Positions 1 to 64,000 of a stretch of 64,000 bases of DNA are shown in pieces; position 1 is the stretch's first letter; each line of letters opens with the position of its first letter. The position numbers were made by a program, and so were the translations under genes. This stretch comes from Bolinopsis microptera (taxonomy: Eukaryota; Ctenophora; Tentaculata; Lobata; Bolinopsidae): positions 7,364,084 through 7,428,083 of the forward strand of contig NC_087072.1 in the NCBI RefSeq assembly GCF_026151205.1. The letters run 5' to 3'. The notes below the pieces were generated by a model that saw only the letters and a program-made list of their open reading frames with translations, was not told the origin of the DNA and made no database searches.

Positions 1-1113
1 GCCCCTTTTCCTTCTGCAACCCAAAATCCTGGGATCCTACCTGAAAGAATTTTGTAAAAGATTTCTGGGTTAGTAGATAATACGCTGTTCGTAATCAAGA
101 AGTTCTCAATAAATTCTCAAACCTCGAAATTGAAAGGTTAAGAGCCATAATTGATTATTACGAGAGCATTACATAGCTCCAGAAGCCCCATTAAGATGCA
201 GCGAAGAGTCGTTAATTATTTGGTCCTGCAACCTGACGTTTTCTTGCAGAGGAACACATACAAATGCAGCATATATGCGCAGAAAATGAAGCGATTCTGC
301 AATGACAGATCAATTCATGCGACATACCAGTCATATTTTAAATGAAGACGTGAGCCAAAACTACTTGTGACGTTTTCACCGAGCATGATCGCGAAAGAAC
401 CAGTGCAGAAGCTGCTCAAACAAACTTTGTATTTGAAGTAGCATTTTCAACGTAGCTCAGAAAATGGTATGGTTATCATATTCCTCTTAGTCTTGGTCTT
501 AAGCAATAAACAAGAGTTTAAATCTCACAGTCTCAGGTTTACATCTTGGTTGTCAGCAGTATACTCTTTTATTCAGTATTATTGTTGATGATATGATGCT
601 GACTAAGGAACCCTCGTGTTTAACACGTGATATGACAGACCCTTAAATAACCCCTTATATTATTATTATTACTACCGAGAACTGGTTTGTAAGCCATGTG
701 TCACACTCACTGCAAAATACGTTTTAAACTCATTCGCAATAAGTTCATCAGAAGAAAGTTAAAACTAGATCATCAATAAAATATGAGTACACTCTATTTT
801 AATCAGCTACTGCTCAGCTCATGTGATGAATGATTATTCAATATTTAAGGTTCAACAATGAATGAAGCACCTTGCCCTTTTTCACCGCTGGTGATTGATA
901 TTTTTGTGACATAATATGTAATAAAAACAGAGAAACGCACCCAATTCATTTTTTCCCTTTCATATTAATGTCTTAATCAAATTGAATTCCTGTATCATTA
1001 TGATGTCCAAGAGATAATCCAGAGAATACATTTTAATTTCCATTATTACAAAATAAACAAATTTACTTCTCAGGTTTACCTAATAATTATGATTAAAAAG
1101 AACAAGATCGTAG
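1..1113. other. No gene recognised
   Basis: AT-rich DNA. A 64-codon open frame at 151-345 (+) shows no recognisable domain. I see no tRNA, rRNA or repeat here. Confidence 0.5.
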
Positions 1114-1314
1114 CTAACTTACTTTTAGTTTAGCTATTTTAGCGATGTTCCGATGTACAGGCGTCTCGCTTTCCTTCCTTATTGGCACCGGCATAACAAC
1201 TCCTACCTGCGAATCTAACTGTGCAGCTACCAGGCTATAACTCATGCAGACATAAAATGTCGAAATAATGATTTCATCGCATGTGCATGTCAGTCCAATC
1301 GAATCTAATGTCAA
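1114..1314 (-). CDS. Possible exon of an unidentified minus-strand gene
   Basis: A minus-strand frame of 66 codons has a good splice donor (GTAAGT) near its 3' end at about 1,118-1,123, after a Lys-rich stretch. A second possible donor (GTAGGA) lies inside it. The peptide has Cys and hydrophobic residues in its first half but no domain I recognise. If real, the rest of the gene lies to the left of the window or in exons I could not find. It may equally be a chance frame. Confidence 0.15.
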   Translation of the reverse strand: MTLDSIGLTCTCDEIIISTFYVCMSYSLVAAQLDSQVGVVMPVPIRKESETPVHRNIAKIAKLKVS

Positions 1315-1424
1315 GACCGTTTTGAAGGGCTTGAATAGCTTAAAAGACTGAAATTCAACTAATTCGGTATTTGAGATTTAGTTTAACTGTTTTACAATTT
1401 AACTATTTTCACCTGACCATTTAA

Positions 1425-1527
1425 AACCGCTTTGACATGGTTAGTACCTGACACTTGTGTCAGTTGCTATCCATATGGACACATACTGACGTCTGACATA
1501 CAGGCACATTATTTCATTTGGCTACTT
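1425..1527 (+). repeat. LINE 3'-end-like dispersed repeat, copy 1
   Basis: About 60 bp here (CATGGTTAGTACCTGACACT and flanks) closely match 39,978-40,033, followed in both places by ATTATTTCATTT. At the second site this is the 3' end downstream of a broken LINE ORF1, with a (TTTCA)n tail. This copy is therefore probably a 5'-truncated 3' end of the same family. Confidence 0.55.
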
Positions 1528-2855
1528 TTAGGGCTAATTTCCTTGGGGTATTTTAACTTCTAGTCCAAATTTGGGTAATAAAAGCGTTTCGAAATCACAG
1601 TAAAATAGAAGTCTACGTCTATACTCTATAGTTGATTAGTTCTATGAGTCGTTGTGCGTAAAGATGTCAATCTCTAAGATATGGCACAGTAAAACTGTTT
1701 GAGTTGTAAAAGCGATCAACTAGATGGTGTGATCAACAAGCAACACGTTTCGCAGTAAAACAGCAAGAAAATCTTTAGAAAATTAAAAACATCTCAATTA
1801 TTGTGGACCGCATATTGCTCGCTAGTATTTCAGCTCGGATAGGTCAGGACGAGGTCAGGTCACGGTCACGTGCTAGCAGATATCGCTTCACAGTGGTCCG
1901 TGTGGAGCGGTGTTGCATGCTACGCACATTTGTTCACATCTTGTGTTCTCGGACACTGATTTTATTTCGTGTGAAGTTGAGGTGCAGTACTGCCGGACGG
2001 TGGGAAATGGGCGTCACGTGATTAGGACACGTGGTCAAGCTGAGATATTCTGTGAGATATATAGTGACATACAAGGGACTGTACTCTTTGACAGGTATTT
2101 ACTGTAAATCCAGCCAGATAGAGGGCAAATGGACGTATTAAGCGGGAGCATCGCGAAAATAGGGCTTATAAGTTGTGAATAAGCAGGAATCGCGATCGAG
2201 ATCGGGAATTATGAACAGTTTGTAGTAAAAAGTTACATTGTAACCATGTTGCAATAGCGAGCAAATAATTCTCGTTAATAGTGCTCGAGCAATGCAGTAG
2301 TGGCATAAATTACTAGGTTCCGTACAGACTCAACTCTGCGCCCGTGTCAATATGTTCATTATATGCAAGCCTCTTGATTTATAAGCCATTCTACTGCTGG
2401 TAAAATTATAATTAATCAAGAAACGACAGAGCTGCAGAGTCAGAAAGATGGAATAACATTTCTTGAGAACAATAAGGTTATGATTACAAAGGCGACAACA
2501 AGGCTTGTCAAGGTTAACAAGGGCTATAGCAAGTGAGAAGCAATGTACTGTCAGCTCCAGACAATGGGGAACCTACCGATCAGAGCTAGTGTTGTAGAGG
2601 AGCTGTGTTGGAAGAGGTAGGATGTGGCTCATACACAACACTGACAAGTGATTATAGGGGCCCGGTATGACGTAAGTAATATCTGGTGTCCACTGTATAG
2701 TGTATGACAGTGAGTGAACCTACACATTGAGTGGTAATTACATATTGATAGTGTTTATACTTGATAGTGTTATATAGACAGTTATAGTGTTATACTTGAT
2801 CACTCGTGCAGTGTCTGATCAGCTTGATGGGCATGATTTCTATATTATGTTGTAG
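1528..2855. other. No gene recognised
   Basis: Short open frames at 1,803-2,107 overlap in different phases and have no domain signature. Several CACGTG-like words occur around 1,870 and 2,010-2,030, but no gene can be tied to them. Confidence 0.45.
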
Positions 2856-2858
2856 AGT

Positions 2859-3150
2859 ATGAAGGATATGAAGGATATGAAGGATATGAAGGATATGAAG
2901 GATATGAAGGATATGAAGGATATGAAGGATATGAAGGATATGAAGGATATGAAGGATATGAAGGATATGAAGGATATGAAGGATATGAAGGATATGAAGG
3001 ATATGAAGGATATGAAGGATATGAAGGATATGAAGGATATGAAGGATATGAAGGATATGAAGGATATGAAGGATATGAACGATATGAACGATATGAACGA
3101 TATGAGGAGTATGTAGGATATGAAGGATATGAGGAGTATGTAGGATATGA
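2859..3150. repeat. 9-bp minisatellite (ATGAAGGAT)n
   Basis: There are twenty-four perfect head-to-tail copies of ATGAAGGAT from 2,859 to 3,074, then three ATGAACGAT variants and degenerate units with ATGAGGAGT and ATGTAGGAT to about 3,150. Because the period is a multiple of three, the array stays open in both orientations (Met-Lys-Asp on plus, Ile-Leu-His on minus). Those frames are artefacts of the period, not protein evidence. The degenerate copies are all at the right end, which suggests expansion from the left. Confidence 0.95.
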
Positions 3151-4343
3151 AAGGTTTTTGTATCCTTAATAAATAGTATAAAGATGAAATCAGTTATATT
3201 GCACCATCGGGTTCCATTATTGTGTAACATGCATGGTACTTGCAATTAGATATACTATCTGCCATACTGTGCCTAGTATAAGATGAATTGCCATAACACA
3301 TGAACTAACTGTCAACTAACATGGTGCGTAACTAATCAGACTAATCAGACTATGTCTGGTCACCGGACTATAAAACCTCCGGTTCTTGTGAATTCCACCC
3401 GGTAAAACTCGTAAATCAGTCCAGTACAGTTTTCGTTTCAAAGATCGTACGATTCTGTAATTTAAAATTTATTTGTTCGTAACTGGAGATCTTGTTATTA
3501 TTATTGAGATATATGTAAATGTCTAGCATTGATTCCCAATACCACTGTGGTAATAGCTGGTATTACAGCCTATATGGTGTAAAATGACCTTGATATGGCG
3601 AGACTTTTAAATTAAACGTGTTTGCCAACAAGTCTTGCCATTACAAACACACAACTAATAAATAAAGCCTTTTAAAGCCATTTAAGGCCATTTGTATACT
3701 CTATAATGGTTTTGTAATAGCTCTTTAACAGGCGATAATGGCCTTGTCTAAGAAGAGATGATGTTATTTTGGGAGTATATATCCCGTCCGATATGCTCCT
3801 CGATCGAGCAGTCAATTTGTTTAAAATCCCAGAATACTTCAATCATGCAGTGAAGCCTATAATATTCTAAATTTGATCGCTTGTCTCAAAATTAAACCTC
3901 TCTTTCAGTAAATTTCATAACATCTAATCCACATAACGGAAATAACAAATTGACAGCGAGTTAAATTTCTGACATATGCTTATAATTTTCATCATGTTGA
4001 GATAACAATGGCATTGTTTGTGCATGTAGTTTTGATTAACTGGATATTATCAAAACGTCAATTTAAAAAATCAAGTCTGCTGTCTGCATGAACGAATGTC
4101 AAAATGCTTCCCAAACATTGAATAAAAAATTGCAAATTAATTCAGTTACTTTAAAAATACATTAAGCAGCTAACTGGGCCCATGAATACCTGGTCGAAAT
4201 AACCAAGGAGGCAGGAGCCTGGGTCGTTTTCACGGGTCATTCACACCGTTATAAAAACACCCTATACACAATAAATTAAATAACAACCCGCATAATATTC
4301 ACGAATTAAGTAAAATAACAACACAATAACAACCCGTATGAAT
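3151..4343. other. No gene recognised
   Basis: AT-rich intergenic sequence lying 3' of the minus-strand GPCR. I see no repeat, RNA gene or convincing poly(A) signal. Confidence 0.45.
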
Positions 4344-5594
4344 TCACGGAGAACTTCTTGGTGAATGAACACAGCTATCAAGTGTCTCACTCTGAATCTG
4401 GTAGCTGGAAGAAGTAAAAGTCTGGATCTCCACCACATCTAGGTACTTATCCGAGGAGGGGTCCCTGGTGCTGGCTTTAACAACCGTGTGAACCGTTACT
4501 TTAGTCCGGGGTGTATTGTTCAAACTGTCTATTCCCCTCCGGAACACCACCTCTTGTACAGCTGAGGACAGGATGTTTTGTTGGGCCACACTAAAAGAAA
4601 GAACGCCTCGTCTGGTTAGCCTGAAATCGTCCATCCTACACAGATACACGAAGGGGTTCAGCAGGGAGTTGAGTTGGACTAGTGAAATGTAGGTCATGGG
4701 CCAGAAATATCTTACCAGGAACAGGTTAGGTCCGCTCATCAGGTCCACATGGAACATAGTGAGAACAGCATAGCGTCCGATACACAAAAACACGGGGATA
4801 TTACAGAGAATGTACACTAAAGTGAATACCAAGACGGTTACGGTAGCTTTAGCTCTCTTCTTGTTGGCTGATTGACAGGAGGTCTTAGTTGACTGTTTCA
4901 GCTGTAGGGTTACGATACAGATAACAGCTGATATTATTATCGGGATTATGGGGAACGCTATGCAGATTAAAGCCAGATAGAAATCTATAACTTCATAGAC
5001 AGCGTTATTTATCTTCATGTAGGGGTATGTGTCGAATATGTCCATGTTGTACCGTCCAAACATGAGGAACCCAATGAGGTACCGGCCCACCAGGAACACT
5101 GCATACGCCAGTATCACCGCACAGGCTACCCGTCTCTTGATGACCACCAGTGGCCGGGCAACCTTCAAAGTTCTCATAATGCTGATAACCAGCACTAGAT
5201 AGACAGAGAAGTATGGAAAAGGTTCCCAGGATATACCCCAGAACTGCATAAAGTTATAGTTAGCGAAGAGGGTTGGTTTCCGTTTGTTGAGCATGAGAAT
5301 GAAGTAGGGGTAGCCGTTTAAACTGATCCAGGCGTCGGTGAGCGCGATGGCGATGTAGACGGCGGAGGAAGCGCTGGGTTTCTGGCGTCGGAAGTAGGAA
5401 ACAGCTATGATATTGAGAGGAGTGCCAACTAGAAGGCATGTCAGGGAGAGAAGGCCCATGACCTTGTCAGGGAATTCCAGAGGTGAGAAGTAATCTGAGG
5501 AGGTGAGGTTGGTGAGGTTATGAGGGAGGTGGAAGTGGTCGGAGTGCCTTACAATCTCTGTGCCAATGTGGTGGTGTATCCCGTCACCTGCCAT
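4344..5594 (-). CDS. Class A (rhodopsin-like) GPCR, single exon, orphan
   Basis: This is a 416-residue plasma-membrane receptor frame without introns. Asn-linked glycosylation sequons lie at residues 26 and 29. Seven hydrophobic segments fall at about 45-68, 78-101, 127-147, 156-179, 203-231, 248-273 and 298-319. Class A marks are GTPLN in TM1 (57-61), the TM2 aspartate (about 87) and NPFVY in TM7 (313-317), followed by a helix-8 region and a Ser/Thr-rich tail of about 95 residues. The DRY box is replaced by MRTLKVARP, keeping the central Arg. I do not see the usual Cys at the top of TM3, so the conserved extracellular disulfide may be absent. The start is the first Met before the sequons; TATATAAT lies about 50 bp upstream. 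Single-exon orphan GPCRs like this often belong to lineage-expanded chemosensory or peptide receptor sets; the ligand is unknown. Confidence 0.9.
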   Translation of the reverse strand: MAGDGIHHHIGTEIVRHSDHFHLPHNLTNLTSSDYFSPLEFPDKVMGLLSLTCLLVGTPLNIIAVSYFRRQKPSASSAVYIAIALTDAWISLNGYPYFILMLNKRKPTLFANYNFMQFWGISWEPFPYFSVYLVLVISIMRTLKVARPLVVIKRRVACAVILAYAVFLVGRYLIGFLMFGRYNMDIFDTYPYMKINNAVYEVIDFYLALICIAFPIIPIIISAVICIVTLQLKQSTKTSCQSANKKRAKATVTVLVFTLVYILCNIPVFLCIGRYAVLTMFHVDLMSGPNLFLVRYFWPMTYISLVQLNSLLNPFVYLCRMDDFRLTRRGVLSFSVAQQNILSSAVQEVVFRRGIDSLNNTPRTKVTVHTVVKASTRDPSSDKYLDVVEIQTFTSSSYQIQSETLDSCVHSPRSSP

Positions 5595-6283
5595 ACCTTA
5601 ATACCTACTGGGGACGATAGATTAGGGCAAATTAAAGGATATTATATACTGACATATTTGATATAAAAGTTTACTTTCCATGAACATCTGAAAAGCTTTT
5701 GCAGTAAAGCACATTTACTGTTATTTTTGGTATTAATCAAAAACTCAACAAAGCAGCACAAATCCTGCACCATATTGCGCAAAATCCACGCGATGACCGA
5801 TCATGAGTAGTACAGCTATAGTAGCACAAGTGTCAGTTTTCTATGACAAGCATATAATACAATAGCCGAAACGGGAGTTTTATGCTGTCTCGGAAATGAC
5901 TAGAATGTTCATCGTTCTCTAGACTTAATATAAGACCATGCAACAGCCTCACAGCCTGATCGTATCGCATAATTAATTAGTCGAAGGAAACAAGTGTACG
6001 TGTTGTACTTGCGTGGGGTCATAGGAATGAAAGAATATTTATCTGAAATAAAGTAATGGCATTTTAACTAGGTCATGCCTCAACCGCCTCAACCCTTCTA
6101 CAATTTTCCAGAAGAAAGTTTCTGTCAGTTTATAATTTTGAGATGACCCTTAAAAGAAATGAAATGCTCGAAATTGTTTTTTATAAACTGCGACAGAAAG
6201 TGTTCTTTGCGTGAGTATGGTAATGGTACATATAACGGTGGTATAACGTTTTTAGCTCTATTTTCAGGATATGCAGGCCGCAG
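5595..6283. other. No gene recognised
   Basis: Upstream region of the minus-strand GPCR. Apart from the TATATAAT noted for that gene, nothing is recognisable. Confidence 0.45.
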
Positions 6284-6790
6284 GGTGGTGCAAAAAGAAT
6301 GTTGGGACTTTAACTGTTTAAATGGCCACAATTTCTGAGACAAATGGTTTAAAGACATACTTATTCGATTTGTCAGATCACACTCCTTCATGACTAAATT
6401 GACGATTTAGAGAATTTTACCTGTTAAAAATTGGTAAAAAATAAGGGCGTGGCCAGAGTCAATATTATCCGACATGTTAGAGTCAAAAAAATTGTTTGGT
6501 TGTTCCTGACCCTATAGAGCAACTAATAAGATATGATCTCTAATTATTTGAACAACTAATGATAATTTGAACCACCCTAATGCAGGGTGGTACAAAAAGA
6601 ATATTGGGATTTTAACAACTGTTTAAATGGCCACAATTTCTGAGACAAATGGTTTAAAGACATACTTATTCGATTTGTCACATAAGCTCTATTCTGGAGA
6701 AGCTCTATTCTCAGGATATGCAGGGTACTGGTGCAAAAAGAATGTTGGGACTTTAACTGTTTAAATGGCCACAATTTCTGAGACAAATCA
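6284..6790. repeat. Three spaced direct copies of a ~95-bp unit
   Basis: A unit containing GGGACTTTAACTGTTTAAAT and TTTCTGAGACAAATGG occurs at about 6,284-6,385, 6,586-6,680 and 6,727-6,790 (last copy truncated). Spacers are unequal (about 200 and 45 bp), so this is a segmental duplication rather than a simple satellite. The two minus-strand open frames over it (6,125-6,391 and 6,577-6,831) share peptides only because the DNA is repeated. Confidence 0.85.
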
Positions 6791-6889
6791 AATAAACGAG
6801 CAAAGTATGTCTCGAATCTAGTAGTAGTCACTGGTCAGGTAAATCTTCATAAATCATAATATTTAAGGAACTACTCGACTTCAAAAGGT

Positions 6890-6935
6890 TCGTGCAGCCT
6901 ATAACAGAGCCCGATGCCTAGTGCAGCCTATAACA
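6890..6935. repeat. Tandem duplication of a ~30-bp unit
   Basis: GTGCAGCCTATAACAGAGCC occurs twice in direct orientation about 30 bp apart. Confidence 0.8.
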
Positions 6936-9616
6936 GAGCCTTATGCTCAGATAAATGAGATAATGGCTGAGAGACTATTCGAGTTCCTTTTTGCTTTTTA
7001 CCACTAAATACTCGGAATGCATATGAAAATCACAAATTATAATCTCAATAGTAGTAGCGTTATATGTCGGGGACAAACAACTGTAATTTTCCACCATTAA
7101 ATTTCGAACGTATCATGTAATTTTACTTTGAGAGAGTCGAACGTTAGGGTTTGTCGAAATAGAGTATATGTTGAAGTAGGGTACATGTTAATGTAGGGTA
7201 CGTGTACCGCAGAACAATGGTGCGTGTACCGACAAACCGTGAAAAGATACAATTACAAGACCATCGCCAAGTTTAATATATTAATCTCACACACAATATA
7301 GTTGCATCGCTGATACACCCATTATTGCAAAATCGATAAGCTAAGTGCATAGTGATACTGCCTGAAAGAGGGCTGACCATAGTTTATTTGATCTGTCCAC
7401 AAAATAATTTTAACTTAATATCTTGAGGAGATAAATGAGCACTATAAGTATATATTTAGTTAAATTATAAAGTTATTGGAGTCGACTGTATGAACTATGA
7501 ATTGCATGAAATCACGATATAAAACTGCAGAAGAGTGAATTACGCAATTCATTGACATTATAAATGTATGTGCTTTTTATGTGCGAAGATTAAATATGGA
7601 TAATTATTTACAGTCATGTCTAGAGACCGTTCACATATTACGTAAACCAGTTTTCGGCGCAGGCTTTTCCCTCCTGTCCCCTCTACGTAATATGCGATCG
7701 ATTTCATAGTCGATAATATTATATCATCGCTTATAATGTTTTAATAGAATATGATCATTAACCCAAAATATATATTATGATCTATCATTATCGTCATTAA
7801 ACTACAGTAATGAAAACAAATGGCAAAAATTAAACATTGGTACGACTATGACTTGCTCAACTGTTACATCATCCCGCTTAAAAGAACCCCGTGCAGGTCT
7901 AGAAATGTTTTACATTCACCTAGGTCACCTACCAATTTGCCAAGATGCTACAGATAATAGACTCTTATTATATTTTAATATTATTATATCAGCTTAGCAT
8001 AGTACCCCTCAGTCTGTGACTTAGAGAAATGTCATCCTTATTCCTTAACCTATTAAGACGGCCGCTGATCTTATATGAAGACCCGCCTTGATCTCATATC
8101 TTTGATAAATTCATGCGATGTTTCTACCAAAAAACCTTTATAAAGTTTAAAGCATAAATATATAGGTTTCACGCAGAAGTTAGTAGACAGCGTATCAGAA
8201 ACAGCCTCGGTTAAGCAGTTATCGTTTTGGTCTATAGAACAAGGCAAATAACTGTTAAAAACTAAATGAAAATAGTTGACATTTCGGTGGCTGATGGAAC
8301 AATTGCGCCCAATCTAAATCAAGCTACTATATAAGGAGACTCTTGAGGCTTACCACTCACTACTTCACTAGTTACATGAAGTCTGGTGCAAATGATTTAT
8401 AGTTACTTGAAAGTTGAACGGTAGAAACAGGTTTCATTGGATGGAATAATCATGCTTGCCCAATTATAACTAACCAGGTGAGAGTTTATTAATAATCTGT
8501 AAACCGTGGAATGAACTTTAGACGACAGAAATCAGGGTATAAAGAACGTTCTCTTAGTCTTAAAACTTAATGAAATTTGTAGTAAATTTATATTATGGCA
8601 TTTTGGCAGCAGCTAGAATTGAAAGATTTAACAATCTACATCATTTGAATTTTATAAAGTTTAGACTTTAGATCCATGACGAAACAAGAACATTGAACAA
8701 AGCTCGGCTCTTGAAATTTTCAACTAGCTGGAACTGTATAACTATAATTATAAAGGGCTGGTACTACTTAGCGAGTCTATTTTGTTTCCTGTTAAAATAA
8801 TTAGACAGTTATATGATATGTCAAGTGGTATTAATTATGAACTTCTAAGGTTTAAAAGACTTTCAAAGCTTTAAATCATATTAATCCACTTCACTTTCTG
8901 TGTAATGATTGTAACTAACGCTAGTTATAACTACTTCTTTTAATCTTTTATGGTTATTAATGAGAGTTTTAGTTACAATCACTACATCTGGATGCCGGGA
9001 TGGTTTTAATCATACCCGAGTCTCCACAAGTTTGTGTGTCCAGGGAGTTAGGTATAATCAGTCGAGGAGGGTTTCAAATGATTACGGTTGATCAAAGAAT
9101 TGAGCAGGGGTTGTAACACCGATTACACGATCGAAGTATTTAAAATGCCACTCTCTTTAACTGAAGCTTCTCAAGAAGGATAACCGTATCATCTACTGTA
9201 TTAATGATACAGCCCTAGAGATAACCTGCACCCAAACCAGAGAAATTATAGATACTGAAGAATTGATCAAACCCCAAAATCATTGCTACGTATAAATATG
9301 TATGCGTCACGTTCACACCAGAATCCACACTTTGACCATCTTAATATGATCATACTGCGATAAATTTAACGGATTGATGCCATGATCAACCTTGGTGAGG
9401 AAGATAAAGAGCTCTTTGAAGGCTATAAGCTGCTCGGGACAACCAATCCTAGTGGCCTCACAACTAAAAGTCCGTCGTCCAATGGTGCCCTGCGATGCCC
9501 ATCTTGTCTACTTGTCGCTATTAACCATCTAACCTGAGACGTATCAACATAGAAATAGTTACTTACTTTTAGCATATAATATAGCATATAATACCTTGCA
9601 ATAGGCATGCAAATAA
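6936..9616. other. No gene recognised; one small MITE-like element inside
   Basis: Long AT-rich interval. The only structure I can support is the inverted-repeat element at 7,623-7,702. A weak inverted repeat around TGTAATGATTGTAACTAAC and GTTTTAGTTACAATCACTAC (about 8,905-8,990) is also present. Confidence 0.45.
7623..7702. mobile_element. Short MITE, GTTCACATATTACGTA family
   Basis: The left end GACCGTTCACATATTACGTA pairs with CTACGTAATATGCGATCG at the right, giving an element of about 80 bp. The left end is closely related to the ends of the elements at 41,045-41,334 and 47,775-47,925, so these are three members of one family. No target duplication was resolved. Confidence 0.55.
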
Positions 9617-9701
9617 TTGTAGGTTTACAACCTACCAGGACGCGCGCCGAGTTGGACGGTCCAATATATGGAACAGATATTTTACGAGTATCACCCGTTA
9701 A
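9617..9701. mobile_element. Hairpin micro-element with 8-bp target duplication
   Basis: An 85-bp insertion flanked by GCAAATAA on both sides (9,609-9,616 and 9,702-9,709). It starts TTGTAGG and ends ATCACCCGTTAA. A palindrome (GTAGGTTTACAACCTAC) sits at its left end. A related copy lies in inverse orientation at about 23,533-23,620. Its right end matches the terminal repeat of the ~950-bp element at 11,680-12,628. Confidence 0.75.
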
Positions 9702-9707
9702 GCAAAT

Positions 9708-9890
9708 AATATCATGCGTTATCTACGAAGTTATTGACAAAGTTATTAGAAGATCCTATTTATTGCAATCATGCGCTTTCTACGAAGTTATTGACAAATT
9801 AAGTGGAAGATCCTATTTATTAATATCGAGCGTTATCTACGAAGTTATTAACAAAGTAAGTGGAAGATCCTATCTATTGCAATGGGTGAT
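9708..9890. repeat. Three copies of a ~66-bp tandem repeat
   Basis: The unit carries CTACGAAGTTATT near its start and AGAAGATCCTATTTATTG or AGTGGAAGATCCTAT near its end, and occurs three times. The plus frame is open through all copies, each encoding a YEVI(D/N)K...RSYLL motif, and ends at 9,909. No gene structure supports translation. Confidence 0.8.
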
Positions 9891-9909
9891 AAGAAAGACG
9901 AACAAATGA

Positions 9910-10588
9910 TATTAATAATTAATAAGCTACAATATGATGAAAAGAAAAGGTAACAAGATTGGATTAGTTTATTCTCTTGAATCAAACTCTCGGGTACAGG
10001 CATCCGCAAAAGAATGCAACGATATATAATATATATAATATAAAAATCTCCTTTCTTCTGAATAGCTATTGGCTAAGAGTTAATACGACTATGTATTGTT
10101 ACTAGGAATAGTACCGTATTAATAATATACTGGTCATACTGATAGTGGTATATTCATTAGAAGTGTCAGGTCACAGGTGGGCTAATCTATCAAGTGAGCC
10201 TGCTGCCTGCCAGCAAAATTGCAGCAATATACAACAATTCAGGGGTACTGCAGTGGCCCACGGTAATGTGGTACGGACTACGGAGCCTACTTCTAAGTAA
10301 TCATGATTCTTGTAAGTTCGGATTGCCACAACAATATCGCAAGACTTGGGGCAGCAATCTCTTATAAGGTAATTGGAAGAATTAAAAAAAGTGTACTATT
10401 ATCCCTGGTAGAGTCAATCAACAATTGATATAATAACAGTAGTCTATTGTAAACAAATTGATTTTTAGTGACGCAGTTTTTAACCCAAACGTGAGAGCCA
10501 AAAGGTTTGAGTCACCATGTTTATCGACATTGCTCAATTAAAGATTGTGACATTTAGGCTAAAAAGTTGAAACTCGTGTGCATATTAA
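9910..10588. other. No gene recognised
   Basis: AT-rich sequence with a short TATA-dinucleotide stretch near 10,020-10,040. No gene or repeat family seen. Confidence 0.4.
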
Positions 10589-10891
10589 GGGAGCATACAC
10601 CAAAAATGTCCAGCCCAAATGACCTCATAGGAAGTTCAGAACAAGATATGAATAAACTTCGTGCAACATTTCAGCTCGATATAACAAGAAATGATTGACT
10701 TATAACAAAACAAATTGTGCTTTTCCGAAAAATGTACTTTAACCAGGAAATGCTCGATAACAAAAATGGGAATCCTCAAAAACAATTTTTTTTTGTGTGG
10801 AAACGGTGCGCTAGATGGTTATAGTTACTAAACTTCCTATGAGGTCTGCATTTGGGTTGGACAGTTTTTGACAGTTTTGGTGTATACCCCC
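10589..10891. mobile_element. 303-bp MITE with TTAA target duplication
   Basis: TTAA lies at 10,585-10,588 and 10,892-10,895. The ends are inverted: GGGAGCATACACCAAAA at the left and the complement of TTTTGGTGTATACCCCC at the right. Similarity extends inward about 50 bp through CCTCATAGGAAGTT. A TTAA target is typical of piggyBac-type and Kolobok elements. The element carries no coding capacity, so it is non-autonomous. Confidence 0.75.
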
Positions 10892-10895
10892 TTAA

Positions 10896-11679
10896 AGTTA
10901 AAGGCAGTAAAATTAGCGGGCTGCGATACTGATGAATGGGGATTTGCTACCGGCAATCCCATGGCAACAATAATCATATTGGCTATGTTACATCTATATA
11001 TGTGCAAATCATATTGGAACCATCTGAATGAAGTAATATACGAATAGACAAATAATCGCCCTACAGGACGTCCTGCATGTGTCTTCATCAGTCGATTAAG
11101 TAGTCTGGAGAAAAATGGGTTGAAAAGAAGAATTAATAATGTCATTGTTTTGATGTGAGGCTCATTGGTGAACTTCCACGTGGCAGTACGGATGCTGGGT
11201 CCACAGACCCTTTCAACAAAATAATATATCTATACCTTTCTTTAAACCGATCTTTCAATCAACGCTTCAATCGAGACACCTATACGTTATGAAATACTCC
11301 TGATTCTAACAAGTTGCAAATTAAAGGTAAATTAAAGAACCTCTCGCAATATTAATTGCCGAATCGAATATCGGACAATTTAGAGTTCATTTAGAATTCA
11401 TGATGCGTATTGCACACGGTGAAGTATAAAATGACATTTTCAGGCGTTACCAATTAGTACCACTTCTGTTAAGCCGACATGGCAACTTCAGCATTTTAAT
11501 TTGTGTCTGGGAATTTCAACTGCAAGCGATCACAATATCAGTATCACCAGATTTCTTGTAAAACGCGAACGTAATGTCTGAAAATATTCTGGTGACACAC
11601 TAAAAAGGCACCAAAATTTGATGAAAATGCATAATTTCTGCCGCACAGAACAAGCTTGGACCTATTTTTGATAACGTGT
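10896..11679. other. No gene recognised
   Basis: Minus-strand frames at 10,837-11,145 and 11,600-11,794 overlap transposon ends and lack any domain signature. Confidence 0.4.
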
Positions 11680-12628
11680 TTAACGGGTGATGACTAAAAA
11701 ATGGGACTTTTTTCAAGGGTCTTTTTAGTGCCGATAAAACTATTTTAGGTTCAAACCAATGAAACAGCGTTGTAAAGCGGGCAATTTTGAACAAGTATGG
11801 TCAATGACAAGCGCCCATGAGCCCATTTTGATTGGTTCAGGAGGGCTTCTTTCTTCAAGCTCAAAAATTCGTCTGTACAGTTGGGCCTAAAATCGTGTTG
11901 GCGCAGTCTCTTCTTTTGTGCCCTAGGGCCCATGTATGCTTGTTAGCCATATTCCGGGCATGTACATGTGTTGCCAGGATACTAAAGAAGTCCTCTATGG
12001 GTTGAGATTGTCAAAATTTACTTTGGTCGATCACTTTTGGGACGAAATTAACCCTATGGCAAATAAAGATGTGGTTTTCATAGACAAATACAATCTAGCC
12101 CCCTCCTAACGAACCACCTTCCACCCTTTGGGGATATTTTCTTGTAGGAACAACACCAGGCAAGGCTCCAAGCACTTTGATTTTTACGTGGTACCATTAT
12201 AGACCATGCTAAAGCCTATAGTTGACCTAGCCTCTATCTTTCACACGGTAAAATTTTACCCCTCAGGTGGTTTTGAGCTCAAATATCTTCTTACTGGTTT
12301 TAGCTACGCTGATGGGTGTTGAACCCTCGTCTTAAGCATAAAATTCGGCATACTCTCTGCTAAATATTTTTTGGTATGGAAGCTTTAACTACCTGTGAGG
12401 CGACTTCTGTGAACAGTGCTTTACTGTAAAACTTTTATAGGACCCCTCCCCTAGTTCGAGACCATTATCGGGGACAAAGATCAACCAATTTGATCAAATG
12501 GGGGCGGAAACTGTTCGAGTATCGTTCAGAGTATAACTGGTGGTTGTGGTAAAATATCAAAATTTTGTTCAGGTGGAATCTGAGGGCTAAAAAACATGTA
12601 GTCCCATTTTTTATTCATCACCCGTTAT
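11680..12628. mobile_element. ~950-bp inverted-repeat DNA element
   Basis: The left end TTAACGGGTGATGACTAAAA, running on to ATGGGAC, is repeated inverted at the right end (GTCCCAT...CATCACCCGTTA), giving a terminal repeat of about 28 bp with one or two mismatches. The interior has no intact gene. No clean target duplication was found. The outermost dozen bases recur at one end of the 9,617-9,701 micro-element and at about 23,533, suggesting a common transposase elsewhere in the genome. Confidence 0.6.
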
Positions 12629-13370
12629 TAGATTTTAAGTTAGAGTTTGATTTGGGATTATACTGGTTCATCTACTCTGAGCTCCTGCTGTAAGAGTATT
12701 GGACACTTTTGTCCCATGAAAATCTTTTCAAAATTTACATACAATATAACATGTGGCGCAAAATAAAATCAAAATATGGATGGAGATTTGCCAAACTCAA
12801 TAGTCTCTAAAGGCATTTTCAAGTGATTTCATCAAATTTTGAGCTTGGAGAACTTCTGTTTCCTGAATTAATCCTTATCAACCCCAGCTGTCGTTATGAA
12901 CGTTGCATTTTTTTCAGGATCTAGATCCTGAAACATCTGGCAAACTTGGCAAAGAGACACTCATTCTCACACCTAAACCATCAGACAGCTACATATACAG
13001 AGCAGGGAAAATATGGAACACAGTACGACAAAATCTCGTGCTAACTACATTCACCTGTAAGCCCAATCACCTCAAATCATCTATAAAAATAACCATCGCT
13101 CACACTCAAAAGTAAGGAGAACCAAATGACTGGAACTTGGCCTTAATTAACAGTGTTCGACAAAATTCAAAAACTTTAAAATTGACCTTACTTAGATAAG
13201 ATTACTTAAGATTACTTAAGCTTGCAAAAGCTGTATTATCTTAGCAAAATATAACTTGCAGCAGCCCCATACCTTGTCATAAACATAATACCGAAACTTC
13301 CTCTGTGATCACATCTTTCTCTATGGGTGCAAAATGAATATATATAGTTTTATTAGTTTCATACTTACTT
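12629..13370. other. Intergenic, LINE remnant and tandem GATTACTTAA only
   Basis: Besides the LINE remnant at 12,912-13,115, a short direct repeat (AGATTACTTAAG twice near 13,197-13,221) is visible. Otherwise nothing. Confidence 0.4.
12912..13115 (+). pseudogene. LINE reverse-transcriptase C-terminal remnant
   Basis: The open frame resembles the extreme C-terminus of CR1/Jockey-type reverse transcriptases: a Tyr/Arg-Ala-Gly-Lys-x-Trp-Asn-x-Val-Arg segment followed by Thr/Lys-rich sequence and a Lys-rich end. The catalytic domain is absent. A TTTTTTCAG just upstream resembles a splice acceptor, but 5' truncation of a LINE is the simpler reading. The family assignment is from memory of the motif only. 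Confidence 0.35.
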
Positions 13371-15324
13371 GCTTACTTACTTACTTGATTAGGTCTCCTC
13401 AATCATTCGAGTGGCCTGCACCAATGAACTCCCGTTTGTGACGTATCATCTCCCTCCAAAGTTTTCGGTCACTAGCCATCTCGCTCGCTCCTTCTAGGTC
13501 TATGTCAGTGTTTCCTGTAAACGCTGCAGCATCTTCCAGCAAACATTTCATCCAGTTCTTTCTTGGACGGCCCCTAGATCTTCTCCCATGCGCAGGGGTC
13601 CAGTTAAGCAGGTACTTAGGAAGCCTAGTGTCTGGCATTCTGGTGACATGGCCAAACCAACGCAGGCGGTTTGCTCCTATGAACGTCTCTACTGGATTTA
13701 TCTTTGCACGCTCCAGCACTTCAGTGTTTCTAACCCGATCGAGCCATCTTATCCTTAGTATTCTCCTCAAGCAACGCTGATGGAACACCTCAAAGCGATG
13801 TAGCTGCTTTTTGGTTGTGTTCCAAACCTCACTACCATATAACAATATTGTCAAAACCGCTGCCTTATAAATCCTGATCTTTGTATAAGACTGGATGTTG
13901 CGGTTTTTCCATATATTACTCAGTTGATTGAAGGCTCCGGAAGCTTTCTGAATCCTAGCTGACAGCTCACGGTCGATAGTACCGTCGCTGGAAATAATTG
14001 TACCTAAGTACGTAAAGTCACTAACTTGCTGCACTGGCGTGTCTTCAACAGTGATGTTCACTGTGGCTTCTTTCGTGTATGGCCGTTGAGAGGTTGCTTT
14101 ACCAATGACCATAGCCTCAGTCTTTTTACCATTGATTCTGAGACCTCCCTGGGCACCATACATACACAAAAGGTCAGTTGTTTCTTGAAGACCTTCCTCG
14201 CTGTTATCCATTACAGCCATGTCATCTGCATAGTCTGTATCTAACACAGTGATATCATCAACAAGCGGACTGATAGATCTTTGAAGAACCGCTCCGTGGG
14301 ACACCACTTTGTTGCTTTCTGTTCTCTCAGCAGCCACATTGAGGCAGACATTAAAAAGTGGGGGACCCTGAATGTCTCCTTGGCCACTGCCTGAACTTAC
14401 TTCAAACCATTCTGATAGTTCACCATTGTGTCTAACAGCACTGACAGTTCCATTAAAGAATGCCTGTATTATTCGAATGTATTTACATGGCAGGCCATAA
14501 TGACTGAAAGCTTTCCAAATATAATTCCTGTCGATAGAATCAAAAGCTGCCTTGAAGTCCACAAAATTTACATACAGGGGGAGATTATATTCAATGCAGT
14601 TATGTATAATAGTGCGGAGTGAATAAATCTGATCAATGCATGATATGTTCTTTCTGAACCCACACTGATTGTCTCGTAGCAAACTTTCTAAACCGTCACT
14701 CATGCGTTGTAAAATGATGATTTGATACAGTTTCGATGCTGTAGATCTTAAAGTGATCCCCCTATTATTGGAGCAATGAGAGGTATCACTCTTCTTTGGT
14801 ACAATTATCACGATGCCTTTCAACCAGTCGTCAGGCACTGCTTCTGAATTCCAAACTTTAGAGAACAATTTCTCCATCCTATCCACAAGACCACTTGCCC
14901 CATACTTTAACTGCTCATTAGAGATTTCGTTAATCCCAGCACTTTTGTGGTTCTTCAATTTTTTGAGACAGTTTAAAATCTCAAGTCTAGTGGGGGGACC
15001 ATCACCATCACCAAGATAAGAAAAGCATGGAACCACTTCAAGATGGTCCAGGTCAGACAGATCCGCATTCGTGGGAGGAGGGTTTAATAGCTCCGAAAAA
15101 TGTTCTCCCCATCTCTCTCTCTGAGCAGAGGGATCAGCAATCAACTTCCCGGATTTGTCTCTTACAGCAGTTGATTTTCGATTCTTCTTACCGGACAGTG
15201 TTTTTATCCGTTGCCAGACTTCCCTTTGCCGGCCATGGACAGCAGCTGTTTCCAGATCTGCTGCAACTCTAAGAGCCCAATTCTCGTCGTCTTTCCTGCA
15301 GCTCTTTTTGACAAGTTTCGTAGA
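13356..15324 (-). mobile_element. RTE-type LINE, 5'-truncated, with AAGT-repeat tail
   Basis: A non-LTR retrotransposon copy on the minus strand. Its 3' end is marked by an (AAGT)n tail (13,356-13,388 as ACTTACTT on plus). The same tail and the same adjoining 3' sequence (GGTCTCCTC, GTGGCCTGCACC) occur in the LINE at 25.1 kb. The 5' end is lost at about 15,322, where the coding similarity stops at an in-frame stop. RTE-clade elements typically end in short microsatellite tails. Confidence 0.85.
13399..15321 (-). CDS. LINE reverse transcriptase (5'-truncated ORF)
   Basis: The minus-strand frame is open without interruption to about 15,321. The first Met is at 15,144, but similarity to the second LINE (36.1-37.1 kb) continues upstream through a Trp-rich, Lys-rich linker, so the true protein began further 5' with an endonuclease that is missing. 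Counting from Met-15,144, reverse-transcriptase marks are TLRSTASK (131-138), the catalytic Asp in FVDFKAAFD (about 197), GSGQGDIQGPP (252-262) and the YADD box (305-308). Downstream are the thumb region and a C-terminal RWFGH and RGRPRKNW motif typical of the RTE clade, the one linked to 'craniofacial development protein 2-like' database entries. The absence of stops suggests a recent insertion, although the copy cannot mobilise itself. Confidence 0.85.
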   Translation of the reverse strand, partial: TKLVKKSCRKDDENWALRVAADLETAAVHGRQREVWQRIKTLSGKKNRKSTAVRDKSGKLIADPSAQRERWGEHFSELLNPPPTNADLSDLDHLEVVPCFSYLGDGDGPPTRLEILNCLKKLKNHKSAGINEISNEQLKYGASGLVDRMEKLFSKVWNSEAVPDDWLKGIVIIVPKKSDTSHCSNNRGITLRSTASKLYQIIILQRMSDGLESLLRDNQCGFRKNISCIDQIYSLRTIIHNCIEYNLPLYVNFVDFKAAFDSIDRNYIWKAFSHYGLPCKYIRIIQAFFNGTVSAVRHNGELSEWFEVSSGSGQGDIQGPPLFNVCLNVAAERTESNKVVSHGAVLQRSISPLVDDITVLDTDYADDMAVMDNSEEGLQETTDLLCMYGAQGGLRINGKKTEAMVIGKATSQRPYTKEATVNITVEDTPVQQVSDFTYLGTIISSDGTIDRELSARIQKASGAFNQLSNIWKNRNIQSYTKIRIYKAAVLTILLYGSEVWNTTKKQLHRFEVFHQRCLRRILRIRWLDRVRNTEVLERAKINPVETFIGANRLRWFGHVTRMPDTRLPKYLLNWTPAHGRRSRGRPRKNWMKCLLEDAAAFTGNTDIDLEGASEMASDRKLWREMIRHKREFIGAGHSND

Positions 15325-16076
15325 AATTTAAAAGTTCTATAAAAATTTATATATGGATTATAAATATTTTGTTGGTGTGTTTTGTGTTATGCATCTTTAT
15401 ACCTATTTTAGAAGAGATTTTTATAGAATGTTAGAAGTACAGTACGGTCAGTTTTAGACGAATTAAGCATAAATGACATCATTGCCATGTCTGAAGTGGT
15501 TTGTAAATGGGCCATTGTTAGACCCAAGCGTTTTGGTCCCTCATTCCTGCAACTCAGCATTGCCTACTGTAAAGTAGGCATTTTTCTAAGACAATAGAGA
15601 AACTGACCTTGTCTCACTAAATTCAACCACTTGCAAACTTATTTGGTTCATTGAATATTTTATTTCATATAGCAACTTGAGTTTACCTTAAATGCAGCCT
15701 GTTGCTCCCGCCCATAGGACGTTGGGAGCATTTCAGCACCGAAATTACATTATGTTTATAAATATATGTTATTGCCGTTCATTATTTGATGAAAATTTCA
15801 AATCAAATCAGGAACATTTTGCGAAAAACTGAGCTAGAAACCTGATGTTCAATGCGGTGAATGATTGCCGGAGATTGCCTGGCCTTACGGCCCGCCCTGG
15901 GCCGCTAAGTTGAGGTCGCAATGTGACATTGAGACAAGCGAATGATCAAAGTGTTTGCCTGCTAGGAACTCTGTCGGTACTCTTACAAAAGTGTTGCTGA
16001 CCAGATCAGCTGACTGTTCAGCCGACATTGTACCGTTGTTATAGTCGGTAACCTGAATACTGATTATAAACCAATA
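15325..16076. other. No gene recognised
   Basis: AT-rich, with a more GC-rich patch at about 15,860-15,930. No domain, RNA or repeat identified. Confidence 0.4.
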
Positions 16077-16554
16077 CAGTGCAGAAACCCCGATTTACCG
16101 CACAGTTTGGGGAGAGAGAAATAGTACGGTAAACAGGGGTGTACGGTAAATCATGGTTTTAACTTACAGTCCCCGTCAGATCACATGGTTTCTCTCCGCA
16201 CATAATTGGTTTCCAATTTGTCATGGTTATGGTTTGATTCACGATGTCAATCCTTCGCATCTCGCCGATCTGCATACTGTGGTTGCGAGAAGCATTATTG
16301 GATGCGCGCGCGCGACCCAGTAGTGCATCGCGCTACAAGGTTATGGTCCACAAACTCTAATATACGAGGTGATTACGAGAAACAACGAGTCTGACAAGCT
16401 TGCTTGAGATCAGGGACCCATTTATAAGCCGTATTCCAAAGGCTCACGTGATACTAAACTAAGACATTTTTTCTAAATTTTGGGGGAAAGGGAGAGGTAC
16501 GGTAAATCGGGGTTTACGGCGAATTGGGGCACGGCGAATCGGGGATTTATTGTG
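16077..16554. mobile_element. Pogo-like MITE with TA target duplication
   Basis: The left end CAGTGCAGAAACCCCGATTT and the right end (complement CACAATAAATCCCCGATT) form imperfect terminal repeats flanked by TA (16,075-16,076 and 16,555-16,556). The CAGTG...CCCCGATT(T/C)(A/G)CCG pattern resembles pogo/Tigger ends. Subterminal copies of TACGGTAAA(T/C) occur at both sides. It contains a nested hairpin element at 16,233-16,338 and no transposase. Confidence 0.65.
16233..16338. mobile_element. Hairpin micro-element, CTACAA-end subfamily
   Basis: A 106-bp insertion flanked by GGTTATGG (16,225-16,232 and 16,339-16,346). It starts TTTGATTCACGATGTCAAT and ends CGCGCTACAA, closely matching the element at 46,468-46,596. 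It is nested inside the pogo-like MITE, so it inserted later. Confidence 0.85.
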
Positions 16555-16877
16555 TATAAGGCTGGTGAAAAAAATGTGTGGTATGTGATCGTAGGAAGTT
16601 TAATTAGGCCCATTTTGTAGTTGAACACAGTCCACAGATGATTAACTAATCTACTCACGACAAAAGAAAGTTCCTTGACCTTCTTTTCTATAACATGATA
16701 GATGTGATGGTTCTGGGGGGAAATGAGATACCTTATTGGACGTTATTTAACAGGAAATTGCGTGAACGGACATAATTTTTAACGGACATTAAAATGAAAG
16801 CTCGATGGAATTCAAAACCATTAAAAACCGGAATTTTTTCCTCTTTTTGTGCGGTTTTTCAATTTAAGCAGATAAAA

Positions 16878-17371
16878 TTTGACCAAAACCCATAATCATG
16901 GGTAGAGTGGACCGCTGCCAGTGTCTCTCTTTCCCAAACAAAAGGAAATGATATTAATTTGATTGACCGTTCTCAAATGCAAAATGATACCGAGAATGAA
17001 ATCGGTCGCTCGCTTTTCCCATTCATTCACGGCTTTCGAATTGTAATAAGTTTCGATTGATTACATCAATCAGATGCTGTAAAAATCTCTTTGGGTTGCG
17101 TTCGGGTCGATACCTAGTATTTCGGGGTAAGGGTGGTAGTTACTACTGCTGAAGTTTATTGAATCTTTATTGCCGAGTACAGCTGCCTTTGGGTAGTTTT
17201 TCATAGTCTATTACAATTGTAAATGAATGGGAAAAGCGAGCGACCGATTTCATTCTCGGTATCATTTTGCATTTGAGAACGGTCAATCAAATTAATATCA
17301 TTTCCTTTTGTTTGGGAAAGAGAGACACTGGCAGCGGTCCACTCTACCCATGATTATGGGTTTTGGTCAAA
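16878..17371. repeat. Large inverted repeat, ~155-bp arms, ~170-bp spacer
   Basis: The left arm (about 16,878-17,031) is the near-perfect reverse complement of the right arm (about 17,221-17,371). It runs from GACCAAAACCCATAATCATG inward to CTTTTCCCATTCATT. A weaker pairing (AATTGTAATA with TATTACAATT) continues inward. No terminal motif or target duplication was recognised. It could be a foldback transposon or a recent inverted duplication. Confidence 0.9.
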
Positions 17372-18660
17372 TATCATCTATTTTTGATTATAATGTCAGG
17401 GTACTTTATAAAGTCGAAATATAAACTGATATCTTCATTAATAAGGAGGAAGTTTCAACGATTTCGAAATTTTTCCTTTAAAAACATTTCCTTGTGTTTA
17501 GGTAAGCATATCGGTCGATCACTGACTGAATATGCCACTTAATATTCATTCAAGTTGGCATTAAATTCATATATAATGACATTAAACTGTCGTGGCAAAG
17601 CAGAATTTGTTGGAAATCACGAATGAGCAAAATTCTCACCTTTCGCGCGTGCAAACTTTGAGCGGACGTTGCGTGCGCATTCAATATTGAATCGCCGTAA
17701 ATTTTTGCATGTAATTGTTTTATATATAGTTTGATAAGCATGCAAAGTTTCAAAGTATTTCAAGAAGAATTGTAATCACAACGGCACTCTAAAGTTGACA
17801 GAAAATGACGAAAACAGCAATTTTCAGTGATTTTAGCAATTTTCTATCAATTTGGGCGTGTCCCCACGTGTGCAACTTTTCTATTTTCAACTTTAAAACT
17901 AGCCTAATGCACAATTTATACCTATAGGAAGCAGAACTGAGCTCCGCATCCCAAGGCATGGCCCAACACCAGAGAATACTAAATCGCAAAATTGACGTTT
18001 TTATAAAATAATTCTTCAAAAAAGCACAAACTTCAATGACGAATATCTTTATGAAGGAGCAAGCTAGAAAAACTTTCCGGTAGATTTTCAGAATGCTTGA
18101 ACAATTATCTAAGATGAAAATTTCCTCAGATTTTGAATACAATTACTTTTTAATGGTGTAAAATCATTTTTAAAAGTTATTACTTTGTCAAAAATCAAGT
18201 TTTAAAAACGGTTAACTTGATGACGTCATCAAAGGGTGTTCATGACGTCAAATAATTTGTTTGTACAATGTAAACTAAAGTGTAAACAATTATTTTCAAG
18301 ACCTGTGGTCGGAAATGGCTGTATCTTTTATACTTTTGAATCTATGGACAATTAAATACAGGCTACAATTGACTGGCAAAGCGTCTATCCCTGAATATGT
18401 ATATATATGTATATATCACGACAATCTGTCATAAAACAGGGGTTCTAGAAAACCCACTTCCCGATGTTCCTGAAACCTGAAACTTTTTTTGCAGTCGATT
18501 TGGTCAACGTCTAGACGCCCTGAAAAATTTCAGATCTCTAACTTAATTTTAACATGGTTTTTAAGGCACCTGAATATGGCGATTTTGGGTTTTTTTACCG
18601 AATTTCGTATAACAGTGCTGGCGAGTATTTTATGCAAATTTCTTAAAAATCTCAACATAA
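17372..18660. other. No gene recognised
   Basis: AT-rich interval. The minus-strand frame at 17,789-18,142 has no domain signature. Short TATATATG runs occur near 18,400. Confidence 0.4.
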
Positions 18661-18663
18661 CTA

Positions 18664-19000
18664 TTTTTTATTCCTGTCATCTTTGACATCAAATTAGAAT
18701 GTTTTGAACTAAAATAAATCTGCTGAACGACTTCCGATGAGTCTTAATGTCTGAAAAACTCCTGCCGGAGGCGGCGGCCTTCGGCCGCCGCCTCCGGCCG
18801 GAGTGCACGCTTCGCGTGCACGAAAGAGGCTTGTAAAACGTGTAACAAAGAGGGTATAATAGTAAAGGGGGTATAATAGTAAAGGGGGTATAATAGTAAA
18901 GGGGGTATAATAGTAAAGGGGGTATAATAGTAAATGGGGTACATAGTATACCCACAATAAATGCAACGGTCGTGCTTGCCAGCACTGTGATATGTGTACA
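18664..19000. repeat. Dispersed repeat with 17-bp minisatellite and GC hairpins
   Basis: The flanks (CCTGTCATCTTTGACAT, GATGAGTCTTAATG and, on the right, CTTGCCAGCACTGTGATAT) match 39,178-39,360 in the same orientation. Within it, five copies of a 17-bp unit (GGTATAATAGTAAAGGG) run from about 18,852 to 18,937. A GC-rich segment at about 18,770-18,830 forms two strong hairpins with TTC loops and is absent from the 39.2-kb copy. It is followed by TTGTAAAACGTGTAACAA, which resembles the ends of the micro-elements, so it is probably a member of that group. Confidence 0.75.
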
Positions 19001-19484
19001 TGTAAAATAATCGGCAATGGTAAGTAAAATAGTTTATAATTAATTTCTCCCGCTGAGTAGATAAATAATAATAATATTAACCAAGAAAAACAATTAGTGG
19101 CGAAGCTGAACGAGTTAAATTCAAGTATCTCTCTGGAAGTGGTAGAGCTGCAGTTATAATATTAATAAGATCGTTCATCGCCCGGTACAATTACCATTTG
19201 CATAGATTGAGCCAGAAGATGTGGAGGCAGACTCGCCATGCAGACTCATAATAAATGAACGAGGAATTATAGAAGCCGAGGAAGTGATCATGCCATAATA
19301 TGATTAAAATTTGAATAACAACTTGTTTTTATTGATCCAATGATATAATTTAGTCCGATGACAGAAATTGGAATTTACCGAAATTATAAAGTGGTCATAT
19401 CTTCAATCCTGGACAATAAGTTCGTAGGGGAATACTTTTGGGAAAAAATGTCAACGGACTTTGATTTGGACGAACTGTCCAATT

Positions 19485-20040
19485 AGAAATTCCGTAGGGC
19501 TCCATCCTAGGACCTCCTGTTTTTGTAATATTTATTAATGACATTTCAAAATGCGTAAGTCAGTTAAGGTAGTGGTACACAAATCACCCTATATATGTAC
19601 CTATAATATATGCTGTAGACACCCAAATATCCTACAAGCACTGCGATGTTGGGTGGAAGAACCAAAATGAAATTTCATCCCAATAAATGCTAAGTGCTCT
19701 CTATTTTTATAAGCAAAATGAGCTTTCAGATTTTTCTTCACCCTGGATGGATTGGCACTAGTCCAGAGTAAAGACAACAGACTAAAGTGGGATGAGAACA
19801 TGCTCACCCTCTGGCTCTGTATAAAAGCTGGTTCACGTCTAGGTTTAATTAAATAAAAAGAACTCTACGGTTTATTAAGGACCGTAAACAAAAGAGGGTT
19901 CCATATCTAGCGCTAATTAGAGGCCTTTTTGAAAATTGCAGTGTTGCCTGGAGACTGCAGCAAGTGTTGTTTTTATTAACAACAAGAATTGCGCCCGTTG
20001 TTTCGTTTTGGCGGACGCTAGATTTCCATTTCACTATAAC
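19485..20040 (+). pseudogene. Degenerate CR1/Jockey-like LINE reverse transcriptase
   Basis: On the plus strand a frame reads Gly-Ser-Ile-Leu-Gly-Pro-Pro-Val-Phe-x-Ile-Phe-Ile-Asn-Asp-Ile (19,498-19,548), the conserved LGPxLF.I.IND reverse-transcriptase block. Downstream at about 19,855-20,030 is sequence resembling the thumb block (Lys-Arg-Thr-x-Arg-Phe-Ile ... Leu-Ile-Arg-Gly-Leu-Phe-Glu-Asn-Cys-Ser-x-Ala-Trp). The pieces lie in different frames with stops between them, so the copy is dead. The clade is inferred from the motif and is different from the RTE copies. Confidence 0.6.
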
Positions 20041-20044
20041 TATT

Positions 20045-21390
20045 AATATAAGCTCTAATCAGCTCACCTTATAATAATAATATTGAAACATCAGTAGACT
20101 ACGCGTGCCACATTCAAGTTGGGCTTATTACAAAATACTATACATTACTAGTATACATTAAAATACGCTCGTGCCGCGCATTCATTGACCACAGACTAGC
20201 TATACACCACATCTCCGCAAGCAATCCCCGTGCGCGTGCGCGCGGCAAGTTGACATGGTAACGAACGGAAGCAAGCAAGTAAGGAACACGACATATATTT
20301 GACCCACCTACCGCTATCTCCAAAATCCACGTTTTTCTGCAAAAACGTCCATTCGTAACCTTTCACTATTGCCTTTTTTCAAAAGGGTGAAAAGGAAAAA
20401 ATTAAATCATCCAGCGCAGAGGAGTTTAGTGGATCCTTGGGGAACAGGATCATCGCTAATTACTATAAATATAATGACATTATGTCATTGACATCGAGTA
20501 TTTGGCTAGTTAAAGGAAGCTAGACCTAATGCTAATGGAGATTTGAGCTGGATGCCAAAGGCGACAGAACAGACAACTTTTCCTTGATGTGTACTGTGGA
20601 AGCTTTTCATGGCAAAGCATTTTTGGGACAGAATGACAGATCTGACTAAGTCCTGGAATGAAAATTTAAAATGATATTTTAAAGTGGTCCGATCCCCGAC
20701 ACCGATAATAAAGTCATGATACTGAATATAACATATAATATAACAATTTCATTTAATCTGTTGCCGTGAGATTATTGCAGATAATATTGAAATCATGAAA
20801 ATTGAAAGAAAACTATAAGTATAAAAGAAAGGGCACAAGAAACAAAAATGAAAAATAACGCTATAACGAAAGCACTCAATATAATCCTAGATTAAAACTG
20901 CGACTTAAGTTGTCTTTGAGGCCGGTGTGGACCATTTGATTTTAAACAGTATAATATAAAGTAACAATCTCACAATTTTAAATTTTAAATAATCAAACAA
21001 TTAAAAACTGTTCATTGTTTTCTTCATTTTAGAGAAACTACCATTTGCACTAATAGGAAAAAAAACACCGTATGCCAAATAACTGTTAACAGAAGTAGTT
21101 ACCGTACTTAAAAAATTTGATATTGTCTATCTAGCATTCCACGTTATTAACAGTAGAAAAGTAATAAGTAAGAAAAAGAACGTGAGTAATATACATACGA
21201 TAACAGCAATGAGTCAGAAGTTTGGAAGAATCGTCAAGGGTGCAGCACATGTTGAACAATTAATTGCACTGAACTAAAAGACTTCTTTGTCAGTTCGTCG
21301 ACGCTCGATTGGCCGAATCTAATCCATTTTCTGATTGGACCAAACTTTGGGAGGGTATCTCACTAAATTGGTGGTAGCACCATCTAAGAT
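20045..21390. other. No gene recognised
   Basis: AT-rich. A GC-rich patch at about 20,160-20,250 contains CGTGCGCGTGCGCGCGG. No gene seen. Confidence 0.4.
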
Positions 21391-21392
21391 TA

Positions 21393-21490
21393 GAAGTACG
21401 TACCGTACCCGGCTTAAAGTACCTACGGTACGACGTTTTTTATTAGTACGTACCGTGCAGCTATTTTTAAAAGTACGTACCGTAAAATTG
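21393..21490. repeat. Four degenerate AGTACGTACCGT repeats
   Basis: AGTACGTACCGT or a close variant (once AGTACCTACGGT) starts near 21,395, 21,418, 21,448 and 21,472, with 24-30-bp spacing. The core GTACGTAC is self-complementary. The 64-codon plus frame (Val-Arg-Thr-Val repeats) is a by-product. Confidence 0.7.
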
Positions 21491-22258
21491 TTTAAATTGT
21501 TCACGGAAGAGATGAATTTGTTTTTCTGATACCTCCACCACGGTACTGATCGGTACCACAACTTTATCAACATAAAGCTAAAAGATCTGTTGTACAAAAT
21601 CAAGGGAGTCATGACGCCGAGAAACTTGCGGATCCTGAAAAGGAATCCTTAAATCTACCAAAATGTTACCCGACTGAAATATTATAGTTGTCTACGACCC
21701 TGCTAAAGACAACGATGTGATATAATCACTAAATCAGTTAACACTTAATTACTACTAATACGTTTCTTCTTAATTGTAGTTGTATACATCTTACTATCTG
21801 TTACAAAATGACGTACAAAAATCGCTCAACAAGTAAATAAACACCTGGTCATCTGGCTTACTATATATCCAACAAACTTGATAACAAATAAAACTGTCTA
21901 ACATCAAGACTATCTTATAACTTGACCATAGCGTACGAGGGATTGTAATACTAATTATATCGGCAGGTGGGTTCTAAGAAATTGAAGATCACGTAAAATA
22001 AGGACTATAATAATATTTAGTTTACAACTATAATTATAGGATCAGAGTTACTAACGACAGAATAACTAATTGATATTTAATAGTACAATCTCGAGTCCAA
22101 GGTGTACTAACTACGGTGGAGCACCATCGGGTAGGCTCAACTACGATAACCATATACTTAAATGTCCAACTAATTGTAGATGTTGTCACCATAGTGATAA
22201 CACTTTAATAACTCAGCAGTACGTAAGGTGTTTAGTGAATAGTGATGAGGTTATTATA
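21491..22258. other. No gene recognised
   Basis: AT-rich sequence between the GTACGTAC cluster and the 780-bp repeat. Confidence 0.4.
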
Positions 22259-23045
22259 GTATAAATATCTCCGGGATTTCGACGCGGGATCATATTATCA
22301 CTCAGCCCGGCCCGCTGTTAGATAAACATCTCAAGGTGATATCATCCCGCCCCGGAAATTTGTATAAACCCGGCCCGCTTTTTAGTCGTAACTGATGTTT
22401 ATCATTCAATTCTCCGACTTACAATAATCAATGATACTGCTGATTAGAACTCGATAATAGTAGAACAGTTAGACGCGCGATCACGTGGGCGCGTCACGTG
22501 CGTACCACGTGCCACCAATAGCATACGCCGAGTCTATACCACGTGACACGAAAGCGCACCACGTGATATGAAACATCGTAACCGTCCACTTCTTTTACAC
22601 GCAAATTCCTGGGAACGTTGCCAAAGCAGCTAATTCTTGGAATTTCTCCAACGCGTGGCGTGAGAAGTTGCATTGGCGACTAGCCAGCTACCCTTGTCCG
22701 TGCCCTAAAAATAGTATTGTTTTGCTTGCTCTCCTTCCAGCTCTTGTTCCTGCTAACGTTCAAGCTATTGCTCCACTATGACAGATCGGTTTGACATTCA
22801 GATTGATGAACTGCTTTCCAATCTAAAGTATAAATCCCTTGTCGAAATCGCCGGAGATGATTATAATCCATAAACACTTCACGCTCAGGGCTAAATAAAT
22901 GTAATCCCTCAGCTGGCGCTTCGGGATTACATATTAACACAAAACTCGTGCGCTGCGCGCACTCGTATATGTTTATCAGATCATCCCGCTAGCGCGGGAT
23001 GATCTGTTATATAAACCCTTTGCGTGGCGGGTTTATGTTATTATA
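22259..23045 (+). mobile_element. 780-bp dispersed element with CACGTG cluster, copy 1
   Basis: Nearly identical in inverted orientation to 41,529-42,291. It begins TATAAATATCTCCGGG and ends GGGTTTATGTTATTATA. Terminal inversion is weak. Features in order: GC-rich CCCGGCCCGC motifs, five CACGTG boxes (22,482; 22,495; 22,506; 22,540; 22,560) with CCAAT between the third and fourth, then a C+T-rich stretch, a small frame starting ATG at 22,777 (Met-Thr-Asp-Arg-Phe-Asp-Ile-Gln; 31 codons), and GC-rich hairpins near the right end. This resembles a promoter and first codons joined to a transposon 3' end, that is, an internally deleted non-autonomous element. That reading is inference. Confidence 0.8.
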
Positions 23046-24690
23046 ACAGTGTTAAAATGTCATTCAGTGTATGAATTCAAGCGATTTAAAAATTTAAGCG
23101 GTTTATAATTTAACACAATGTTTAAATCATTTCTCGAATTTTAAAGTTTAAAAAACAAGTACGGCTTTGTCTCTAAAAAAAATGTTATTTTGCTGTGAAA
23201 TTTTGAATCTGAAAGTTTAAACTTAATAAACCATAATTCCGTAAAATTACGTTAATTTTTATAGGTTCCATTTTTCAAATAAGGGATTTATTTTTGACTG
23301 TTTTAAAAAAGCCCCAAAAACCCAAGAAGATAAAGTCCAATCAAGATTAATCAATCGCACAACATGGTCATTGAACATCGATCATATTATAACTCTCACT
23401 CTAAGCTTTGATCTTTCTAAATTCCACGAAAAAAACTTAAGCTCCGAGAGTGACTAGAATTGAGATTCGAGATAAGAAATTGATTAATAGAGTATGGCTA
23501 CGCTAAAAGACCGGGAAAAGATATGCAATATGGCTCAGGTTAACGGGTGATACTCGTAAAATATTTGTTTCAAATATTAGGACCGTCGACGAGTCCAACT
23601 CGGCACGCGTCTTCAGTCTTGGTAGGTTATAAACCTATCAGTATAATAGGCAACCAGAAAATCAAACTTATTATAATGAGGGAAGGGTCATCCTTATCAT
23701 TTCATGTTACTTTAGCGAGCACGCCCGCTAGATCAAGAGAAGATTAACAAGAAAATATTTGAAAGTTATTTGATAGTTACCCTGAAGGGTGCCAGAGTCG
23801 TAAGGTAGGAGTCGTAGGGTGACGGATCATACAAGTTAATTTACCAAATACGGTTGAAATCTACTCAATCTACTAAGGCTTATAACTTTGTGAGAAATAT
23901 TGACCCCATGGTCAAAGTGTAATTTTGCAATGTCGCACAAAATGAATTTCGCGTAGAGAATTCACCTTTCTGATCGCTACTTAAAATTATAGCCTGCGTT
24001 GGCAGACGTGGCAAATCAATGAAATTAATTTAAGTTTAAGTTCCATCATTTCATGTTATTTTAACGACCAAGAGTCAACCGACCCTTCAAAGTCAATATG
24101 ACAGTTCATATTCTGTGTTGTCAGAAGTAATTTAATGCGATTATTGCTTGACCATGTGTCGTCATGGTCGTCAGCATCATCAAATAACAACTAGTGTAAA
24201 ATTGTGGACCCTCGATATGTTTGAAATCGAAATCATATCAAAATTAAACGATTTTAAAAAACCGCATCTTATTCCACCTTCAAAAATATAAAAATATCTC
24301 GATCGTGATAAAAAACGGCTACCTACTTTGCTTGGTGCAACGAAAATATAAAATGATAAACTGAGGCGATTTATTTGTTGCGAAATACATGAAAGTTTTA
24401 ATTTTAGTCAAACTTAATTTTGACATAGCAGCCGATCAACAAAAAAAGCCCATGAAGATTGAAGATATCCCCATGGTGCCCATTTCTTGCACATTAGGTT
24501 ATAGCTTTTTAACGTCTAGAATGAAATTTAGCCTAGCTTCAATTATAAAAAATTATTGATTTATGATTAAGAAAGCTTACTTATAAAAATATACGTCACT
24601 AACAATAAAAACTATTTATTGTAAAACCTACAAGTAGTAGTACAGGTAAAATACCCAAAATGCTCCGTTTTTGACATGTCTTAGAGAGTT
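23046..24690. other. No gene; contains a copy of the 9.6-kb micro-element
   Basis: At about 23,533-23,620 the sequence TTAACGGGTGATACTCGTAAAA ... GGTTATAAACCTATCA is the inverse of the element at 9,617-9,701. No clean target duplication was seen here. The rest is AT-rich with no genes recognised. Confidence 0.5.
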
Positions 24691-24691
24691 T

Positions 24692-24895
24692 TCAATTTTG
24701 ATCTATTCCCAATAATAAATCAATTTTGTTCGTTGGTCTCAAGTTGATCCACGTGTTAGCGTGGTGCAGCCATTCATCCAGCTGCACTGTCTCGAGCGTT
24801 AATGTCATTAATACTAGTCGGGCTTCTAACGACCATTTTAATGAGTGCCCAGGTAATGTGATAGATGATTGGTTAAAGCTCAAAGCCTTAGCCAT
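24692..24895 (-). pseudogene. Possible LTR-retrotransposon (BEL/Pao-like) remnant
   Basis: The 67-codon frame ends with a Trp-Leu-His-His segment and an Ile-Asp-Leu-Leu-Leu-Gly-Ile-Asp motif. This recalls the IDxLIGxD block after the aspartic-protease region of BEL/Pao-type polyproteins. Nothing else of such an element is visible nearby, and the match rests on a few residues. Confidence 0.2.
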
Positions 24896-25069
24896 GTTAC
24901 ATTAGTATTACGGCACCACGTGAAGTCGTCAAATTTACCTACAGGTATATAAACACCCGTAGTGGTACCGCTCAAACAGTTGCCCATATTTTATGAAGGG
25001 GGCCTTGTGAACTTAAATGTTAAACTTAGAGGCAAGTCAGTAGATGAGATCCTTAGATAAGCTGACTAT

Positions 25070-26133
25070 ACTTACTTACTTACTTGTACTTGAAAAGGTC
25101 TCCTCCTAGTCGTTGGAGTGGCCTGCACCACAAAGTAACTCCTTTCTCCGGTGTATTAAACCTCTCCAGTGAACCCTGTCTGTAGCTTGTTGTTCTGCAT
25201 CTTCTATCGTGATGTTATCGACACCTGTGAAGATTGCTGCATCCTCCCGGACACATGACAACCAGTTTTTCCGAGGTCTACCTCTTGACCTTTTACCATG
25301 CTTTGGGATCCAGTGCAGAAGATAGTTGGGTATTCTTTCTTCTGGCATCCTCACCACATGGCCAAACCATCGGAGTCTAGCTGCTCGTACGAAAGTATCA
25401 ACAGGGGCGATGTTAGCCCGCTTAAGTACATCAGCATTAGATACATGATAAAACCATTTTATTTTCAGGATTCTCCTTAGACATCTATGATGGAACACCT
25501 CAAATCTTTTCATCTGCGTCTGTGTGGTATTCCATACCTCACTTCCATAAAGCAGTATAGTGAGCACAGCCGCTTTGTAAATCCTGATTTTAGTTGGAGT
25601 CTTGATGTTGCGACTGTACCATATACTGCTGAGCTGATAGAATGCCCCAGAGGCCTTTTGAATTCGAGCTGAAAGTTCTTTGTCAATTGTTCCATTCGCA
25701 CTGATGATTGCACCCAAGTAAGTGAAATTGCTGACCTGCTGTATTGGGAGACCTTCCACATTGATGTCCATAGTGTCGTCTTTAGAATACGGCCTCTGCG
25801 ATGCACTTTTGCTGACAACCATGCTCTGTGTCTTGCCAGCATTAATCTTCAGACCCGCATAGGCACTGTATTTGCAGAGAAGGTCAGTGGTTTCCTGCAG
25901 CCCCTCTTTTGAGTTATCTAACATAGCCATGTCATCAGCGTAATCAGTGTCCAAAAGATGTTTCTCTTCTACCCCGGGGGCTGGCAGCTGTAATAAAGCC
26001 CCTTTACTAATGACCTTGTTCAGTTCCATAAGGTATGCCGAAAAACTCAAACAAAAGTTGAAGACTGGTGGTCCCTGTATATCACCTTGCCCAGTACCCG
26101 AGTTGACATCAAACCAACCTGTAACCTCTCCAT
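25070..26133 (-). pseudogene. RTE LINE, 3' half, split by the 10-kb transposon
   Basis: The minus-strand frame (25,106 to about 26,139) carries the second half of a reverse transcriptase: Gly-Thr-Gly-Gln-Gly-Asp-Ile-Gln-Gly-Pro-Pro, a TDYADDMAM active-site box, the thumb, and the C-terminal RWFGHV and RGRPRKNW motifs. A 3' (AAGT)n tail lies at 25,070-25,095. It starts exactly where the 5' half at 36.1 kb stops: both break at the same codon region (Asn-Gly-Glu), and the duplicated CTCTCCAT belongs to it. Before the insertion the two halves formed one LINE copy. It is a different subfamily copy from the LINE at 13.4 kb. Confidence 0.9.
26126..26133. repeat. Target-site duplication, left (CTCTCCAT)
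   Basis: The identical 8-bp sequence follows the element's right end at 36,119-36,126. It is part of the interrupted LINE. Confidence 0.92.
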
Positions 26134-26895
26134 TAGGGGTCGCCCATCGATTTTAAATGCCTAAATCAATATGCCAACTGTCAGATCTTGTAGCCAACAA
26201 TTTTCCCTATACGGGGATACCAAAGTTTTCAAGATTGGCCAATGTTTAGGCATGTTGAAGTTCTGATAACTAAGCTCACTTTATCGCATTATAATCGCGT
26301 AATTTGAGACGATCGCGCGGAGCCAAACATATAAGCTGGGTCAAGCAGCAGTATTGAAATTATTACAGTTTTTCTATGCATTATCCAAATTAGACCTCAA
26401 ATAATGATAAATTAGATTTAACAGCAAAGTTTTTTGAGAAAATATCGGTCATCTCATTAATTTTGGCCACCCATGCATCACTCAGCAACCGTGGACAGCA
26501 CGCCGCGCACTGAAAATTAAGTTTACCAGCTCGCCTAGCGCCAAAATATGTATTTCGCGTTGGATAAAGTTTTCACTACAGGGAACACGTGGGCGCTTTA
26601 GCTTGTTGCTTTCAACGAACACTGCAAATCTCAGTTCCATGCATTGATGTTCTGAAACGTGGAGTTTGCTGCCCATTTCAAAACTAGTCCAAACATTTGG
26701 ATCAGCACTAAGTTGGTAATTTAATCTTGTTATATCGAAACTTAACCAACTGCTGGTTTTCTGATGTAAATAAGAAAGGTACATAAAGTAGATTGGATTG
26801 AAAGTTATCGTTGTGGGTGAGGTGACATTTAAGTCCTGATAATGATCTCGTGCAACAAGATGTTTAATGAGATCACGTGACTAACCCGTGCCAAA

Positions 26896-27060
26896 TGATT
26901 GGGTGACGTTCAACAAGAAAGCAAGGAGAACCAGAACAGTGATCGGCACTCGTTAGGTGACGACGACTTGTAGAAAGGTTTTTGCTGATTGGGTCACGTT
27001 CAACAAGGAAGCAAGGAGAAACCGAACGGTGATCAGCACTGATTGGGTCACGTTCGACAA
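26896..27060 (+). promoter_or_regulatory. Three upstream promoter repeats (CCAAT/CRE-like)
   Basis: TGATTGGGT(G/C)ACGTTC(A/G)ACAAG occurs at 26,896, 26,986 and 27,040; the first two extend through AAGCAAGGAGAA. Each contains an inverted CCAAT box (ATTGG) next to TGACGT or CACGT. They lie 120-280 bp upstream of the transposase start codon, just before the TATA box, so they are likely activator sites. Confidence 0.6.
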
Positions 27061-27093
27061 GCTGGACTATCAGCCCTGATAGGGCCGTGGTGG

Positions 27094-27100
27094 TATAAAA
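27094..27100 (+). promoter_or_regulatory. TATA box of the transposase gene
   Basis: TATAAAA lies 88 bp upstream of the ATG at 27,182, giving an expected transcription start near 27,125. It follows the CCAAT-containing repeats. Confidence 0.65.
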
Positions 27101-27181
27101 GAGAAGACCATTCCATTACAATTTATTAAGTATTTATCACTTCTCTCAACTACAACCTATTCTAAACTTACTCCTGATCGT

Positions 27182-30100
27182 ATGCCTCTCGGACATTACC
27201 TGACCTTCATCGGAGGGAAGGCTCCTTTACCTGATCCTGCTGCACTTCCGACTTCCGGGGATGTCTTGAGATACCTGTCCTTCTGTGCCACTTCTACTCT
27301 AACTGGAACTCCTCTACTTCACCAGGTGGCTCAGACTCTCTTGGACACCTACTGCTGCTCCGACTCCCACAAATCCCTTGTCGGGTTAGTTTTTTGTTAG
27401 TTTTACGCATATTGTACTGTATTTTAGAAATTCGCTGAAATTTGCGGTAACCTGTCCTTTCTGAGAACTCCTGTATTTCAATCTGTCACTTAAGTTTGGC
27501 TCCGTTAATCTGTCACTTAAGTTTGGCTCCACTTAAGATCCGTTACAGATATTGTACTTTTCGACTCTGATATTTCCGCAATGCTGCCTGCCTGAAATCA
27601 TGTTCACTCTGCCTGAAATTTGTGCTATTTGGCCTGAACCTGACCTAGAACACGGAAATCTATACTTTGTGACATTTCTTTGAACAATTGTATTACCTGA
27701 CCTGTACTTTTGTACTTGATTTCGTCGCTGAAATTTGGGGTAACCTGTCCTTTCTGAGAACTCCTGTATTGCAATCTGTCACTTAAGTTTGGCTCCGTTA
27801 ATCTGTCACTTAAGTTTGGCTCCACTTAAGATCCGTTACAGATATTGTACTTTTCGACTCTGATATTTCCGCAATGCTGCCTGCCTGAAATCATGTTCAC
27901 TCTGCCTGAAATTTGTGCTATTTGGCCTGAACCTGACCTAGAACACGAAAATCTATACTTTGTGACATTTCTTTGAACAATTGTATTACCTGACCTGTAC
28001 TTTTGTACTTGATTTTGTCGCTGAAATTTGGGGTAACCTGTCCTTTCTGAGAACTCCTGTATTTCAATCTGTCACTTAAGTTTGGCTCCGTTAATCTGTC
28101 ACTTAAGTTTGGCTCCACTTAAGATCCGTTACAGATATTGTACTTTTCGACTCTGATATTTCCGCAATGCTGCCTGCCTGAAATCATGTTCACTCTGCCT
28201 GAAATTTGTGCTATTTGGCCTGAACCTGACCTAGAACACGGAAATCTATACTTTGTGACATTTCTTTGAACAATTGTATTACCTGACCTGTACTTTTGTA
28301 CTTGATTTCGTCGCTGAAATTTGGGGTAACCTGTCCTTTCTGAGAACTCCTGTATTGCAATCTGTCACTTAAGTTTGGCTCCGTTAATCTGTCACTTAAG
28401 TTTGGCTCCACTTAAGATCCGTTACAGATATTGTACTTTTCGACTCTGATATTTCCGCAATGCTGCCTGCCTGAAATCATGTTCACTCTACCTGAAATTT
28501 GTGCTATTTGGCCTGAACCTGACCTAGAACACGAAAATCTATACTTTGTGACATTTCTTTGAACAATTGTATTACCTGACCTGTACTTTTGTACTTGATT
28601 TTGTCGCTGAAATTTGGGGTAACCTGTCCTTTCTGAGAACTCCTGTATTTCAATCTGTCACTTAAGTTTGGCTCCGTTAATCTGTCACTTAAGTTTGGCT
28701 CCACTTAAGATCCGTTACAGATATTGTACTTTTCGACTCTGATATTTCCGCAATGCTGCCTGCCTGAAATCATGTTCACTCTGCCTGAAATTTGTGCTAT
28801 TTGGCCTGAACCTGACCTAGAACACGGAAATCTATACTTTGTGACATTTCTTTGAACAATTGTATTACCTGACCTGTACTTTTGTACTTGATTTCGTCGC
28901 TGAAATTTGGGGTAACCTGTCCTTTCTGAGAACTCCTGTATTGCAATCTGTCACTTAAGTTTGGCTCCGTTAATCTGTCACTTAAGTTTGGCTCCACTTA
29001 AGATCCGTTACAGATATTGTACTTTTCGACTCTGATATTTCCGCAATGCTGCCTGCCTGAAATCATGTTCACTCTGCCTGAAATTTGTGCTATTTGGCCT
29101 GAACCTGACATAGAACACGAAAATCTATACTTTGTGACATTTCTTTGAATTGTATTACCTGACCTGTACTTTTGTACTTGATTTTGTCGCTGAAATTTGG
29201 GGTAACCTGTCCTTTCTGAGAACTCCTGTATTTCAATCTGTCACTTAAGTTTGGCTCCGTTAATCTGTCACTTAAGTTTGGCTCCACTTAAGATCCGTTA
29301 CAGATATTGTACTTTTCGACTCTGATATTTCCGCAATGCCGCCTGCCTGAAATCATGTTCACTCTGCCTGAAATTTGTGCTATTTGGCCTGAACCTGACC
29401 TAGAACACGAAAATCTATACTTTGTGACATTTCTTTGAACAATTGTATTACCTGACCTGTACTTTTGTACTTGATTTCGTCGCTGAAATTTGGGGTAACC
29501 TGTCCTTTCTGAGAACTCCTGTATTTCAATCTGTCACTTAAGTTTGGCTCCGTTAATCTGTCACTTAAGTTTGGCTCCACTTAAGATCCGTTACAGATAT
29601 TGTACTTTTCGACTCTGATATTTCCGCAATGCTGCCTGCCTGAAATCATGTTCACTCTGCCTGAAATTTGTGCTATTTGGCCTGAACCTGACCTAGAACA
29701 CGAAAATCTATACTTTGTGACATTTCTTTGAACAATTGTATTACCTGACCTGTACTTTTGTACTTGATTTCGTCGCTGAAATTTGGGGTAACCTGTCCTT
29801 TCTGAGAACTCCTGTATTGCAATCTGTCACTTAAGTTTGGCTCCGTTAATCTGTCACTTAAGTTTGGCTCCACTTAAGATCCGTTACAGATATTGTACTT
29901 TTCGACTCTGATATTTCCGCAATGCTGCCTGCCTGAAATCATGTTCACTCTGCCTGAAATTTGTGCTATTTGGCCTGAACCTGACCTAGAACACGAAAAT
30001 CTATACTTTGTGACATTTCTTTGAACAATTGTATTACCTGACCTGTACTTTTGTACTTGATTTTGTCGCTGAAATTTGGGGTAACCTGTCCTTTCTGAGA

Positions 30101-33100
30101 ACTCCTGTATTTCAATCTGTCACTTAAGTTTGGCTCCGTTAATCTGTCACTTAAGTTTGGCTCCACTTAAGATCCGTTACAGATATTGTACTTTTCGACT
30201 CTGATATTTCCGCAATGCTGCCTGCCTGAAATCATGTTCACTCTGCCTGAAATTTGTGCTATTTGGCCTGAACCTGACCTAGAACACGGAAATCTATACT
30301 TTGTGACATTTCTTTGAACAATTGTATTACCTGACCTGTACTTTTGTACTTGATTTCGTCGCTGAAATTTGGGGTAACCTGTCCTTTCTGAGAACTCCTG
30401 TATTGCAATCTGTCACTTAAGTTTGGCTCCGTTAATCTGTCACTTAAGTTTGGCTCCACTTAAGATCCGTTACAGATATTGTACTTTTCGACTCTGATAT
30501 TTCCGCAATGCTGCCTGCCTGAAATCATGTTCACTCTGCCTGAAATTTGTGCTATTTGGCCTGAACCTGACCTAGAACACGAAAATCTATACTTTGTGAC
30601 ATTTCTTTGAACAATTGTATTACCTGACCTGTACTTTTGTACTTGATTTTGTCGCTGAAATTTGGGGTAACCTGTCCTTTCTGAGAACTCCTGTATTTCA
30701 ATCTGTCACTTAAGTTTGGCTCCGTTAATCTGTCACTTAAGTTTGGCTCCACTTAAGATCCGTTACAGATATTGTACTTTTCGACTCTGATATTTCCGCA
30801 ATGCTGCCTGCCTGAAATCATGTTCACTCTGCCTGAAATTTGTGCTATTTGGCCTGAACCTGACCTAGAACACGAAAATCTATACTTTGTGACATTTCTT
30901 TGAACAATTGTATTACCTGACCTGTACTTTTGTACTTGATTTCGTCGCTGAAATTTGGGGTAACCTGTCCTTTCTGAGAACTCCTGTATTTCAATCTGTC
31001 ACTTAAGTTTGGCTCCGTAAATCTGTCACTTAAGTTTGGCTCCACTTAAGATCCGTTACAGATATTGTACTTTTCGACTCTGATATTTCCGCAATGCTGC
31101 CTGCCTGAAATCATGTTCACTCTGCCTGAAATTTGTGCTATTTGGCCTGAACCTGACCTAGAACACGAAAATCTATACTTTGTGACATTTCTTTGAACAA
31201 TTGTATTACCTGACCTGTACTTTTGTACTTGATTTCGTCGCTGAAATTTGGGGTAACCTGTCCTTTCTGAGAACTCCTGTATTTCAATCTGTCACTTAAG
31301 TTTGGCTAATTCTCTGTCCCACTTAAGATCCGTTACAGATATTGTACTTTTCGACTCTGATATTTCCGCAATGCTGCCTGCCTGAAATCATGTTCACTCT
31401 GCCTGAAATTTATGCTATTTGACCTGAACCTGACCTAGAACACGGAAATCTATACTTTGTGACATTTCTTTGAACAATTGTATTACCTGTACTTTAGTAC
31501 TTCATTCTGCCTCTACTTTAAACCTCATAATTTCTGATTGAACGTTAATAGAGGAGGTAATAAATGTTAAAATTTCAGGAGACTGAAGAAAACTCGAGAA
31601 CAAGCTCGTAAACATTCTACTTTAAGCGTTCAAACTGTCAGAAAGCGGAAGGAAGAGCTCGAGAAGAAGATTTTCATTACCTATTCTTCCTCTCCTGAAG
31701 CTCAGTCCCAGCCATCTACACCAGTAACTACTGAAGTCGAATCCGCTCTAGAGATCAACGTTGACAGTTCTGCGAGCCCTGAACCTGTTGCTGACCAGAA
31801 TCTCTCTCCCGTAACTGCTGTTTCCCCTGTCCTTGAAGTCCTTGCTGGACCTTCTGCCCAGACTCAGGTAATAACACATACATTTCAGTCACGCAATTTA
31901 CGAGAGAGAAAAAGACGACGGAGTCTACAACTGGACTCTGACACTGAGGGATCAGACAGTGATACCAACAGCGACAGCGACTTTGAGCCTGACCCGAGGT
32001 AAGAATCTCCTTCTTTATCCGTATCGATGGAAAGTTTCCGGTTTTAAGTTCAACGTTTGCACAGTGACTTTTGGCCGACCCTGTATTACTAATAATTTTA
32101 CGTAATGGCATCATAATATAATGATTAGATAAAAAGAGGATTCAAATTTCGTCAAAAATTTGCTAAATTCGACGAACAAACTTGTATTCTACAGATTTTT
32201 GGATTTTTTAACGGATTCGAATCGAGGCGACACATTCAACAGGAAAATCTCACCGGTTCGAACGCTCAAATGTAAGTTTCAACCTTGACTATTAGCAAAC
32301 AAGTAATTTGAATATTGATAAGAAACCTCATTCATCAGTGCTATTTCTGCGATGTTGCTTACATTGGTAAAGTCGTCCTTTTTTGAAAAAGTTCTGGGTT
32401 TTGGAAAAATCCGGATGTGGTTTAAATTTTAGCTTTTTAGGTACGTTCTACTGATGGATGAAATTGGAAATTGGAAGTTCCAGTTTCAATAAAATATTCC
32501 ATCCCCGTGACATCTCATCAACCGTGTCTAAAATTGTATCAATTTTGCATCAAATGTTTTCAAAGAGAAAAACGTAAATTTCAAAATTTAATGTTGAACT
32601 AATCCTTCAGGACACCACCAGCTAAGAAAGGGAGATACAACTTAATGAAACTTGAAAATCTCGCTCCTCGATTAGCCGCAGAACAGTTATCAAACGGGAC
32701 TGCAGCCCGTTTTCTCAGCAAATACAACGAGGTAGTCGGGATACAGGAGCAGGTGACAGAAAAGAAGATCCGGAACATACGGGCTAAGTCCAGGGGAGCT
32801 TTACTGGATAACCTAAAGGGTACAGCAGTCGAAGCCCTGTATTTCGACGGAAGAAAAGATAGAGGAACCCTCCTCAAAGACTCAGACGAAGTTCTCCGGC
32901 GCCAAGAAGAAGAACACATTACTTTGGTGGAACAGCCGTCCGGTCGATATCTTGGTTTCGCCACTCCTGACAGCGGAAGCGGTTAGTTAGCTAATTCCAT
33001 TATTTTCATGCTCGCGAGGATTATATTTTGTGACACCAATATTGATTGGTAGTATCTAACGTCTCATTGGTCAAACGCTGTCGAATGATACAAAAATTGG

Positions 33101-34594
33101 TGGCCCTTCCATAGACTCATAGAAATACTGTTCTACTTCTCTCTTTAGATACTGTAATTTCTCATCTTGCTGCACATAAAGCAGCGAGATTTAAAAAAAC
33201 AGTAGGTTGGTAATACTGTGCTGTAACTCTGTAATATCGGTCCGTCTACACAATTAACACAATTATCTGATAAATTTGACATTTCAGGAGTCGACACTGT
33301 CAGAGCCATCGGAGAACATTGTAAGGAGCTCGGAATTGACATAAGTGGACTTAAGTGCTGCGGCTGTGACGGGACGAGCACTAACACAGGAAGACATTCG
33401 GGAGTTGTCGTCCTCTTGGAAAAGAAGCTGGGGAGGGAACTGCAGAGAAGTGTTTGCTCATTACACAGGATAGAACTACCCTTCCGGCATTTCTTCACCT
33501 CGCTCGATGGAGTCACGACCGGACCTAATTCTTTCTCCGGCCCCATCGGGAAGCTTGCTGCTGGACCGGTTCACCAGATGGCGTCGAGGAAGTTTGTCCC
33601 ACTCAGAGCCCACACCTTCTCCCCTCTTCCTGATGGTGTTGTCAAGAAACTGAGTTGGGACCAGAAGGTTCTCTACCGCCACGTTTTAGCTGTTCAAACC
33701 GGTAAGTGTTTCTAAATTAATTCATTGATACGCTGCTTGTTCAAGCTCTTCCGAAAACTCTCTCTTGCTAAGCCTGCTCTGGTTCCATTGCTGTTAAATA
33801 CTGACTCATAGGATTGAAATTTCTAAATTCTTGTTTCCGCAGGGGCACTACCACCTAAGCTCGCAGGAACAGAAATTGGCCCCCTCTGCCACGCCAGGTG
33901 GATAACATTCCAAAGCAGAATCTTAAGATTATTCATGTCTGGCGGAGTCCCGGGTAATGTAATGGGTAAATTAAGAAAATTAGCAGAATATGTTGTAAAT
34001 ATATACTTTCCGATGCATATGTTTATTAAATACTATGATTCTATTGTGTATGGTTCCGTAAATTTATTTCAGGAGATTAGTTTTATTAAGAAGGTTATTA
34101 AGAGTAAGTCTGAAAGAGATTTTATTTTAAATGGTGTTCAAGTCAACAGTTATTTTGCGCATCCACATAATATTTTGATAGCAATGTTAGGGGATAAGAA
34201 TTACGTATTAAGGAAAAAGGCCGTAGATTTGATCTTAGACTTAAGGGGTGTTGATGAAGTGTGTACGGAGTTAAATTATTACTTACCTAGACTTAATTTT
34301 GATGCTGAAGTGTATTCTGATTTATGTAAGATGAGTAAAGTTAATGATCGTTGGGTTTATTTGTCATTTAAGGGAGATTTTGTGTATGTTACCGAACCGC
34401 CCCTTACTAAGGGTTTAGATGTACTCTCTTTTCTGAGCAGTCCGTTTAAGTCTGATTTACCTTGCCACACGCAATCTGTGGAGCGGCTGGTCAAAGTGAC
34501 GACCGACGCTTCTAAGAGAGTGTGTGGTAGGGTAAATCAGAGCGCCGAGGGTATGTTAGTTATTGCAGGACGAGGAGAGAAAAGTGTAAAGTAG
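27182..34594 (+). CDS. hAT-like transposase, five-exon model, 719 residues
   Basis: Exons 27,182-27,384, 31,579-31,998, 32,611-32,981, 33,288-33,701 and 33,843-34,594 all have GT-AG borders. Phases match at every junction and sum to 720 codons with the stop. The protein has an N-terminal region (1-68), a basic then acidic Ser/Asp-rich linker (to about 207), and an RNase H-like core. The core contains FDGRKD (Asp 287), CDGTSTNTG (Asp 359), CSLHRIELP (His 391), CHARW (485-489), FAHPHNIL (574-581) and HTQSVER (Glu 683). The two Asp and late Glu are candidate catalytic residues. I recognise the motif order from a widespread invertebrate transposase-like family, but the assignment to hAT rests mainly on the ends and target duplication. 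A further possible exon at 32,195-32,271 is open in the incoming phase but would break the next junction. Confidence 0.85.
27385..31578 (+). other. Transposase intron 1, filled by tandem array
   Basis: The donor is GTTAGT after codon 67 (phase 2) and the acceptor is TTTCAG at 31,573-31,578. Nearly the whole intron is the 293-bp array. Confidence 0.75.
27430..31505. repeat. 293-bp tandem array, mostly A/B alternating, ~14 copies
   Basis: Monomers start every 293 bp (one is 290 bp because of a 3-bp deletion near 29,149). Each contains a 24-bp direct duplication (TCTGTCACTTAAGTTTGGCT core) and GTACTTTTGTACTTG. Diagnostic differences alternate: TTGCAATCTG with TTTCGTCGCTG in one type, TTTCAATCTG with TTTTGTCGCTG in the other. 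This gives a 586-bp higher-order unit for most of the array. Monomers at about 29,380 and from 30,845 on break the alternation. End copies are the most diverged. The minus-strand 66-codon frames in each copy are repeat artefacts. Confidence 0.95.
32195..32271 (+). other. Possible alternative transposase exon
   Basis: It is bordered by TTCTACAG and GTAAGT and is open in the phase left by exon 2 (26 codons including Arg-Lys-Ile-Ser-Pro-Val-Arg-Thr-Leu-Lys). Its 77-bp length leaves phase 1, while the next acceptor at 32,611 needs phase 2 and would create an immediate stop. It may be a skipped or regulatory exon, or may pair with an exon I did not find. Confidence 0.3.
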
Positions 34595-36118
34595 TTTTGT
34601 AAAATACCATATTTAAGTTAAAATGGGGTTTCAATTTATAGATAAGCAGCTAGTTAAGGGAAATATCTATAATATCCAACTACTTTGAAGTTATTGAAAT
34701 TTTATACTGTGATCCATCCGTGCTCCGCTATATATTTATTGGATTCTCTTGTTGTGTACTCGTTTATTTCACGGTAAAATCACGGTATCAGGGATTTGAA
34801 GAGAATTGTAATGATAACCTTGTTGTTGCCTTTTCGTTTTAACAGTCTTATTGTATTTCTAGGTTAACCTGAGTGTTTATTCCTACCGTATTGATGAGAT
34901 TAGCTACCTTATTAGTAGTAAATAGTTGGAATGATTAACAACACTCGCCGTGGTGTAATACTAATCAAGATTTTCTTTAGAACATGGTTATTTTCAACTT
35001 GGTGATGACAATGATTTTGGGCAGCTTCGGTACCAGTTTTAATAACAAGGGAGAGAACATTTTTTTCCCAATTTTATGTGGGTTTTTAAATTTAAATTTG
35101 TGTAGTTATAAGATTTAATATATATTAGAATTTTTAAAGTTTTTCATTGCAATGCAACGGATAACTTCCACAAAATGTTGTCTTCATTGTCTACCTTGAT
35201 TATACGAACTAACCATATTTCATTAAAGATTGCAGTTGCACCAAGCCCCAAGGATGGTCAGCAACCATGGAAACGGCCGGAAAGCCATATTCGATAGTTT
35301 TATTACTTCGTGGCTGGCGCTGTGGTGAACTATCATAGAAAGTGTTGCATATTTCGCGCGGAATTTGTGCCGCGCACGAGCGTACTCGCTCGCATTTGTG
35401 TAGAAATTGGAAAAATGAATGTAAACATTAAGGTTCCTAAACATGGAATTCGTTAATTATAGTTTAGTAGATCTGCTGTATAACGATCTGAGTGATCGCC
35501 AGACAGTGCTGGCAAATCGAAATTTTTTCCCGATCCATGACTCAAAGTGCCGAAGGCACAAAAGAGTCAAGGACAAGGGTTAGCGATCGAGGTTTTTTTT
35601 ATATGGTAGCTTTGCGACCGTGCGAGTGTGCGACCGTACGTGCCTGCGAGCACTGTTATCGCCCACGTGACTACCTGCGCAAAGTTATTTTGCGTGACAA
35701 TCTGAATTATATAATTGTTGGCGCGCGGCGCTGAACCAACCAAGTACATTATTAATTTCATCATGTACGTATCCCACTAGGCACTAATTAATAGCATATT
35801 ATTATTATTTTGAGTTAGTATTACTATTTTGCACAGATCCGTGTCAGGTTGCATAAACAATAAACATATGGTTACATAGAAGTATACACGATTTTCAAAT
35901 TCAATATAGAATTATATTAACTGGGCGGCGCTCGGCAGTCGGCATGCCATGTCACTTCGCCATATTTGCATGTTTATATAAACAGTAAAGACTGGGCCGT
36001 CCCCAGGTTGTATGTAATATGATAAATACGCCATCACGGATCGGGAAATTGAGCGGCCATCCACAAAAGAAAAGCGGCCGCATTTCTTGTTACCTAACTT
36101 TCAAATGGGCGATCCCTA
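34595..36118. other. Right subterminal region of the hAT-like element
   Basis: No further gene. It contains GC-rich self-complementary stretches (about 35,350-35,395) and, at 35,929-36,005, a diverged relative of the GGGCCGCGCTC micro-element (CTGGGCGGCGCTCGG ... GGCCGTCCCCAGG). No AATAAA was seen shortly after the transposase stop. Confidence 0.6.
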
Positions 36119-36126
36119 CTCTCCAT
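36119..36126. repeat. Target-site duplication, right (CTCTCCAT)
   Basis: Matches 26,126-26,133 exactly and belongs to the interrupted LINE. Confidence 0.92.
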
Positions 36127-37139
36127 TGACCCTAACAGCACTAACTGTGTGAGTGAAGAACGCCTTCATAATTCTAATGTACTTGTCAGGTAAGCCGTAG
36201 TGCTGCATACTTCTCCAAATGAACTGCCTGTCAATTGAATCAAAAGCTGCTTTGAAATCAACAAAATTAATATACAGAGGGATATTATACTCAATGCATT
36301 GGTGTATAATACAGCGGAGTGAATAAACCTGGTCAATACATGATCGATTCTGTCTAAAACCACTTTGATTTTCCCGGAGGAATCTTTCCATGCCATTGCT
36401 AAGTCTCCGCAGGAGTATCATCTGCAGGAGCTTCGAGGCTGTGGATCTTAATGTAATGTGTCTGTTGTTAGCGCAATGAGAGGTGTCACCTTTCTTTCCA
36501 ACGATGATAATAACACCTTTGGACCAATCCTCAGGAATCTTCTCATCTTCCCACACTTTCTTGAACAACACAACTAGTTGATCGACCAACCCATCCTGTC
36601 CATACTTAAGTTGCTCGTTGGTGATACCATCCACTCCTGGACTTTTGTGATTCTTGAGTTTTTTGAGGGCATCAACAATCTCGTTTCTTGTAGGAGCTTC
36701 ATCCGAATCGGAAAGGTCGTCAAAACTGGGTTGCGGAGGGATGTTTTCTAGGTCCGAAATATTGGCCTCTTGCGGGGGAGGGTTCAATAGCCTAGAGAAG
36801 TGCTCTTTCCACCTTTCTTTCTGGGCATGTGGGTCGGCAATCAACTGGCCAGATACGTCTCTAACTGCAGTTGACTGCTTCTTCTTCTTTCCAGATATGA
36901 CATTGATCTTCTGCCATACCTCACGTTGCTGACCTTTTCTCGCAGCTTCTTCCAAGTCATTGGCCATTCTACGTGCCCAGTTGTTATTGTCCACCTTGCT
37001 ACTTTTTTTAAAGAGCTTATTCAATCTAGAATACTCTGACCTGTTAGCGTTCGAATTAGGGTCTTTACGCTTAAATTCCTTACGGTTCTTCAATAATTCT
37101 TTTGTCTTCTGAGATTGGTGCCTGTCCTTCTTTTTTCGA
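36119..37139 (-). pseudogene. RTE LINE, 5' half, split by the 10-kb transposon
   Basis: The frame is open on the minus strand from about 37,139 down to the insertion point. It holds a Lys/Trp-rich linker (Val-Trp-Gln-Lys-Ile), a conserved ADPHAQKERWKEHF segment, RT blocks TLRSTASK and the catalytic Asp of FVDFKAAFD, and stops at the Asn-Gly-Glu where the 25-26-kb half begins. The endonuclease domain is missing, so this LINE was already 5'-truncated before the DNA transposon landed. Confidence 0.9.
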
Positions 37140-37216
37140 GGTGACTATAGCTACTAATATAAAGGTGATCAACAGCTTAAACTTAGTGCCGGGGTAGATA
37201 AGAACCACAAATCAAC

Positions 37217-37332
37217 TTGTATCACGTCGTAACCCCCACGGTCGTTTCACCACGGTCGTTTCACTATTATCGTTCTTACGATACAGGGGGAGCCGCGCAC
37301 TCGTGCGCGGCGGGTCATACAACGTATGACAA
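37217..37332. mobile_element. Hairpin micro-element, TTGTCATACGTTG subfamily
   Basis: A 116-bp insertion between AAATCAAC at 37,209-37,216 and 37,333-37,340. It begins TTGTATCACGTCGTAAC and ends CGTATGACAA. It carries the CGCGCAC...GTGCGCG hairpin and a duplicated CACGGTCGTTTCAC segment. Relatives lie at 46,029, 46,800 and 57,447. Confidence 0.9.
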
Positions 37333-37340
37333 AAATCAAC

Positions 37341-38961
37341 CGGGCGGCAATAGAACACCAAACAGTTTGATTTTCCTTCTTGACTGGACTGAGTCAACTC
37401 AAACAATTAACGAGTTACCTTCGATGTCTGAAGACTAAATTTGTCTGACTAAATTTATTGGCATTTAAACTTAGTCATACTCATAGTCATAAACCCTGAT
37501 ATATCTTATCATCGTAAAACGGCAATTTAGTATCTGTTAGTGTTACCTCAAAAATAAATGGTTGTCTGTTTTCGCGGCAGTGAATGAGATAAATATTTAA
37601 TTTTTGACGAATTGATATGATAAAGAGAACACGGCAGCTAAATGACTGATGTAATGTCTCAAATTTTAAACTCACTTGTCACTACTAGTACTCTTGTGAA
37701 ATTTTAATTTGCGATCCCTCGGAAAGGTTTCATTCGATCTATTTGAAAATCTGATACATTGCTAAGGGGGCAAATGAGAATAAATAAAGGGATTTTACCT
37801 AATTCTGGGAATTTCCACTTCTCCGTATGATAATTTATATTCCGTCTTCCTGTTGCGTTGAGATGGTCGTGGAACTTCCACGACGTGGAAGGAAGCATTT
37901 GCCGAAGTATACAATTGGTTAAAAAATAGAGCTGGACATAATTTAAACTTTATCATTAACATTTATGAAGAAAATCAGACGTATTTTTCAATGGTATAAA
38001 AATGTTACACTTGCAAAGACAGCTCTTGTGAGTAATTATACTTTTAGCAGGGGAAATTCTGGGGAAAATTAGAATGACATAATTAAAGGTAATTTATAAT
38101 ATCGTCTTTGTCAAAACAACCGCAAAAATGGTAAAGAATTAAATTAAATTATGGTGTATCCATTTTTATGCCGTTTAATATTTTAAATTCCGCATCTTAA
38201 ATTCCTCATCTAATTGTTTTTAACATTTAACAGAAGTTACAAAGCAATTAATACTAATATTATATATTAAAGCTGGCACTGTAATCGTAATTACTAGTTT
38301 GTGACAAATAGTTTTATATGAAGGATATAGACTTGTAAAGATTGAAGGTAGCTCGTGGATATTATAATTACAAATGTTTAATTTGTGGTATAATTGCAGA
38401 GCTGTACTTTAAATTTAACTTTGATGAATTGTTGGGACATATGTGTCCAGATTACATTATGGGTATCACATCCAATTTTAACTTATTTTAACACACGATC
38501 TAGAAATCAAAGAACTTCGGCCAGTTTATTGTGAGCCACAGTTCAGAGATTAACCTAAATTGTTCAACAAAAAATTTTCATTATTATTGACAATCACGAT
38601 TAGTCAATAAAGTTATCGAACGAAAGCTAAGTTCAGTTTTGAAAAATATTGCTCAATAAATATTAAATGCCTGAACAGTCTATATTGTTGCTCCGAAGAT
38701 GCACATAGTTAAAAGACAAGAGTATAAATATATATAAATAATAAATCAATGAAAAATCAACACAGTAATATTCATAAAGATCATTATATTCATTATATTT
38801 GTTATTTTGAAACTGTTTTAAACAGTTGCCCATCCCCTCACTTACGTACATTATTATTAAGGTTTATACCCGTCAAACTTGTCTAGACTTTTAATTGATC
38901 ATCATGTTACTGAAGATCAGTTGATCCGTTCCATATGCTGCAAAAAATCTTAACATAACGG
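37341..38961. other. No gene recognised
   Basis: AT-rich interval with no domain-bearing frame, repeat or RNA gene that I can support. Confidence 0.4.
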
Positions 38962-39133
38962 GTAACCCAGATAATGTGGAACATAGGACACGAGGGCGGA
39001 AGACAAGAGGGTAATGAACACAATAGCGGAGAATACAATTAGATTGCAGTGTAGATGGCGTATGACACAAGGGCGGTCCGTTCTTAAATGAGTTAAACTA
39101 CGGTGACCAAAAGTCAGTACGCATACGTTGGGG
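38962..39133. repeat. Direct repeat of ~175 bp, copy 1
   Basis: Almost identical to 40,069-40,245 in the same orientation (copy 2 has one extra AGTTAA). The two flank the LINE remnant at 39,178-40,060. At the right edge CGTTGGGG...CCCCCAACG forms an inverted repeat (39,126-39,158). Confidence 0.9.
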
Positions 39134-39177
39134 CTTATTAGTAATTAGCCCCCAACGCAAATTTCTTTAAAACCTCC

Positions 39178-39360
39178 ACATTTCTTATTCCTGTCATCTT
39201 TAACATTGAATTTGAATGTTTTGAACTTAAATATACCTGCTGAACAACTTTCGATGAGTCTTAATGCCTGAAAAACAATAAAGGGGATGTAATAGTATAG
39301 GGGGTAAATAGAATTGTGAATATAATGGCAACGGTAATGCTTGCCAGCATTGTGATATAA
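39178..39360. repeat. Dispersed repeat, copy 2 of the 18.7-kb family
   Basis: Same orientation as 18,664-19,000, but without its GC-rich hairpin segment and with only degenerate traces of the 17-bp minisatellite. Confidence 0.75.
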
Positions 39361-39422
39361 CACTGATCGCACTATTAATAACACTGATCGCACTATTAAT
39401 AACACTGATCGCACTATTAATT
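39359..39422. repeat. 21-bp tandem repeat, three copies
   Basis: AACACTGATCGCACTATTAAT is repeated three times, followed by TTTTTTCAAATCAA. The reverse complement of one unit plus about 50 bp of the following sequence (to TTTGCTAATTTCC) occurs at 42,655-42,735. Confidence 0.9.
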
Positions 39423-39479
39423 TTTTCAAATCAATTTTATTAAAAATAAAACTTTGCTAATTTCCTTATTATTAGTACT

Positions 39480-39914
39480 TCGGTGACAGAACAGAGCTTG
39501 AAAAAAGTAGTTCAAAGTGCTGTATCGAAAGAGGACCGCAGTAGGAATTTGGTCGTGTTTGGTTTAATGGAGACAGATGATGAGAAACTATCCAATAAAG
39601 TAGACGAACTGTTTGAACAAATCGAAGTAAAACCACGCTATGAAGCTGTCAGGATTTGAAGGAGATCAGCCGACAAGACCAGACCTGTCGGTCACAAATA
39701 CCAACAATGTCCACGAGATATTATTAAAATAGAAGAAACTGAAACTGAGTCAGCACCACAAAACAGTTTTCATTTCTCCGGATCGGTCTCCTGAGGAGCA
39801 AACCAAACACCATCTGCTGGTATTGGAAATGAAACAGAAGGCAAAGGACGATTTGAATAGACGTTATTATATCAGAAGTGGTATTATTTGTTGTGAGGAC
39901 AAGATTCTAGACTA
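39480..39914 (+). pseudogene. LINE ORF1-like gene remnant (RRM-type)
   Basis: The plus-strand frame resembles the ORF1-like protein at 62.4-62.95 kb: a Glu-Asp-Arg-Ser-Arg-Asn-Leu-Val-Val-Phe-Gly-Leu block, then after a stop and frame changes Val-Phe-Ile-Ser-Pro-Asp-Arg-Ser-Pro-Glu-Glu. These are the two conserved blocks of RRM-type ORF1 proteins of LINEs, which bind element RNA. At least one in-frame stop and one frameshift make it a pseudogene. Confidence 0.65.
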
Positions 39915-39959
39915 ATTTAAATTATTTACGATATTGTCATATTCATTTTCATGCTAGTT

Positions 39960-40060
39960 TTGTTCACTCACCCTTTAGAGCCGCTCTGACATGGTTAGTA
40001 GCTGACACTTGTGCCGGCTGCTAACCATATGGGCGGGATATAAGCATATTATTTCATTTC
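39960..40060 (+). repeat. LINE 3' end with (TTTCA)n tail
   Basis: Shares about 60 bp with 1,425-1,500 and ends in three TTTCA-type units, consistent with the 3' terminus of the element whose ORF1 remnant precedes it. Confidence 0.6.
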
Positions 40061-40068
40061 ATTTCATA

Positions 40069-40245
40069 TAACCCAGATAATGTGGAACATAGGACACGAG
40101 GGCGGAAGACAAGAGGGTAATGAACACAATAGCGGAGAATACAATTAGATTGCAGTGTAGATGGCGTATGACACAAGGGCGGTCCGTTCTTAAATGAGTT
40201 AAAGTTAAACTACGGTGGCCAAAAGTCAGTACGCATACGTTGGGG
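40069..40245. repeat. Direct repeat of ~175 bp, copy 2
   Basis: Matches 38,962-39,133. It is interrupted at CGTTGGGG by the Mutator-like element; the sequence expected next (CTTATTA) resumes at 40,978. Confidence 0.9.
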
Positions 40246-40969
40246 GGTAATCGCACTATATAGTGACAGGACTATATAGTGACAAGCACTTTATAATGAC
40301 AGTTGATATTTGTCACTATATAGCGTGCAAAACGCACTTTATAGTGACAGGACTATATACTATATAGTGAAAAGTTTATCTTATATCGACTTTTCTTTAC
40401 TTTTCACTCCACTCTACGTTTCTTTAATTCTACTTTACTCCACTTTACTAATTCTTTAACTCCACAGTCCACCTTCTCTAATTTAATATTACTTTACTGA
40501 CCTTGATTTATTTTATAATTTAATTTATAAAATAAAATTATTTAACTGCACTCGAAGTCCATTCCTGAAATAACTTCGGCAACGATCTGTTTAGTTGATG
40601 TGTCCGATGTCGCTGCACGTTCCTTCATCGTCTTTTTTGAGCGGTGGACCAAGATCTCTGCTCTTTGTTCATCGTGGTTGTGGGTCGGAGAGTTTTTCAC
40701 TGTCTGTTCATGAAGCACCAGTCGAGCCTGACAGCCAGGAACAACACAGGTCCAGTAGGTCTTGGGGACTCCATCAGTTCCGTTCCTTTTTCTGTTTAAG
40801 GTTTAGCGTTGACCATCCACGAGAGCGTTGTCCTTTCCTCGCTTACCAGTAGTGTATTCAACAGAGGGAGTAGCCATGATTGATATGGCTTGTCCTTCAT
40901 TGATATAGTGACATGTCACTATAAAGTGCTTGCCACTATATAGTCCTGTCACTATATAGTGCGGGAATC
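40246..40969. mobile_element. Mutator-like element with ~45-bp terminal repeats
   Basis: The left end (CGCACTATATAGTGACAGGA and following) and right end are inverted copies over about 45-50 bp. CGTTGGGG flanks both sides (40,238-40,245 and 40,970-40,977), an 8-bp target duplication confirmed by the uninterrupted copy at 39,126. The element carries a FLYWCH zinc-finger reading frame, a domain often found at the N-terminus of MULE transposases, but no catalytic domain, so it is non-autonomous. Confidence 0.75.
40543..40877 (-). pseudogene. FLYWCH zinc-finger fragment
   Basis: The minus-strand frame starts ATG at 40,877 and runs to a stop at about 40,543, with one internal TAA at 40,803-40,805. 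It reads Thr-Leu-Asn-Arg-Lys-Arg-Asn, then TYWTCVVPGCQARL and Thr-His-Asn-His, which is the C-x5-C ... H-x-H pattern of a FLYWCH finger. The stop sits where the family usually has an aromatic residue after Gln-Arg, so a single base change is enough to explain it. In full-length MULEs this domain would bind the terminal repeats. Confidence 0.7.
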
Positions 40970-41044
40970 CGTTGGGGCTTATTACGTCTCGGTCGCTGAG
41001 TGCGTTTTCAGATATTTTCAATGATTGGATCGAGTCAAATAGTA

Positions 41045-41334
41045 AGGGAGCGTTCACATATGACGTCAGCAAGATTTTAGCCAATTTTACCCCCCCCCCC
41101 CTGCAACTGTCAGCAACTGTCAGCATTGAGGGACCCCCCTAATGACGTCAGCATTTGCCAGACTCCCTTGCCTTCTTAACCCCCTTACTTAATACCTACC
41201 CCCTCCCGTCAGCCAAACGTTACATTTCTGCTGACGTCAGCAAGGCTCAGACCCCCCTCGCCCCCTCACCTCGAGTTTTTCCAAACCCGCCCCTCTCCCT
41301 TCGGCTGCTGACGTCATAATATGTGAACACTTCC
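41045..41334. mobile_element. MITE, GTTCACATATGACGTCAGC family
   Basis: The left end GGGAGCGTTCACATATGACG is inverted at the right (CTGACGTCATAATATGTGAAC). The interior contains a C12 run (about 41,090) and repeated TGACGTCAGCA half-ends, so it may be a composite of two ends. Related to 47,775 and 7,623. Confidence 0.65.
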
Positions 41335-41528
41335 ATACCCACAACTCAATTGTTCAATATTCCAGCTCAAATTTTTGAAGCTATCAGTATAACTACAAGT
41401 GTAGACTGTCCCTCATCACATCGAGACCAATGGAATGGATATAATTAGTTGGTGCACAATAATATCAATGGTGGTATGTAAAAAAACTCACGCCCTGGCC
41501 CTATAATAGTACTCTATTATAACAGTAC

Positions 41529-42291
41529 TATAATAACATAAACCCGCCACGCAAAGGGTTTATATAACAGATCATCCGCGCAGCGCACGAGTTTTGTGTT
41601 AATATGTAATCCCGAAGCGCCAGCTGAGGGATTACATTTATTTAGCCCTGAGCGTGAAGTGTTTATGGATTATAATTATCTCCGGCGATTTCGACAAGGG
41701 ATTTATACTTTAGAAGAGAGTGATAAAACACGATTGGAAAGCAGTTCATCAATCTGAATGTCAAACCGATCTGTCATAGTGGAGCAATAGCTTGAACGTT
41801 AGCAGGAACAAGAGCTGGAAGGAGAGCAAGCAAAACAATACTATTTTTAGGGCACGGACAAGGGTAGCTGGCTAGTCGCCAACTTCTCACGCCACGCGTT
41901 GGAGAAATTCCAAGAATGAGCTGCTTTGGCAACGTTCCCAGGAATTTGCGTGTAAAAGAAGTGGACGGTTACGATGTTTCATATCACGTGGTGCGCTTTC
42001 GTGCCACGTGGTATAGACTCGGCGTATGCTATTGGTGGCACGTGGTACGCACGTGACGCGCCCACGTGATCGCGCGTCTAACTGTTCTACTATTATCGAG
42101 TTCTAATCAGCAGTATCATTGATTATTGTAAGTCGGAGAATTGAATGATAAACATCAGTTACGACTAAAAAGCGGGCCGGGTTTATACAAATTTCCGGGG
42201 CGGGATGATATCACCTTGAGATGTTTATCTAACAGCGGGCCGGGCTGAGTGATAATATGATCCCGCGTCGAAATCCCGGAGATATTTATAC
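41529..42291 (-). mobile_element. 780-bp dispersed element with CACGTG cluster, copy 2
   Basis: Inverted near-identical copy of 22,259-23,045. It keeps 18 bp (in the small frame, after the Ser-Asn codons) that copy 1 lacks. It lacks about 38 bp near the GC-rich hairpin end that copy 1 has, a deletion between GCGCG-type microhomologies. The CACGTG boxes are largely conserved; one is GTGCCACGTGG here. Confidence 0.85.
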
Positions 42292-44142
42292 AGTATACAC
42301 TATGACTAGGTGGTATAAGGTCATGATGCGATGAGGGAAAGTATCGACTGATTCCAAAGAACAAACATGTGAAAGTTATTCAGAGTTTACGGGTACAAAA
42401 CCAACATAGATAAAACTTTGAAGGAGAGCCAAGTTTGAGCTAGAATATGAAACAGTTGCACTGCCACACTTGAAATTTGTATCTGATGAGGGCGGTAGTA
42501 AACTGACCACAGCTATATTTAATAAACCATATCATTTCCAATTTATTACTAAACTTTGAACTTATTTTCGATTTTTCACGCGTTTTGAGTACGCCTTGAA
42601 TTGAGTACTTTGAGAGTTGATCAGTAAACAGGAATTAAACAGGAATTAAACTCATATTAAGGAAATTAGCAAAGTTTTATTTTTAATAAAGTTGATTTGA
42701 AAAAAAAATAATAGTGCGATCAGTGTTAAATTTATTATGCTGTTTTAAGGTAATCCCACTGACGGCATTAACGTAAAGTATAAGCACTAAAAAACTGCGT
42801 TAGAGTTTGTAGAACCTGGAGAATCAAAAATGACCTTTAGCTTTTGAGATTAAGATTTGCACGGGCCATAAACTCATTAATTTACACTTCAACTTGTTTC
42901 TATCGCCCAAATATAAAAAATATAATTATTCATGAACTATGTCATGTTTTTCCAAAAAGTGAAGACCAGATGAATCTGTTAGTGTTGAAATAAGCTGGGG
43001 CTTTACAAGTTTATAGACCAAATCTAAAACTAAAAGTATTAATTTCATATAATTAAATATGGGCCAGGGATATAGTGACCTTGGTGCAGTTAGGCTGTTA
43101 TGATCCTTCATGCATGGCCTGAATCAGTGGCTTAATGCAAAGAAGATATGTTATGTGTGAAGGTAGGGCCTGTTCGCGTGATATCATGAATCAAATTAGT
43201 TCCGCCAGGATCTGGTGGTTCTCATCATTCCGCCGTCTGTACTCTGTACATATCGTCATCTCGCTCAACTCCTTTTAAAAAATAAGTGCTGGGCATGTGG
43301 AAATTTGCAGCTTTCTAGAAATTGATCGGGTTGACACTTGACAAGGTTGCGGAACAGGGCTGAGTATGATATATAGATATATATATATATTGAAGGTGTC
43401 GTATGTCACCTCGAGATCAGCTAACAAGGATGTAATTAAACATTCATTGTTTCTTTATCGCACTTCACAACGCAAGAAATATCTGCAGCTGTCTCAGACA
43501 ATGTCAATACTATGCTGTGAAAGGACACAATGCTTTTATTTCTTCAATTACCTTTCAAATTTCAAAGGAGTTTATTCGAAAGTAGATCCCTCCGAAAATA
43601 GCTTTCTGGAAGATGAGTTAACTTTAAGAGCTTTTAGTTCCATTAGGCATTAGGAAATTTTCGCTGTACATCTCTCTGTCACTGCATCATGCATCATTTC
43701 TAGGTTATGATTTCATTCTTGTATTGTCAAGCCAGGAGTGTTAGGGCTTCTCTTGACCAATTAACGTTTAATCCGTTTAATCCGTTTAATCCGTTTAAAT
43801 GCTATTCGTCAGTAACGTTAATAGTGAGTAATCCGAGATTCATGTTCTAGAAAAGTTATTTTTCATGGTAAGCCGTAACGTGTATCATGTGATTGTAAAT
43901 GATTGACACAGCCAATAGTTGGACAATTTCTGAAAGCACGATTTTCATATTAGAATGGCAAGAACTTTGTCCAGCTTTGATTATATTTAGTGTGATCGTC
44001 ATTCTTAGCCAACTTGATTTCTTTATACTTCTGATAAATATCCACTTATTTCACCCAATTATTTTCAGTCAGAAAAACGACGTCATATGAAAAGTCTTTA
44101 TCTGAAATAAGTTATCGGGCACTTAATACGAGAACTATCTAC
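42292..44142. other. No gene recognised
   Basis: AT-rich. Contains the inverted partial repeat of the 39.36-39.47-kb sequence at 42,655-42,735, a TATATA run at about 43,367-43,390, and a short tandem AATCCGTTT (43,770-43,797). The frame at 43,366-43,653 shows no domain. Confidence 0.45.
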
Positions 44143-44150
44143 TATAAATA
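44143..44150 (+). promoter_or_regulatory. Putative TATA box of the second GPCR
   Basis: TATAAATA lies 66 bp upstream of the ATG at 44,216 of the single-exon receptor. Confidence 0.4.
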
Positions 44151-44215
44151 CGATGGATAATCGCATCCTTTAGTCATTTCAAAGAGATCATCATAATCGC
44201 AGCTCGACAAGAAGG

Positions 44216-45247
44216 ATGGTCATCAAAGTCCCTATCTCCAACCACACTCTATACGCCTTCAAGACCACGACTGAAAGATACGTCCTCATCGCCTGGTCTT
44301 CGTTAGCCCTCCTTGTAAACCTGGTCGGGAATGTCATCATCTTGCTGGCAACCGTCCGGTACAAAGCAATAAAACTGGATAGGGTGAGTGTGGCCTTGAT
44401 AAAAAACATAGCCATCAGTGATATCCTAATGGGACTGAACACAATTTTTCCAATTCTGGTGTCTCTGATCGCTGACGGATGGATCTTTGGGGACTATTTG
44501 TGCTCCATTCAGAACTTCCTCAAGGCACCAATATTCATATCGGCGGAGCTTCTCATCTGTGCCATGCATATAAGCAAGCTGATGTGTCTTGCCTTCCCTT
44601 TGCGGTCCATTAACAGGAAGAAAATAACGGGTAATTACATAGCCGCTGCTATGTGGTTCATCGCTTGTATAATTCCTGCGGTCCAACTCTACATTGACAA
44701 GGACAGTGTGACGTTTGACTACAGGTTGTACAGATGCCACTACGTCTTCAGAGCCCCGGTCTGGAAGTGGGCTCGCCCGCTGCTCATCACCTCCATAATG
44801 GTTATCCCCAACTTCATCGTCTTCGCCACCACAATAGCTCTGCTGGTCTTTGTTCGGGTGAAGATAGGAACTGTAAACCTGCAAGGAGCCCTGACGTCAC
44901 TCTACGTGGGAGTAGCGTACGTTCTCTCTTTCGGACCCGTTGCTGTAAACCAGAGCATTATCATTAATCTCTACCCAATCATGGATGTTGAAACCCGCAG
45001 GTTCTTCTTTGTGGTCTTTGCCAGGTTTGCCTTCTTCATTACCTTCCTGAATGGCATGTCCAATGTGTTTATCTACATGATTTCGGTGAACAGCTTTGGA
45101 GAGTTTGTTAAGAAATCTATCCTCGGAAAAGTGCGTGTGAAGCTGAGAAGTTTGACTCAGGTCTTTACGAGTTTGGGCACTGGCAGTGTCCGCGGAGTGA
45201 GTTTCAACTTAAAGCAAAGATCGGAGGAACACAAAGTGGCAGATTGA
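44216..45247 (+). CDS. Divergent class A GPCR, single exon, orphan
   Basis: A 343-residue frame without introns. Hydrophobic segments lie at about 22-46, 59-83, 103-126, 140-160, 186-212, 222-247 and 263-289. Class A features are Gly-Asn in TM1 (39), the TM2 Asp (69), Trp (89) with FGDYLC before TM3 (Cys 96), and a second-loop Cys (174) available for the disulfide. The DRY box is lost: TM3 ends HISKLMCLAFPLR. TM6 has SFGP where CWxP is usual. TM7 has SNVFIY, so the NPxxY proline is missing. Asn 9 is a sequon (NHT). The tail is short and basic. These substitutions suggest unusual or altered G-protein activation, but the frame is intact and codon use looks normal. The first Met is used because TATAAATA lies just upstream. 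Confidence 0.85.
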   Translation: MVIKVPISNHTLYAFKTTTERYVLIAWSSLALLVNLVGNVIILLATVRYKAIKLDRVSVALIKNIAISDILMGLNTIFPILVSLIADGWIFGDYLCSIQNFLKAPIFISAELLICAMHISKLMCLAFPLRSINRKKITGNYIAAAMWFIACIIPAVQLYIDKDSVTFDYRLYRCHYVFRAPVWKWARPLLITSIMVIPNFIVFATTIALLVFVRVKIGTVNLQGALTSLYVGVAYVLSFGPVAVNQSIIINLYPIMDVETRRFFFVVFARFAFFITFLNGMSNVFIYMISVNSFGEFVKKSILGKVRVKLRSLTQVFTSLGTGSVRGVSFNLKQRSEEHKVAD

Positions 45248-45560
45248 CTAGCAACCACTGTCGCAGAAGCTTATATGACTGTCGATTTTTGTACGAGATT
45301 ATAGAAACTCATTTGATTGCAAGAAAATAATAGGTGCATTAATATTCAATATAATATTATAATGTTAGATTGTCTATCTTTAATAATTATAACACTAACA
45401 GCTTTCGAGATTTTTCTTTTCAAGTGCATTTGCGGTGATACTCCAAAACATAATGCTGTAATAATACCTAACTCAAACTGTAGTGATTCTACACGTCTTA
45501 AAGAAGAATGGACGAATTGTTTTGAGCAAATGGAGTATCTTTCGATCATCTTTTTCAATC

Positions 45561-45640
45561 GACCAATGAATAAACATATATGTTTATTCATTGGTCCCTT
45601 ACTTTAAGTTTATAAACTTAAAGTATAAAGGGACCAGGCG
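45561..45640. repeat. Two adjacent perfect palindromes
   Basis: 45,561-45,596 is a perfect 36-bp palindrome centred on ACATATATGT, and 45,601-45,624 is a perfect 24-bp palindrome centred on GTTTATAAAC. The outer GGTCCCTT and AAAGGGACC also pair around the second one. No loop separates the arms. Confidence 0.9.
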
Positions 45641-45841
45641 CACGAGAAGATCAAAATGGATTGCAAAAGCCGTGCAAGTGTATTCATTAAGCATTTAGAC
45701 TTTAGAGTCCTGTAAAACTGCAGTTACAAGTGTTGAGTGTGCTATGGTGGCCGAGTAAAATGGTGCAGCCGAGTAAAATCGCTCGCCCAAATTTTAAGAA
45801 AATTCTTGTGAAAAGGCCCTTTGCTTAAGCATAAAAGTGAT

Positions 45842-45961
45842 TTGGTTGACGATGTCAACCCATCGAGATCGTTGCTCTGCGAAGCAGAGCAACGATCGAC
45901 AATGGGTTGCGAAGCAAGAATGCTAGTTCGCGCGGCGCGTCGAAGCGGCGAAGTCCTTCAA
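45842..45961. mobile_element. Nested hairpin element (i), TSD AAAAGTGAT
   Basis: A 120-bp insertion, TTGGTTGACGATGTCAACCC ... GTCCTTCAA, between AAAAGTGAT at 45,833-45,841 and 45,962-45,970. It contains an 11-bp stem CGTTGCTCTGC with a GAA loop. The uninterrupted site is AAAGTGATCTAGATC in copy 2 (complement, about 47,215-47,235). Confidence 0.9.
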
Positions 45962-46028
45962 AAAAGTGATCTAAATCGGTGTATTTTTGGACGCTGATTC
46001 CGAATCACCCCCATGACTTAGGGTTAAA

Positions 46029-46121
46029 TTGTCATACGTTGTTAGTTGTATGACCCGCCGCGCACGAAGTGCGCGGCTCCCCTTATAGTGAAGCGACAGT
46101 GGGGGTCACCACGTGATACAA
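46029..46121. mobile_element. Nested hairpin element (ii), TSD ~AGGTTAAA
   Basis: About 92 bp, beginning TTGTCATACGTTG and ending CACGTGATACAA, with a 9-bp GC stem around a GAA loop (GCCGCGCAC). The left duplication is AGGGTTAAA and the right is AAGGTTAAA; copy 2 has AAGGTTAAAA unbroken. Confidence 0.8.
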
Positions 46122-46179
46122 AGGTTAAAATGCTTTTCTGGAGAGTTATGGGCAAAAAACCGTTTTGGTCACGTAATAC

Positions 46180-46239
46180 TTGATACATCCTTCGGCGGCG
46201 CGCGCTTCGCGCGCGAAAAGTGGTATGCAACGTATGTCA
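46180..46239. mobile_element. Nested hairpin element (iii), TSD ACGTAATAC
   Basis: A 60-bp insertion between ACGTAATAC at 46,171-46,179 and 46,240-46,248. It starts TTGATACATCC and ends CGTATGTCA(A), with a CGCGCGC stem and TTC loop. It is a shortened relative of 49,119-49,220. Confidence 0.9.
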
Positions 46240-46358
46240 ACGTAATACTAATAGGCTAGTAAGTAGTAAAATACGAATTCGATTGTTTAGGGCTCGGGTT
46301 AGGGTTGTGGTAAGGGTTATGGTTAGCTTCGCGCGGGGTTATGGTTAGATTTATATTA

Positions 46359-46446
46359 CTGGGCCGCGCTCAGCCTGTCATTCCGCCTAATCTCTATTCA
46401 GAAATGTTGTTTACCAACATTAAAGCCTGGGGTCCTCAGGTAAGAC
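46359..46446. mobile_element. Nested hairpin element (iv), TSD TTATATTA
   Basis: An 88-bp insertion between TTATATTA at 46,351-46,358 and 46,447-46,454. It contains GGGCCGCGCTCAGCCTGTCA, shared with 56,957-57,041 and, diverged, with about 35,929-36,005. Confidence 0.75.
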
Positions 46447-46467
46447 TTATATTATTAGGGTTGGGAT

Positions 46468-46596
46468 TTAATTGACGATGTCAATTCATCTCAGCTCGGC
46501 GCGGCACAGTAGCGCATCTCGCCGATCTAGAGATGTCGCTGTGAGAAGCCTCATTGAGTGCGCGCGGGCGCGGCACAGTAACGCATCGCGCTACAA
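46468..46596. mobile_element. Nested hairpin element (v), TSD GGTTGGGAT
   Basis: A 129-bp insertion between GGTTGGGAT at 46,459-46,467 and 46,597-46,605. It starts TTAATTGACGATGTCAATTC and ends CGCGCTACAA, like 16,233-16,338. Confidence 0.9.
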
Positions 46597-46799
46597 GGTT
46601 GGGATTAGGGTTTATGTAAAACCGTTCTGTACGGCTGCAAAACCATAAAAACCAAAGTCACGTGAAATTTTTGGGCGCGCGAATTAGTAAAAGCCATTAC
46701 AATGGCTGTCATTTCCAATTTGAATTATCAATTTCAACTTAACTTTTCATTAAAATGTAGGAACAATTATTTTTCACTTTGAGTTAACCTGAGTTTGCT

Positions 46800-46908
46800 T
46801 TGTTATACGTTGTATAACCCGCCGCGCACGAGTGCGCGGCTCCCCTAATTTATCGCAATAACGATAAAGTGGAGTGAATACGACCGTGGGGGTCACGACG
46901 TGATACTA
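46800..46908. mobile_element. Hairpin micro-element, TTGTTATACGTTG copy
   Basis: 109 bp between AGTTTGCT (46,792-46,799) and AGTTTGCC (46,909-46,916), seven of eight bases matching. It begins TTGTTATACGTTGTATAACC and ends ACGTGATACTA, and carries the CGCGCAC hairpin. Confidence 0.8.
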
Positions 46909-46935
46909 AGTTTGCCGGCTCTGATCTTAGTCTTA

Positions 46936-47288
46936 CTAAATCGCTCGCCCAAAAATTTCACGTGACTTTGGTTTTGCAGCCGTACAAAACGGTTTTACAT
47001 AAACCCTAATCTCAACCCTAACCCTAACCCCGAAGCTATCCATAATCTTAACCACAACCCTAACCGCAACCCTAACCCGAGCCCTAAATAATCGAATTCA
47101 CGTTTTACTAGCCTCATGTCACGTGACCAAAACGGTTTTTTGCCCATAACTCTCCAGGGAAGCATTTTAACCTTACGTCATGGGGGGTGATTCGGAATCA
47201 GCGTCCAAAAATTCACCGATCTAGATCACTTTCATGCCTAAAGGGCCTTTTCACAAGAATTTTCTTAAAATTTGGGCGAGCGATTTAG
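46936..47288. mobile_element. Mariner-like MITE, copy 2 (uninterrupted)
   Basis: 353 bp flanked by TA. The terminal repeat is CTAAATCGCTCGCCCAAA at the left, inverted at the right. The interior includes a run of CCCTAA-like hexamers (46,999-47,090) resembling the metazoan telomere repeat. It has no coding capacity. Removal of the five insertions from copy 1 gives the same sequence in reverse orientation. Confidence 0.85.
46999..47090. repeat. Interstitial telomere-like (CCCTAA)n tract
   Basis: Degenerate CCCTAA/TTAGGG hexamers lie within the mariner-like MITE, and inverted at about 46,285-46,345 in the other copy. Since they travel with the MITE they are not evidence of a chromosome end. Confidence 0.8.
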
Positions 47289-48604
47289 TAGGAGCGAAGT
47301 TTGCCGGTTTGCTTTCCATTTATAAAACGACAAAGCTCATTTGGTTCATTAAACCATTCAAATTGGCTGTTTTACACATTTAGTGAATGCTTTGGAAAAG
47401 TAATACAAGGGTTTATATTATATTTAATTATAGAGCAATAAATAATTTCGATCCTAACTCATATTAAATACTACCAAGTAACAATATTTAAATATTGAAA
47501 CAGATAAAGCTCAAGCTTTTAAATAAATATGTATCCACGGAAGAATAATTTATCCGTTCCATTTTCTCGACAAAAATTAATGTTCCTGAGTAAAATTCGG
47601 CAAATATAAAATCCTTAGATTTTAAATCTGTTGCGTGCGAAACAGACCTATTTATATGACGTTAAATTTTAGATTGATATGTTTGGTGGTACGGTTGATA
47701 TGATACAGGTTAAAGAAACAAATATTTATTACTTTACTAACTACAAAGTACAGTCTAAGTCAATGATTCAATAGAAGATCGTTCACATGTGACGTAAACT
47801 AGTCTAACAAGGACGGGGTATGGACAAGTTACTTAGTTAGTGTAATTTCTACACAGCGTAAAGTGACTCACAGACGGGGAGGGTCAGGGGGTCAAAAAGG
47901 CTGACGTGAGATGTGAACGATCCCTCATAGTGTAAACAATTTAAATTATCCTACAATTAAATAGTTTTTTCTTGACATGCAGAAATGAAACAAATATTCA
48001 ATTTAATTTAGTGAATTTAGTTATTTGAAAAATAACTATCGATCTAAATGACGCAGAATCTTAAATACATAATTTATTCAAATATCAAATTTAATAGTTA
48101 AATAAGTTTAGATAATTAAATAAAATAAGAATGCTTCAGTGTTCACACTGTTGAACTTTAATGCAGACTGCAGGTTTGGTTCAGTTCTAGATTCGGTTCG
48201 GGTGCGTGGCTCCACATTTTACCTGTTGATTGATTTGAGCCGCGCATCCGACTATCAATCGAATCCAAAACCAAACCGTTAAGTTCAGCAGCGTTTTAAT
48301 TCGATACCATGCATCAGAGGTAGGAAAATAAAATGTCCAAAAATATACAAGATGTTTGAACGGTACACTAGAATGTATGTTCGAAGTTCGAATCAATTTA
48401 CATTAGAAATCGGAACTATTAAATTTAACCAACTCCGAGCATGGTTTTTGCGGAAGATTTCGTTTACGTCCGATAACAAATAAGTCCTAAATAATTTAAC
48501 CGAAAATTACCCCATCTTAAACAAATTGCATCTATTCTCTAGCAGGTTCGGGTTCATTGGTCTAAAAACTTTCCCCTATATAATATTGTCCTATGATCCT
48601 AAAA
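47289..48604. other. No gene; one MITE at 47,775-47,925
   Basis: Downstream of the TDH gene. Other than the MITE, no feature is seen. Confidence 0.45.
47775..47925. mobile_element. MITE, GTTCACATGTGACGTAAAC family
   Basis: GATCGTTCACATGTGACGTA at the left and the complement of GATCGTTCACATCTCACGTC at the right. About 150 bp. Same family as 41,045 and 7,623. Confidence 0.7.
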
Positions 48605-55219
<6,615 letters not shown>

Positions 55220-56956
55220 GGTCCTACAATCTATAATAAGATTAAACTTCATTTAGCATTTACCTACTGAAACCAACATTTGTGTTGATGTGAAGAAGTA
55301 AAGAATCATTTAAACAAACAAGCTAAACAGAAGATTCCTAGCAGCTTTCTGGTAAAATAAGTTCTTGCCAATTCATCACCCACATAGGGTGGTTCAACAA
55401 ACCCAAATTAAAGTTGCTCAAAAAGTGTTTGCCTCTACTCCAGCCACGCCTTGATGTTCGAAGTGCTCATACAGGTAAAATTCTGAAAATGTCTGTTTTT
55501 GGCCTTTAAACATCCAGATGGGACCCTGGAAGTCAGTTAGTCAAATATAGACCCATTTGCCAATATTCATTGTACCAGACGTATGCATTTGGTACTGCTG
55601 TGTACAATAAGAAAAGATTGAAAAGCTCAAAACTATGAGGGTGAACTTTTTTCATAATGTAACATCAAAAACAACGGAAATTACTTTTCAAAATCAGGAA
55701 AAAACATATCAAAAAAATATTTCCAGAAACTTCATTATTAATGCACATTATCACAATATTATGGCAAGTATTACTAGTACTAGCGATAATTGAGAAAAAA
55801 TAAAATAGGTCTAATCTTGACAAATATAACTCCTCAAGCTGGATCACAATCCCTCAACAGGTCGAAATTTAGGCACTGAGTTACGCTTATATAATATGAT
55901 TTGCAGGCATTTTAGCTTATATACACTATGTCATAGTGTAGGAATCTAATGTTGTAAAATGACACTATTGAATACCATGCCTTATTATGCTTATTGTCAG
56001 GGACGCCAGCTCAATTAACCCCAGTCATTCTGACCATATGACTGTAAAAGCTTCTAGTTCTATGAGGGAAATTCTAGAATTTTATATTTTGAATTGTCAG
56101 GAAACTCGGTGTAATACATTAACTTTGTAACTGATTCTGAGGGACAAGATAACACCTCAGAAAATCAATTCGTTGAGATCTACAACCTGTGGACTCGAAA
56201 GAGGATCTGCTGCTCAGGTTACGTAATACCTACCTCATAAATATGTTTTACGCCTGAAGTTCAGTTATTCTTCATAATATCGACAAATTTAACGACCGTA
56301 ATACGACTGTAATACCAATACTGGTATTACACTTACAAGTACAAATGTTATTGCTGTTCAGAAATTTGACGAGGGGCATAACACAAATTACAAATGACAT
56401 TAAGCACAAAATGAGGAAGCAATGATTGGTAGCACAAGGAATAAATAGATAACTAGACTATTTTAGGATTGGGAATAAATGCTTAATCACGAATACTTCT
56501 GAAAGATGAGTGTTGTGTGAGAGCAATAAAAGAACATTGAGTGACATGCAATTCTGTAGATTGGTTTTATCATCAAGACTTTTTAAATTCTTTTTAATTT
56601 CCTTACTTATACAAGACAGCAGGTTCTCAAATGTGCTTTGATCCACAAATAGTGATGATTGTTGCGATAAAATTGTGATTCAATATGAAACATCAATGTA
56701 ATCTTAAAATATATGCACTGTAAATTGCAATATCTAATAGTATAGATTATATAGACTGTATTTACCTTGGATCTAGCGCTCGATTCAATAGGATTACATT
56801 AATTGGTCAAATTCGCGCGGCGCACTTGAAATCGTACAATAATAATGTTTAAGCATCTAAAGTTGATTTGAATAGTAAAATTAAATGAAATACCTTGATG
56901 TACGTTATATACCTTCTATCACGAAAAGAAGTGTACAAGTTACAACGTGTATCAAC
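55220..56956. other. No gene recognised
   Basis: Region 5' of TDH; a promoter is expected near 55.2-55.4 kb, but no TATA or CpG-rich stretch is obvious. Confidence 0.4.
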
Positions 56957-57041
56957 TTATTGGGCCGCGCTCAGCCTGTCATTCCGCCGAATCTCTATTC
57001 GTTTATGTTTATGAACATGATAGCCTGAGGTCCCCAAGTAA
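56957..57041. mobile_element. Hairpin micro-element, GGGCCGCGCTC family
   Basis: An 85-bp insertion between GTATCAAC at 56,949-56,956 and 57,042-57,049. It starts TTATTGGGCC and ends CCCCAAGTAA, forming short inverted ends. Same family as nested element (iv). Confidence 0.88.
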
Positions 57042-57067
57042 GTATCAACAAATGCACCAGCAAGCAA

Positions 57068-57159
57068 ATTTCCAGTATCAATTTGTTTAATATACGTTTG
57101 CTCTAACTAACTATAGTTAGTTAGAGCAAACGTATATTAAACAAATTGATACTGGAAAT
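57068..57159. repeat. 92-bp perfect palindrome, no spacer
   Basis: The arms 57,068-57,113 and 57,114-57,159 are exact reverse complements centred on AACTATAGTT. Pairing stops at the next base on each side. It lies 27 bp to the right of a hairpin micro-element. Confidence 0.93.
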
Positions 57160-57446
57160 ATATATATATAAACCATGGAGCCATCTCGCTTGCAGTAGCG
57201 CGCGTGAAACAAGCGCGTCACTCAGTACGCGTATACACATTACATGGCTATGTCATATTATATGTGAAAATATACGTCATACTTAACTTAACCGGCCACT
57301 TGTTGTATCAAAGTACCCACCCATTATTCCTTGTGCTTTCTTCTTCTGTAACTGCACAACTTTTCCATGTTATCGACTTTCGACTGTGGTGACCGAGTAG
57401 TACAGTATCATTTTTAAAAGGGTTTTAAGGCCTAGCTCGAATAAGC

Positions 57447-57525
57447 TTGTCATACGTTGTATGACCCGCCGCGCTCCCCCTGTATCACCTAGTGAAACGA
57501 CCGTGGATGTCACAACGTGATACAA
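57447..57525. mobile_element. Hairpin micro-element with GAATAAGC duplication
   Basis: A 79-bp insertion between GAATAAGC at 57,439-57,446 and 57,526-57,533. It begins TTGTCATACGTTGTATGACC and ends CAACGTGATACAA. It lacks most of the GC hairpin seen in its relatives, so that hairpin is dispensable for insertion. Confidence 0.92.
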
Positions 57526-57533
57526 GAATAAGC

Positions 57534-58650
57534 TTAGTTCATGCACAAAGATAATGTACGCGCGTTACGTACGTACGTACGTGTGCGCTGCCAGCTAAAC
57601 ACACTATCGGTGCACTTTGTTCACATTTTTTATCCATAAACCAGCAATCGCCATAAAAACGATCGAAGAGAGGATCCCTAAAAACATTTAATTACTCCTA
57701 TATTGATGTGAAAATCATGGCTTTTATTACGTGTAACAGAGTTAAGATTTGTTGCCATATTCGAGGAAATGGTGGCCAACCAAGGTACATTCCCTAAGGA
57801 ACATTTATATTACTTCACTTATGTTCCTATCCAGTATCCTGACAAGCATAAGATACAATATAATAGATCTATATCATTTTCTTTTTGAAGCTTTTCACTG
57901 TGATTTTGCACTGGTAATAGTACCAATCGGATAAGGGATGAAAAATAGATACTTGCTTTAACACTCTTAAATCCGCTGCACTTCAAGACAAATTAATAAA
58001 CTGTTAATTACTGGTTCAAAATAACACATTATTACAACTACAGATCTCTACATAAATAAAGCTAACATTCGCGCAATGAAATCCAGATTTTATCAAATCA
58101 GCATAATTTAACAATAACCAGATTGCAAAATAATACGATGTATAGAATGGATTAGAATATCCCGTTCTATTAAGTAGAACTGTTATCATTATCGTCTCAT
58201 TAAATAAATCAGAAAATACAATTAGTACACGAAACACGTCGAGTGTGAAGAAACTGTCCAACATATAACGGTTCCCAGTGAAGAAACGAACTCTAGTAAA
58301 TCTTGAACAAAGTTAGAACCAGAACAAATCCTTTCCGGAAATTCATTCCTTACGTTCATTTATCTTTTTCTTTCTTAACCAACTGCCGACTTTTGATTTA
58401 CGTGGTTTCAAACTGATCCAGATTTAAGAGTTCGAACTTTCACTGGGGTTTTCAATAGAAGCAAAACATCAATGACGCCAGGATGGTCAACTCTAGAGCG
58501 ATCACAAATAACGTTAGTTTGGTAGTTTCAAGAGCTTTATTTTGATACCGTCTCTTTAAAGTAGTAAATCTTTCAAAGTACGAAATATCTCTTTAAAAGA
58601 GCATCCTAGGCACCTTATAGATATCAAAACGCATAAAAAAGAAAACAAAA
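57534..58650. other. No gene recognised
   Basis: A short ACGT run (TTACGTACGTACGTACGTG) near 57,564-57,582. Otherwise AT-rich and featureless. Confidence 0.4.
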
Positions 58651-58653
58651 ACA

Positions 58654-58890
58654 TCAACCATCTTCTAACTTCTTCCACTCCTCCCTATCTAAAGCTAAAA
58701 ATCTAAGGTCTTCGAAATCAGTCAAATTCTTAAGTCTAATATCAAGATTTCTACTAGTCAAGTCTTTTCTAATAACATCTAATAAGTTTAAACATGGTCT
58801 ACCCCGTCTCCCTTCCATAAAAATATCAGAATTTATAGCAAATAACATAGAGGTGTATGCTGGTGTCTCTTTAAAACAAATAATATTTCG
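58654..58890 (-). pseudogene. LINE C-terminal remnant
   Basis: The frame contains GRRGRPCLNLLDVIRKDL and ends with Asp-Arg-Glu-Glu-Trp-Lys-Lys-Leu. This is the C-terminal RGRP...W...I..DL / DR..W pattern of RTE-like and related LINE proteins. Catalytic domains are missing; a small piece upstream of the first Met is also in frame. Confidence 0.5.
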
Positions 58891-59202
58891 GCGCTAACGG
58901 TAAACAAAAAATAAATAGTTAACAGAAGACATCGCGACAAAAATACACTGAATGTGATTATAAGATCCAGTTTCAGCACGGATAATTCATAAGAACTGAC
59001 TCAAATTTAATGATGATTTTAACGACTAGTAATTATGAGTTGGAGTTCATACAGTTTTATGAGTGACCCCCGCAGGTATAAGAGTTACAACCCCAGTAAT
59101 AAGGATGATGTGACAACATTACCTCACAAGTATTAACAGCGAACATTCATCATCACACCGTCTTACAATCCACACATGCTGTGAAAGTTCTGCCACCCAT
59201 TT
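58891..59202. other. No gene recognised
   Basis: AT-rich sequence to the left of the 22-bp array. Confidence 0.4.
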
Positions 59203-59406
59203 GTGGTCAAGCGCAAGATGCATCGTGGTCAAGCGCAAGATGCACCGTGGTCAACTCTACGATGCACCATGGTCAAGCGCACGATGCGCCGTGGTCAAAC
59301 GCACGATGCACCGTGGTCAAACGCACGATGCACCGTGGTCAAGCGCACGATGCACCATGGTCAAGCGCACGATGCACCGTGGTCAAGCGCACGATGCACC
59401 GTGGTC
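59203..59406. repeat. 22-bp minisatellite, nine copies
   Basis: The unit is GTGGTCAAGCGCACGATGCACC, with variants at positions 1 (A/G), 9 (A/G) and 13-15. Since 22 is not a multiple of three, all three plus frames cycle through the same 22-residue pattern, and all stay open. This explains the three overlapping open frames. Confidence 0.95.
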
Positions 59407-59678
59407 TATGGTAGGGGAGCGCTGGTTCCGGGGTTCGAGAGTGTAGCTGCGCTCGAATATCTTGTCCTCGCACAGCGCGTTGCTGCAGTTTACAAGGATG
59501 TGTTTTACTACGTCTGGGACCACCTACGAGGAATGTTAGCACTATTATTAGGAGCTCTTCGGAGTTAGGGAGCTCAGTATGTTTAAGCTAAGTACGTTAA
59601 TAACTAGCGATATAATCAACTTCATCATTTCATTGTCTGGATAATTGTCGTTAGTAAATTTTCAAGAAGAAAACAAAC

Positions 59679-62600
59679 CTTCAAATCGTAGTAGGTCTGC
59701 TGGTAGAGTCTGATCTCTAGAATAGTGTGTGCCAACTGGAAATAATGGAAATTCAGTAAACTGGTAAAAATAAATGATGAAATCAACAAACTAAATGGTA
59801 ATGTAATAAGTTCAGCATGATATCATCATCTTTTAGCTTGCAGTTATTCTATCATACTATAAACTAACAGAAAGTAACGTAAAAGGGATTTAAAACATAC
59901 CATTCTCATTTTAGCAAAGTTAATGAGTCCATTAGAGTTGAGGTTCTGTACGCCCTCTTCAATAGAAATGAGGTCCGCTAAATAAACACCAACATACGGT
60001 ACACAAGGAGGATCACATCTGGAGAGGGTGTTAAATCGTTACACATGATAAGTCTTAGATAGCACTCAGTCTCTCATTAGCACTCAGGAAACTGAAGCCT
60101 GGTTAAATTGAACATCTTAACTATCGCTTACCTTTTAATTCCAGCTTTCATGTTTTTGAACCGATTCGCCACAGACACGACTTCTTTTAGTGCATTTAGT
60201 TCTGCTTTTATCTGAAGTAGAGAGGAACTGTTGTAGGAAAGTTAATCCAAAACATAAAACATCATGACGATCGAATTATGATACAACACAAATTGTGTGT
60301 CGTGTGTGTGTCGTGTGTGTAGCTTACGTTGCAATCATCGAACTCTCTTATCTTTTGTAACTTTGCGATAAGTTCAGTTTGCTGCTACCGCGTAGTAAGC
60401 CTTTGCGTGTGTATACTTACATACATTACTATACAATGTACCCCACGGAGGATGATTTACATTTGACCCGATCTCAGAAGAAACTCAAGGATTTCAACTA
60501 TGAAGAAAAGGAAGATGTAGAGGGCTGTGCTGATAGATGGTTCACTTCGATGGCAAGTCTACTGAAATTAGAAAACTTCGAAATTCGTGGAGATATGGAC
60601 CAAGAAATACTCATGTCTCCGTCTATCTATAAAAGGTATATGGCAGAATGGGTTATGCAAGCAGCAGACCTCGTACGACGGCAGAGTAGTCAGATGAGCG
60701 CTATGATGGAAATCGTTGAGTGCCTCAAGACGGAAGCACTAGCAGACAAGGACAAGATAGTCAGGTTGCAGGACCAGTTGCTAGTGCAGAAGGACGAACA
60801 ACTACACAGCAATAGCAGCAAATCTGGGGAAACTTGGTGGACATTGACTTTTTTTCACACAATTTGAGTATGTTGACTTCAACATTATGTTGCAGCTCAT
60901 TGTGGTTAATCTCAATGTTGGAGTGATGTTTTTCTGGTGCACAAAACACTGCAGTACGGTCATGTTGAATAATTGTGGTTAATGGGTCATCTATGTGGCC
61001 ACTATGGTGGTTAAAATACCAGTTTTAGGGTTAACCACCATTTTGAGATATGATATTATGAACTGAGTAGTCATTATATTGAGATCATATCATGGTGCAA
61101 CTATCACAAAAGTTTTCAAACCTCATTGGGGGCATTTTGTGGTCCTAATGGTGGTTAAATTGAAGATGAACGGTGAGCTATAAATATTGCTCTGATTATA
61201 GATGTATAGTGTTGGTTGTTCATTTGTGCATGGATGATAATTTTTTATCACAAATGTGCAATTTAATAGTATGGTTGATTTGAGGTGGTTAATATTCGTG
61301 AAAAGTGCTAAAAAGATGGTTAAAATGTCAAAATTTATTGTTAACCACCAATCAAAACATTATTAATGATTTTAGTCAACATTTTATGGTCAACAAAGGA
61401 CATTTGAAGGGTCTTGATAAATTTATCAAGAAATGTTGTCATAAAAGTGGTTAAAAGGGCTATATTACTTGCTAGGCTGTTGAACAAGGCATCTATTAAA
61501 GTGAAAATTAACCACAATATGAACTTCAGATAATGGTTTGCTATCCAAATGGAGTGTTCTTTGTTTGCAAATGTGCATAATTGTCCCGCACTTGCGCGTT
61601 CCGATCATGCAGTTACAAGTGTTTTATACGTCTGAACACCTCGAATTTATGCACTAATTATTAGACCATTATTTAGAGCACATATTTAGCTAGTGTAAAA
61701 CGCGATATAATCACTTCATCTGTCATTGTCTGGATTAATTGTGCTTAGAATTTTCAAGACAGAAACAACTTCATCGTAGTAGTCTGCTGTAGAGTCTGTC
61801 CAGACATGTGTATGCCAAGGAAAAATGGACAATATCAGTAAATGGGTTTAAAATAATATGCAATACACCAACTAAATGGTATTATAAGTTGCACTGATTT
61901 ATCATCACTTTTACTTGCAGTATTCATATCATACTATAACTAACAAAAAGTAACGAAAAGGTAGATTTAAACATACCATTCTCATTTTAGCAAAGTTACG
62001 AGGCCCAAAATAGATTAGGTTCTGTACCCACTTCAATGAAATGTAGGTCGCTAAATAAAACCAACATAGTACAAAGGAGGTCACACTGGAGGGTGTTAAA
62101 TCGTTCTCTATGAATCTTAGATAGCACTCATGTCTTCCATTGCACTCAGGACTGAGTGTAATTGAACATGCTACGCAGTCGCTACCTTATTCCAGCTTTC
62201 ATGTTTTTGACGATTCGCACAGACCACGATTCTGTTAGTGCATTTAGTTTGCTTTATCTAAAGTATGGGAACTGTGGTGGAATTAATCAAAACATATTAC
62301 ACATAACGATGAAATTATGATACAACACAAATGTGTGTAGTTACGTGGTCGTGGTAGCTTACGTTGCAATTAATCGAGACCTATTTTGAAACTTTGCGTA
62401 CTGTTTAAGACGTCAGTTGAAGAGACAGTACAAACAACGGTGGAGACAGGGATTAAGAGCTACAGTGCCGCTGTACAAAAGAACAGCACAAATGGCGCGG
62501 TCTGCAACAGTAAAATTCTGATCTGAAGAATGTAATGAAGAGTGTGGCTGCAGAGGAGGACAGGAGCAAGAATCTGATAGTGTTTGGCCTGAAAGAAGAG

Positions 62601-63867
62601 GATGGAGAACAGCGTCCAGCTCTGGTTACCGCAGTATTGGAGGAGATCGGGGAGAAACCCCATTTTGAAGCGACTAGAGTCGGCTGGAAGAGGCCAGGTA
62701 TCACGGCTATCCGACCAGTCAAGATCACCGTCCCAAGCTCAACAGCAGTTAATCAGATTCTGATGAAAACAGGGAGACTGAGGATGGCTGATGCACACAA
62801 AGATGTATGGATCTGTCCTGATAGATCCAGTGAAGAGCGTGCAGCAAGGAAGAACGTGGTAACTGACCTGAAGAAGAAGAGGGCTGAACAGACTCATCTC
62901 GACCACTACATCCGTAACGGGAAGGTCTGTAGCCGGGTTAAGAAGGCACCATGATGACGTAATTCATGTTTCTCGGACACCGATCAGTATAATATGTACT
63001 TGTAGGAGTATTTTAAGAGTTTACGGACGTTTTCTGTATTTGAGAGACAATTATATTATATAAATACATTATTATTTGATTGTTTCACACTTTTCACGTT
63101 TCATAATTTTATTACTAGGTGGAGGTGATGTTATTGAGACTTTGGGCGGCCAAAAAACTCCTGTTCTGAAAGTTGTCCTCTGTACTTGTTTCACTGACCC
63201 ACGCTTTTTAGCATTTATACATTTCGGCCCATTTTATATGTTTGTTCGAATTGCTGTACATTTGTATACTTGCTATTTTGTAAAAGTTTCAAATCAAATC
63301 AAATCAATAGTAAGGCGACTGATAATTGTGTGTAAAGTAATTGAGTTTCAGTGTATATTTAACTGAATTGGCATTAATCGTTTTGGATCATCACAAAGGC
63401 GACTATTACAGTTTTTCAGGGTATAGTGTAGTCTAATAGTTTGGGTTATGGGTACAGTTTAACATTAATGTTTTGACTTTGAAGCACAAATAGTTTGTCA
63501 ATAAAGTGGTTATTTAGGGCTATTTGGTAAGTATGGTTTAGTAAGGTTTAGTCTAGGGACATTTTGTTTGGGTTCAGAATGTCACATGACAGATCTACAG
63601 TGTTTAAGTTTAATGAAAAGCACTTTGGATTTTGTATCACCTTACTACGGCCTTTGCAAATTTCACTATTAATAACGCTAATTCCTATTGTGGGACAAAT
63701 TATAATAATATATTTATAGGTATACCTGCGGTAAAATGAAAGTAAATTCAATAATCAATATTACCAACATTGAGCTAGTTATAATAATGAAACCTTACCT
63801 CCTGCGGTACAATACACCAAGTGTACTTTAGCCTCTGAATAGCACTGAATGTTAGACCAGCCACCAC
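59679..63867 (-). CDS. RasGEF (CDC25-homology) domain gene, partial
   Basis: Minus-strand exons at 63,799-63,867, 60,132-60,211, 59,901-60,018 and 59,679-59,735, each with GT-AG borders; the last three join in phase. A likely additional short exon lies at about 60,331-60,386 (Glu-Leu-Ile-Ala-Lys-Leu-Gln-Lys). They encode consecutive parts of a RasGEF domain: VVAGLTFSAIQRLKYTW, then AELNALKEVVSVANRFKN, PPCVPYVGVYLADL, Ile-Glu-Glu-Gly, NGLINFAKMRM and Ile-Leu-Glu-Ile-Arg-Leu-Tyr-Gln-Gln-Thr-Tyr-Tyr. This fold catalyses GDP release from Ras/Rap GTPases at membranes. Its N-terminal part lies outside the window, and I found no C-terminal exon. The long intron contains a LINE-like ORF1 and a corrupted duplicate of these exons. 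Confidence 0.75.
60438..60867 (+). CDS. Coiled-coil ORF, possible N-terminal part of a LINE ORF1
   Basis: From Met-60,438 the frame encodes an acidic/basic helical protein with a Lys/Gln/Glu-rich segment (Asp-Lys-Asp-Lys-Ile-Val-Arg-Leu-Gln-Asp-Gln-Leu) that looks like a coiled coil. After about 60,830 it runs into low-complexity residues, so the real protein was probably cut there. The coding continuation may be the ORF1-like frame at 62.4 kb, which is on the same strand and lacks an N-terminus. I do not recognise the N-terminal sequence. Confidence 0.4.
60890..61515. repeat. Cluster of ten GTGGTTAA / TTAACCAC words
   Basis: GTGGTTAA or ATGGTTAA (or complement) occurs near 60,901, 60,972, 61,009, 61,030, 61,151, 61,283, 61,315, 61,340, 61,449 and 61,507, far above chance for 620 bp. 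Spacing is irregular. Three copies are flanked to give TGTGGTTA, the core bound by RUNX proteins. Confidence 0.75.
61690..62400 (-). pseudogene. Corrupted duplicate of the RasGEF exon block
   Basis: Matches 59,590-60,385 along its whole length, including the exons b, c and d and their introns, but with many 1-3-base deletions scattered evenly, which destroy the reading frames. Examples are loss of bases within the exon at about 61,980-62,095 and within 62,185-62,260. Such a spread of small deletions looks like an uncorrected long-read haplotype or duplicate. Real decay is also possible. Confidence 0.75.
62405..62954 (+). CDS. LINE ORF1-like RNA-binding protein, C-terminal part
   Basis: The frame from 62,535 (or a few codons upstream) encodes 139 residues: a basic start, EDRSKNLIVFGLKEE, Arg-Pro-Val-Lys-Ile-Thr-Val-Pro-Ser-Ser, Ile-Leu-Met-Lys-Thr-Gly-Arg-Leu, and ICPDRSSEERAARK, ending Lys-Lys-Ala-Pro. 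These blocks are those of the RRM-type ORF1 of many invertebrate LINEs. A helical segment (Val-Glu-Glu-Thr-Val-Gln-Thr) at about 62,410-62,510 is in a different frame, one frameshift away. A remnant of the same family lies at 39,480. A non-coding tail with (AAATC)n at 63,288-63,306 probably marks the 3' end. Confidence 0.65.
62955..63306 (+). repeat. 3' region of the ORF1 element, (AAATC)n tail
   Basis: It runs from the ORF1 stop to AAATCAAATCAAATCAA at about 63,289-63,306, which looks like a LINE-type microsatellite tail. No second ORF (reverse transcriptase) is present, so this copy is ORF1-only. Confidence 0.5.
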
Positions 63868-64000
63868 CTGCAACACAACGCAAATTATAACACATTATAA
63901 TTTATAACACATTATAACACATTATAACACATTATAACACTGCACAATTCCTTCGTCCTACTCTCTTATTGTGGGGAGCCGACACACAGGTTCACTATTT
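63868..64000. repeat. Short ACACATTATA tandem stretch
   Basis: TAACACATTAT is repeated about five times around 63,887-63,940, upstream of the RasGEF exon on the minus strand. Confidence 0.75.

Follow-up and report, generated by a model that had tools for sequence, protein, structure and literature searches.

Within a 64,000-nucleotide stretch of the Bolinopsis microptera genome, here called the window (C1:7364084-7428083), several short palindromic sequences are flanked by duplications of 8-9 bp. The locus raises the question of what these sequences are, and which feature of their ends a transposase would read. They were followed through a genome of 264.65 Mb in 232 contigs, of which C1-C13 measure 15-26 Mb each. 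The elements are real, abundant and MITE-like, and their end architecture is unusual and statistically strong.

Elements of the window

A preliminary description had listed 12 elements with 8-9-bp duplications. All 12 were read and all are short elements with a target site duplication (TSD) of that length; two starts shift by 1-3 bp, and the TSD is exact in nine and has one mismatch in three (Table 1). The window's 12 elements supplied families A to F, and families G and H were recognised at loci outside the earlier set. This gives seven families, A, B, C, E, F, G and H, with C2 and D as relatives of C (Table 2). Across families, elements start with TTG, TTA or TTC.

Table 1 Short elements of the window. 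Coordinates are window positions; TSDs given as two sequences are the left and right copies.
Family	Position	Strand	Length (bp)	TSD	Remarks
F	9617..9701	+	85	GCAAATAA	TSD on both sides; copies found in the genome
C	16234..16338	+	105	GGTTATGGT (9 bp)	start corrected from 16233
A	37217..37332	-	116	AAATCAAC	
D	45842..45961	+	120	AAAAGTGAT (9 bp)	pairs: left end 7/7, right end 3/7
A	46029..46121	+	93	GGGTTAAA/AGGTTAAA (one mismatch)	7-bp insertion near left end
B	46180..46240	-	61	CGTAATAC	internally shortened
E	46356..46443	+	88	GATTTATA/GACTTATA (7/8)	starts TTACTGGG; start corrected from 46359; equals L001 1828
C2	46468..46596	+	129	GGTTGGGAT (9 bp)	left arms AATTGAC/GTCAATT differ from C by a compensated change
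A	46800..46908	+	109	AGTTTGCT/AGTTTGCC (one mismatch)	left end TTGTTATACGTTGTATAAC, a compensated double change relative to A
B	49119..49220	+	102	TCCGCTTG	
E	56957..57041	+	85	GTATCAAC	
A	57447..57525	+	79	GAATAAGC	

When the window was scanned for stretches of 50-200 bp that run from TT to AA and are flanked by an exact 8-bp TSD, 19 rows were returned, including two pairs that are the same place shifted by one base. The reversed window returned 9 rows, and three Markov simulations returned 3, 4 and 0. By itself such a scan is noisy, because other terminus pairs gave up to 13 rows; real elements are set apart by palindromes at both ends and by copies elsewhere. Element density in the window is above average, and 24 transposase loci (107,324 bases) held one both-ended copy, of family E.

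The element cluster at 45.8-46.6 kb lies within one arm of a fold-back repeat (window 45775-47310), fragments of which recur at other loci. Its arms, at about 45775-46356 and at 46930-47310, align after removal of the inserted elements. In the second arm the D site is empty, with a single copy of the TSD; the 28 bases compared there differ by 3 substitutions and 1 insertion. The A site is also empty there, again with a single TSD copy; of its 4 substitutions and 1 deletion, one difference is an artefact of a join that is one base short. The B site is diverged in that arm.

Other features of the window include a segment at 57097-57268, perhaps a rearranged G copy, in which what look like reversed family-G ends lie beside a long perfect palindrome. 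Tandem arrays occupy 27393-31521 (293-bp units), 2779-3190 (9-bp) and 59181-59450 (22-bp). Reverse-transcriptase fragments with RVT_1 matches, two of them also matching DUF6451, lie at 13399-15144, 25106-26050 and 36116-37093 (- strand).

Copy number and target site duplications

The 19-bp left end of family A had 2,054 exact matches in the genome (1,027 + 1,027), and the reversed pattern had 0. Loci fetched for this end were the first 30 of at least 100 places listed. A first look at the genome gave 1359 candidates for A, 1703 for C, 1061 for H, 1174 for F and 725 for B, of which the best 40 of each were scored. Among the matches listed, identity of full-length rows was 81-100% in A, 90-100% in B, 96-100% in C, 91-100% in F and 93-100% in H. 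In many A rows the alignment begins at query base 17, a consequence of the 7-bp insertion near the left end of the query copy.

For a survey of TSDs, the ends were the sole criterion for picking copies of the seven families from the loci fetched; holding these boundaries constant, we then determined the TSD length. The expectation that further copies would have consistent boundaries and duplications was borne out in this set: an exact TSD of 8 or 9 bp was found in 156 of 231 copies, one of 7 bp in a single copy and one of 5-6 bp in none. TSD length depended on the family, being mainly 8 bp in A and B, mainly 9 bp in C and G, and mixed in E, F and H (Table 2). The base composition of the TSDs departed only slightly from randomness, by no more than 0.22 bit per position.

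Table 2 Families and relatives: ends, exact TSDs (8 bp + 9 bp, per copies surveyed), pairs out of 7 in the left and right terminal palindromes, and left-right inverted identity out of 19.
Family	Ends	Exact TSDs	Left pairs	Right pairs	Inverted identity
A	TTGTCATACGTTGTATGAC ... GTGATACAA	42 + 2 /61	7	4	12
B	TTGACATACGTTGCATG ... ACATGTATCAA	19 + 0 /24	5	6	12
C	TTGATTCACGATGTCAATC ... ATCGCGCTACAA	4 + 21 /32	6	6	10
C2	TTAATTGACGATGTCAATT		7		
D	TTGGTTGACGATGTCAACC		7	3	
E	TTACTGGGCCGCGCTCAG ... CCCCAGGTAA	11 + 5 /29	5	5	10
F	TTGTAGGTTTACAACCTAC ... ACCCGTTAA	16 + 5 /35	7	5	8
G	TTCACATAGCCATGTG ... GGTTAGAGCAA	2 + 11 /20			
H	TTGACCATTGTTAATGGTC ... ACATCCGTCAA	6 + 12 /30	7	5	13

Copies were 56-149 bp long, inside the length limits of the scan, and element size is about 56-150 bp. 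Nested insertions with duplications were found for A within A (L057) and for G within A (L028). The 56-bp family-A copy at C7:19933095-19933335 (L146), which has an exact 8-bp TSD, suggests that little beyond the two ends is needed; alternatively, it was shortened by a deletion after insertion.

TSD pairs were also enumerated without any terminus or palindrome condition in 337,990 fetched bases, as pairs of end 8-mers spanning 50-250 bp and having at least 4 different exact 8-bp TSDs. Besides tandem and simple repeats, 22 rows were returned, all of them A, B, C, E, F, G or H; some were shifted by one base where the TSD is 9 bp. This sample was enriched for A, B, C, F and H, copies of which had been fetched, while E and G were untargeted. 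Selection possibly entered the family set, as H was first noticed in a palindrome-weighted scan and the 12 window elements had been chosen partly by their palindromes. The earlier proposal that elements with differing interiors have a common end logic held: this logic is TT plus hairpin at one end, hairpin plus AA at the other, and 8-9-bp TSDs, and the condition-free enumeration returns the same families.

Terminal palindromes

The preliminary description had placed a palindrome near one end of the elements. The palindrome is present, but the claim was understated, since both ends have one. At nearly every family end, a 17-bp stem-loop of 7-3-7 geometry starts exactly 2 bp inside the element (TT-arm-loop-arm ... 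arm-loop-arm-AA). When offsets 0 to 39 were compared over 12 ends from six consensuses, offset 2 stood out with a mean of 5.75 Watson-Crick pairs out of 7; no other offset exceeded 2.58. The 7-3-7 pairing fails at the right end of D (3/7), and the G ends have a 5-4-5 stem-loop, also directly after TT. The loop is GTT or GAT in 11 of 14 ends. A GC stem with a GAA or TTC triloop, described earlier as usual, is visible in the sequences of A, B, D and H and absent from the consensus of C, E, F and G.

Arm sequences vary from family to family, and the left and right ends of a single element also have unlike arms. When left and right arms were crossed within a family (A, B, C, E, F, H), 2-5 pairs were formed, versus 4-7 for each end with itself. 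In an arm-swap test on 15 ends, including the right end of D, the mean fell from 5.67 to 2.47 pairs, and 0 of 200,000 permutations reached the observed value. The 12 ends without C2 and D gave 5.67 versus 2.40 (0/200,000); for the six left or the six right ends alone, 304 of 200,000 permutations reached the observed value in each case. The left and right ends of a family form imperfect terminal inverted repeats (Table 2).

Covariation and folding

Fourteen ends were aligned, leaving out the failing right end of D and both G ends with their other geometry. Kinship among the rows can inflate the covariation figures that follow: paired cells made up 87.8% versus 50.6% in shuffles (0/500), two-sided cells numbered 39 versus 12.2 (0/500 reached the observed number), and the covariation score was 0.970 versus 0.241 (0/500), falling to 0.159 or less when the partner was slid by 1-3 columns. 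Two measures were weaker. Pairs with two-sided change numbered 7 versus 5.6 (reached by 63/500 shuffles), and further pair types 18 versus 14.5 (21/500).

Within families, distinct end sequences showed 6 compensated changes (A 1, H 3, C 1, D/C2 1) versus 25 one-sided ones, one row of the D/C2 group probably being a chance match. Once inserted, individual copies mainly drift; it is chiefly in comparisons between source families that compensation appears.

Single-stranded DNA folds of A, B, D, E, F, G and H were more stable than those of shuffles (z -2.3 to -5.8), and the fold of C was no better than shuffles (z -0.54). In the best predicted fold, A, D, E, F and G form the left terminal stem and H forms four pairs of it; B and C lack the left terminal hairpin there. 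Arm mismatches were A-C in 9 cases and G-T in 4 (hand count), too few for claiming a folding strand. An Rfam search gave one match, mir-8499, at E 0.91 and far below the gathering score.

Search for a coding partner

Profile searches of the genome contigs gave 58 matches for Merlin (PF12762), 88 for MULE (PF10551) and at least 150 for hAT (PF05699; 150 of 366 candidates scored). The profiles for P (PF21787) and KDZ (PF18758) had 0 matches here, and the control genomes were also without a match. The 24 transposase loci that were read comprised 12 Merlin, 3 hAT and 9 MULE loci. A long transposase-coding element with ends like those of the short elements, as the preliminary description had envisaged, did not turn up at them: none held a TT...AA stretch longer than 300 bp that combined 9 or more of 14 end pairs with an exact TSD of 8 or 9 bp. 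A comparison of ends holds only for loci with readable ends, and at many of the 24 the true ends of the coding element are unreadable. Readable Merlin ends were GGCAG or AGGTC, hAT ends (one locus, 8-bp TSD) were CAGGGGTC / CAGGGGTCGACC, and MULE ends (2 families of 9 loci) were AGGGCGG or GTGMCGTAT; all of these are unlike the element ends.

The base after the 19-bp left end of A is C in 1,998 of the 2,054 matches. Among the 56 copies with another base, 20 were read, and no autonomous partner was found in these.

An apparent element of 5,640 bp with A ends and an exact TSD (L155, C1:12790300-12798400) is an A copy that carries another insertion of ~5.5 kb between duplicated TTGTATGAC (9 bp), and was rejected as a partner. 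This inserted segment (GGCTAATATT...GTCTACC) contains long tandem arrays, and four peptides from it had no Pfam match. A 667-bp interval with A ends had a TSD of 7/8 (L157); neither it nor L156 contained an open frame of 120 codons. Facing pairs of A left ends on C1, taken as possible long elements, were separate short elements in the cases fetched.

Two further palindromic sequences were noticed. A Merlin copy (L048, C5:11704000-11708400) has inverted repeats of ~298 bp starting with AGGTCAAAGACC, itself a 4-3-4 palindrome. The palindromic stretch TTGAACACGTGACGTGTTACCATGGT occurs at two loci, L065:567 (-) and L068:590 (-), and is possibly a further family.

Comparison with known elements

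Like MITEs, the elements are short, non-coding and of high copy number, with constant ends and a fixed TSD length. They differ in that each end alone is a 7-3-7 palindrome 2 bp from the terminus, kept as pairing and not as sequence, and in that the left and right ends form only weak inverted repeats (8-13 of 19 identical). The Repbase label 'DNA8' stands for non-autonomous DNA transposons that have 8-bp TSDs and no further classification. Merlin elements have 8-9-bp TSDs and ends of the GG... type; the TSD length fits the elements described here and the ends do not. Ends of hAT elements are of the CA...TG type, and those found here are TTG, TTA or TTC, with 9-bp TSDs in C and G. In IS200/IS605-type elements, the ends are recognised as hairpins. 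Among the papers listed by full-text searches of one open-access library, none has a title or abstract that describes the combination of end palindromes and TSDs, which leaves the elements, as the preliminary description had put it, a candidate for something undescribed.

Among the printed structures compared, Helitron2 is the nearest. It has hairpins at both ends, compensatory changes in a related pair and a 5' T (PMC3627910, in part). The same part of that source notes that terminal hairpins matter in the IS200/IS605 family, which lacks inverted repeats and TSDs; hairpin ends are only proposed for our elements, and these do have TSDs. For Mutator-like Tm1, the accessible text reports TSDs of 8-10 bp in 45 of 53 elements, mostly 9 bp and without clear consensus, and MITE-like members (PMC3169594, in part). 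The TSDs found here fit that range. Tm1, as described there, has long composite inverted repeats, and the readable MULE ends of the present genome also differ from the elements.

Origin and recognition of the elements

The elements have been mobile in the past. They have fixed boundaries, TSDs and high copy number, they are nested, two empty sites are present, and their end palindromes persist with changing letters. We regard them, with moderate confidence, as several related non-autonomous MITE-type families of DNA transposons whose ends would be read mainly by their self-complementary shape, by a cut-and-paste transposase acting in trans. Such an enzyme, presumably of the DDE type, would cut the target with a stagger of 8-9 bp. 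It may recognise each end mainly as a predicted hairpin on the strand ending AA-3', or as a cruciform, and may also use the TT and the preferred loop GTT or GAT. Joining of the 3' ends to the target, followed by gap repair, would then produce the TSD.

Shape is preferred over sequence because the two ends of an element, both of which a single enzyme has to use, differ in their half-sites, and each end pairs with itself. Our confidence is only moderate because of the weaker covariation measures and the hairpins missing from the folds of B and C. The right ends of D (3/7) and A (4/7), the other geometry of G and the excess of one-sided over compensated changes also count against recognition by shape, as do the weaker permutation result for left or right ends alone, the poor folding of C and the negative search for a transposase with such ends at the 24 loci and in the divergent A copies that were read.

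The palindromes may instead be ordinary dyad sites in duplex DNA, at which a dimeric transposase, either a separate one for each family or a tolerant one, contacts a pair of inverted 7-bp half-sites without any hairpin. We consider this unlikely, though worth weighing: the loop is usually the same at both ends of a family (GTT in A, B and H; GAT in C), the partial identity of left and right ends agrees with it, and the left end of A is exact in 67 of 71 anchored copies, many of which come from loci chosen by that end. It is difficult to reconcile with the two ends of one element, which differ in their half-sites despite having to serve the same enzyme, and whose crossed arms form only 2-5 pairs.

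Somewhat less probable still is that the families are unrelated small derivatives of MULE, Merlin and hAT elements, with palindromes that play no part in recognition and owe both their origin and their continued pairing to templated repair of quasi-palindromes. Such repair could also account for the pair compensation. Interior stems likewise vary between copies, transposase domains of all three groups are present in the genome, and the known TSD lengths fit, Merlin having 8-9 bp, Tm1 8-10 bp (PMC3169594, in part) and hAT 8 bp (PMC10741241, in part). However, the ends of the coding copies differ where they can be read, and templated repair leaves the exact 2-bp offset and the same palindrome size at both ends of six families unexplained. 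Rolling-circle (HUH) elements, in a Helitron2 or Replitron form with terminal hairpins, are a very improbable source. The Helitron2 hairpins and their compensatory changes in one related pair speak for them, as do Replitron insertions, which can give TSDs of 2-8 bp (PMC10741241, in part). In contrast to Helitron2, which according to the available part of PMC3627910 has asymmetric inverted repeats and either no TSD or one of 7-19 bp and longer, the elements have symmetrical TT...AA ends and TSDs fixed at 8 or 9 bp; the comparison is by termini and TSDs. No asymmetric inverted repeat was found in the seven families (best 10-mer 4-6/10, versus a random mean of 5.8). Direct terminal repeats, which are short in Replitrons (5-11 bp; PMC10741241, in part), were not found either, the best direct 8-mer being 3-5/8 in the seven families.

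Under recognition by shape, the number of enzymes is a separate matter. The preliminary description had suggested one transposase moving very small templates. The common end logic agrees with that, but a few related enzymes are as likely as one, because TSD length varies by family and G has a 5-4-5 hairpin. A bolder reading, which we put forward tentatively and consider doubtful, is that an undescribed group of eukaryotic cut-and-paste transposases reads a terminal 7-3-7 hairpin, by structure, TT and preferred loop, and not by shared sequence. Templates of 56-150 bp would then be mobile by virtue of two such hairpins.

If shape defines the ends, a few enzymes could mobilise many miniature elements that look unrelated. 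Other genomes could be searched by a simple rule, TT and a 7-3-7 stem-loop at both ends with an 8-9-bp TSD, and cut-and-paste transposition that reads structure would become directly testable.
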